This document shows, piece after piece, positions 1-52,368 of a stretch of 52,368 nucleotides of DNA. Origin of the DNA: Armatimonadota bacterium (GTDB lineage Bacteria > Armatimonadota > UBA5829); the NCBI GenBank assembly GCA_029907315.1, contig JARYME010000006.1:1-52368 (forward strand), read 5' to 3'. The position numbers and the translations under genes were made by a program. Numbering within the stretch: position 1 is the stretch's first letter; each line of letters opens with the position of its first letter. The notes beneath the pieces were generated by a model. That model was not told the DNA's origin, did no database searches, and saw only the letters and a list, made by a program, of their open reading frames with translations.

Positions 1-391
1 GATCGATGTTTGCGAGGAAAACGTACTTTGAGGATCTGTACTCCGTGGGGAGCCTGGGTCTGAAGTCTTCGAAGACGTTTAGCTCAGTCCTTATGGTTTG
101 TGCGTTGTTCAGGTCTTCGTGGTATGCGCCTTTCCAATGAAATGTCTTTTTCCCCGGCACGATTTGCAGTCCGCGTGTGTCAACACCGCGCGATCTGAGA
201 AATGCCAGATGTTCTTCCGGGAAGTCGTCTCCGACAACACCAACCAAGCGGACAGGTGCAAAGAAGCTAGCAGCTACTGAAGAATACACTGCCGCACCAC
301 CTAATGCCCGCTCGACCCTGCCAGCAGGAGTCTCTACCGAGTCAAGGGCGACACTTCCCACGATCAAAACGCAGTTGGCTTCACCAGTCAA
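1..391 (-). CDS. PfkB-family carbohydrate kinase, N-terminal fragment (runs off the window edge)
   Basis: Not in the ORF track because it is truncated. The reverse strand from a TTG at 391 reads LTGEANCVLIVGSVALDSVETPAGRVERALGGAAVYSSVAASFFAPVRLVGVVGDDFPEEHLAFLRSRGVDTRGLQIVPGKKTFHWKGAYHEDLNNAQTIRTELNVFEDFRPRLPTEYRSSKYVFLANID with no stop. Good SD (GGAGGT) upstream; PfkB-like GGAA and VGDD motifs. Confidence 0.82.
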   Translation of the reverse strand, partial: MTGEANCVLIVGSVALDSVETPAGRVERALGGAAVYSSVAASFFAPVRLVGVVGDDFPEEHLAFLRSRGVDTRGLQIVPGKKTFHWKGAYHEDLNNAQTIRTELNVFEDFRPRLPTEYRSSKYVFLANID

Positions 392-477
392 TTCTCAGCG
401 ACCTCCACCGCGATAACGCTGTTGGCCCGGCAAACTGTCTGCCGAACGTCTTCTGCCGTGCGAGCGCCGGCCGGATG

Positions 478-2570
<2,093 letters not shown>

Positions 2571-2640
2571 TCAGGAAACGGAGCTTCGGCTTGGGAGCTT
2601 GCAAGCTGCCGATTTGTGTTGCGCACAGGACTCCCAGCGA

Positions 2641-3702
2641 TCAATTCGCTGATGAGTTTGTATTCGAACGACGCACGGGGTCGACGATGACACCATCGAA
2701 AACTGCAGCAGACGATTTGACGCTGCACTTCTGAGCTACTACACAGCGTTCCAGCATAGTACCCCGCATAACACACGCGCCGTGCCACAGAATGCTTTGC
2801 TTTACCACAGCGCCTTCTTCCAACACACAATCATCCGCCAGCACGGAGTACTCGAGCAGCCGTGCTCCCTTTTCGATCCTGCAGTTATTGCCGATGACAA
2901 CAGGATATCCTATTTCTGCACTCGGGTCAATTTCGACATTCTCTCCCATCCAGACGTATTTGCGCACTTCAGGAACGGGTATCTTGATGTCTACTCGACC
3001 GTTCATAGCGTCGATATGGGCTTCGCGGTATTTCCGGAGGTTACCTACGTCTTTCCAATAGCTGGACGTTAGGTACCCGAAGAATCTTCTTTTTTGCTCC
3101 AGCAGCATGGGAAACAGATCGTTGCCAAACCCGTAGTGCACGCCTTTCGGTATAAGCTCGAATATGTCGCGGCTGAACACATACACACCGGTATTTGCCG
3201 AGTTCGAGAATATAACTTCTCCCTTTGGTTTCTCTAGAAACCGGGTGATGCGACCGCGGTCGTTCATAAGGGCGATTCCGTATTCGGATGGGTCGTCCAC
3301 CAGCGACAGGGCGATTGTAGCGATAGCTTTCTTTTCTTTGTGAAACTGCACTAGGCGAGTGAGATCCATGTCAACCAGATCATCACCGCCTACAACCACA
3401 AAGGTGTCCTCATCGAAGAAGTCTTCGCACCGTTTCAGGCTGCCGGCATCGCCCCAGAGGCGGTCTTCGGGTGAGTAGTGAATCCGCACTCCCCATCGTT
3501 CGCCGCTGCCGAAGTGGGCTTGGATCTGGTCTCCGAGGTAGTGAAGGTTGACGATGATGTCTTTTATGCCGTTTCTGGCGAGCATCTCAACTATGTGCTC
3601 CATAACGGGTTTGTTGACTATGGGGACCATAGGCTTGGGAATGTTTCTAGTAAGCGGGTCCAACCTCGATCCGACCCCGGCAGCCAAAATCATTGCTTTC
3701 AT
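2641..3702 (-). CDS. NDP-sugar pyrophosphorylase / mannose-1-phosphate guanylyltransferase-like nucleotidyltransferase
   Basis: N-terminal MKAMILAAGVGSRLDPLTRNIPKPMVPIVNKPVMEHIV; C-terminal left-handed helix-type repeats. Confidence 0.93.
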   Translation of the reverse strand: MKAMILAAGVGSRLDPLTRNIPKPMVPIVNKPVMEHIVEMLARNGIKDIIVNLHYLGDQIQAHFGSGERWGVRIHYSPEDRLWGDAGSLKRCEDFFDEDTFVVVGGDDLVDMDLTRLVQFHKEKKAIATIALSLVDDPSEYGIALMNDRGRITRFLEKPKGEVIFSNSANTGVYVFSRDIFELIPKGVHYGFGNDLFPMLLEQKRRFFGYLTSSYWKDVGNLRKYREAHIDAMNGRVDIKIPVPEVRKYVWMGENVEIDPSAEIGYPVVIGNNCRIEKGARLLEYSVLADDCVLEEGAVVKQSILWHGACVMRGTMLERCVVAQKCSVKSSAAVFDGVIVDPVRRSNTNSSAN

Positions 3703-3749
3703 AGCTTGCTACACCTTGTCGGCAGTATATCTTTCTTTGTTGTCTTTCG

Positions 3750-4880
3750 TTAGTCACTGAGCTCCTGGACGCATTTTCGTACTGCTTCAGCTACCTGTTC
3801 CCGCTGTGATGTCGTTAGCTCTGGAAAAACAGGCAGACTTAGTACTTCCCTGGCTGCTTTTTCAGCTTCGGGAAAGTCACCTTCCTTGTATCCCAATCGA
3901 GCATAAGCCTTCTGCACGTGTAACGGGCTGGGATAAAACACAGCAGACCCGACGCCCATCTCCGCAAGCCGTGCTTTAAGCTCGTCTCGCTTTGGAAAGC
4001 GGATGGTGAATTGATGATACGTGTGATAATTGTCGGCTTTGGTGACCGGAAGCTGCAGAGGTAGGTCTTGGAACGCCTCCATGTAATAAGCCGCGTTGGC
4101 AGAGCGCGCCGCATTCCAGGCGTCAAGATAGCTCAACTTTACGCGCAGTATTGCCGCCTGTATCTCATCCAGCCTGCTGCAGTAGCCTACGTACTGGTAC
4201 GAATAAGCACCATCCTGGCCGTGGAAACGCAGCGACTTCGCACGCTCACACAGATTGGGATCGTTCGTCAATACCATGCCGCCATCGCCGCAGGCGCCGA
4301 GGTTTTTCGTGGGGTAGAAACTCAGAGTTGTCGCGTCTCCGAATGCTCCAATACCTTTGCCTTTGTGCCTTGCCCCAATGGCTTGAGCGCCGTCTGCGAC
4401 AAGCATCAGACCGTACTTCTTTGCTATTTGTTCGAGCCGCTCCATCTGAGCGCACTGCCCGTAAAGATGAACCGGCAGAATAGCTTTTGTCCGTTCGGTT
4501 ATCGCTTGCTCAACTAGGTTCGGATCAAGGTTGTAGTCTAAGGGGTCTATGTCCACGTAGACCGGCTTGGCGCCTACGATCATTATTGCTTCCGTTGTGG
4601 CGACGAATGTGAACGGTGTTGTGACTACCTCATCGCCTGGTCCCACCCCGGCTGCTGCTAGTGCCACTACTATTGCGTCAGTGCCGGAGTTTACTGCTAT
4701 CCCAAATCGAGATTCACAGACAGCGGGAATTTCTTCCTCTAACGCGCTAACGTTCGGTCCCAAAATGAATTGTCCGCTCTCGAGTACCGACTCAATTGCG
4801 GACGCAATCTCAGTCTTCAGCGCATCGATCTGCGCTTTTGGGTTTGCCATAGGTATAGCCAACGGCGTTGCTCCTTCCAC
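3750..4880 (-). CDS. DegT/DnrJ/EryC1/StrS-family sugar aminotransferase
   Basis: NSGTDAIVVALAAAGVGPGDEVVTTPFTFVATTEAI; SFYPTKNLGACGDGGMVLTND (PLP lysine region). Confidence 0.95.
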   Translation of the reverse strand: MEGATPLAIPMANPKAQIDALKTEIASAIESVLESGQFILGPNVSALEEEIPAVCESRFGIAVNSGTDAIVVALAAAGVGPGDEVVTTPFTFVATTEAIMIVGAKPVYVDIDPLDYNLDPNLVEQAITERTKAILPVHLYGQCAQMERLEQIAKKYGLMLVADGAQAIGARHKGKGIGAFGDATTLSFYPTKNLGACGDGGMVLTNDPNLCERAKSLRFHGQDGAYSYQYVGYCSRLDEIQAAILRVKLSYLDAWNAARSANAAYYMEAFQDLPLQLPVTKADNYHTYHQFTIRFPKRDELKARLAEMGVGSAVFYPSPLHVQKAYARLGYKEGDFPEAEKAAREVLSLPVFPELTTSQREQVAEAVRKCVQELSD

Positions 4881-4915
4881 GCGCTTTGGTCTACACGGTT
4901 CGAATACCGCGCAGT

Positions 4916-4945
4916 ATTATGCTGTGTTTTGGCTGGATCTGTCAA
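4916..4945 (-). promoter_or_regulatory. Sigma70-like promoter driving the DegT-to-PfkB minus-strand cluster
   Basis: Reverse strand reads TTGACA-18 nt-CATAAT directly upstream of the DegT gene. Confidence 0.45.
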
Positions 4946-5113
4946 ATGCGCTTGTCGGTTCCGGCAAACTTTCCCGTTTTGGGCAGTTGGCAGTCGATAC
5001 TCGAATTTATGCTTGACCGGCGGTTTTCCGCGAACATATCATGCGATTGAGTTGGTCGGCCACTGCGAAGACGGCGGCCGCGCGAGCAGTACGTTTGCCC
5101 GGAGGTTGAGTGA

Positions 5114-5818
5114 ATGAAAAGGTCCACCGTAAACAGGTACATTGAGATAGCCAAGAAAGCGTTTGCCGCGGCTGGGTTGCACTTGCCACCGTTCGCTTAT
5201 TGGACTGTCGAGGATTGGAAAAACAAGGGTCCAGAGGTTGATGAGATACGTCTTGCGCAGTTGGGTTGGGACGTCACGGATTTTGGGTCCGGCCGGTTTG
5301 AAGAATACGGGCGAACGCTGTTTACGCTACGCAACGGCTATCGGATGGATGGTTCCTATAACAAAACCTACGGCGAAAAGTTTATCCTCAACCCGCCTGG
5401 TCAGCGGGCCCCTCTTCACTTCCATCGCAGCAAAATGGAAGACATAATCAATCGCGGCGGCGGCAAGGTATTTATTCGGTTGTACGCGTCGACCCCCGAC
5501 GGAAAATGTTCGGAAGAGCCTTTCTCAGTAAGCATAGACGGGGTAAAGCACGAACTCGAGGCGGGCTCTGTGGTCTGTCTCGAACCGGGACAGAGCATCT
5601 ACATATACCCGGGCCTCATTCACCAGTTTTGGGGCGAGGGCGGTTTCGAGATTGACGGCGTCTGCTACACGGTTAGCGGCGAGGTAAGCTCAATCTGCGA
5701 CGATTGGCACGACAACTGTTTTTTGGAACCAATGGAGCGTTTTCCGAAGATAGAGGAGGACGAACCGCGCGTGCACTACTTGTGTCACGAGTATCCGCCA
5801 GCCGGAATGAATGCTTAG
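5114..5818 (+). CDS. D-lyxose ketol-isomerase-like cupin protein
   Basis: MKRSTVNRYIEIAKKAFAAAGLHLPPFAYWTVEDWK; GQRAPLHFHRSKMEDIINRGGG metal-binding cupin motif; family-like length. Confidence 0.82.
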   Translation: MKRSTVNRYIEIAKKAFAAAGLHLPPFAYWTVEDWKNKGPEVDEIRLAQLGWDVTDFGSGRFEEYGRTLFTLRNGYRMDGSYNKTYGEKFILNPPGQRAPLHFHRSKMEDIINRGGGKVFIRLYASTPDGKCSEEPFSVSIDGVKHELEAGSVVCLEPGQSIYIYPGLIHQFWGEGGFEIDGVCYTVSGEVSSICDDWHDNCFLEPMERFPKIEEDEPRVHYLCHEYPPAGMNA

Positions 5819-5890
5819 CTTTCCTTGCTGGAGCTTCCATTTCTCGTTCCGCGGCGCTGAACAAATGTGCTGTCATTGCGGAAAGTAAGC

Positions 5891-6661
5891 TTATTCGCGT
5901 AGGCGGATGCACAGATCGCCCAGCATCTCCGCGAGTATGTCGTTGGTTGGGTAACCATGACCCAAGTGTTGAATAAAACCTTCAGCGGCGGCTCGTCCCA
6001 CCAATTGTCCCTGAGCTTGAGCGTTGTGTCTCATCTCTTCGATGTATGCATCCATCTTGTGGTGGTGCCGAAGCCATTCCCGCTGTGATTCATGGCAGGC
6101 GAGCATTTGCTCCTTGACGTCCATAACACTGGAAATGTCGACGACGTTCGTGAGTGGTAGCGGCCTGCCGAATATGTCTACAAGTCCCATTGCGTTCCAG
6201 TAGTACAGGTGGGGCACTCCTGAAGTAGTCTCATGCGCAGACTGTGAGTCACAGTTCGGCACAGGGGCCAAGAAACACGCATTGCGCACAAGCCTAGACA
6301 TCTCTTCGTGGTCGACCATATAATCCGTCGGAGGATGTGTAAATACGATAGTCGGGTCTACTTCCCTGAGCACTCGGTATGTTATCTTGCGGTACCACGA
6401 ATCGTATTGTATTTCGCCATCGTGCCCGCCGGCGTAGTGGAAGCGGGCTCCTATTATCTTGGCAGACTTGGCATTTTCAGCCAGCCGCTTTCGCCTGATC
6501 TCGTATTCGGAGAGGGATGCCGACCCGTATTCTCCGCCTGCCATTACGGCGATGTGGATTTCGTGTCCTCGCTGCGCGAGAAGCGCAAGAGTTCCTGCGC
6601 ATTGGAATTCGACGTCGTCAGGATGAGCACCGAAAGCCAGTACCCTAGCCAATGTCTGCAC
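5891..6661 (-). CDS. PIG-L-family deacetylase (LmbE-like)
   Basis: VLAFGAHPDDVEFQCAGTLALLAQRGHEIHIAVMAGGEYGS; THPPTDYMVDHEEMSRLV. Confidence 0.92.
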   Translation of the reverse strand: MQTLARVLAFGAHPDDVEFQCAGTLALLAQRGHEIHIAVMAGGEYGSASLSEYEIRRKRLAENAKSAKIIGARFHYAGGHDGEIQYDSWYRKITYRVLREVDPTIVFTHPPTDYMVDHEEMSRLVRNACFLAPVPNCDSQSAHETTSGVPHLYYWNAMGLVDIFGRPLPLTNVVDISSVMDVKEQMLACHESQREWLRHHHKMDAYIEEMRHNAQAQGQLVGRAAAEGFIQHLGHGYPTNDILAEMLGDLCIRLRE

Positions 6662-6892
6662 CTCCGCGAGGTTTTGTTCTTGTTCTTCTCCTCATTTCCT
6701 CGATATGACGTCGTAAACCTGCTTTTGATGTGCGGTTGCTGTTGTGCCTGTCGGATCAAGTTGAAATAATCGTGAGTGCAACGTAGGTATTTCGAGGCAG
6801 TAAGTCGAATTCGGCTAATCGGAGTAGGCAGTCCGTGTCACAGCGGCGATTGTCTAGCGGAAGTTGTTTTTATACGGAGGTTGGGCGCGTCG

Positions 6893-7777
6893 ATGCGCAT
6901 TCTCAAAGGTCTTTTCAGTAAGGTTGATCAACTGCTCACTGGCAGGCGTCCAGTGGACGACGAGCTTTTCGACGAATTGGAAGACACCCTGATACAAGCA
7001 GATTTGAGCGTGAGAACGGCAGCCAAGCTTGTAGACGCCCTCCGGCAGCAGTCGAGAAGTAAGCGCCTGCATGAAGTGGAGGAGATTAAGGAGTGTCTCA
7101 AAAGTCTCCTCAAAGAGATCTTAGTGTCCAACGGGGATCAACGTATCAAGCAGCCGTCGCAAAAGCCTTCCGTATATCTATTTGTCGGCGTGAACGGTGT
7201 TGGCAAGACGACTACAATAGCCAAGCTTGCTCATCGCTTCAAGAACCAGGGCTTTCGAGTTCTCCTTTCTGCTGCGGATACGTTTCGGGCAGCTGCTGTC
7301 GACCAGATGGAGATTTGGGCGAACAGGGTAGGCGTCGACATCGTGAAACACCGTCCAGGTGCAGACCCGGGCGCTGTCGTCTTCGACTCCATTCAGGCGG
7401 CTGCCGCTCGCGGAATCGATGCTGTATTGATAGATACTGCCGGCAGACTGCACACGAAGAGCAACCTGATGCAGGAGCTGGCAAAAGTGGGCCGCATCTG
7501 TCGCAAAGCGTTGGACAGGGATCCCGACGAAACTATACTGGTGTTGGACGCAACAACGGGTCAGAATGCGGTAAACCAAGCTCGCGAATTCACGGCAGCC
7601 GTTCCAGTTACTGGCATAGCGCTGGCGAAACTCGACGGAACCGCGAAAGGCGGTATTGTGGTGACGATCAAAGATGAGCTTGGTCTGCCTATCAAGCTTG
7701 TGGCGACCGGCGAACAACTTGATGATTTGGATGACTTCGATGCTGAGGAATTCGTGGATGCTCTTTTCGAGGATTGA
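6893..7777 (+). CDS. ftsY: Signal recognition particle receptor FtsY
   Basis: [47 protein letters not shown], TKxD-like [10 protein letters not shown]. The ORF opens at 6776, but the core starts at ATG 6893. Confidence 0.95.
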
Positions 7778-7832
7778 GCAATATGTATCCCACAGCTGAT
7801 GGGGCTGAACACGGGTCCTGCTCGGCGAAGGG

Positions 7833-8567
7833 GTGCTTCGGAGTTGCGGTGTGGACAAACCTTACCTTAGCCTCATAATTCCTGCTTACAACGAGCAGCA
7901 GCGAATCGGGCAAACATTGTCGGCAGTCGCGCAGTATCTCGACCAAACCGGCTGGACATACGAGATTATAGCTGTAAATGACGGCAGCACGGATAAAACC
8001 CACGAGCTTATGTTGGAGGCAGCGGCGAATCTGGATTCGCTGAGGATTATCAGCTATCAGCCTAATCACGGAAAGGGATACGCAGTTCGACAAGGGGTTT
8101 TTGCGTCTCGGGGTGAGTATGTCGGTTTCTCCGACGCCGACTTGTCCGCTCCAATAGACGAACTTCCGAAATTGTTTGCTGCGATGGAAAAAGGCTATGA
8201 CGTGGCCGTTGGTTCGAGAGCAGTTAAGGGAGCCCAAATAGAGACTCATCAACCTTTGTATAGGGAGCTGGGTGGAAAAGCTCTCAATCTTGTGATACGA
8301 CTTCTGGCGGTTCCGGGCATTCACGACACGCAGTGCGGATTTAAGCTGTTCAGGGGTGATGTTGCCCGGAGGATTTTTAGTCTGTGTTTCGTTGACGGCT
8401 GGAGCTTCGACGTGGAAGTGCTCTATTTGGCTAGACGACTTGGTTACAAGGTCGCGGAGATCCCTGTGCGGTGGTCACACGCAGCCGATTCAAAAATCAG
8501 GCCCTTTCGCGCCGGCTTGCAGCTCTTGTGGGATATAGTCCGCATCCGCACGCGACATCGCTTCTGA
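7833..8567 (+). CDS. Glycosyltransferase family 2 (dolichyl-phosphate hexose synthase-like)
   Basis: LSLIIPAYNEQQRIGQTLSAV; DGSTDKTHEL; FSDADLSAPIDELPKLF; DTQCGFKLF. GTG start at 7833 or 7851. Confidence 0.92.
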   Translation: MLRSCGVDKPYLSLIIPAYNEQQRIGQTLSAVAQYLDQTGWTYEIIAVNDGSTDKTHELMLEAAANLDSLRIISYQPNHGKGYAVRQGVFASRGEYVGFSDADLSAPIDELPKLFAAMEKGYDVAVGSRAVKGAQIETHQPLYRELGGKALNLVIRLLAVPGIHDTQCGFKLFRGDVARRIFSLCFVDGWSFDVEVLYLARRLGYKVAEIPVRWSHAADSKIRPFRAGLQLLWDIVRIRTRHRF

Positions 8568-8651
8568 TTCGTACTTGCAAAGCAGGTTCTTTGTGTCGGT
8601 TGAGCCGTGCGCATCGCACCGACCGAACTCCACCACTAAGGCGCTCAAGAG

Positions 8652-8681
8652 TTGACTTCTGACAGCGGTTGAGTTTATAAT
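8652..8681 (+). promoter_or_regulatory. Sigma70-like promoter upstream of the gdhA leader
   Basis: TTGACT (8652-8657), 18-nt spacer, TATAAT (8676-8681). Confidence 0.65.
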
Positions 8682-8738
8682 CGCAATGCAACGACGTTGT
8701 TGCAAATTCCGATAAGCGAAGCGGCTTCTTGGGCATCG

Positions 8739-8776
8739 AGGCCCCTGCTGCACAATATGGCGGCGGGGGCCTTTTT
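8739..8776 (+). terminator. Strong intrinsic terminator between promoter and gdhA (attenuator or sRNA terminator)
   Basis: AGGCCCCTGCTGC (8739-8751) pairs with GCGGCGGGGGCCT (8760-8772): 13 bp with two G-U pairs, 8-nt loop, followed by a T run to 8776. Confidence 0.8.
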
Positions 8777-8842
8777 GCATGCCGGGATGATTCCTGGGAA
8801 ACTTGAACTCAAGAAATATTGGTTGTAAGGAGGAATTTTGCT

Positions 8843-10111
8843 ATGAGTAATTGTTCGTCTGGCGCAGCACAGGCAAACCCATTTGCAATTGCACAGGCGC
8901 AACTGGACAAAGCTGCAGCCAAGATTGGGCTGGACCCTTCAGTTCACGCGGTCTTGCGAGAGCCGATGAGGGAACTCCACGTGTCTCTGCCAGTGCGTAT
9001 GGACGATGGTACCGTCAGGGTGTTCAAGGGTTTCAGAGTACAGTATAACGATGCTCGCGGCCCGAACAAGGGTGGCATAAGGTTTCATCCTGACGAGACC
9101 ATCGACACCGTGCGAGCGCTGGCTGCGTGGATGACGTGGAAGTGCGCAGTGGTCGACATTCCGCTCGGCGGTGGAAAAGGTGGAGTCGTATGCAATCCCA
9201 AAGAGATGTCGGAGGCTGAGCTCGAACGCCTGAGCCGTGCTTACATCGACCAAGTGGGACGCATTCTCGGGCCTGAAAAAGATATACCGGCGCCGGACGT
9301 GTACACGACTCCGCAGATAATGGCGTGGATGATGGACGAGTACTGCAAGATAACGGGCTATCATGCGCCGGGAGTTATTACGGGCAAGCCGCTTGCTGTG
9401 GGCGGTTCCGAAGGGCGAGGGGACGCAACAGCCCGCGGCGGGGCATATACGGTGCGCGAGGCCGCCAAGCACTTGGGTATCGATCTTACAAAATCCACGT
9501 GTGCAATTCAGGGGTTCGGCAACGCAGGACAGTACGCAGCCCTGTTGTTCTCGAGCCTACTTGGCTGCAAGATAGTGGCAGTCAGTGATACCAAAGGGGG
9601 TATATATGACGCGAGCGGCCTCGATCCCCAGAAGGTAGTTGAGCATAAACAAGCTACGGGCTCTGTAGTGGGATTTCCCGGTGCGCGTCAGATCTCGAAC
9701 GAGGAGCTGCTGGAGTTGGAGGTCGACGTTCTTGTTCCTGCGGCCCTCGAAGGCGTGATTACGGAACACAACGCGCCCAATATCAAGGCCAAGATCATCT
9801 GTGAACTTGCCAACGGACCAACGACGCCGGAAGCCGACGAGATCCTCTACCAGAGGGGTGTGTTCGTTATCCCGGACTTCCTGGCCAATGCCGGTGGCGT
9901 GACCGTGTCGTATTTTGAGTGGGTGCAGAACCTAATGAACTACTATTGGGAAGAAGAAGAAGTCCACGCCAAACTCGACAAGAAGATGACCAAGGCTTTC
10001 GCCGATGTGCTATCAGCTTCCTTGGAGCACAAAGTGGATATGCGCACGGCGGCGTACATTGTTGCTATTCAGCGCGTGGCGGAAGCTATGAAGTTGAGAG
10101 GTTGGGTCTAA
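8843..10111 (+). CDS. gdhA: Glu/Leu/Phe/Val dehydrogenase (glutamate dehydrogenase)
   Basis: GGAKGGV-like [40 protein letters not shown] before ATG 8843. Confidence 0.93.
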
Positions 10112-10132
10112 AACACCCTGATCTCGGATTTG

Positions 10133-10156
10133 AAGGGGCCCTTCGGGGCCCTTTTT
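10133..10156 (+). terminator. Intrinsic terminator after gdhA
   Basis: AAGGGGCCC-TTC-GGGGCCCTT (one mismatch), then T-tract. Confidence 0.7.
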
Positions 10157-10350
10157 CTATAACTCCACGACAATATACTTGTGTGTTCCAGCCGGGGAAA
10201 TCTCGTGGATTGGCAGTACTGTTGTCCTGAAACCAGTCTGCGCTTTTACTCGTCACAACTTGCAGAGCTGGGACGTCAATACGGACCGTGCGTCCTGTGG
10301 GAACAATTGACTGTCGATCCGCACAACGCTAGTCGTAGGGGGCAATTCGC

Positions 10351-10920
10351 ATGAATACTTCACAGAAGTCGGCATTGAGCTTGGCAACTTTGTGTGCTCT
10401 TATACTTGGCATTTCTATAGACCTGTTTGCACAAAACCCGCCGCCAGTGACGCCGACTTCTGAGAGGACCTATACGGTGAGAATAGGTCCTGAGAACTCT
10501 CTGGAGCGTGCTGCGAGAGTGCGCGGACGAGTTTCATTCATTGCAGTTCCTTCCGAGGAGTCTCGTCAGAAAGTCATCAAGGTGGAGTTTGCAGTGGACG
10601 GTACCTTAATCGGCACTTCCGCCCAGAAACCGTTCCGCGCCGATTATGACACTGCGGCCATTCGCGACGGAAGGCATACTGTGAAAGCCGTTGGTCGCGA
10701 CACCGAAGGTAAAGAAGTGTGGGGCGCGTCCACGAGCATCGACGTCTCAAATGCGGGGCGCGGGAGCGAATCGCGTGAGCGGGGTTTGCGAGACGGTTCC
10801 AGCGCGAGACCGCCGTTCGACAGGCCTGGAGTCGGTGTAAGAGAGCGCCCTCGTGCAGCTCAGCCGCGGCGGACTGGTCAGCCGACTCCTAATCAGCCAA
10901 GTCGTGAAAGACCGGCTTAG
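10351..10920 (+). CDS. Secreted protein with Ig-like domain and Pro/Arg-rich linker (N-terminal half of an amber-interrupted gene?)
   Basis: Signal peptide MNTSQKSALSLATLCALILGISIDLFAQ; VKVEFAVDGTLIGTS...FRADYDT..IRDGRHTVKAVGRD is Ig-like. Ends with in-frame TAG 10918-10920. Confidence 0.7.
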   Translation: MNTSQKSALSLATLCALILGISIDLFAQNPPPVTPTSERTYTVRIGPENSLERAARVRGRVSFIAVPSEESRQKVIKVEFAVDGTLIGTSAQKPFRADYDTAAIRDGRHTVKAVGRDTEGKEVWGASTSIDVSNAGRGSESRERGLRDGSSARPPFDRPGVGVRERPRAAQPRRTGQPTPNQPSRERPA

Positions 10921-10941
10921 AGAACGACTCAATCCGGCCGA

Positions 10942-11433
10942 TTGCCTGCGCTTCCTGAGGGCATCGTTCTTGACCAAGAGTACGCCGACTCGCATCAGGG
11001 GTTTTCGATAAAGTACCCTCGCGGCTGGACTTTCGAAGATCAAACTGCAGCTATGAAGCCGAAGTCCGACCAGGAGTTTTGGATTCGATTCGGCACTTAT
11101 CCGCTCGAGAAATCCGTTATTGTTGTAAACATACGCAGGGTCAAGCTGGCTCCGGGAACGGATGCCCAGGCTTTCGCGCGTCAGAACAGCTATGTCAAAG
11201 CTTGGGAGCAGAAAACCGTACTGGGCAGGCCGGCCTTTGCGTGTACCAGCCGAGTACTTTCGCCCAAGCCGGCCGTTGTTCACAGGCTTATTATAATCGG
11301 CGACGGATTCGCGTGGTTGATGAATTGCACCGATTACACCGGTAAGTCGCCTGAGGCAAGCCTTTCTATTTTCGAGAATATGGTTGCTAGTTTGAGAATT
11401 GCATCAGGTGAAAAACCTGCTCGCAAGCAATAA
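10942..11433 (+). CDS. Hypothetical domain (GFSIKYPRGWTFED...), in the same frame as the upstream ORF; likely its C-terminal continuation
   Basis: Same reading frame as 10351-10920 with only one stop (TAG 10918) between. No signal peptide and no evident SD at TTG 10942. Confidence 0.65.
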   Translation: MPALPEGIVLDQEYADSHQGFSIKYPRGWTFEDQTAAMKPKSDQEFWIRFGTYPLEKSVIVVNIRRVKLAPGTDAQAFARQNSYVKAWEQKTVLGRPAFACTSRVLSPKPAVVHRLIIIGDGFAWLMNCTDYTGKSPEASLSIFENMVASLRIASGEKPARKQ

Positions 11434-11454
11434 CCAAAGCTTGCCGGTTGTTCG

Positions 11455-11952
11455 CTAGCCTCCGAATCGTTCCCAGTGCAGTACTTCGGACAGAGATTTC
11501 TTGGGCGGATTCGGAACCGCCGCCGGCCTTCCTATAGCTACTAGGCTCACCAGAGTGTATTTGTCCGGAACGTTAAGAAGCCGAGCGATTTCATCGCAGT
11601 AGGGTTTCTTGTCTCCAGCGACCCAGCATGCACCCAGTCCGTGAGCGTGTGCTGCCAAAAGGATGTTTTGCGTTGCTGCACTGCCGTCTTCTAAGTAGTA
11701 CTTTACTTTTTCGCAGAAGACAGCTATACAGCACCCGGCATCAGCAATGAATTTTCCGTGATCGGTGGTCTCAGCGATTTTCTGAAGCATCTCTCGGTCG
11801 GTGATTGCTATGAACTGCCACGGTTGCAGATTTATTGCTGTTGCCGCCAGCCGTCCGCAGTCGACTATGTCCTCGATGACGCCCCGATCGATAGATTCCT
11901 GTTTGTAGGAACGAACACTCCTGCGCGTTTTCAGACACTCAATCGCGTCCAC
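11455..11952 (-). CDS. Nitroreductase-family protein
   Basis: MDAIECLKTRRSVRSYKQESIDRGVIEDIVDCGRLAATAINLQPWQFIAI; AAHAHGLGACWVAG. Confidence 0.93.
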   Translation of the reverse strand: MDAIECLKTRRSVRSYKQESIDRGVIEDIVDCGRLAATAINLQPWQFIAITDREMLQKIAETTDHGKFIADAGCCIAVFCEKVKYYLEDGSAATQNILLAAHAHGLGACWVAGDKKPYCDEIARLLNVPDKYTLVSLVAIGRPAAVPNPPKKSLSEVLHWERFGG

Positions 11953-12096
11953 CAGCTTTCACCTCCTGTTTCATTCGAAACGTGTTTGCTAATACCCGAT
12001 TATCGCAGCGCCGGCTTTAGACCTTCGAGTTGCGTAAATACTCCGTGCGCGCCCGTGTTGACAGCGCAAATAATGCGTGTTAGATTCTAGCTTGCA

Positions 12097-13467
12097 ATGT
12101 CGACCACAGCACGCGCGGCGCTCTTGGTAATGATACCCACTTTTTGCTTTGCGGTCGTCTGCGAGGCTCAACAGTCTGCCGCTGCACTACCGAAAACCGT
12201 GATAGAGGCAGAATCTCTGCAAACTGCGGACGGGGTCATCAGCGCTTCCGGTAGTGTGTTTTTGCGCAGCGGGGCGTTCAGGATCCGAGCTTCGGAAATC
12301 TGGTTCAACGCTAAGACCCAACAGGGTCAATTAACCAACGCAACCTTCACGACTTGCGAAAAGGACCGACCTGACTACTATCTGCGCGCTCGCGAACTGG
12401 TGTTACTGGCAAATAAGCGAGTTCGTGCACGAGGTGTTGCATTGTATGTGGCCCATTGGCGGCTTCTTAGTTTGCCGAGTGTTACGTTTGCTGTCGGACG
12501 AAGGAGTGCCGCTTCTGAGGTTTTTCCCAGACCGAGCTACGATGAGCGGGAGGGGCTCGGTGTTGCACAGCAATTCACAGTGGTCGACACAGACCGGTGG
12601 CGAGTTGTTTCGGATCTGCGTATTACTACAAAGCGTGGTTTGTTGGGCGAGGGGGAGAGCGTATGGGGGATTGACGGTGCACTCGATCCCCTTCCCGAAC
12701 GCCTTTTAACCTACGAGTCTTTAAAGTTCAGCGCTCTTTCGGTCCCGAAAGGCCTCGCTGGGCGCGCCTATGATACAGCCGAGCTAGACACACGTTGGAC
12801 CGGAGCAAGAACACGTTTATTTGCACGGTTTGCTTCTAACCAGAGGGCATTCGACATAAGAGAAAGACAATTGTCGGTGTCCAGAAAGCCAGAGGTAGGC
12901 TTTCTCTACATAGGCAGTCCGTTAACCGGCCGTACTGCGCGCATAGATCCAGCCTTACAGCTGTACCCGTCAGTGGCGGTAACCTGGGGGAAGTATGAGG
13001 AAGATCCAGGCAGTACCGTGCTGACCAGTCGGTTCGGTCTCGAAGCTGCCGCGGGGATAAGTTCTATACCCCCCATACGCGGCTTCGCAGTCCAGCCTGT
13101 TCTAGCGTTTTCGAAGTACATATACGAGCGCGACAACCGGTACAGCGCTTTACTCTGGGGGATCGATGCTGCAAGAACCAACCACAACGGCTCGTCGGTT
13201 TCGCTTCGTTACCTGCGTCGTTCTGAGTCCGGCAAGTCGCCTTTCTTGTTCGACAGTGTGCATGTTAGAAGCGATATCCAGGGTGCGTTCCAGATGACGA
13301 TCGGCAGGCGTATATTGGGCTTTGGTGTAGGGTATGACGTCGATAAGCGGGATGTTTACGATTGGCAGGCACTGCTCGGCTACCATACGGACTGCCTTGC
13401 CGTGTGGCTCGTATGGGACAATCTGCAGCGCAGGTTGATGGTCAGCGGAGCACTCATTAACCTCTGA
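12097..13467 (+). CDS. LptD/OstA-like outer membrane protein (short)
   Basis: Signal peptide; AESLQTADGVISASGSVFLRSGAFRIRASEIWFNAKTQQGQLTNATFTTCEKDRPDYYLRA resembles the OstA/LptD N-domain; beta-strand-like C-terminal region. Confidence 0.7.
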   Translation: MSTTARAALLVMIPTFCFAVVCEAQQSAAALPKTVIEAESLQTADGVISASGSVFLRSGAFRIRASEIWFNAKTQQGQLTNATFTTCEKDRPDYYLRARELVLLANKRVRARGVALYVAHWRLLSLPSVTFAVGRRSAASEVFPRPSYDEREGLGVAQQFTVVDTDRWRVVSDLRITTKRGLLGEGESVWGIDGALDPLPERLLTYESLKFSALSVPKGLAGRAYDTAELDTRWTGARTRLFARFASNQRAFDIRERQLSVSRKPEVGFLYIGSPLTGRTARIDPALQLYPSVAVTWGKYEEDPGSTVLTSRFGLEAAAGISSIPPIRGFAVQPVLAFSKYIYERDNRYSALLWGIDAARTNHNGSSVSLRYLRRSESGKSPFLFDSVHVRSDIQGAFQMTIGRRILGFGVGYDVDKRDVYDWQALLGYHTDCLAVWLVWDNLQRRLMVSGALINL

Positions 13468-13495
13468 ACCTCGAGCCGGTGGAATTCTCTTTCCC

Positions 13496-14857
13496 TTATT
13501 TCTGAGAAGCTACTTCTGTCTTCACCTTCTTTCTTGTCGAGCGAGCTATGCTCCACTTGAGTCCGATGGGGGTGATGAGAGTCGTCAGAATCACCATTAT
13601 GATCATCACCGATAGCGTGGACTGTGAGACCACGGGTTCGCCATGCAGGCGGAGCCTGGTTCCTATGGAAGCAAATATCAGGCCTACTTCAGCCCGCGGA
13701 ATCATTCCTATACCAATCGACAGTCTGTCCAACCCCTTCTGGATTGCGCCGATTCCACAGGCTAGCTTGCCAAGAATCGCCGCCAAAGTGACGACTCCTG
13801 CCAAGCCCAGCACCTCTACGTGAGCGAATGATTTCAGCTCCACCCTTGCTCCCATTACTACGAAGAACACAGGCACCAAAAAAGCAGTTAGAGGCTTTAT
13901 CAGCTCCTCGACGGAGTGTTCACCCCGTTCGCGAAAGCTTCGCCAGTGCACTTCGTCAAGTATAAGTCCTGCGGCAAATGCGCCAACGATGGGCGCAAGA
14001 CCTATCCAAGACGCTAGATACGCGAAGCTGAAGCAAATCGCAAGAGCGGTCGTGAGTAGCAAATCGGATGCGCTGAGCCGAGATGCAATATGAAAAACCT
14101 TGGGTGCTATCCACCTACCAATAACCACGGCGCCTGCGAGAAAGAGCGAAGCTTTCGCGATAATCCAAATAATTGCCCACGTGGAAGGCGCCTGACCGCC
14201 CGCGGACGCAGCTCTAATAATCCCACTTACAACCGCGAGAATAATTAATCCTTGCACGTCATCGACGACTGCCGCGCCCAGTATTATCCTGGCCTCAGTC
14301 GTCTTTAGCCAGCCCAGGTCCATCAGCACTCGTGCTGTTACACCCACGCTTGTCGCACATAGGGTTGCTCCGACGAACAGGTGCACGTAAATGCTCTCGT
14401 GAGGCATAAATGCTGAAGAAGCAATAAACCCAAGTGCGAAAGGGCAAACCACCCCAATGGTGGCGACCAACAGCGACGACGTCCCCACCTGCATTAGTTT
14501 GCCCAAATCCGATTCTAATCCCACCTGGAACAGGAGCAATGTTACCCCTATTTCTGAGAGTATTCTTACGGTTTCGTCCGTCTTTATGAACTCGAAAGAG
14601 TTGATTCCCAGGAGATGAAGATTTCCTATTATGATGCCGAAGACTAGTTCACCCAGTACTGCCGGCTGGCCAACCCTGACAACAAAACTCCCGCCTAGTT
14701 TTGCTGCGACCAAGAGGATGACCAGAGCGAGCAGTATTTGAGCAACTTCTGCTCCGCCCGTGTTGCCCGCGGCTGCGGACGCGGGGGCCGGGTATAAGAT
14801 GCAAGCCGCGAGCAAAATAAAAAGCAATGTTGCCTTGCGCAAATGTAGCCTCGACAT
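13496..14857 (-). CDS. CPA2-family Na+/H+ (K+/H+) antiporter, KefB-like
   Basis: Multi-pass membrane protein; LRVGQPAVLGELVFGIIIGN; FLVPVFFVVMGARVELKSF; ARAEVGLIFASIG-like PRAEVGLIFASIG. Confidence 0.92.
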   Translation of the reverse strand: MSRLHLRKATLLFILLAACILYPAPASAAAGNTGGAEVAQILLALVILLVAAKLGGSFVVRVGQPAVLGELVFGIIIGNLHLLGINSFEFIKTDETVRILSEIGVTLLLFQVGLESDLGKLMQVGTSSLLVATIGVVCPFALGFIASSAFMPHESIYVHLFVGATLCATSVGVTARVLMDLGWLKTTEARIILGAAVVDDVQGLIILAVVSGIIRAASAGGQAPSTWAIIWIIAKASLFLAGAVVIGRWIAPKVFHIASRLSASDLLLTTALAICFSFAYLASWIGLAPIVGAFAAGLILDEVHWRSFRERGEHSVEELIKPLTAFLVPVFFVVMGARVELKSFAHVEVLGLAGVVTLAAILGKLACGIGAIQKGLDRLSIGIGMIPRAEVGLIFASIGTRLRLHGEPVVSQSTLSVMIIMVILTTLITPIGLKWSIARSTRKKVKTEVASQK

Positions 14858-15154
14858 AGCATATCCAGTCTTGTGATAGTAGTTTGGTGGTCCTCACCGT
14901 AACTCTGGTTCCGGTGGATCCCCATTTATCATACTAAAAAATACCGCTGCAGTAGCCGACAAGTTAGTTAGCGGGTGTGCCTGGACAGACGATAATAAAT
15001 ATTACGACTGCCGGTCGATTAGATAGGGTAGCCATTGCTGGTGCAACCAAGTAATCGGTTTCCTTATAGGCTTAGGGGTGCTGGTCTAGACGGGCGGCTC
15101 TTGCGTATAATGTTACCTGTTGCGTGGTAGATGTTTCTTACTTGGAGGCGGTGA

Positions 15155-16105
15155 ATGCGAAGAAGGTTCGGTCGTGACATTGTCGAGCGATGGTACAAAA
15201 ATCCAATTATCACGCTTGACAACGTTCCGTTTCCCTGCAACACAGTCTTCAATGCAGGGGCTACAAAGTTCGGGGACGAGTACATACTGCTAATGCGGGT
15301 GGAGGATCTTGCAGGTAGGTCGGTTTTGGCTCTTGCGAGAAGCGACGATGGTTACCATTTTGCCGTTGATCCCGAACCGGCTATGGTTCCCGCGAACGAA
15401 GAGCCTTTCAGGTCCTACGAAAGGCGCGGCATAGAAGATCCGAGAATAACCAAGATCGATGACACTTACTACATAATGTACACTGCCTACTCGCGATTCG
15501 GCGCTAGGCTAGCACTCGCAAAAACGACTGATTTCAAGACATTTGAGAGAATAGCACTCATATCTGAACCCGAAAACAAAGACGGGTGCTTATTTCCTCG
15601 AAAGATCAAGGGTAGATACGCCCGACTGGATAGACCGTTCGGAGGTGGCACAGGCAATATATGGATCTCCTATTCGGATGATCTTATCAACTGGGGCAAC
15701 TCGGAGGTAGTCATGACGACGCGCCCGGGTTATTGGGATGCCGACCGAATCGGAGCCAGTCCTCCGCCAATCGAAACCGAACACGGCTGGCTCGAAATAT
15801 ATCATGGCGTTAAAAATACGTCGGCCGGTCCGCTCTACAGAATGGGTGCGGTACTTCTGGACCTCGATAATCCGGCAAAAGTGATCTGCAGGAGCTCGGT
15901 GCCGATTTTGACTCCGAGGGAATACTATGAAAGGGTTGGAGACGTTGGTAACGTTGTTTTCTCGTGTGGGGCAGTGCTCGAGGACGACGGCCGGCTGAAA
16001 ATATACTACGGCGCCGCAGATACGTGCATATGCTTGGGCTTTGCCCACATAGACGAGCTTATTGAGCGCTGTAAGTACGGCGACGACGGGGAGGAAGAGG
16101 ACTAG
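15155..16105 (+). CDS. Glycoside hydrolase family 130-like (mannoside phosphorylase/mannosidase)
   Basis: NPIITLDNVPFPCNTVFNAGATKFGDEYILLMRVED; RGIEDPRITKIDDTYYIMYTAYS; GWLEIYHGV. Confidence 0.9.
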   Translation: MRRRFGRDIVERWYKNPIITLDNVPFPCNTVFNAGATKFGDEYILLMRVEDLAGRSVLALARSDDGYHFAVDPEPAMVPANEEPFRSYERRGIEDPRITKIDDTYYIMYTAYSRFGARLALAKTTDFKTFERIALISEPENKDGCLFPRKIKGRYARLDRPFGGGTGNIWISYSDDLINWGNSEVVMTTRPGYWDADRIGASPPPIETEHGWLEIYHGVKNTSAGPLYRMGAVLLDLDNPAKVICRSSVPILTPREYYERVGDVGNVVFSCGAVLEDDGRLKIYYGAADTCICLGFAHIDELIERCKYGDDGEEED

Positions 16106-16131
16106 CCAAAGGTCACAAATTAGCTTTCGGT

Positions 16132-16161
16132 TTGACAGAAGGTCTGTCTGTGTGCTAGACT
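16132..16161 (+). promoter_or_regulatory. Sigma70-like promoter for rpsO-pnp
   Basis: TTGACA (16132-16137), 18-nt spacer, TAGACT (16156-16161). Confidence 0.65.
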
Positions 16162-16175
16162 CTAACTTAGTCGAT

Positions 16176-16220
16176 ATGCAAAAGCCCAACTCGCTGATGG
16201 ACTAATGGGGGCTTTTGCAT
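16176..16220 (+). promoter_or_regulatory. Perfect 12-bp hairpin in the rpsO 5' leader
   Basis: ATGCAAAAGCCC (16176-16187) is the exact reverse complement of GGGCTTTTGCAT (16209-16220), followed by TTT. Confidence 0.75.
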
Positions 16221-16243
16221 TTTGGTTTCGGAGGTGCGTTGAG

Positions 16244-16513
16244 TTGCCGCTGTTGAAAGAAAAGAAAGCTGAGATAATGTCGCAGTTCAAACAACACGAA
16301 AAAGATACCGGCTCGCCGGAAGTGCAAATAGCACTTCTGACGGCACGCATCAATCAGCTCACCGAGCATCTGAAGGAGCACAAGAAGGATCATCATTCAC
16401 GAAGGGGACTCCTAATGATGGTCGGTCAGCGGAGACGATTGTTAAACTACCTCAGCACGAAGGACATAAACAGATACCGTGAAATCGTTGCAAAACTAGG
16501 ACTGCGGCGATAG
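16244..16513 (+). CDS. rpsO: 30S ribosomal protein S15 (TTG start)
   Basis: [49 protein letters not shown] 16230-16235, 8 nt before TTG 16244. Confidence 0.96.
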
Positions 16514-16530
16514 GGGAATAAAAACACATA

Positions 16531-18771
16531 ATGACAGTAAAAAGTGTCGAGATTGAACTTGACGGCAAAACAATACTGCTTGAAACTGGGAGGGTGGCTG
16601 GTCAGGCAAATGGAGCGGTGATAGCTACGTGCAGTGATACTGTGGTTATCGCAACAGCTTGCATGAGTTCGGCACCCCGAGAAGGCATCAACTTCTTCCC
16701 CCTGATTTGCGATTATGAAGAAAGAAAATACGCCGTAGGTCGGATACCGGGCGGGTTCATAAAACGCGGCGGACGTCCCTCCGAAAAAGCAATCCTGACT
16801 TCCAGACTTATTGATCGACCAATAAGACCGCTCTTCCCGGAAGGCATGCGCAATGACGTACAGGTCATCGCCATGCCTTTGTCGATGGAGCCTGATGTGC
16901 CGGCGGACACGATAGCGTTGGTGGCTGCGTCGGCTGCACTTGCTGTGTCCGACATTCCCTGGAATGGTCCTATTGGTGGTGTGCGCGTATGTCGAGTTGG
17001 CGGAGAGTTTATCGTAAACCCGTCGCTTGATCAGATCAAAGAATCCGATATGGAGCTGATTGTGGCCGGGTTGGACGGTAAGACAATGGAAATCGAGCTC
17101 GAAGCTGATCAAGTAGCAGAGTCGGATCTTATGACCGCCCTAGACGTCGCGCACTCTGCGATCAATAAGCAGATTGAAGGGATTAAAAGGCTTGTCGAAA
17201 TTGCAGGCAAGCCTAAGGCTGATGTGCCTTTGATCACTGTGGATACGGTTTTTCTGGAGGAAATCGACGCACAGGTTGGCGACCGAATAGACGAAGCGAT
17301 TCGAAACCCGGGTGAGGCGGGAGGCAAATCCAGCGCCGCGTATTTGCTGAAAGAGGAGTTGGCAGTTTCTCTTGCTGCTGAGTATCCGGAACGGCAGCCT
17401 GAGATTGACGAAATACTCGAGAAGCTTTTCAAGAAGCATGTGCGGCGCTTGGTGCTTGAAGAAGGTGCCAGACCTGATGGCAGAGCACAAGACGAGATAC
17501 GGCCCGTGTCGTGTGAAGTGGGACTGCTTCCCAGAGTTCACGGTTCGGGATTGTTTGTGAGGGGACAGACTCAGGTCCTCACTACCCTGACTTTGGGTTC
17601 ACTGGATGAGTCTCAAATTGTAGATACGCTTGAAGAGGATGGTCTCAAGCGGTTTATGCACTTCTACAACTTCCCGCCGTTTTCCACTGGAGAAGTTGCG
17701 CCCCTAAGGGCACCGGGCAGACGCGAGGTGGGCCACGGCGCCTTGGCTGAGAAAGCCCTCCGGCCTATGATCCCGCCTCAGGAAGAGTTCCCGTATGCAC
17801 TGCTGCTCACCTCTGAAGTTCTGGAATCGGCTGGATCGACTTCTATGGCGGCAACTTGCGGGTGCTCTTTGGCGTTGATGGATGCCGGCGTAAAGATAAA
17901 GGCACCGGTGGCTGGAATCTCCATCGGGATGGTCTCGGACGAGAATCGACGAGTGCTCCTTACAGATATCGCCGACTGGGAAGACTTTTACGGCGATATG
18001 GACTTCAAGGTTGCCGGCACTCGCCAAGGCGTAACCGCGATTCAGGTCGATACTAAGATCCAGGGGTTAGATCGCGAGGTTATTCGCGAAGCCCTCGAGA
18101 AAGCACGCGAAGCCCGGTTGCAAATACTCGACATAATGGCTGAAACTATTCCCGAGCCGCGTCCGTCGTTGAGCCCGTACGCGCCTCGGGTGTTGGTCAT
18201 AGAAATTCACCCTGATAAGATTGGTGATGTAATTGGTCCTGGCGGCAAGGTCGTCAAGAAGATAGAAGCTGAGACTGGTGCTAAGCTTTATGTAGAGCAA
18301 GACGGGCACGTCTATATCACCGCATCGGATTTTGAAAGCGCTGAGCGCGCGAAGAAGATAGTAGACGATCTTACAAAAGAAGTTCGAGTCGGCGAGGTTT
18401 ATACCGGACGTGTTACCCGTGTAGAGCCGTTCGGGGCATTTGTCGAGATCCTCCCTGGCCGAGAAGGTTTGGTTCATATATCGCAGCTCGCCAAGGAACG
18501 AGTCAACAAGACCGAAGACATATGCAAAGTCGGCGACGAGATACTAGTTAAGGTTATTGAGATAGGCGAGGACGGCAAAATCCGATTGACGCGGCGAGGC
18601 TTGTTGGAGGATTTGGAAAGTGCTGTGAGCGGCGGCCGGCGCGAGTCCGGTGACAAAGGGCGCGGCGGGCCGAGCAGTGCTTCGCGGGACCGAGGGACCA
18701 AGCCGCGAGAACAGCACGGACGTGGGTTCGACGACGAAGCGCCCAAGTTCAAGTTCCGGCCGAAGCGGTAA
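16531..18771 (+). CDS. pnp: Polyribonucleotide nucleotidyltransferase
   Basis: Two RNase PH domains, KH (VIGPGGKVVKKIEAETGAKL) and S1 (GEVYTGRVTRVEPFGAFVEILPGREGLVHISQL). Confidence 0.98.
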   Translation: MTVKSVEIELDGKTILLETGRVAGQANGAVIATCSDTVVIATACMSSAPREGINFFPLICDYEERKYAVGRIPGGFIKRGGRPSEKAILTSRLIDRPIRPLFPEGMRNDVQVIAMPLSMEPDVPADTIALVAASAALAVSDIPWNGPIGGVRVCRVGGEFIVNPSLDQIKESDMELIVAGLDGKTMEIELEADQVAESDLMTALDVAHSAINKQIEGIKRLVEIAGKPKADVPLITVDTVFLEEIDAQVGDRIDEAIRNPGEAGGKSSAAYLLKEELAVSLAAEYPERQPEIDEILEKLFKKHVRRLVLEEGARPDGRAQDEIRPVSCEVGLLPRVHGSGLFVRGQTQVLTTLTLGSLDESQIVDTLEEDGLKRFMHFYNFPPFSTGEVAPLRAPGRREVGHGALAEKALRPMIPPQEEFPYALLLTSEVLESAGSTSMAATCGCSLALMDAGVKIKAPVAGISIGMVSDENRRVLLTDIADWEDFYGDMDFKVAGTRQGVTAIQVDTKIQGLDREVIREALEKAREARLQILDIMAETIPEPRPSLSPYAPRVLVIEIHPDKIGDVIGPGGKVVKKIEAETGAKLYVEQDGHVYITASDFESAERAKKIVDDLTKEVRVGEVYTGRVTRVEPFGAFVEILPGREGLVHISQLAKERVNKTEDICKVGDEILVKVIEIGEDGKIRLTRRGLLEDLESAVSGGRRESGDKGRGGPSSASRDRGTKPREQHGRGFDDEAPKFKFRPKR

Positions 18772-18903
18772 GTGCAACGGCGACGGCATTTGCTTTGGGT
18801 GCTTAGGTCGGAGTAGAAGGCTCCGAAGTTTGGGAGATATTCCAAAGTTTCGCGGATGCCGACTCGGGCCTTGGAGTTCTGAGAACTTGCTTTGAACGAC
18901 ACT

Positions 18904-18945
18904 GAGCGCGGTACGAAGCTTGCCACTGCGGGCGGTACCGCGCTC
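18904..18945. repeat. Perfect 11-bp inverted repeat in the pnp-M16 gap
   Basis: GAGCGCGGTAC (18904-18914) / GTACCGCGCTC (18935-18945); no T-tract. Confidence 0.7.
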
Positions 18946-19001
18946 TGATGATAAATGCACGGAGTAGTGGCCAAGTAAGTGTAGTCTGCTGGACTTGTGA
19001 G

Positions 19002-20273
19002 ATGACAGCGAAATCGTCAATAAACAAAACCATCTTACCGAATGGTGTCCGCATTCTAAGCGAGTGGGTTCCATATGTTGACTCTGTTTCGATTGGCATC
19101 TGGGTGAAGGTTGGCTCGTGCGATGAAACCCGAAATCGCCGTGGGATAAGTCATTTCGTGGAGCATATGCTCTTCAAGGGCACGAAAAACCGCACCGCGC
19201 GTCAAATTGCCGACGAGATGGACAGCCTGGGCGGTCATCTCAATGCATTTACGGACAAAGAGTTCACTTGTTACTACGCGAAAGTCCTAAGCGAGCACAG
19301 ACTCAAGGCCTTGGACATAATCTCTGATATGGTGCTCAATTCGCTGTTTGATCCCTCCGAGATCGAGCGCGAGCGAAACGTAGTAATAGAAGAGATAAAA
19401 CGTCACCGGGACACGCCCGAGGAGGCTGTGCACGATCTGATGGTGCAGACCCTATGGCAGGGTCACCCACTTGGGAATCCGGTGATTGGATCGGCGTCTG
19501 TGGTTAAGAAGCTCACGCGCGAAGACATTTTGGATTACGTTAGCCGCTTCTACACCCCGGATGCAATCGTCGTTTCTGCTGCGGGCAACGTAGATCACAA
19601 GGAACTTGTGGATGCTGTCGTGCCGACGTTTGGTAGTCTCAGTGGCAAACGGCGCAAACGTCCCAGCAAGCCAGCTATTCCGTCTGCACAAGAGAAGTAT
19701 GTCGATCGAGCCACAGAACAAGTCCACTTCTGCTTGGGAACCAGGGGTTTTCCGCAGAATGCCAAGGAGAAGTACGCCCTTGCGGCTATTGACGCTGCTC
19801 TCGGAGGTGGCATGAGCTCGAGGCTTTTTCAGGAGATCCGTGAGAACCGCGGACTTGCATATTCCATAGGATCGTACTCGGCCGCGTATGAGGATGCAGG
19901 CTTGTTTGCCGTATACGGCGGTACCAGTATTCAGAACTTGCCGACGGTTTTGGAGCTGATTTACCGCGAATGCGAAAACATCGGCAAGCACAGCGTAACA
20001 GATGACGAACTGCTGCGGGCAAAGAACCAAATCCGCGGCGCTTTGGTTCTTGGGCAGGAAAACATGTCAAACCGTATGGGGCGCTTGGCGAAGAGTGAAC
20101 TCTACTTCGGACGGATGATGCGCCTGGAAGAGGTCATATCCAATATCAACAGTGTTACGCGCGACTCAGTTGCTGCCGTCGCGTCGGAATTGTTCAATGG
20201 TTCCAAATTTGCTGTGGCTGCGATAGGCCCGTTTAGTAGAGGAAGGCAGCTTGTGAAAGTTGGCGATGAGTAG
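19002..20273 (+). CDS. M16-family zinc peptidase (processing peptidase-like)
   Basis: HFVEHMLFKGTKNRTARQIADEMDSLGGHLNAFTDKEFTCYYAKVL (HxxEH). Confidence 0.95.
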   Translation: MTAKSSINKTILPNGVRILSEWVPYVDSVSIGIWVKVGSCDETRNRRGISHFVEHMLFKGTKNRTARQIADEMDSLGGHLNAFTDKEFTCYYAKVLSEHRLKALDIISDMVLNSLFDPSEIERERNVVIEEIKRHRDTPEEAVHDLMVQTLWQGHPLGNPVIGSASVVKKLTREDILDYVSRFYTPDAIVVSAAGNVDHKELVDAVVPTFGSLSGKRRKRPSKPAIPSAQEKYVDRATEQVHFCLGTRGFPQNAKEKYALAAIDAALGGGMSSRLFQEIRENRGLAYSIGSYSAAYEDAGLFAVYGGTSIQNLPTVLELIYRECENIGKHSVTDDELLRAKNQIRGALVLGQENMSNRMGRLAKSELYFGRMMRLEEVISNINSVTRDSVAAVASELFNGSKFAVAAIGPFSRGRQLVKVGDE

Positions 20274-20291
20274 GGAAGGTGATTCGGGGAG

Positions 20292-21068
20292 ATGATAAAA
20301 GTTGTGGTAGTCGGTGCCAAGGGCCGCATGGGAAGTGAAGTTGTCAAGGCTGTTGCGGCCGCCTCAGATATGGAGTTGGTCGGTGCGTGTGACATTGTGG
20401 GTGTCGGCGAAGAACTTCCTGAGGCACCGGGCATATTTGTTGAGCGAGACCTCCAGGCGGTGCTCACTAGGTGTAAACCGAACGTAATGGTGGATTTCGC
20501 CAAACCGTATAACCTGGATTTCACTCGCTTGGCTATGGAACACGGAGTTGTGCCTATCATAGGTACGACCGGACAAACACAAGAACAACTCGCGGAAATA
20601 GAGCAGCTGACGGAACTCACTGGCACCGCAGCCATGGTGATCCCCAATTTTGCCATCGGCGCAGTGCTTATGATGAAGTTTGCTGCTCAGGCTGCCGTTT
20701 ACATGCCCGATGTGGAAATCATCGAACTTCATCACGAGAAAAAAGTAGATGCACCTTCAGGCACGTCAATAATGACTGCTCAGATGATAGACGCTGCCAG
20801 GAAAGCTGCAGATGTCAAAGCCGTCGTACCGGCTGGTTCGCCCGATGACCGTGCCAGGGGAGATGAAAAGTGCGGTGTTCGCATTCACAGTGTGAGGCTG
20901 CCTGGCTTGGTCGCGCATCAGGAAGTCATATTCGGGGGGCTAGGCCAGGTGCTTAGCATAAGGCACGACAGTCTGGATCGAACAAGCTTTATGCCGGGAG
21001 TTCTGCTCGCTATTCGGCGGGCTTCACAAGCAAAAGGGCTGACCTACGGGTTGGACAAATTGCTTTAG
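20292..21068 (+). CDS. dapB: 4-hydroxy-tetrahydrodipicolinate reductase
   Basis: VVVVGAKGRMGSEVVKAV; IIELHHEKKVDAPSGTS. Confidence 0.96.
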   Translation: MIKVVVVGAKGRMGSEVVKAVAAASDMELVGACDIVGVGEELPEAPGIFVERDLQAVLTRCKPNVMVDFAKPYNLDFTRLAMEHGVVPIIGTTGQTQEQLAEIEQLTELTGTAAMVIPNFAIGAVLMMKFAAQAAVYMPDVEIIELHHEKKVDAPSGTSIMTAQMIDAARKAADVKAVVPAGSPDDRARGDEKCGVRIHSVRLPGLVAHQEVIFGGLGQVLSIRHDSLDRTSFMPGVLLAIRRASQAKGLTYGLDKLL

Positions 21069-21082
21069 AGGTGAGAGAAAAA

Positions 21083-22105
21083 ATGAAGTTCAAAGTAGCA
21101 GTTGTTGGGGCCGGCGCTGTCGGCGAGGAAATGGTTAAAGTTTTGCGCCAGCGCAACTTTCCAATTTCTGATCTAGTTGTGTTGGCTCGGTCTTCTCGAA
21201 AGCAGTTGATAAACGGCGAAGAGATGGATGTCAAAGAAACAACGCCGGAGGCTTTTGACGATGTCGACATAGCCTTCTTCGCTGGTACCGAGGGGGCCAA
21301 GGGGGCCAGCCAAGTTTACGGCTGGGAAGCTGTTTCTCGTGGTGTATTTGTCATTGATAACGGCGACGACTTTCGCATGGACGCCAGAGTGCCGCTTGTT
21401 GTGCCCGAAGTGAACCCGGATGCAATCGGACCGGAACACCGGTTTATCGCCAATCCGAATTGCAGCACAATCCAAATGGTGCACGCGCTGGCGCCGCTGC
21501 ATAGAATTGCGCGTCTCAAGAGAATCGTGGTCAGTACGTATCAGTCCGTTTCCGGCACAGGTAGTGCCGCGATAAAGGAACTCCAGCAGCAGGTCGAGGA
21601 TTACGTTGCTGGCCGAGAGCTTCGGTGGGAACAGTATCCTTATCAGATCTTCGCGAACCTAATACCGCAGATATCCAGCCTGAAAGATGAGTTTCCCGGC
21701 TATTACGGGGAAGAAATCAAGATGATCAAGGAGACCCGCAAGATTTTCGGTATCCCAGACTTGGCAGTTTCGGCGACGTGTGTCCGCGTGCCGGTGTTTC
21801 GTGGACATGCTGAGGCGGTCAACGCGGAATTTCATAACCCGATAACCGCAGACGTAGCGCGCAAGGCCTTGTCGGAGTTTCCAGGTATTGAGGTAATCGA
21901 CGATCCCGCTGCCAGTAAGTACCCGATGCCGATCTTCGCCGCGCATAAGGACCCGACTTTTGTAGGACGCATTCGCCAAGACCCTTGTCATCCGAATACA
22001 CTCGATATGTGGATTGTGGCGGACAACATCCGAAAGGGTGCTGCCTTGAATGCTGTCCAGATAGCGGAACTCGTTATTGATAGGGGATTTGTCCGGCCGA
22101 AATAA
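21083..22105 (+). CDS. asd: Aspartate-semialdehyde dehydrogenase
   Basis: VAVVGAGAVGEEMVKVL; FIANPNCSTIQMVHALAPLH; TYQSVSGTGSAAIKEL. Confidence 0.95.
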   Translation: MKFKVAVVGAGAVGEEMVKVLRQRNFPISDLVVLARSSRKQLINGEEMDVKETTPEAFDDVDIAFFAGTEGAKGASQVYGWEAVSRGVFVIDNGDDFRMDARVPLVVPEVNPDAIGPEHRFIANPNCSTIQMVHALAPLHRIARLKRIVVSTYQSVSGTGSAAIKELQQQVEDYVAGRELRWEQYPYQIFANLIPQISSLKDEFPGYYGEEIKMIKETRKIFGIPDLAVSATCVRVPVFRGHAEAVNAEFHNPITADVARKALSEFPGIEVIDDPAASKYPMPIFAAHKDPTFVGRIRQDPCHPNTLDMWIVADNIRKGAALNAVQIAELVIDRGFVRPK

Positions 22106-22154
22106 CATTGTGCTGCAAGCCGACTTTCCGAATGAGCCCGGCGGGCTTCGAAAA

Positions 22155-23834
22155 ATGCCTCGAAAGAGAAGAGCCGACAAGAAGCTCAAGGTGATCCCTC
22201 TGGGCGGTGTTCTTGAGATTGGCAAGAACATGACTGCCTACGTTTGCGACGACGGCATCCTGGTTGTCGATGCCGGCCTGATGTTCCCAGAGGAAGAAAT
22301 GCTCGGGGTCGATATTGTCATACCCGACATCACCTTCTTGCAGGAGAACCGAGACAAAGTCCTTGGCATAGTGCTTACTCACGGCCACGAAGACCACATT
22401 GGAGCACTGCCTTACGTCTTGAAATCGCTGGACGTGCCGGTGTTCGGCACTGCTCTGACGCTTGGGTTCGTCGCCAATAAGCTTGACGAACACGGACTTC
22501 TCGACTCTGCACGTCTGCACGAGATTCGAAAGGGAGGCAAACTCCATCTTGGAAGTTTTGTACTGGAGTTTGTCGGCGTTTCCCACTCCGTGCCTGACAC
22601 CGTGGGACTGATAATTCATACTCCCATCGGGCTTGTTGTCCATTCCAGCGATTTCAAATTTGATCAGACGCCTATCGATGGGCAGCTTACGGATGCGGGT
22701 CGTCTTGCTCGTGCGGGCGAAGAGGGCGTGCTTTTGGCGCTATGCGATGTGACCAACGTTGAAAAAACCGGGTTTGCGCGTAGCGAAAGCGAGGTCGGAG
22801 AAACCTTTGACAAGGTCTTCGAGGAGTCACCGGGGCGAGTAGTGATTGCCGCTTTCGCGTCCAATATACATCGCGTCCAGCAGGTGTACGACGTAGCGGC
22901 GCGTCACGGAAGACGTGTGGCGGTTGTGGGGCGCAGTATGCAGGAAAACTGCCGCATTGCTGAGGAGCTGGGCTATCTTAAGGTGCCCGAAGGCACTCGT
23001 CTGCGCCTGGATGAGCTGGATAGTGTCGAGCCGGGCCGCACGGTGATCATAACCACTGGCAGTCAGGGTGAGCCCCTGTCGGCTCTGTCGCGGATAGCGC
23101 TTGATGAGCACAAGAAGATCTCCATAGGTCCTGGTGACACGGTAATAATTAGCGCAACCCCGATCCCGGGCAATGAGGATCTTATTCTCCGCACTATCAA
23201 CCGCCTGTTCAGGCAGGGTGCGGAAGTGCTTTACGAGCCGTATTCAAAAGTGCATGCTTCCGGTCACGGCAACCAGGAAGACATCAAATTTATGCTCAAC
23301 CTGTTGAAACCGAAATATGTTGTTCCCGTTCACGGCGAGCAGCGGCACGTATCCAAGTTCAGGACTCTGGCTGAGTCCGTTGGGATTTCTAGGGACAGGG
23401 TATTCGAATTGAGCCCCGGGGATGTTTTGGAGATTTCGGAGGAGTCTGCTCAGGTAGTGGACAGGGTGCCCGCAGGAAGTGTAATGGTGGACGGTTTGGG
23501 TGTGGGGGACGTCGAAGATGTAGTGCTCCGGGACAGATGGCACCTTGCGCAGGATGGTGTCGTCATCATAGTGGTCGGGGTCGCTAAGGATTCGCGTGCG
23601 GTAGTGACTGGTCCAGACATATTTACACGGGGATTTGCGGGCGAGGACCAGGCTGGAGAGTTATTGGAGGAAGCGAAATCAGTCGTGCTGTCTAAGCTCG
23701 GTGAGTTCGACGAGATGAGGTCACTGGAGGAGTTCGACGAGATAAAGACGGCGTGCAGAAAGGCGGTAGCCAAACTTATCTATGAGCGAATCAGACGCCG
23801 GCCTGTTATCGTTCCCATTGTGCTGGAGGTCTAG
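22155..23834 (+). CDS. rnj: Ribonuclease J
   Basis: LTHGHEDHIGALPYVL; FAVSSHSVPD-like VGVSHSVPDTVGLII; HASGHGNQEDIKFML. The ORF opens at 22077; likely start is near 22155. Confidence 0.96.
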   Translation: MPRKRRADKKLKVIPLGGVLEIGKNMTAYVCDDGILVVDAGLMFPEEEMLGVDIVIPDITFLQENRDKVLGIVLTHGHEDHIGALPYVLKSLDVPVFGTALTLGFVANKLDEHGLLDSARLHEIRKGGKLHLGSFVLEFVGVSHSVPDTVGLIIHTPIGLVVHSSDFKFDQTPIDGQLTDAGRLARAGEEGVLLALCDVTNVEKTGFARSESEVGETFDKVFEESPGRVVIAAFASNIHRVQQVYDVAARHGRRVAVVGRSMQENCRIAEELGYLKVPEGTRLRLDELDSVEPGRTVIITTGSQGEPLSALSRIALDEHKKISIGPGDTVIISATPIPGNEDLILRTINRLFRQGAEVLYEPYSKVHASGHGNQEDIKFMLNLLKPKYVVPVHGEQRHVSKFRTLAESVGISRDRVFELSPGDVLEISEESAQVVDRVPAGSVMVDGLGVGDVEDVVLRDRWHLAQDGVVIIVVGVAKDSRAVVTGPDIFTRGFAGEDQAGELLEEAKSVVLSKLGEFDEMRSLEEFDEIKTACRKAVAKLIYERIRRRPVIVPIVLEV

Positions 23835-23899
23835 CCTGTGGGATCTGCGTACTTGCTTCTCGAAGAACGTGCTGCTTTCTGGCGAAAGGTGATCCCGAG

Positions 23900-24988
23900 A
23901 TGAAAGTGGGTATAGTCGGACTGCCAGGGTCGGGCAAGACCTCACTGTTTCAGGCACTCACCCGCGGTGCTGTCGCGGTCGATACTTTGAGCAGTCGGAG
24001 TGGTCGCGCGAACGTGGGGGTTGTCCAGGTTCCCGACCCTCGCTTGGACTATCTTGCCGCAAGGTACAAACCCAAAAAGGTCACCCACGCATCCATAGAG
24101 TTCGTCGACGGTGCTGCGCGCGTTACACAGGACGGCGGTCGTGCCCGTTTCGGCTCCGACTTTTTCTCCGATGTGCGTCAAGTCGATGCTCTAGTTCACG
24201 TTGTTCGCGGTTTCGAGTCTGCTGTGGGTGAACCTGCTACCCCCTTGAGGGATCTACAACTTTTGGCTGACGAACTCGTGTTGGCGGACCTTCAGCTGAT
24301 TGAGACCAGGATGCAGCGTTTGGAAAAGCAGCTACACGGTGTTAAGAAAGGAACTGTAACGCCTGCGAGTATCGAGATGGGTCTGCTAGAGAGGTTGAAA
24401 AGTGCCCTCGAAGGCGGCGCGTCCCTTGCGGGGTTGGAGTTGTCCCACGATGAGGATCGCCTTGTTCGAAGCTATGATCTACTTGTGCTGAAACCGCTCA
24501 TAGCCGTACTGAATATCCCAGAGGAAGAGATAACGAGTCCCTCCGAACAGACTCTCGAGTTTCGCGAGCACTGCCGGACTGCTGGAATCCGAGAAATAGA
24601 GATATGTGCGCAGGTGGAAAAGGAGATATCCGAGTTTTCGGACGAGGAAGAAGCGGAGTTCTTATCCTCTATGGGCATTAGTGAACCCGCACGCAATCGG
24701 CTTATCCGCGAATGCTACGCCGCGTTAGGTCTCATATCGTTCTTTACGATTAGCGAACCAGAAGTGCGCGCTTGGACGATCAGAGTCGGCTCTAAAGCAA
24801 TTGATGCGGCAGGCACTATTCATTCCGACATGGCACGGGGTTTCATTAGGGCAGAAGTTGCTGCCTTCGCAGATGTTGAGGCTGCGGGTGGTTGGGAGGA
24901 GGCTAAGCAGAAGGGTCTTGTACACCTGCATGGAAAGGATTACGTTGTTCAAGACGGAGACGTAATCTACATCAGGTTTCACGTCTAG
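23900..24988 (+). CDS. ychF: Redox-regulated ATPase / Obg-like GTPase YchF
   Basis: VGLPGSGKTSLFQALT; VRGFESAVG; C-terminal TGS-like domain ending GKDYVVQDGDVIYIRFHV. Confidence 0.93.
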   Translation: MKVGIVGLPGSGKTSLFQALTRGAVAVDTLSSRSGRANVGVVQVPDPRLDYLAARYKPKKVTHASIEFVDGAARVTQDGGRARFGSDFFSDVRQVDALVHVVRGFESAVGEPATPLRDLQLLADELVLADLQLIETRMQRLEKQLHGVKKGTVTPASIEMGLLERLKSALEGGASLAGLELSHDEDRLVRSYDLLVLKPLIAVLNIPEEEITSPSEQTLEFREHCRTAGIREIEICAQVEKEISEFSDEEEAEFLSSMGISEPARNRLIRECYAALGLISFFTISEPEVRAWTIRVGSKAIDAAGTIHSDMARGFIRAEVAAFADVEAAGGWEEAKQKGLVHLHGKDYVVQDGDVIYIRFHV

Positions 24989-25130
24989 CAGTTGTGCAAC
25001 ATGTTGCGGGCACAAAACGGTTGCGATAGGTTGTAGCATGTGGTAAAATAATACCTTGCCAGCACACTGGCGGTCGGCTTGGTGGTTTTGCTGGTTGCGA
25101 AAGTATTATTCGGTGAATGGTTGCAGCCGG

Positions 25131-25159
25131 TTGACACCTTGCAGCCGACTGGTTATAAT
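25131..25159 (+). promoter_or_regulatory. Exact-consensus sigma70 promoter for the str operon
   Basis: TTGACA (25131-25136), 17-nt spacer, TATAAT (25154-25159). Confidence 0.8.
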
Positions 25160-25165
25160 ATACTC

Positions 25166-25309
25166 GTTCACGCGCCTCAGGGCGCGTGTGCCGAGAAACG
25201 ACACGTAAGGGGGCGATTGGCACACCTCATCTCGTAGCTTGGTGCACGAGAACATCGTCTGAAATCTGGTGGTCTAGCGCCCTTCGAGTGTGTCGCGAAG
25301 GGCTTTTTT
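25166..25309 (+). ncRNA. Candidate structured leader RNA of rpsL ending at an intrinsic terminator
   Basis: Approximate TSS inferred from the promoter. Contains CGCGCC-TCAG-GGCGCG, alternative stems CGTGT/ACACG versus GTGTGCC/GGCACAC, then the terminator. Confidence 0.55.
25279..25309 (+). terminator. Intrinsic terminator inside the rpsL 5' leader
   Basis: GCCCTTCG (25279-25286) / CGAAGGGC (25296-25303), then TTTTTT (25304-25309). Confidence 0.82.
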
Positions 25310-25343
25310 GTCGATGATGAATACTTTGTAGAGGAGTGCAAGG

Positions 25344-25715
25344 TTGCCTACCATTAGTCAGCTTGTACGTAAAGGACGCGAAAAGGTAAAAAAGAAGACT
25401 AAGGCGCCGGCATTGAAAGGTTGTCCGCAAAAGCGCGGTGTCTGCCTTGTTGTTCGAACGGAGACACCGAAGAAGCCTAATTCGGCCCTTAGGAAGGTTG
25501 CAAGAGTTAGGTTGACCAACGGAATGGAGGTTACCGCCTACATTCCTGGAATCGGTCACAACCTGCAGGAGCACTCCGTCGTTCTGGTGCGCGGGGGAAG
25601 AGTTAAAGACCTGCCCGGTGTGCGGTACCATATAATCCGGGGCGCGCTGGATGCAGCCGGAGTGTCCGACAGGAAGAAGGGTCGATCGAAGTACGGCGCC
25701 AAGAAGCCTAAGTGA
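25344..25715 (+). CDS. rpsL: 30S ribosomal protein S12 (TTG start)
   Basis: [54 protein letters not shown]. Confidence 0.98.
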
Positions 25716-25787
25716 GTTTGAGTTCGGAATGCTCGCTTGATTTCGGCGGTAAGCCGTTTGAGCGGGCGGGTGCCGAGAATTGTTTAG

Positions 25788-26279
<492 letters not shown>

Positions 26280-26300
26280 GATTCGACATTGTCTGTCATT

Positions 26301-26459
26301 CTTCAACTCTGACGGCGAGTAACCGGAGACGGTGTGACCGACTCTTCGGTGATTCGAGATGTTGAAGGGGGCATATACGCGAAGGCAAGAGTGTGATCGA
26401 ACTGAATAGAGGGGACAAAGCATATAAGGCTTGATGCCCTCCGATCACGCTTGCGTTCG
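26301..26459 (+). ncRNA. Candidate structured intergenic RNA between rpsG and fusA (two domains)
   Basis: Domain 1: CTTCAAC(26301-26307)/GTTGAAG(26361-26367) enclosing ACCG-GAGA-CGGT and ACCG-ACTCTT-CGGT. Domain 2: CGAA/TTCG, GCAAG/CTTGC, GTGATCG/CGATCAC, GAGGG/CCCTC and AAGC/GCTT nested between 26380 and 26459. Confidence 0.5.
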
Positions 26460-26476
26460 AGTTTTAGAAATCGGTT

Positions 26477-28585
26477 GTGGTAAACAAAATGTCACGCGAC
26501 TATCCGCTTGAAAAAACAAGAAATATAGGGATTGCCGCGCACATCGACGCCGGTAAAACGACAACGACGGAGCGTATTTTGTACTACTCCGGGCGTATCC
26601 ATCAGATGGGCGAAGTGGATGAAGGCGCGGCTACCATGGACTGGATGCAGCAGGAGCAGGAGCGTGGCATTACCATCACCTCAGCTGCAACCACCTGCTT
26701 TTGGCGCGACTGCCGCATCAACATAATCGATACCCCCGGTCACGTCGACTTCACTGTCGAAGTTGAGCGCAGTTTGAGAGTCCTTGATGGAGTTGTTGCC
26801 ATCTTCTGCGCGGTCGGCGGCGTTCAACCGCAGTCGGAGACTGTTTGGCGTCAGGCGAACCGCTACAAAGTGCCTCGAATAGCATTCGTCAACAAGATGG
26901 ATAGGGTGGGAGCCGACTTCCACAAGGTAGTGGATAGGATTAGAGACAGGCTCGGCGCCAACGCAGTTCCGATCCAACTTCCTATAGGTGCAGAAGAGAC
27001 GTTCGAGGGCGTGATAGATCTCGTCAGACTCAAGGCAATCCGGTGGATGGACGAGTTGGGACGGGAATATCGGGAGTTCGATATTCCCGAAGATCTGCGT
27101 GCGACCGCGTTGGAAATGCGGGAGCAGCTTATTGAGAAGGTTGCTGAGGTTGACGAGTACCTGATGGAAAAGTACATCGAGGGTCAAAAGATAACCCCAG
27201 AGGAGATAAAAGCAGGTATCCGCAAAGGAACCGTGACCAACGTTTTGGTTCCTGTCCTGTGCGGAGCGGCTTTCCGGAACAAAGGTATCCAACCTCTTAT
27301 GGATGCCATCGTGGATTATCTTCCCTCGCCGCTCGATGTTCCGCCGGTTGAGGGGGTGAACCCCAAGACTGGGGAGAAGGTAACACGGGAAGCCTCAGAC
27401 AAGGAACCGTTCACTGCTCTCGCCTTCAAAATAATGAGCGACCCGTACGTCGGAAAGCTGACCTTCTTCAGGGTCTACAGCGGACATCTCGCACGCGGTG
27501 GTGTTGTATACAACGCCAACAAAGAGAAGCGTGAGCGTGTGAACCGGATTCTGCGGATGCACGCCAACCACAGAGAAGAAGTCCAGCACGTCTTCGCCGG
27601 GGACATTGCCGCAGCAGTTGGTTTGGAACATACTACCACCGGCGATACCCTTTGTGCAGAGCATGCCAAGATTATACTCGAAGCAATGCACTTCCCAGAG
27701 CCGGTCATCTCGGTAGCAATCGAGCCGAAGACGAAGGCTGACCAAGACAAGCTGTGGACCGCGCTGGAGCGTCTGTCGAGTGAGGATCCGACATTCCGGA
27801 CTCGGGTGGACGAAGAAACCGGTCAGATTATCATCTCTGGGATGGGCGAGCTACACCTCGAGATAATCCTCGACCGGCTATATCGGGAGTTCAACGTTGA
27901 GGCCAACCATGGTAGGCCTCAGGTAGCCTACAAGGAGACTATAACGAAGCCGAGTAGAGGCGAGGGCAAGTACATAAAGCAGACCGGTGGGCGCGGCCAG
28001 TACGGACACTGCATACTAGAAATCGAACCTCTGCCGACGGGGTCCGGTGTAGAATTTGTCAACAAGGTAAAGGGCGGCGAGATCCCTTCTGAGTTTATCC
28101 CGGCGGTCAAGGCTGGTGTTGATGAAGCTCTCCAGTCAGGTGTGATAGCTGGATTTCCTGTGGTAGATGTTCGAGTCACGTTGCTGGGCGGCTCTTATCA
28201 CGAAGTAGATTCGTCGGAGAATGCCTTCAAAATGGCGGCGTCGATCGCCGTTCGGGAAGCCGTTGAGAACGGAAATCCTACCCTCAAAGAGCCGATTATG
28301 CGCGTTGAGGTGGTTGTGCCGGAGGAATTCGTCGGTGACGTCATATCGGACCTGAACGGCCGGCGCGGGAATATAACCCATATGGAAACAGGCCCAGGCC
28401 GCACTCATATCATAGACGCACTTGTTCCTTTGGCTGAGATGTTCGGGTACGCAACTGCTCTGCGATCTATGAGCCAGGGCAGGGCGTCGTACACGATGGA
28501 ACCGTCGCACTACGAATTGTTGCCGGACAATTTGGCTGAACAGCTGGTTTTGAAAATGACGGGAAGACCACTTGTGCGAAAATGA
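26477..28585 (+). CDS. fusA: Elongation factor G
   Basis: [67 protein letters not shown]. Start at 26477 or 26489. Confidence 0.98.
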
Positions 28586-28613
28586 AGAATACGGTATTAT
28601 TTTAAAGTTGTCT

Positions 28614-28652
28614 GGGCGGGAGTACTGCCGAATGGTCCAAAACCAACCGCCC
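28614..28652 (+). promoter_or_regulatory. Hairpin in the fusA-tuf gap
   Basis: GGGCGG (28614-28619)/CCGCCC (28647-28652) enclosing TGGT/ACCA. Confidence 0.4.
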
Positions 28653-28706
28653 TGGTTTCTATTATCATTGAGTTCTGACACTTAACGTTAGGAGGCGACT
28701 AGTAGG

Positions 28707-29909
<1,203 letters not shown>

Positions 29910-29974
29910 GTTGAGACGGGCGTCGGCGATGGTTGCGACGCCGCTGGAGCGGTGATTTTTCAGGAGAGCTGGGT

Positions 29975-30283
29975 ATGCGCAAGGACAAGGTAAGGATCAG
30001 GCTTAGGGCGTTTGATCACAGGATATTGGACCAAAGCGCTGAGCGTATTGTGGAGACTGTTCGTCGCACGGGTGCTCGGATCTCAGGTCCGGTTCTGCTC
30101 CCGACAGAGAAGAACATCTACTGCGTGAATAGAGGACCGAACATCGATAAGGAATCGATGGAGCACTTTGAGATTAGAACACACAAGAGGCTCATCGATA
30201 TCCTCAATCCGGGTCCCAAGACCATTGATGCGCTGATGCGCTTGGATCTGCCCAGCGGCGTCGACATAGAAATCAAGCTGTAG
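29975..30283 (+). CDS. rpsJ: 30S ribosomal protein S10
   Basis: [43 protein letters not shown]. Start trimmed to ATG 29975. Confidence 0.97.
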
Positions 30284-30324
30284 CTAGATAGACAAGCGGA
30301 CATACCGCACCAGGGGAATGCCGA

Positions 30325-30954
30325 ATGGTGGACGGAATACTGGGAAGAAAACTGGGAATGACGCAGGTATTTGATGAGACTGGCAGATTGGTGCCCGTCA
30401 CGGTCATAGAGGCTGGACCTTGCGTCGTTACACAGATAAGAACGGTGGAACGCGACGGGTACCAGGCGGTGCAGCTCGGTTTTGGCGATGTCAAAGAGTC
30501 TCGTTTGAATAAGCCCTTGAAAGGTCATCTTGCAAAGGCAGGCGCACCGCCGAAGAGATACCTGCGTGAAGTTCCAGCTGCTGCGATTGATGACTTGCAG
30601 TTAGGACAGGAAATCAGAGCCGATGTCTTCAGTGCTGGTGACATTGTCAAGGTCACCGGCATATCCAAGGGCAAAGGCTTTGCCGGTGCAGTGAAGCGAT
30701 ATCACTTCCGCGGTGGACCTATGACCCACGGCTCAATGATTCACCGGAAGCCGCAATCGGCTGGTGCCACCGATGCTGCTCGCACCTTCAAGGGTGTAAG
30801 ACGGCCTGGGCATATGGGCAATCGACAAGTAACCCAAAGAGGGCTTACTGTGCACCGCGTGGATCCGGAGCGGAACCTTATACTGATCAAGGGAGCAGTG
30901 CCTGGACCTACCGGCGGCCTGGTAACAATCACTCGCCAGGAGATTGGAGGATAG
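30325..30954 (+). CDS. rplC: 50S ribosomal protein L3
   Basis: [30 protein letters not shown]. Confidence 0.97.
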
Positions 30955-30958
30955 AGTG

Positions 30959-31585
30959 ATGGCTAAGGTTAGTGTAAGGAATATGTCCGGCGAGGCCGTC
31001 GGAGACATCGAGCTCAAGCCGGAAGTCTTCGAGGTGGAGCCGAATATTGCACTTATGCATCAGGCGGTTGTGACCGAAGAGGCGAACGAGCGACTCGGCA
31101 CCGCCGATACCAAGACGCGTGCCGAAGTCAGCGGCGGAGGAAGAAAACCATATCGGCAGAAGGGAACCGGCCGGGCCAGGCAGGGCTCGATTCGTGCTCC
31201 TCACTACACTCATGGAGGAGTAGTTTTCGGTCCGCATCCGCGGTCGTATGAAAAGAAACTGCCGAAAAAGATGAGGCGTGGTGCGATCAGGTCGGCTTTG
31301 TCCGCGAAACTCGCGGAAGGTGCCGTAGTGATTATCGACGAGCTGAAGCTCGACAAAATAAGCACGAAAGCTATGGCTGCCTTTTTGGACAGCGTTGAGG
31401 CTTTCGGTAGGACGCTGATCGTTTTGGATACGATTACCGAAGAGGTGAGGTTGTCCGCTCGCAACATACCAGGCGTCGAGCTTAGGCTCGCACCCGCTGT
31501 CAGCGTTCGGGAGATCCTGAATGCTGAGAAGATCATCATGACCAAGGCGGCTGCTGAGAAGCTGCAGGAGGTGTTCGGGTCGTGA
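30959..31585 (+). CDS. rplD: 50S ribosomal protein L4
   Basis: GGGRKPYRQKGTGRARQGSIRAPHYTHGGVVFGP. Confidence 0.97.
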   Translation: MAKVSVRNMSGEAVGDIELKPEVFEVEPNIALMHQAVVTEEANERLGTADTKTRAEVSGGGRKPYRQKGTGRARQGSIRAPHYTHGGVVFGPHPRSYEKKLPKKMRRGAIRSALSAKLAEGAVVIIDELKLDKISTKAMAAFLDSVEAFGRTLIVLDTITEEVRLSARNIPGVELRLAPAVSVREILNAEKIIMTKAAAEKLQEVFGS

Positions 31586-31869
31586 AGGACGCATATTCGA
31601 TAATCAAAAGGCCGTTGATAACGGAGAAAAGTATGAATCTGACGGCCCAGGGCAAGTATGCATTCGAGGTTGACCCGGACGCTAACAAGATAGAAATTGC
31701 TCGAGCCGTCGAGGAAATCTTCGGAGTCGAAGTAGTCAAGGTCAATACGATTAACGTGAAGCCGAAGAGAAAGCGACTGGGTAGGTTTGAGGGCACGACC
31801 GGTGGTATGAAAAAAGCTTATGTCACCCTCAAGCCGGGCCAAAGGATACAGATATTCGAGGGAGCCTAA
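31582..31869 (+). CDS. rplW: 50S ribosomal protein L23 (GTG start, overlaps rplD)
   Basis: AYSIIKRPLITEKSMNLTAQGKYAFEVDPDANKIEIARAVEEIFGVEV. Confidence 0.96.
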   Translation: MKDAYSIIKRPLITEKSMNLTAQGKYAFEVDPDANKIEIARAVEEIFGVEVVKVNTINVKPKRKRLGRFEGTTGGMKKAYVTLKPGQRIQIFEGA

Positions 31870-31872
31870 CCA

Positions 31873-32700
31873 ATGGCTATAAAGACGTATAAACCGATAA
31901 CGCCGACTCTCAGATATCAGACGGTCTCTACGTTTGAGGAAATAACGAAGACCGAGCCCGAGAAGAGTTTGCTGCGCCCGCTTAAGAAAAAGGGCGGTCG
32001 CAACAATCAGGGCCGTGTGACCGCGCGCCACCAAGGCGGCGGGCACAAGAGGATGTATCGCGTCATAGACTTCAAGCGCGACAAGATTGGCGTGCCAGGC
32101 AAGTGTGTTGCCATCGAGTACGATCCAAACAGGTCGGCGCGCATTGCATTGATTCAGTATGCGGACGGAGAGAAGCGCTATATCCTTTGGCCGCTTGGGC
32201 TAAGCGTGGGCGATACCGTGATTTCGAGCCCGGATGCCGATATCAGACCGGGCAATTGCCTTCCGTTAGCGAATATTCCGCTTGGCACCATCGTGCACAA
32301 TATTGAGCTTCAGCCCGGTAAGGGTGGGCAGATAGTGCGCAGTGCAGGCGCCGGTGCCCAAATTATGGCGAAAGAAGGCAAATACGTTCAGCTGAGACTG
32401 CCGTCGGGCGAGATAAGAAATGTCCTTGCTGAATGCAAGGCTACCGTGGGCCAAGTGGGCAACGTCGAGCACGAGAACATATCTCTCGGCAAAGCAGGCC
32501 GGTCGCGTTGGTTGGGAAGGAGGCCGGTTGTTAGAGGCGTTGCTATGACGCCGAGAGACCATCCGCACGGCGGTGGTGAGGGCAAGTCGCCGGTTGGTCG
32601 GAAGACCCCGATGTCCAAATGGGGCAAACCGGCTCACGGCACGAAGACAAGAAAGAAAAAGCAATCAGATAAACTGATCGTGAGACGACGCGGCAAGTAG
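31873..32700 (+). CDS. rplB: 50S ribosomal protein L2
   Basis: [45 protein letters not shown]. Confidence 0.98.
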
Positions 32701-32711
32701 GAGGATAGTTA

Positions 32712-32996
32712 ATGGCGAGATCCATCAAAAAGGGCCCATATGCGGATCCTAAACTCGTCAAGAAAATTGAACAGCTGAATGCGCGCGGCGAGAAAAGGAT
32801 TATTCAGACTTGGTCGCGGCGCTCCACGATCTTGCCGCTGATGATTGGCCATACGATTGCGGTTCACGATGGCCGCAAGCACGTGCCGGTCTACATCACG
32901 GAGAATATGGTTGGGCATAAGCTCGGCGAGTTTGTGCCTACCAGAACGTTCAGAGGGCATGGTCACCACACTGAGCGTTCTACGGCGTTGAAGTGA
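32712..32996 (+). CDS. rpsS: 30S ribosomal protein S19
   Basis: [53 protein letters not shown]. Confidence 0.98.
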
Positions 32997-33019
32997 CGTT
33001 TGGGAGGCTTTGAGATTCC

Positions 33020-33592
33020 ATGGAGGCAATTGCACGGGCGCGTTATGTACGAACTTCTCCGAGGAAGGCGCGGCTTGTTGTAGATGCCATTAGGGGCAAA
33101 GATGTACGGGAGGCGTTAGCGATTTTGCGTTACACGCCGAACAGGGCTGCGCGTTTGGTTGAGAAGGTTGTTAGATCTGCTGTGGCAAACGCGGAGAACA
33201 ATTTCCATATGGACCCGGAAAATCTCAGGATTTCGCGGGCGTTCGTCGACGGCGGGCCCAACATTATGAAGCGCCTCCGGTACGCTCCTATGGGACGCGG
33301 CTATCGAATAATCAAGAGAATGAGTCACATAACCATAGCCGTTGAGGAAACTGAACCCAAGCCCGACAAGAAGGGCAGAAAAAAGCCATCTGCTGCGGTC
33401 ACAGCTAAGCGCACAGCTCCGTCCGAGGCCAAGGCGACATCCAAGCCGACTGCTGCGGCCGTGGAGGAGGCGAAGCCGGAGGAGCCTGCAGCAGAGGTTG
33501 AGAAACCAACTGAGGTCCAGGAGCTTCAAGGCGACACCGAAGACAAAAGCGGATTGCAGGACATAGAGTCTGAGGGCAAAGGAGGCGAGTAG
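33020..33592 (+). CDS. rplV: 50S ribosomal protein L22 with long charged C-terminal extension
   Basis: RARYVRTSPRKARLVVDAIRGKDVREALAIL core followed by a ~75-aa Lys/Ala/Glu-rich tail. Confidence 0.96.
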   Translation: MEAIARARYVRTSPRKARLVVDAIRGKDVREALAILRYTPNRAARLVEKVVRSAVANAENNFHMDPENLRISRAFVDGGPNIMKRLRYAPMGRGYRIIKRMSHITIAVEETEPKPDKKGRKKPSAAVTAKRTAPSEAKATSKPTAAAVEEAKPEEPAAEVEKPTEVQELQGDTEDKSGLQDIESEGKGGE

Positions 33593-34360
33593 TTGGGACA
33601 GAAGGTTAACCCGATCGGGCTGAGAGTCGGAATCATACGCGAACCTGACAGCAAGTGGTTCGCTACGGATCGAGAGTTCCCGGCGCTCGTGCTCGAGGAC
33701 TACAAGATAAGAAAGTTTCTCAAGAATGCGCTGTACGCGGCGGGCGTCTCGAAGATAGAAATTGAACGCGCTGCCAACAGAGTGAAGGTCACGATCTGGG
33801 CAGCGAAGCCTGGCATAATAATCGGCCGCGGAGGTCGCGGTATCGACGACATCCGCGCAGATCTCGAGAAGCTCACAGGCGGCAAGACTGTGATTGTCAA
33901 CGTCCAGGAGATTCGGACGCCGGAGCTGGATGCTCAGCTTGTTGCCGAGTCGATAGCCCAGCAGATAGAGAAACGGATTTCATACAAGCGCGCTTGTAAA
34001 CAGGCTGTTTTGCGAACCATGCGAGCTGGCGCCAAAGGCATTAAGGTTAGGGTAGCCGGTCGATTAGCCGGAGCGGAGATGGCTCGTGTCGATGGCGAGA
34101 AAGCGGGCAAGATTCCGTTGCATACTCTCCGAGCAGATATCGACTACGGCTTCACCGAGGCAAAGACGACCTACGGCAACATAGGCGTCAAGGTGTGGAT
34201 ATACAAAGGCGATGTGCTGCCTGGCGCTCAGCGCGAGGAGTCCATAGAGGAACAGATAGCAAGAAGACCCAGGCGTACCCGAGCGGCCAATAGAGAGTCA
34301 ACCGCGCGTCGACCAGAAACCGGTGAGACCGCGTCGGGTGCTGCTGGAGAGGGAGAATAG
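33593..34360 (+). CDS. rpsC: 30S ribosomal protein S3 (TTG start)
   Basis: [43 protein letters not shown]. Confidence 0.98.
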
Positions 34361-34372
34361 TTAGCCATGCTG

Positions 34373-34801
34373 ATGCCACGAAGAACCAAGTACAGAAAGC
34401 AGCAGCGCGGCTCTATGAAGGGAGTGGCGACTGCCGGTAACAAGGTCGATTTTGGCGAGTACGGTCTGCAAGCATTGGAAGCTGCGTGGATTACTGCCAA
34501 CCAGATTGAGGCAGCGCGTATTGCCATAACTCGCCATATCAGAAGAGGCGGACAGGTTTGGATCCGTATATTCCCGGACAAGCCTTATACGCGCAAGCCT
34601 GCCGAAACCCGAATGGGTGGCGGTAAGGGCAATCCGGAAGGCTGGGTGGCTGTGGTCAGACCTGGCAGAATGCTCTTCGAGGTCAGCGGCGTTTCCGAAG
34701 AGCTCGCAAAAGAAGCTATGAGATTGGCGGCTCACAAGCTGCCTATTAAAACCAGATTCGTAACTAGAAAAGAGCAGGGCGATATCTGTGAGACAGTCTG
34801 A
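34373..34801 (+). CDS. rplP: 50S ribosomal protein L16
   Basis: [36 protein letters not shown]. Confidence 0.97.
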
Positions 34802-35009
34802 GTTTCGAAAAAAAATAAAAGAAGCTACGGATGCCGAGCTTGAGGCTATGCTCAAGCAGGAGCGTGAAGGGTTGTACAAACTGCGGCAGCAGATGGCTCT
34901 CAAGCAGCTCGACAATGTTCACGCCATCAAGACAGCCCGAAAGAATGTGGCTCGCATTCTTACCGAGATGCGGCTGCGTCGGGCTGCACAAGGACAGGGT
35001 AGGGGATAA
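34788..35009 (+). CDS. rpmC: 50S ribosomal protein L29 (GTG start)
   Basis: [46 protein letters not shown]. Confidence 0.93.
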
Positions 35010-35015
35010 CGGGCC

Positions 35016-35279
35016 ATGACGACCAAACAAAGAGGCAGACGCAAAGTTCGTGTCGGCAGAGTTGTGAGCGACAAAATGGACAAGACTGTCGTCGTCGCCA
35101 TAGATACTTTGGTGAGGCATCCACTGTACGGCAGGATCATGCGACGCACGACAAAGTTTAAGGCTCACGACGAGAACAACGAATGCGGTATCGGCGACAT
35201 TGTCGAGATCATGGAGACTAGGCCGTTGTCCAAAGAAAAGCGTTGGCGAGTGTGCCGAATTATCGAGAAGGCCAAGTAA
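35016..35279 (+). CDS. rpsQ: 30S ribosomal protein S17
   Basis: [49 protein letters not shown]. Confidence 0.97.
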
Positions 35280-35299
35280 GGAAGTAAAGGGAAACTACC

Positions 35300-35668
35300 A
35301 TGATACAGCCTTATACTCGACTTAGAGCAGCAGACAACACCGGAGCGCGCGAGATCATGTGTATTCGTGTGCTCAAGGGTTCGAACGCGCGTTATGCAAA
35401 AGTCGGAGACATAATAATCGGAGCCGTTAAGCAGGCAACACCTGGTGGAGCGGTCAAGAAGAGCGACATTGTTAGGGCTGTCGTAGTTCGCACGAAGAAC
35501 GATATCCAGCGACCGGATGGCTCAGTGTTGCGCTTCGACGACAACGCTGCCGTCATCATAAACAATGCAAACGAGCCCAGAGGAACTCGTGTGTTCGGAC
35601 CTGTAGCGAGGGAGCTCCGTGAGAAGGGTTTCATGAGAATCATTTCACTTGCACCCGAAGTGCTTTAG
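35300..35668 (+). CDS. rplN: 50S ribosomal protein L14
   Basis: [28 protein letters not shown]. Confidence 0.98.
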
Positions 35669-35734
35669 CGCGAAGCACGCTGAGGCAATAGGTCCTTAGC
35701 GATGAGTACGACGGGGTGGTTTAGGGATACATAA

Positions 35735-36103
35735 ATGGGAAGACAGCCGAAACCGACTTTTGAAGGAAAACTGCAGATCAAGAAGGGCGATGAAGTCATC
35801 GTCCTTGCAGGAAAGGACAAGGGCAAGCGCGGCAAGGTTATACAGACCATACCTGAAGAGGGTAAGGTCATTGTTGAGGGTGTCAACATCGTGACGCGCC
35901 ACCAAAAACCGCGCTCAGCCACGTCGCGTGCGATGATTCGCCAGCAGTTGGGCGAAATGATGGTGCCAATGGGCATCTACGTTAGCAAGGTGATGCTTAT
36001 TTGTCCCAAGTGCAACAAAGAGACGCGCATCGCCAAAGCTCGCACGGCTGAGGGGACCTCGGTCCGCAAGTGCAAGAAGTGCGGCGAACTCATAGATGTC
36101 TAG
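35735..36103 (+). CDS. rplX: 50S ribosomal protein L24 (with C-terminal CxxC...CxxC)
   Basis: [34 protein letters not shown]...[10 protein letters not shown]. Confidence 0.96.
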
Positions 36104-36171
36104 CCTTTGCTGAAAAGTTCTAGCGTGTAGGTTGCAAGAGATTCTTACTCCGGAAACGTGGGTATCGACTA

Positions 36172-36714
36172 ATGCCTAGACTAAAAGACAAATACAGAAA
36201 CGAAGTTGTGCCGGCATTAATGAAGCAGTTCCAGTACAAGAACATTATGCAGGTGCCGCGCATCACCAAGGTTGTCGTAAGCATGGGCGTTGGGCAGGCT
36301 GCACAGGATTCTCGTCTGCTTGACGCTGCCATGAACGACTTGGCGCTCATTACCGGTCAGAAACCGGTAATCACCAGAGCCAGGAAGTCTATATCCAACT
36401 TCAAGATAAGGAAGGGTAATCCGATCGGGTGCAAGGTGACCCTGCGCGGCGCAATGATGTACGAGTTCCTGGACAGACTATTCAATGTCGTTTTGCCGAG
36501 AGTCAGGGACTTCCAGGGAATCCCGCCTGATTCGTTCGACGGACGCGGCAACTTCAGTATGGGTCTCAGGGAGCAGCTTGTGTTTCCTGAGATCGATTAC
36601 GACAAAGTTGACCGGTCCAGAGGGATGAACATCGCGATTTGTACGACTGCGAAAACCGACGAAGAAGGCAGAGCTCTTTTGAAAGCTCTGGGGCTGCCAT
36701 TCAAAGAGGTTTGA
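36172..36714 (+). CDS. rplE: 50S ribosomal protein L5
   Basis: [41 protein letters not shown]. Confidence 0.98.
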
Positions 36715-36718
36715 CCGC

Positions 36719-38791
36719 ATGAAGAAATACCCGATAGATTCAATCAGAAACGTTGCTTTGGTAGGCCACGGTGGGACCGGAAAGACGTCGCTTGCAGAGG
36801 CGATGCTCTATACTTCCGGGGCGATCAGCCGATTAGGCCGAGTAGACGACGGGACAGCGACTGGGGATTTTGACCCCGAAGAGGTCCAGCGTAAGATCAG
36901 TATCAACTTGGCAGTTTTACCGTGCGAGTGGAAAGGTGCCAAGATAAACTTGGTTGACACGCCGGGGTATCCCGATTTTGTCGGAGACGTCATCGGTGCA
37001 ATGCGCGCCGTAGAGGCGGCTTTGCTTGTTGTCGATGGGACGGGTTCGATCGATGTCGGTACTGAAACTGCTTGGGACTTGGCAACTGAAGCCGGTATAA
37101 CGAAGCTATTCTTCGTCAACAAGCTCGAGAAGGAAAACACCGATTTCTATCGCACGCTCGAGTCGCTGCGCCAAAGGTTTGGTACCAGCGTAGCTCCATT
37201 GCAGCTGCCTATCGGATCCGAGGACAAGTTTGCAGGCGTGGTCGACCTACTGACTCACAAGGCGTACAAGTGGGAAAACGGGAAGATTACACCCATAGAT
37301 ATGCCCTCCGAAATGGAAGGGCAGATCTCGAAAATGCGCGAGTCACTCATAGAGTCCGTCGCAGAGATGGACGACGCGCTGATGGAGAAGTATTTCGACG
37401 AAGGTACGTTGTCTGATGAGGAGATCGCCAAAGGTTTGGAAATGGGTCTGCGCGCAGGAAAGGTTGTGCCTGTCCTGTGCGGATCAGCGATGAAAATGGT
37501 CGGCGTTGATACGCTGCTCGATTTTATCGTGTCGAGCGTGCCCTCACCGGCAAATGTGCCGCCGGTCAAGGGTGTGAATCCGTCGGGAGCTGAGGAGACT
37601 CGTGCGCCGGGTGATCCGTTTTGCGCACTGGTCTTCAAGACAATGGCCGATCCTTACGTCGGCAAGTTGACTTATTTCCGAGTCTTTTCCGGTTCTATTC
37701 GGTCCGACTCGCACGTGTACAATGCGAATAAGGAACGCGAAGAACGCGTCGGTCAGATCTACTTTGTGCAGGGCAAAAACCAAATCCCGACGCCGGAGAT
37801 CGGTGCCGGAGACATAGGTGCGGTTGCCAAGTTGCAAGAAACCGCTACAGGCGACACGCTGTGCGACAAAGCTCACCCTATCGTCCTGAAGCCAATCGAG
37901 TTTCCGGAGCCGGTATATTCTCTTGCGGTCAGGGCGAAGACAAAAGCCGACGAGGACAAACTTGGGCCTGCTTTGCAGAAGCTCGCTGAAGAAGACCCGA
38001 CGTTCCAGACCTATCGCGACCAAGATATAGGTCAGACCCTGATATGCGGTTTGGGTGAAACGCAGCTTGACATCATGGTCGAACGGCTCAAGCGGAAGTT
38101 CGGTGTGGAAGTTGAGACTGAGACTCCCAAAGTTCCATACCGCGAAACAATCACGACCACGGCCGAAGCGCAGGGTCGCCACAAAAAACAGACCGGTGGT
38201 CGTGGACAGTTCGGCGATTGTTGGATACGGCTTGAGCCTTTGCCCAGGGGCAGCGGCTATGAGTTCGTTGATCAAATAGTTGGCGGTGCTATTCCGCGTC
38301 AGTTTATTCCCTCAGTAGACAAGGGAATCAGGGACGCGATGAGCCAGGGAATATTGGCGGGTTATCCGGTTGTTGACGTCAGAGCCGTGTGTTATGACGG
38401 CAGCTACCATACGGTCGACTCTTCAGACTTGGCTTTCCAATTGGCAGGTCGACTTGCCTTCCGCGCTGCGGCTGAAAAAGCGAATCCGGTATTGCTGGAA
38501 CCGATCTACGAAATGGAGATCATCGTGCCGGAAGAATTCATGGGCGACGTGATTGGCGATCTGAATGCCAAGCGGGGTAGAGTGCTCGGAATGGAGCCGC
38601 TGGGAGGCGGTAGGCAGAAAATAAGAGCCCATGTTCCGCAGGCAGAAATCCAGCGGTACTCGATCGATTTGCGTTCTATTGCGCGTGGACGCGGCAAGTT
38701 TTCTGCTCGGTTCTCGCATTATGAAGAAGTACCGCCGAATGTGGCGCAGACAATAATCGCTCAAGCTGAGCGAGCTCGGAAAGAGGAGTAG
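36719..38791 (+). CDS. EF-G-like paralog (EF-G2/FusA2 type) embedded in the spc operon
   Basis: VALVGHGGTGKTSLAEAMLYTSGAISRLGRVDDGTATGDFDPEEVQRKISINLAVLPCEWKGAKINLVDTPGYPDF; five-domain EF-G length; 4-nt gap after rplE and 3-nt gap before rpsN. Confidence 0.95.
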   Translation: MKKYPIDSIRNVALVGHGGTGKTSLAEAMLYTSGAISRLGRVDDGTATGDFDPEEVQRKISINLAVLPCEWKGAKINLVDTPGYPDFVGDVIGAMRAVEAALLVVDGTGSIDVGTETAWDLATEAGITKLFFVNKLEKENTDFYRTLESLRQRFGTSVAPLQLPIGSEDKFAGVVDLLTHKAYKWENGKITPIDMPSEMEGQISKMRESLIESVAEMDDALMEKYFDEGTLSDEEIAKGLEMGLRAGKVVPVLCGSAMKMVGVDTLLDFIVSSVPSPANVPPVKGVNPSGAEETRAPGDPFCALVFKTMADPYVGKLTYFRVFSGSIRSDSHVYNANKEREERVGQIYFVQGKNQIPTPEIGAGDIGAVAKLQETATGDTLCDKAHPIVLKPIEFPEPVYSLAVRAKTKADEDKLGPALQKLAEEDPTFQTYRDQDIGQTLICGLGETQLDIMVERLKRKFGVEVETETPKVPYRETITTTAEAQGRHKKQTGGRGQFGDCWIRLEPLPRGSGYEFVDQIVGGAIPRQFIPSVDKGIRDAMSQGILAGYPVVDVRAVCYDGSYHTVDSSDLAFQLAGRLAFRAAAEKANPVLLEPIYEMEIIVPEEFMGDVIGDLNAKRGRVLGMEPLGGGRQKIRAHVPQAEIQRYSIDLRSIARGRGKFSARFSHYEEVPPNVAQTIIAQAERARKEE

Positions 38792-38794
38792 CCC

Positions 38795-38980
38795 GTGGCA
38801 AAGAAGTGCTTGATCGAAAAACAGAAAAAGCCGCCCAAGTTCAAAGTGCGCAGATACAACCGCTGCGGCGTGTGCGGTAGACCGAGAGGTTATATACGCC
38901 GATTCGGCTTGTGCCGTATTTGTTTCCGGGAAATGGCGCATCGAGGGCTGATTCCCGGTGTAAGAAAGGCGAGTTGGTAG
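38795..38980 (+). CDS. rpsN: 30S ribosomal protein S14, zinc type (GTG start)
   Basis: [61 protein letters not shown] (CxxC...CxxC). Confidence 0.98.
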
Positions 38981-39038
38981 AGACCACGATGGTCCGCACA
39001 CAAAGTGCGGGTGTATCCGGTTAATGTGGAGGATCCGA

Positions 39039-39437
39039 ATGAGCGTAACCGATCCTATAGCAGACCTTTTGACGAGGATTCGAAACGCGAACATGGCAAA
39101 TCACGAGACCGTTGAGGTGCCTGCCTCAAGGCTTAATATAGAGATTCTGCGCATCTTACGGGACGAGGGGTTTATACGCGGATATCAGATCTTGGAAGAC
39201 CGAAAGTTTCCTACTGCCAGGATCGAATTGAAGTACGGGCCCAAGCGAGAGAGGGTGTTGACCAACCTGAAACGCGTTTCCAAACCTGGGTTGCGCGTGT
39301 ATGCCAAGAGAGACAAGGTGCCCAGGGTGTTGAGAGGTTTGGGTATAGCAATTCTGAGCACGTCTAAGGGTGTGATGACCGACCGAGAAGCCCGCAAGTT
39401 GGGCATCGGCGGCGAGGTGCTGTGCTACGTCTGGTAG
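39039..39437 (+). CDS. rpsH: 30S ribosomal protein S8
   Basis: [36 protein letters not shown] trimmed to 39039. Confidence 0.97.
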
Positions 39438-39447
39438 TGAGGTTACT

Positions 39448-40041
39448 ATGAGCAGGATAGGCAAATTGCCAATACCGTTGCCGAACGGTGTAGAGGTTAT
39501 CCAAAAGGACGGAGAGCTTACCGTGAAAGGTCCGAAAGGAACCCTTTCGCGAAAGCTTCCGCCGTGCATATCGGTTCGTGTGGAAGACAACAAGATAATC
39601 TGTGAAAGGCCGTCGGATGACCGCGAGCATCGAGCGCTGCACGGTCTCACCAGAACGCTGATCAACAATATGGTCGTGGGAGTTACCCAGGGCTACGAGA
39701 AACGGCTGGATGTTCTCGGAGTCGGGTACAGGGCGGAAATGCAAGGAAACAACCTTGTGCTCAGCGTCGGTTATTCGCATCCCGTAGTAATTGAGCCCAA
39801 GCCCGGTATCGAGTTTGAAGTCGGGACTGACACACGCGCTGGGTTCGTTGTATCAGGCCAGGTTGCTAGGATGCCCTATGTACTAGTGAAGGGTATCGAT
39901 AAGGAACTGGTGGGTCAGCAGGCGGCGGAGATTAGAGCTGTAAAGCCTCCCGAACCATACAAGGGGAAGGGCATACGCTACGCCGGCGAATACGTGCGCC
40001 GCAAGGCTGGAAAAGCCGGCAAGGCAGGCGCAAAGAAATAG
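39448..40041 (+). CDS. rplF: 50S ribosomal protein L6
   Basis: [38 protein letters not shown]. Confidence 0.97.
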
Positions 40042-40144
40042 TATTGCGGAAATGACGAAGTCGGCCAGATAAGGTGTGGCGTCGACTTCCCAAAAATTGG
40101 GTTTCTCCCGACAGCGGGAGAGAATAGAATGGTGAGGAGTCCAG

Positions 40145-40504
40145 ATGGACCGCAAGCAACTTTTGCGAATCAAGCGGCATAAACGCGTTCGTAAGAAAAT
40201 CAGTGGAACCGCTGAGCGGCCGAGGCTCAATGTGTTCCGAAGCCTCGCAAACATTTACGCTCAAATAATAGATGACGAGCGTGGACACACGCTCGTAGCG
40301 GCATCGACGCTTGACCCGGAGATCAAATCGGCTATCAAGACTGGCGGCAACGTTGAAGCTGCCAGGCTTGTAGGTCGGCTGATAGGCAAGCGTGCTTTGG
40401 AAAAGGGCATCGAGACTGTGGTCTTCGACAGAGGAGGATATAAGTACCACGGTCGAGTGGCAGCTCTTGCCGACGGTGCTCGAGAGGCAGGACTAAAGTT
40501 CTAG
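40145..40504 (+). CDS. rplR: 50S ribosomal protein L18
   Basis: [46 protein letters not shown]. Confidence 0.97.
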
Positions 40505-40622
40505 AACGGATGCCAGTCCGGCAGCGTTCGACAGCTGTGGGTTGCTGAGTTGCAAGACTCTTTTTCAGATTCAGATGGAGTAACCGAAGCCCTATCGAAG
40601 AAGGCGATGCTAGGGAGGAAAG

Positions 40623-41258
40623 ATGCCTAGAATCAATCCGGATGAGCTAGACCTGCAGGAGCAGGTTATCCGAACCAACAAGGTTCAGAAAACGCATAAA
40701 GGCGGCCGCACTCTAAGCTGGAACGTTCTGGTGGCTGTCGGGGACAGAAAGGGCCATGTGGGAGTCGGCCTTGGCAAGGCTGCCGGCATTCCCGACGCTA
40801 TTCGCAAAGCCATAGAGGATGCCAAAAAACAGATTATCGAGGTGCCTCTCGTGGGCACCACGATACCACACGAGGTTGAAATGCCGTACGGAGCGGCTTT
40901 GGTGCGCCTGAAACCTGCTTCCCCTGGAACTGGAGTGGTTGCAGGCGGCGCCATCCGACCGGTGCTCGAACTCGCGGGAATAAGAGACGTGTTGGCGAAA
41001 TCGCTGGGCTCGCGCAATCCTATTAATACTGCGCGCGCCACTATGGAATGCTTGAAGGCTCTGAAAGTCCCGGAGCGAGTCGCCGAGGTGCGCGAACGGC
41101 CGCTCAAGGAGTTGGTTCCATGGCTCGTTAAGAAACGCGAGCAGGAAGAACTGACTGACACATTGTCTGAGACTGCGGCGTCATTTGAAGTGGAAGCATC
41201 TGTCGAATCAAGTTCGGTGGAAGAGCTTGGCACTGAGCAAAATGCAGAAGAGAGCTAG
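40623..41258 (+). CDS. rpsE: 30S ribosomal protein S5 with acidic C-terminal extension
   Basis: [40 protein letters not shown]. Confidence 0.97.
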
Positions 41259-41268
41259 TGGGTCAGCA

Positions 41269-41472
41269 ATGATAAAGGTAACTTTGGTTAAGAGTCTGAT
41301 AGGATCAACCGAACGACAGCGTGCCACTGTCAGGGCTCTCGGGCTGGGAAGAGTCGGTTCGTCTGCCGTGCACTTCCCAAGCGAGGCTGTGATGGGGATG
41401 ATACGTTCGGTCTCGCATTTGCTGAAGGTGGAAGAGTTGCCCGAACCGGTGGAGGTCAAGAATGAGGCTTAA
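41269..41472 (+). CDS. rpmD: 50S ribosomal protein L30
   Basis: [36 protein letters not shown]. The ORF-track start at 41185 overlaps rpsE; the true ATG is 41269. Confidence 0.93.
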
Positions 41473-41908
41473 CGATTTGCGACCGGCGCCTGGGTCTACG
41501 CACAAGCGCAAGCGCGTTGGACGTGGTACTGGCTCAGGGCACGGAACCAGCGCCGGTAGAGGTACAAAAGGGCAAAAAGCACGAACCAGCGGCGGCGTGC
41601 GTCCCGGATTTGAAGGCGGTCAGACGCCACTGCACCGCAGGTTGCCGCAGAGGCGCGGCTTTAAGAATATCACGCGCAAAGAATATGCGGTGGTCAACAT
41701 AGAAGATCTTGAGGAACGTTTTGAATCTGGAACATTGATTACACCGGAGCTCTTGGTAGAAAGTGGTCTCGTGAAGAAGGTTAAGGACGGTATCAAGATT
41801 CTGGGCGACGGTGAGCTGACCAAGAGCTTCGTGGTGAAAGCACACAAGTTTAGCAAGACGGCTGAGGAAAAAATCAAGGCCGCCGGGGGTTCGGTGGAGG
41901 TTCTCTGA
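41462..41908 (+). CDS. rplO: 50S ribosomal protein L15
   Basis: [41 protein letters not shown]. Confidence 0.97.
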
Positions 41909-43191
41909 TGCTTTCGTCTGTAGCAGGCGCGTTTAGAATACCCGACCTCAAACGCAGGATAACGTTCCTGTTCGCGATGTTCGCGGTCTACGTCCTGGGA
42001 CTGCACATACCAGTGCCTGGGGTGGATACAACTATTCTCGTTGAGAAGTTGGGCGGCGGCCTGTTCGATATTCTGGATGCGTTTACGGGCGGTGCATTCA
42101 AGAAATACACCATTTTTGCGATGGGCATAATGCCCTATATCAACGCTTCCATTATCATGCAGCTTTTAACAATTGCCATACCTCAGCTCGAGGAGATGCA
42201 GAAGGAAGGTGCTGCCGGACAGAAGAGAATCCGGCTTTACACCAGATGGCTAACCGGTGTGCTGGCACTTTTCCAGGCTTATGGCACGACTACCTGGCTC
42301 AGATCGATCGGTGCTGTTCAAGGAACTGGCGGATTCTTTGACCTGAAGGTTTTGCAGATAGCAATCACTCTGGTTGCCGGTACGGCGTTCTTGATGTGGT
42401 TGGGAGAGCAGATAAGCGATAAGGGCATCGGGAATGGCGTGTCTATAGTCATCTTTGCCGGTATCATTGCTTACCTGCCGTTCCAGGTGGCGCAGACACT
42501 GGAAGTGATAAAAACCAACAACGATTGGTTTGCACTTTTTGTGCTGGTGGTGTTGTTTGTAGGCACAGTCGCATTCATGATCGCTTTTACCCAGGCGCAG
42601 AGGAAGATACCTATTCAACACGTGAAGCGTGTGATCGGGAATCGCATGGTCGGCGGACAATCCAGCTACCTGCCGCTGAAAGTGAACTCGGCCGGCGTTA
42701 TTCCCATCATATTTGCGGTTTCAATACAGTACTTTCCAATGACTGTTGCCAACATTGTCACGCACGGTGATCCTGAGCACTGGCTTACCAGGTTTGCCAA
42801 CAGCTTGGTGCCGGGAGCTACGTGGTGGGGATCTGTGATCTACGCCGGCATGATCATATTCTTCACTTACTTCTATACGGCTGTAACTGTCAACGTGAAA
42901 GAGCTTGCTGACAACCTGAAGAAATGGGGTAGTTTTATTCCGGGCATCCGACCTGGCAAGCCGACACAAGACTATATCGACCGGATCATGACGCGGATTA
43001 CGCTTGCGGGCGCAATCTTCTTGGCTATTGTTGCGCTTCTGCAGTACTACGTGCCGCAGCTTACGGGGATCCGGACGTTTAGCTTGGTCGGAGGTACCTC
43101 GCTGCTGATCGTAGTTGGTGTAGCACTTGAAACGATGCAGGCGATAGAGTCGCATCTGCTCATGCGCCACTACGAGGGGTTCATAAAGTAG
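41908..43191 (+). CDS. secY: Preprotein translocase subunit SecY
   Basis: Multi-pass; FALGIMPYI-like IFAMGIMPYINASIIMQLL; YLPLKVNSAGVIPIIFA. Confidence 0.98.
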   Translation: MLSSVAGAFRIPDLKRRITFLFAMFAVYVLGLHIPVPGVDTTILVEKLGGGLFDILDAFTGGAFKKYTIFAMGIMPYINASIIMQLLTIAIPQLEEMQKEGAAGQKRIRLYTRWLTGVLALFQAYGTTTWLRSIGAVQGTGGFFDLKVLQIAITLVAGTAFLMWLGEQISDKGIGNGVSIVIFAGIIAYLPFQVAQTLEVIKTNNDWFALFVLVVLFVGTVAFMIAFTQAQRKIPIQHVKRVIGNRMVGGQSSYLPLKVNSAGVIPIIFAVSIQYFPMTVANIVTHGDPEHWLTRFANSLVPGATWWGSVIYAGMIIFFTYFYTAVTVNVKELADNLKKWGSFIPGIRPGKPTQDYIDRIMTRITLAGAIFLAIVALLQYYVPQLTGIRTFSLVGGTSLLIVVGVALETMQAIESHLLMRHYEGFIK

Positions 43192-43262
43192 TTTTTCTGC
43201 GCACGTAAAGACCTACTTCCAAGGAAACTCCTTGGGTTGGATAATCGTCAAAGGCGAAAGGT

Positions 43263-43907
43263 ATGCGAATAGTTCTGTTCGGTGCGCCTGGGTCAGGTAA
43301 AGGTACTCAGGCGAGTATATTGGAAAAAGAGTTTGGGGCGGTGCACATTTCTACCGGGGATACGCTTCGGGAAGCTGTAGCCAAGGGCACCGAAGTGGGC
43401 TTGCAAGCTAAGAGCTACATGGATCGTGGCGAGCTTGTGCCGGACGAAGTGGTGATCGCGATCGCTAAGGAGAAGCTTGCCTCGGTTGGAAATAACGGGT
43501 TTGTTTTAGACGGCTTTCCGAGAACGGTCGCGCAAGCCGAGGCACTGGACGATGCTCTTCTCGAGCTTCAAAAGCCTCTGGACGCGGTCATCAACCTTCG
43601 AGTGGACGAGGAAGAGCTGGTACGAAGGCTCTCGGGGAGGCGTGTATGTCCGAAGTGCGGTGAGCCTTATCACGTTGATTCCAAGCCTCCGAAGAGTCCC
43701 GGCAAATGCGACATTTGCGGTGCTGACTTGATACAGCGCGAAGACGACAAACCGGATGCAATAAGGAACCGGCTGAGAGTCTATCAGGAGCAGACAGCTC
43801 CTGTGTTGGAATACTACCGCCGTAAGGGTTTGCTTCGAGATATTGAAGCCGCAGGCGGGATAGACGAGATCACGCGTCGGATAAAGGCATCTCTCGGAGT
43901 TCAATGA
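43263..43907 (+). CDS. adk: Adenylate kinase (zinc LID)
   Basis: MRIVLFGAPGSGKGTQASILEKEFGAVHISTGD; CPKCGEPYH...CDICGADLIQREDD. Confidence 0.98.
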   Translation: MRIVLFGAPGSGKGTQASILEKEFGAVHISTGDTLREAVAKGTEVGLQAKSYMDRGELVPDEVVIAIAKEKLASVGNNGFVLDGFPRTVAQAEALDDALLELQKPLDAVINLRVDEEELVRRLSGRRVCPKCGEPYHVDSKPPKSPGKCDICGADLIQREDDKPDAIRNRLRVYQEQTAPVLEYYRRKGLLRDIEAAGGIDEITRRIKASLGVQ

Positions 43908-44686
43908 TAATAAAGAAGACGCCGGCGGAGATAGAAAAAATGCGCGTTGCCGGCGCGGCTGTGGCTTGGTGTCTCGATCAGATCGTGAAGAGGATCGAGC
44001 CTGGTAAGACCACGACTTTGGACATTGACAGAATAGCTGAAGAGCTGATCCGATCTCATGGGTGGGTCAGTTCGTTTAAGAACTACCGGGGCTACCCAAA
44101 TACTGTGTGTGTGGCAGTAAACGAAGAGGTGGTTCACGGTATTCCCGGGGACCGTGTGCTCAAGGCAGGCGATATCGTGGGAATCGATCTCGGTATCGCC
44201 GTAGACGGCTGGCATGCTGATGCAGCCGTGACGATAGCAGTCGGCGGCACAGCGTCGAAAGAGGCTGAGCGGCTGCTGCGCGTTACCAGGGAGGCTCTTT
44301 ACAAGGGAATAGAGCAAGCCAGGCCCGGCAGACATTTGTCGGACATAGGACATGCGATTCAGGAGCACGTGGAGCGCCACGGCTTTTCCGTGGTAAGAGA
44401 CCTGGTAGGACACGGGATAGGACGTTCGCTTCACGAGGACCCGCAGGTTCCGAATTATGGCAAACCGGGCCGTGGCATACGCCTGGAAGAGGGAATGACA
44501 CTTGCAATTGAGCCGATGGTGAACGCGGGCGGTTTTGCGGTTGAGACTCTAGGTGATAGTTGGACTGTGGTGTCCAAAGACAGATCGCTTTCGGCTCATT
44601 TTGAGCACACAGTGGCTATTCGCAGGGACGGACCAGATATTTTGACCGTGTTGCCCGCGGGGGAGGCTGTCGGAATCGATGCCTAA
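43904..44686 (+). CDS. map: Methionine aminopeptidase type I
   Basis: [64 protein letters not shown]. Confidence 0.97.
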
Positions 44687-44897
44687 AGAGAAACCTATAG
44701 AGGTTGAGGGGAAGGTAATTGAGGCGTTGCCCAACGCAACGTTTCGAGTTGAATTGCCGAACGGGCATGTGGTGTTGGCGCACGTCTCAGGCAAGATGCG
44801 AATGCATTTTATCAGAATCCTTCCCGGAGATCAGGTCAAAGTCGAATTGAGTCCTTATGACCTTACTCGAGGTCGTATAACATACAGATATAAATAA
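44679..44897 (+). CDS. infA: Translation initiation factor IF-1
   Basis: [66 protein letters not shown]. Confidence 0.98.
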
Positions 44898-44920
44898 CCA
44901 CGAAGGAACGGTGCACGGCG

Positions 44921-45037
44921 ATGAAAGTCAGAGCTTCGGTGAAACCGATGTGCGATAAGTGTAAAGTCATCAAGCGGAAGGGTGTTGTTAGGGTTATTTG
45001 TAAGCAATACCCTAAGCATAAGCAGAGGCAAGGATAG
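44921..45037 (+). CDS. rpmJ: 50S ribosomal protein L36 (38 aa; absent from ORF track)
   Basis: Translated by eye: [38 protein letters not shown]. Confidence 0.97.
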
Positions 45038-45041
45038 GCTG

Positions 45042-45061
45042 GAACGCGTTTTTTTGCGTTC
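45042..45061 (+). promoter_or_regulatory. Hairpin GAACGC-GTTTTTTT-GCGTTC between rpmJ and rpsM
   Basis: Perfect 6-bp stem with T7 in the loop. Confidence 0.45.
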
Positions 45062-45103
45062 AAGAGCATACTATTGCTGATCGTGAATGGAGGGTAAAAC
45101 AGC

Positions 45104-45478
45104 TTGGCAAGAATAGCGGGTGTAGACCTCCCCAGAGACAAGAAGGTTGAGTATGCGCTCACCTACATCTATGGGATAGGGCTTTCGAGCGCCAAGAAGA
45201 TAGTGGCAGCCGCCGGTGTGGATCCCAACAAGAGAATGCGGGATCTGACTGAGGCCGAAATATCGGAACTCAGGAAGCAGATTGAGGGGAACTACACGGT
45301 GGAGGGTGACTTGCGCCGCGAGTATGCGATGGCTATCCGGAGGCTTATGGAAATCGGATGCTATCGCGGGCTGCGGCATCGCCGTGGCTTGCCGGTTCGC
45401 GGACAGAGGACCAAAACCAATGCGCGCACGCGCAAGGGTCCTCGGAGAACCGTCGGTGTCAGGCGCAAGAAGTCCTAG
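45104..45478 (+). CDS. rpsM: 30S ribosomal protein S13 (TTG start)
   Basis: [50 protein letters not shown]. Confidence 0.98.
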
Positions 45479-45499
45479 CGTGTAGAAAGGAGGCCATAG

Positions 45500-45901
45500 A
45501 TGGTGAGAAAGGCGTCAACCTCGTCGACGCGAGGCAAAGTCCAGGAAAAGAAGAACATAGTCGAGGGTATTGCTCACATCAAGAGCACGTTCAATAACAC
45601 TATTGTGTCCATAACTGATGTCAACGGCAATGTCATATCATGGGCGAGTGCCGGCACGGTGGGGTTCAAAGGTACAAAGAAGAGTACCCCGTTTGCCGCG
45701 CAGCTCGCAGCGGAGGCAGCCGCCCGTAAAGCGATGGAGCACGGCATGAAGCGCGTGGCTGTGCATGTCAAGGGACCGGGTGCAGGTCGGGAAACGGCGA
45801 TAAGATCACTGCAAGCTGTAGGACTTGATATCACTTTGATTAAGGACTGTACGCCGATCCCGCACAATGGCTGTCGGCCGCCGAAAAGAAGAAGAGTCTA
45901 A
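45500..45901 (+). CDS. rpsK: 30S ribosomal protein S11
   Basis: [46 protein letters not shown]. Confidence 0.98.
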
Positions 45902-45947
45902 TTCCGAATCCAAAGCAAGGCCAGTTTTCTAGGAGACGAGTAGAAAT

Positions 45948-46580
45948 ATGGGATCATTAGCTACCCCGGTCTGTAGAATGTGCAGGCGCGAAGGCGTTAA
46001 GCTGTATCTGAAGGGCGAGAAATGCTACTCGCGAAAATGTCCCTTCGAGAAGCGGCCGTATCCGCCTGGGCAGCACGGCCAACTTCGGATGCAGCGAAAG
46101 CTGTCGGACTATGCTGTGCAGCTTCGCGAGAAGCAAAAGATGCGCAGAATCTACGGTATCCGGGAGCGCCAATTTAGGCGATACGTGAAGGAAGCCATCA
46201 GGCGTCCCGGCGTAACCGGTGAGAATCTGCTTCAGCTTCTTGAGATGCGGTTGGACAATGTGGTGTATCGCTTGGGACTGAGTTCCTCAAGGGCGCAGGC
46301 TCGGCAGTTTGTGTCGCACGGCCATATTCTTGTCAATGGAAAGAAGGTCAACATACCTTCTTTCCAGCTGCGCCCTGGCGACACGGTCGAAGTCGCGGAA
46401 AAAGCGAGAAGTATACCGCCGCTTGTTGCCGCTGTGGAAGCGGCAGGTGGCAGAGCTCTGCCTTCGTGGCTTGAGTTTGATGCCAACGAAATGCGCGGTA
46501 GGGTGCTCTCAGTACCAACCAGAGACGAGATCGATACCGACGTTCAGGAATCACTGATAGTCGAATTCTATTCAAGATAA
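45948..46580 (+). CDS. rpsD: 30S ribosomal protein S4 (zinc type)
   Basis: [37 protein letters not shown]4 RNA-binding domain. Confidence 0.97.
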
Positions 46581-46596
46581 ACGGAGGCGACGGATC

Positions 46597-47700
46597 ATGG
46601 AGATGGTAACGCCGCGAATCGAGATTCTGGAGGACGGCGCAGTTTACGGAAAGTTCGTCGCCGAGCCGCTGGAACAGGGATTCGGCTATACCATTGGCAA
46701 TGCTTTGAGGAGGGTTCTTCTTTCCTCAATTCCTGGTGCAGCGATCACTACTGTAAAGATCGATGGTGTGCTGCACGAATTCTCAACAATTCCGGGCGTG
46801 CGCGAGGATACGACTGAACTGATACTCAACTTGCGTGAAGTATTCGTCCGATTGGATTTGGACGGTACTGAACAGTCCGGACCAGTAATAATAAGACTGG
46901 ACGTCCATGGTCCCGGTGAGGTCACAGGTGCTGATATTCAGACCCCACCGGAGGTTACGATAGTCAATCCCGAAGTTCACATAGCTACTCTCGACGACGA
47001 GACTGCTACATTGAGAGCAGAAATGACCGTCGAACGCGGCAAGGGGTACGTGCTTCCTGACAGACAAAAGAAGGCGCAGCTTCCGATCGGTGTTATTCCA
47101 GTCGGAGCGGTGTTCACGCCTGTGCGGAAGGTCAGCTACACAGTGGATCCTACGCGGGTTGGACACAGAACGGATTACGACAGGCTCATTCTGGAAGTGA
47201 CAACCAACGGTACGATCTCGCCCAGCGAGGCCGTGAGTGAGGCTGCGCGGATACTGGACGAGCAGATCAGACTGTTCTTTGACTTTGCTGGGCGACCTAG
47301 AAGCGCCGTCGGTGAACTGGGTCGCGGTGGCAAGAGTGCTCTTCCCAGTCCGCCTAACGCGCGGATCGAGGAGCTTGATTTCTCAGTTAGGACCTATAAC
47401 TGCTTGAAGAAAGCCAATATTCTGACTATTCAAGATTTGGTGCAGCTTAGCGAGGCGGACCTGCTGAACATCAGGAACTTCGGTAGGAAGTCACTAATGG
47501 AGGTGAAAGAGAAACTCGCGTCGCTGAACCTTTCACTCCGAGAATCAGGTGAAGCAAAGCCGAACGCTGCTGCGCCGACGGAAGAACAGGTTCAAACGGA
47601 GCAAGAAACCGGCGAAAGTGAGCCGGATGAGGCGACAGAGGACACCGAAAACTCGGAAGCCTTGGCAGGTGAAGAAGGGTCTGAGGATACAGGACAATAG
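46597..47700 (+). CDS. rpoA: DNA-directed RNA polymerase alpha subunit with acidic C-terminal tail
   Basis: AVYGKFVAEPLEQGFGYTIGNALRRVLLSSIPGAAIT; alpha-CTD LNIRNFGRKSLMEVKEKL. Confidence 0.98.
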   Translation: MEMVTPRIEILEDGAVYGKFVAEPLEQGFGYTIGNALRRVLLSSIPGAAITTVKIDGVLHEFSTIPGVREDTTELILNLREVFVRLDLDGTEQSGPVIIRLDVHGPGEVTGADIQTPPEVTIVNPEVHIATLDDETATLRAEMTVERGKGYVLPDRQKKAQLPIGVIPVGAVFTPVRKVSYTVDPTRVGHRTDYDRLILEVTTNGTISPSEAVSEAARILDEQIRLFFDFAGRPRSAVGELGRGGKSALPSPPNARIEELDFSVRTYNCLKKANILTIQDLVQLSEADLLNIRNFGRKSLMEVKEKLASLNLSLRESGEAKPNAAAPTEEQVQTEQETGESEPDEATEDTENSEALAGEEGSEDTGQ

Positions 47701-47715
47701 TGAGGGATTTGACGA

Positions 47716-48144
47716 ATGCGACATCGTGTTGCTGGTAGAAAACTGGACTTGCCTACCGATCAGCGGATGGCGCTGCTGAAGGGTATAGTGCGGTCCTTGA
47801 TAATGTACGAACACGTGGAGACGACGGAGCCGCGGGCAAAAGAGGCTAAAGCTATCGCCGAGAAACTGATTTCCTTGGCGAAGAAGAATACGCTGGAGGC
47901 AAGAAGACAAGCCCGCAGGCTTCTTCCGCCGCCGCGTGTTTCTCGCAGCTTGTTGAGCTTGAGGGGCAAGGCCCAGAGCGAGGCGAGGAAATCGCTAGCC
48001 GCGCAGGATCCTGTTAAAAGGCTGTTTGACGAGGTTGCCCCGAAGTTTGCTGACAAGGGAAGTGGTTTCGTGCGGATTACCAAGATAGGTTTCCGCCGCG
48101 GCGATGGGGCTCCTCTTGTTAAGATGGAGTTGGCGTACGACTAG
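47716..48144 (+). CDS. rplQ: 50S ribosomal protein L17
   Basis: MRHRVAGRKLDLPTDQRMALLKGIVRSLIMYEHVETTEPRAKEAK. Confidence 0.96.
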   Translation: MRHRVAGRKLDLPTDQRMALLKGIVRSLIMYEHVETTEPRAKEAKAIAEKLISLAKKNTLEARRQARRLLPPPRVSRSLLSLRGKAQSEARKSLAAQDPVKRLFDEVAPKFADKGSGFVRITKIGFRRGDGAPLVKMELAYD

Positions 48145-48191
48145 GATTGCCCGTTCCATTCTGAGCTTTTGGAGAGCTGCAGCAGGTTGCT

Positions 48192-48929
48192 TTGCGCAAC
48201 ATCAAAGTAATTCTTGAATACGACGGCACGGATTTTTACGGATTTCAGTATCAGCCTGGAGTGCCGACAATCCAAGGTGAATTGGAGAAAGCGCTCTCCA
48301 AGATTTTCAAGGAGCGGATTACCGTATATGGTTCCGGGCGAACCGATGCAGGGGTTCATGCTCTGGGTCAGGTAATAAACTTCCGGTCGCATGGAACGAT
48401 ACCTATTGACCGGGTGTGTGTTGCGATGAATTCGCTGCTGCCGCCGTCGATAGCGGCGATCTCCGCGTGTGAGGTTGATGAGCACTTCCACGCGCGGTAT
48501 TCGGCGAAATCTCGTCTCTACAGATATGTTATTCTTAATAGGAGTGTGCGCAGCGCGATCCAAGGGCGATTCTGTTGGCACGTTCCTCAGCAGTTGGATT
48601 TGTTGGCGATGAGCGAAGCCGCTCAGTGTCTGGTCGGAGTGCATGATTTTGCGGCGTTTGCGGCCGCGGATCGCGATGAGAAGGATTCGAGCGTGAGGAA
48701 CGTTATGCATGTGTCCCTGGAACGGCAGGGAGACAATGTAATCTTCGACATTAGAGCGAATGCCTTTCTGCGGTCGATGGTTAGAAGTATCGTGGGAACG
48801 CTCGTCGAGATCGGGGTAGGGAAGAGAAGCGTATCTGAGATGCGCGAAATACTGGAATCTCGTGACCGCAGGGCGGCCGGCAAAACGGCTCCGCCGCAAG
48901 GACTCTTTCTCGTAGAGGTTGAATACTGA
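48192..48929 (+). CDS. truA: tRNA pseudouridine synthase A
   Basis: [47 protein letters not shown]. Confidence 0.97.
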
Positions 48930-49360
48930 TGAAGACGTATTTTGCTAGGAAGGAAGACGTCACCAGAAAATGGTACGTAGTTGATGCCACCGGCGTGCCG
49001 TTGGGTAGGCTGGCTGCGGAGGTCGCCAAGATCCTTCGTGGAAAGCACAAGCCTATTTTCACGCCGCACGTCGACTGCGGTGACCACGTAATAATAGTCA
49101 ATGCCGATAAGTGTGTGCTTACTGGACACAAGTCGGAAGAGATACTTTATTGGCACTCCGGTTATCCCGGCGGGCTCAAGAGCATATCTCGCGGCAAACT
49201 GATGGCTGTCTCGCCCGTGAAAGCTGTGCGAAGGGCTGTGAAGGGCATGCTGCCTCATAATCGGCTTGGTGATGCTATGATCAAGAAGCTCAAGATATAC
49301 GCTGGTCCGGAGCACAAGCATCAGGCTCAAAAGCCTGAGGAGCTCAAGCTCAATATATGA
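48929..49360 (+). CDS. rplM: 50S ribosomal protein L13
   Basis: [46 protein letters not shown]. Confidence 0.98.
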
Positions 49361-49396
49361 TCAATTTCTGATACCTAGAGCAAGTCGGAGGACGAT

Positions 49397-49792
49397 TTGG
49401 AAGAAGTCGCTAGATACTACGGAACAGGGCATAGGAAAACCGCTGTAGCCAAGGTATGGCTGGTTCCGGGTCAGGGCAACGTCACGATAAACGGCGTTCC
49501 GATGAGCGAGTACCTGGGCCGCAAGTCATTGGAATTGCAGGTGCTCCAGCCGTTGGAAGCCGTGGGCGCACTGGGTGCGTACGACGTGATAGCTGATGTC
49601 AGGGGCGGAGGCATAGCAGGGCAAGCTGGAGCCATCCGTCACGGGATTGCAAAGGCTTTGCTGCAGGTGAGCCCCGAAATGCGCACACCGCTTAGGCGCC
49701 AAGGTTTCCTTACCAGAGATCCGAGAGTTAAGGAACGAAAGAAATACGGGCGCAAGAGAGCAAGAAGAGGATTCCAGTTCTCGAAGCGCTAA
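49397..49792 (+). CDS. rpsI: 30S ribosomal protein S9 (TTG start)
   Basis: [34 protein letters not shown]-terminal [20 protein letters not shown]. Confidence 0.98.
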
Positions 49793-49820
49793 ATCGAGAT
49801 CGTATGTTCAGCCAACTTGG

Positions 49821-49862
49821 GCCGGCTTGGTGAGAGATTGTGCCGAGCCGGCTCTGTTTTTT
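49821..49862 (+). terminator. Intrinsic terminator after rpsI (end of translation supercluster)
   Basis: GCCGGCTTGG (49821-49830)/CCGAGCCGGC (49843-49852), then TCTGTTTTTT. Confidence 0.85.
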
Positions 49863-49931
49863 GCAATCCGTGCAACGAAGGGGAGGTCCACGGCACTTTA
49901 CCGGAGAAGGTTAAGATGTCCGACTAAAAAG

Positions 49932-50107
49932 AGCGGTGATAGGTAATGGCTGCACCGCTGGACTGTCAAATGTTCAGCGACAGCGCTCACCGGGGGATCG
50001 TAAAGGTCCGTCGTCTACTCCGCGGCCTCGCCATAGTGTGAGGGTCGGACGCGGAGCCAGCCAACGCAGAGGAGTTCGGGGCAACTTCGATTCTCGCGTG
50101 CTGGCTC
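49932..50107 (+). ncRNA. Candidate structured RNA / rluD leader in the rpsI-rluD gap
   Basis: AGCGGTG/CACCGCT, competing CGCTGGAC/GTTCAGCG, CTGTC/GACAG, CTCCGCG/CGCGGAG (with inner CCTC/GAGG), GAGCCAGC/GCTGGCTC (with inner GGAGTT/AACTTC). Confidence 0.4.
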
Positions 50108-50174
50108 TCTTGCTCGCACGGATGCGTCTTTGTGATCTACAGGTATTCTTGGCGCGGCACCGAGTCACCTTAGC

Positions 50175-51161
50175 ATGGCGACCACACGTGAACTGATGGT
50201 CGATGATGGTAGTGAAGAGCGGCTCGACGTCTACCTAGCCAATAGACTGGGAGATCTCTCGCGTTCAACCGTCCAGAAGCTTATCGAGAAAGGCAGCGTT
50301 CTTGTTAACGGACGAACAGTCCGGTCGAGCTACAAAGTTCAATCGGGCGACCGAATAAGTGTTTATGTGCCCGATGCCGAACCGAGCCATCTTGCCCCCG
50401 AGCAAATTCCCCTCGAAATAGTCTACGAGGACCGAGATCTGATTGTCGTAAACAAACCTCGCGGAATGACCGTGCATCCAGCCCCGGGATCTGCGCACGG
50501 AACACTTGTGAATGCTGTTCTCGCTCACTGCGAGCAGCTTTCAGGTGTCGGAGGAGAGGAAAGGCCTGGTATAGTACACCGGCTCGACAAAGACACCTCA
50601 GGACTATTAGTTATTGCCAAGACTGATGCTGCTCATCATGATCTTCAGCGTCAAATTCAGAGTCGGACGGCTGAACGACGTTACTTGGCGTTGGTATGGG
50701 GTGAACCGAGTTTTAATAAAGCTGTGGTTGACGCACCTATTGGCAGGCATCCTACCGATAGGCAGCGCATGGCAGTCATAAAGAATACTGATAGATACAC
50801 TGCGCGCGAGGCAGTCACGCACCTGGCGGTCCGTAAGCGCTTTCGAGGCTTTACCCTCTTGGAGGCAAAACTGGACACGGGTCGTACGCATCAGATACGC
50901 GTACATTGTTCTTTCATAGGGTATCCTGTAGTAGGAGATTCAGTATACGGTGCCAAAGACAGGAAACCGCCTGCGGATTATACCAAGCAAGAACAAATCG
51001 AGTTGGCTGGCTTGATAGATGCCTTGAACGGCCAGGCGCTGCACGCTTACCAACTTTGCTTTGACCATCCTGCCACGGGCGAGAGAATGTGTTTCGAGGT
51101 GCCGCCACCACGAGAAATGGCTGTTCTGATCGAATGGCTGGAGAAGCATTCAAACAGGTAA
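50175..51161 (+). CDS. rluD: RluD/RluA-family pseudouridine synthase (S4 + synthase domain)
   Basis: LVNGRTVRSSYKVQSGDRISV; GIVHRLDKDTSGLLVIAKT; TGRTHQIRVHCSFIGYPVVGDSVYG. Confidence 0.94.
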   Translation: MATTRELMVDDGSEERLDVYLANRLGDLSRSTVQKLIEKGSVLVNGRTVRSSYKVQSGDRISVYVPDAEPSHLAPEQIPLEIVYEDRDLIVVNKPRGMTVHPAPGSAHGTLVNAVLAHCEQLSGVGGEERPGIVHRLDKDTSGLLVIAKTDAAHHDLQRQIQSRTAERRYLALVWGEPSFNKAVVDAPIGRHPTDRQRMAVIKNTDRYTAREAVTHLAVRKRFRGFTLLEAKLDTGRTHQIRVHCSFIGYPVVGDSVYGAKDRKPPADYTKQEQIELAGLIDALNGQALHAYQLCFDHPATGERMCFEVPPPREMAVLIEWLEKHSNR

Positions 51162-51373
51162 AAGTAGGCGACGTTGTCGAAATGCGCAAACCTCATGCCT
51201 GCGGCTCATCAGATTGGTTGGTGATTCGTGTCGGGGCTGACATTGGCATAAGGTGCGTTGGATGCGGCAGGCGTGTTCTGTTGAGCCCCGCGGATTTTCG
51301 GAGGCACATGAAGCCTTCATCTCAACACCGATCGGTTGGCACACAGCAAATCGATGACAGCGAGTTGATCTAA
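51134..51373 (+). CDS. DUF951-family protein
   Basis: VKVGDVVEMRKPHACGSSDWLVIRVGADIGIRCVGCGRRVLLSPADFRRHMK. Start trimmed from 51089. Confidence 0.85.
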   Translation: MAGEAFKQVKVGDVVEMRKPHACGSSDWLVIRVGADIGIRCVGCGRRVLLSPADFRRHMKPSSQHRSVGTQQIDDSELI

Positions 51374-51374
51374 G

Positions 51375-52100
51375 ATGTCACGATTCTTTTGTGGTGCTTG
51401 TGGTTGGAACTATTGGCATTGGCGTGGGGTGTTTTATCCTGAGGAACTGCGGACCTGGGATTGGTTGGGGTACTACGCGCAGTTCTTTGATACGGTGGAG
51501 ATCAATGCCTCGTTCTATCGGTTGCCTGAACGCAAAACCTTCGAACGGTGGCGCAAAGCTACGCCGGACGGTTTTGTGTTTGCTGTCAAAGCAAGCCGAT
51601 ACCTGACGCATGTTAAGAAGCTTGTTGATCCGGAAGAGCCTCTACAACGGTTGTTGGAGCATTCGGAGGGACTCGGTGAAAAACGAGGGCCTATATTGTT
51701 CCAGTTCCCTCCTAGTTGGGAGATCGACTTGGATCGCCTTGAGCAGTTTCTTAGGATCTTGCCCCCGGGACTCCGTACAGCTTTTGAATTTCGCAACAGC
51801 ACGTGGCATACCGAAGAACTATGGGACTTGCTTTCACGTTATGGCGCTGCCTACTGCATGATGGATTCTCCTGGACTGCCTCTACACATTCGGCGGACTG
51901 CAGACTTTGCTTATTTGCGCATGCATTCTGGTGGCGAAGAACAGCGAGGCAATTATACTGACGAAGCTCTAGCAGTATGGGCAGAAAGAATCCGTCGAAT
52001 GCTCGAAGATGGGGATTTCTATGTATATTTCAACAACGATATCCACGGCTACGCTGTCCAGAATGCCCTGACACTGCGCAAAATGGTCCTAGGAGAATAA
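51375..52100 (+). CDS. DUF72-family protein
   Basis: FFCGACGWNYWHWRGVFYPEELRTWDWLGYYAQFFDTVEINASFYRLP; YVYFNNDIHGYAVQNALTLRKMV. Confidence 0.95.
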   Translation: MSRFFCGACGWNYWHWRGVFYPEELRTWDWLGYYAQFFDTVEINASFYRLPERKTFERWRKATPDGFVFAVKASRYLTHVKKLVDPEEPLQRLLEHSEGLGEKRGPILFQFPPSWEIDLDRLEQFLRILPPGLRTAFEFRNSTWHTEELWDLLSRYGAAYCMMDSPGLPLHIRRTADFAYLRMHSGGEEQRGNYTDEALAVWAERIRRMLEDGDFYVYFNNDIHGYAVQNALTLRKMVLGE

Positions 52101-52299
52101 AGACTCGCTTGGTCAAGAGATACGAAACTGCGGAAGTTCTTTCAGGGTATAGTATTGCGCAGCAATTCTCGAGTACAAGCTGGTTTATCCTGGCCTGGAC
52201 TTGACTTTGACGACTGCGGGTAGTGGCTCGGACGCGAACAGCTGCTGTTTCGTCTGTTCTTCTGCCGGTGGTATACTAGAGTCTGAGGAGGTGGCAGCC

Positions 52300-52368
52300 T
52301 TGAAGTGTGGTTCGGATATTCCTGAGCAGACGCGACAGTGTCCCAAGTGTGGGACGATTAATGAGTTT
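52300..52368 (+). CDS. N-terminal fragment of a zinc-ribbon protein (truncated by window end)
   Basis: TTG start 7 nt after GAGGAGGT; LKCGSDIPEQTRQCPKCGTINEF. Confidence 0.45.
   Translation, partial: MKCGSDIPEQTRQCPKCGTINEF

Follow-up and report, generated by a model that had tools for sequence, protein, structure and literature searches.

The window, a stretch of 52,368 nucleotides that makes up one whole contig of the Armatimonadota genome G000, carries a str operon in which a long intercistronic gap separates rpsG, encoding ribosomal protein S7, from fusA, encoding EF-G. Its genes and RNA features are:

25131-25159: promoter-like TTGACA-17-TATAAT upstream of rpsL, seen in the family
25207-25308, plus strand: rpsL leader, attenuator type
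25344-25715: rpsL, str operon gene
25809-26279, plus strand: rpsG (S7), TIGR01029
26294-26373, plus strand: domain 1, an upstream hairpin, UGUC.UUCUUCAAC/GUUGAAGGGGGCA, enclosing a nested inner stem (z -3.39)
26367-26469, plus strand: conserved core of the fusA leader element (domain 2), helices P1-P2-P3-P4, identified by model matches in 10 genomes, fold z and covariation
26489-28585, plus strand: fusA (EF-G), TIGR00484, 1109 bits
28707-29909: tuf, followed by rpsJ and rplC

An RNase J gene lies nearby at 22077-23834. The contig also encodes a second member of the EF-G family (EF-G-like, PRK12740 type), on the plus strand at 36719-38791, 8 kb past tuf. No 23S rRNA was found in this assembly. 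We place the fusA start at ATG 26489 and not at GTG 26477, because the N-terminus MSRDYPLEK... that begins there is common to G000 and its relatives; the rpsG-fusA gap, put at 197 nt in the first-pass annotation, is accordingly 209 nt long (26280-26488). Compared with 77 loci of mostly other phyla, whose median is 45 nt, this gap is indeed unusually long, as had been remarked; within the phylum, however, lengths of 100-240 nt are common, and the str operon itself has other long gaps. Further long gaps of the window are 29910-30324 (415 nt as delimited, which takes in the S10 gene called from 29933; z -2.6), 34802-35015 (214 nt; z -1.6) and 38792-39023 (232 nt; z -1.4). Similarly, fusA has no clear Shine-Dalgarno sequence (SD) in the window, as had been noted, but in most relatives an AAGG stands about 9 nt ahead of the ATG.

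The inverted repeats described in the first-pass annotation are present where it placed them, and the gap folds with an energy of -73.3 kcal/mol (z -4.27) that none of 200 shuffled sequences equalled. When the 3' domain was folded alone (26366-26466), z was -5.34, and the long irregular stem proposed for it was recovered, with CGAA/TTCG, GTGATCG/CGATCAC, GAGGG/CCCTC preceded by the 9-nt bulge AACTGAATA, and AAGC/GCTT. The description of domain 1 was only partly borne out. Its outer helix is correct and even longer than proposed, but the junction of ACCG-GAGA-CGGT and ACCG-ACTCTT-CGGT is not the stable fold, since the two-hairpin form reaches -16.8 kcal/mol versus -34.2 kcal/mol for a single long nested hairpin, a cost of 17 kcal/mol. 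Sequence comparison among relatives located domain 1 in two genomes only, G000 and G002.

The conserved 3' element is a single stem with the following parts, all on the plus strand:

26367-26372: invariant GGGGGC, in the context AAGGGGGC, identical in 10/10 genomes
26379-26387: P1 5' strand GCGAAGGCA, pairing with 26452-26460 (alignment columns 13-21 with 70-78, 88.9% of cells paired)
26395-26399: P2 5' strand GATCG, pairing with CGATC 26442-26446
26400-26408: one-sided 5' bulge, variable, 4-10 nt in relatives
26409-26413: P3 5' strand GAGGG, pairing with CCCTC 26437-26441 (columns 34-38 with 55-59; family form NNGGG/CCCNN)
26414-26417: internal loop 5' side GACA (consensus RACN), facing GATG 26433-26436 (consensus GNNG)
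26418-26432: P4 tip hairpin AAGC-ATATAAG-GCTT, of variable length, with covarying pairs
26452-26460: P1 3' strand TGCGTTCGA

A short asymmetric junction separates P1 from P2. The invariant positions of the internal loop in alignment A4 are the A and C of RACN and G51 and G54 of GNNG. In the helices on either side of this loop, the two outer pairs of P3 change compensatorily, and both-sided changes occur in three of the four pairs of P4 (helix 3). The distance from the base of the stem to the fusA ATG is 19-29 nt in 10/10 genomes, though the gaps themselves span 161 to over 400 nt, and the base of the element sits just outside the region where a 30S subunit would bind. The fusA start site is predicted to be of intermediate accessibility, without clear occlusion.

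A first MAFFT alignment put the tip of some sequences out of place. Alignment A4 comprises ten distinct sequences, loop-trimmed and with segments chosen by hand, so that its pair counts lean partly to the structure; in it 85% of cells pair and nine pairs change on both sides. Both-sided changes amount to 26 cells versus 10.3 in shuffles, and the covariation score of 0.255 (versus 0.147) was matched by none of 500 shuffles and exceeded that of every slid control, in which about half as many cells pair. Restricted to the inner helices, the same analysis gives 91.7% paired cells and a score of 0.330 versus 0.191. The automatic alignment A2 also has compensatory changes, in 11 of 31 pairs. Most of the changes fall in P4, at the tip, and in the outer pairs of P3, and the relatives thus supply for domain 2 the compensatory substitutions on which the annotation had let its proposal depend. 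Core identity between genera is 66%, compared with 33% for the four-fold sites in fusA next to it, a value near saturation; G013, whose fusA alignment is out of register (amino acid identity 0.23), was excluded from the detailed four-fold reading. The 3' domain is a real RNA-level structure under purifying selection. A small ORF or coding region was considered and rejected, because the lengths of the loops and the bulge are not divisible by three. For G002 a different fold is favored in the computed ensemble, with core pair probabilities of about 0.02 and a z for the gap of about 0.

The 3' domain was found in ten genomes from four genera of the same family of uncultured bacteria, each with a single copy that invariably lies in the rpsG-fusA gap. 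The carriers are G000, G001 and G002 (genus g1), G003 (g2), G004, G008, G011 and G013 (g3), and G005 and G009 (g4). A search of 291 genomes of the phylum with covariance model R1 matched exactly these ten (E 1e-27 to 3e-16), and a second covariance model returned the same set. Since both models were built from the carriers, whose top scores follow by construction, the informative part of these searches is that there are no other copies. The other 281 genomes of the phylum gave no credible match, the next best hit (E 0.08) lying in unrelated sequence; G007 and G015 gave weak matches at the right place (10.5 and 8.4 bits; E 0.9 and 3.2). Weak extra matches that might have been second copies either fall within or across coding sequence or amount to simple hairpins next to genes, and we take them as chance. 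Among loci of other phyla no homologue was found, the sole match, L002, being G013 itself. The element was not recognisable in the rpsG-fusA gap of family f3, and it is absent from genus g5 (G006, G010, G012), whose gaps are short. As these three rumen-type relatives manage without it, expression of fusA in the family does not require the element.

A second structured leader lies upstream of rpsL. It ends in an intrinsic terminator, GCCCTTCG...CGAAGGGC-TTTTTT, and its upstream strand AAGGGGGCGATTGG could pair with CTAGCGCCC to form a possible antiterminator; the terminator loop GUGUGU could likewise pair with an upstream CACAC. This leader covaries. Matches to model R3 lie ahead of rpsL throughout the class, strong in families f1-f3 and weak in f4-f5, and never at fusA. 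Homology between the two RNAs was rejected, each model finding its own site only in the loci; the sequence AAGGGGGCG is common to both in genus g1 and is suggestive only. The rpsL leader is a separate RNA, and its presence suggests two points of control in the str operon. In genus g5 the rpsL leader is also altered and lacks the AGGRGGCG motif, and the two elements may have been lost jointly.

Neither RNA matches a catalogued family. The rpsL leader has no match in Rfam, and a scan of Rfam 15 gave no match in the fusA element, at the gathering threshold or at E up to 5, nor in four relatives. Related elements have been described elsewhere. In streptococci, a structured RNA candidate occupies the same intercistronic place before fusA, as a variant of the 'rpsL-leader' (Naville and Gautheret 2010, PMC2965389). 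It was predicted as an attenuator with a terminator, whereas the element described here has no plus-strand terminator; the comparison draws on the published description and, for sequence, on the Rfam scan. The rpsL motif of 'Cand. Pelagibacter ubique', also a clade-restricted structured RNA of the str operon, occurs occasionally before rpsG or fusA, its partner being unknown (Meyer et al. 2009, PMC2704228). That motif has a bulged P1 leading into a three-stem junction, whereas ours is one unbranched irregular stem. Because both elements reported at this site differ from it in architecture, the fusA element is a new RNA within a known kind, the leaders of ribosomal protein and translation factor operons. 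It has a covarying conserved structure and, in 10/10 genomes, a fixed place before fusA.

How might such an element act? The fus gene of E. coli is coupled to rpsG at translation and repressed by S7 bound in the rpsL-rpsG gap (PMC10931766). Here, a structured gap of 160-210 nt makes simple rpsG-fusA coupling unlikely, and the fixed distance to the start codon together with the conserved loop points to a bound factor that would control how fusA is translated. We therefore favor, with a probability of roughly 0.6, the reading from sequence and predicted structure that the 3' half of the gap is a cis-acting RNA which sets fusA translation separately from rpsG. The stem would keep fusA from simple translational coupling to rpsG. 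A bound factor, probably a protein at the conserved internal loop, would stabilize or open the stem, and by analogy with ribosomal protein feedback the most likely binder would be a protein of the translation machinery. The resulting change in the stem would alter access of the 30S subunit to the weak fusA ribosome-binding site. The intermediate accessibility predicted for the fusA start, the different fold computed for G002 and the absence of the element from genus g5 weigh against this reading. No intrinsic terminator was detected on the plus strand of the gap, two terminator-like sites both being on the minus strand, and a transcription attenuator at fusA was rejected for want of a coding-strand terminator before the gene.

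The annotation had proposed an element that controls translation or processing, for EF-G or for the str operon. For EF-G this fits an RNA that is conserved, covarying, present only before fusA and at a fixed distance from it, from which we infer control at translation. Control of the whole operon from the rpsG-fusA site is less likely, as a promoter-like sequence of the operon's own and a distinct conserved leader of attenuator type lie upstream of rpsL. Feedback regulation by S7 or EF-G would be the natural hypothesis for the fusA element. A further-reaching version, in which EF-G (or S7) would act through a dedicated sensor to regulate fusA alone, independently of the other str operon genes and beside the separate rpsL attenuator, as a two-element control in Armatimonadota, is one we advance only tentatively.

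The leading alternative names the binder: S7 (or S12) would bind the element and repress fusA, as E. coli S7 does from the rpsL-rpsG gap. The E. coli protein represses the str operon, with fus included through coupling (PMC10931766), from a site that is, like ours, an intercistronic RNA of the str operon, and one that affects fus expression. The element directly follows rpsG, and the family's rpsL-rpsG gap has hairpins without visible sequence conservation and so may not hold such a site. However, the E. coli site lies one gap upstream and mimics the S7 site of 16S rRNA, whereas the 8-mers that the element shares with the 16S-bearing G002 locus are about as many as expected by chance, in what was a word comparison only; moreover, the class-wide conserved leader before rpsL would be a more natural place for feedback. 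We regard an S7 site as possible, though rather unlikely.

A long irregular double-stranded stem within an intercistronic gap, with RNase J encoded nearby, could also be a stabilizer or a processing site for RNase III or another nuclease, which would split the rpsL-rpsG from the fusA-tuf transcript and set their relative amounts. RNase III sites, however, need little sequence conservation, and in this element the internal loop and the 5' GGGGGC are invariant, which makes processing an unlikely account.

The GGGGGC motif itself invites another explanation. Its context, AAGGGGGC, complements the anti-SD CCUCC with one G-U pair, an anti-SD that we found in the 16S rRNA of G002. According to computed pairings, its partner differs between lineages: mainly CCUC at the 3' end of the stem in genera g2-g4, a downstream segment in another register in G001, and domain 1 upstream (0.92) in G000, where the 3' partner is lost. 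That GGGGGC is kept although its partner has changed hints that the motif itself is read by something. The reader could be the 30S subunit, loaded or held by AAGGGGG near a fusA start that has no clear SD in the window; structured standby sites can support such distant loading (PMC3936740). The motif is, however, predicted to be paired in all ten genomes but G002, so that it is not obviously available, and for standby binding the conserved loop in the rest of the stem would be superfluous. We consider such a standby or decoy site doubtful. Finally, DNA-level or chance conservation (an internal promoter, a repeat or slow drift), which could appeal to nothing beyond the short divergence within genera, is very improbable given the compensatory changes, the single copy per genome, the saturated neighbouring silent sites and the lack of a sigma-70-like promoter in 25700-26700.

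Outside E. coli, there has been very little work on feedback control of the str operon by S7 (review, PMC10931766). The clade-specific fusA leader, known from ten sequences of one phylum, and the rpsL leader together offer a testable case of how synthesis of S12, S7, EF-G and EF-Tu is controlled in a distant phylum, and both could join Rfam as RNA families.

Other structures occur in this gap among relatives. In G003 (locus L090) the gap extends to 417 nt and contains, upstream of the element, a hairpin-rich sequence of roughly 140 nt in two near-identical copies. Two genomes of the same order, G015 (L101) and G018 (L105), have very stable structures of a different kind at this place (z -6.4 and -9.7), that of G015 including the long stem GTCGAAGGTAAAA/TTTTACTTTCGAC.
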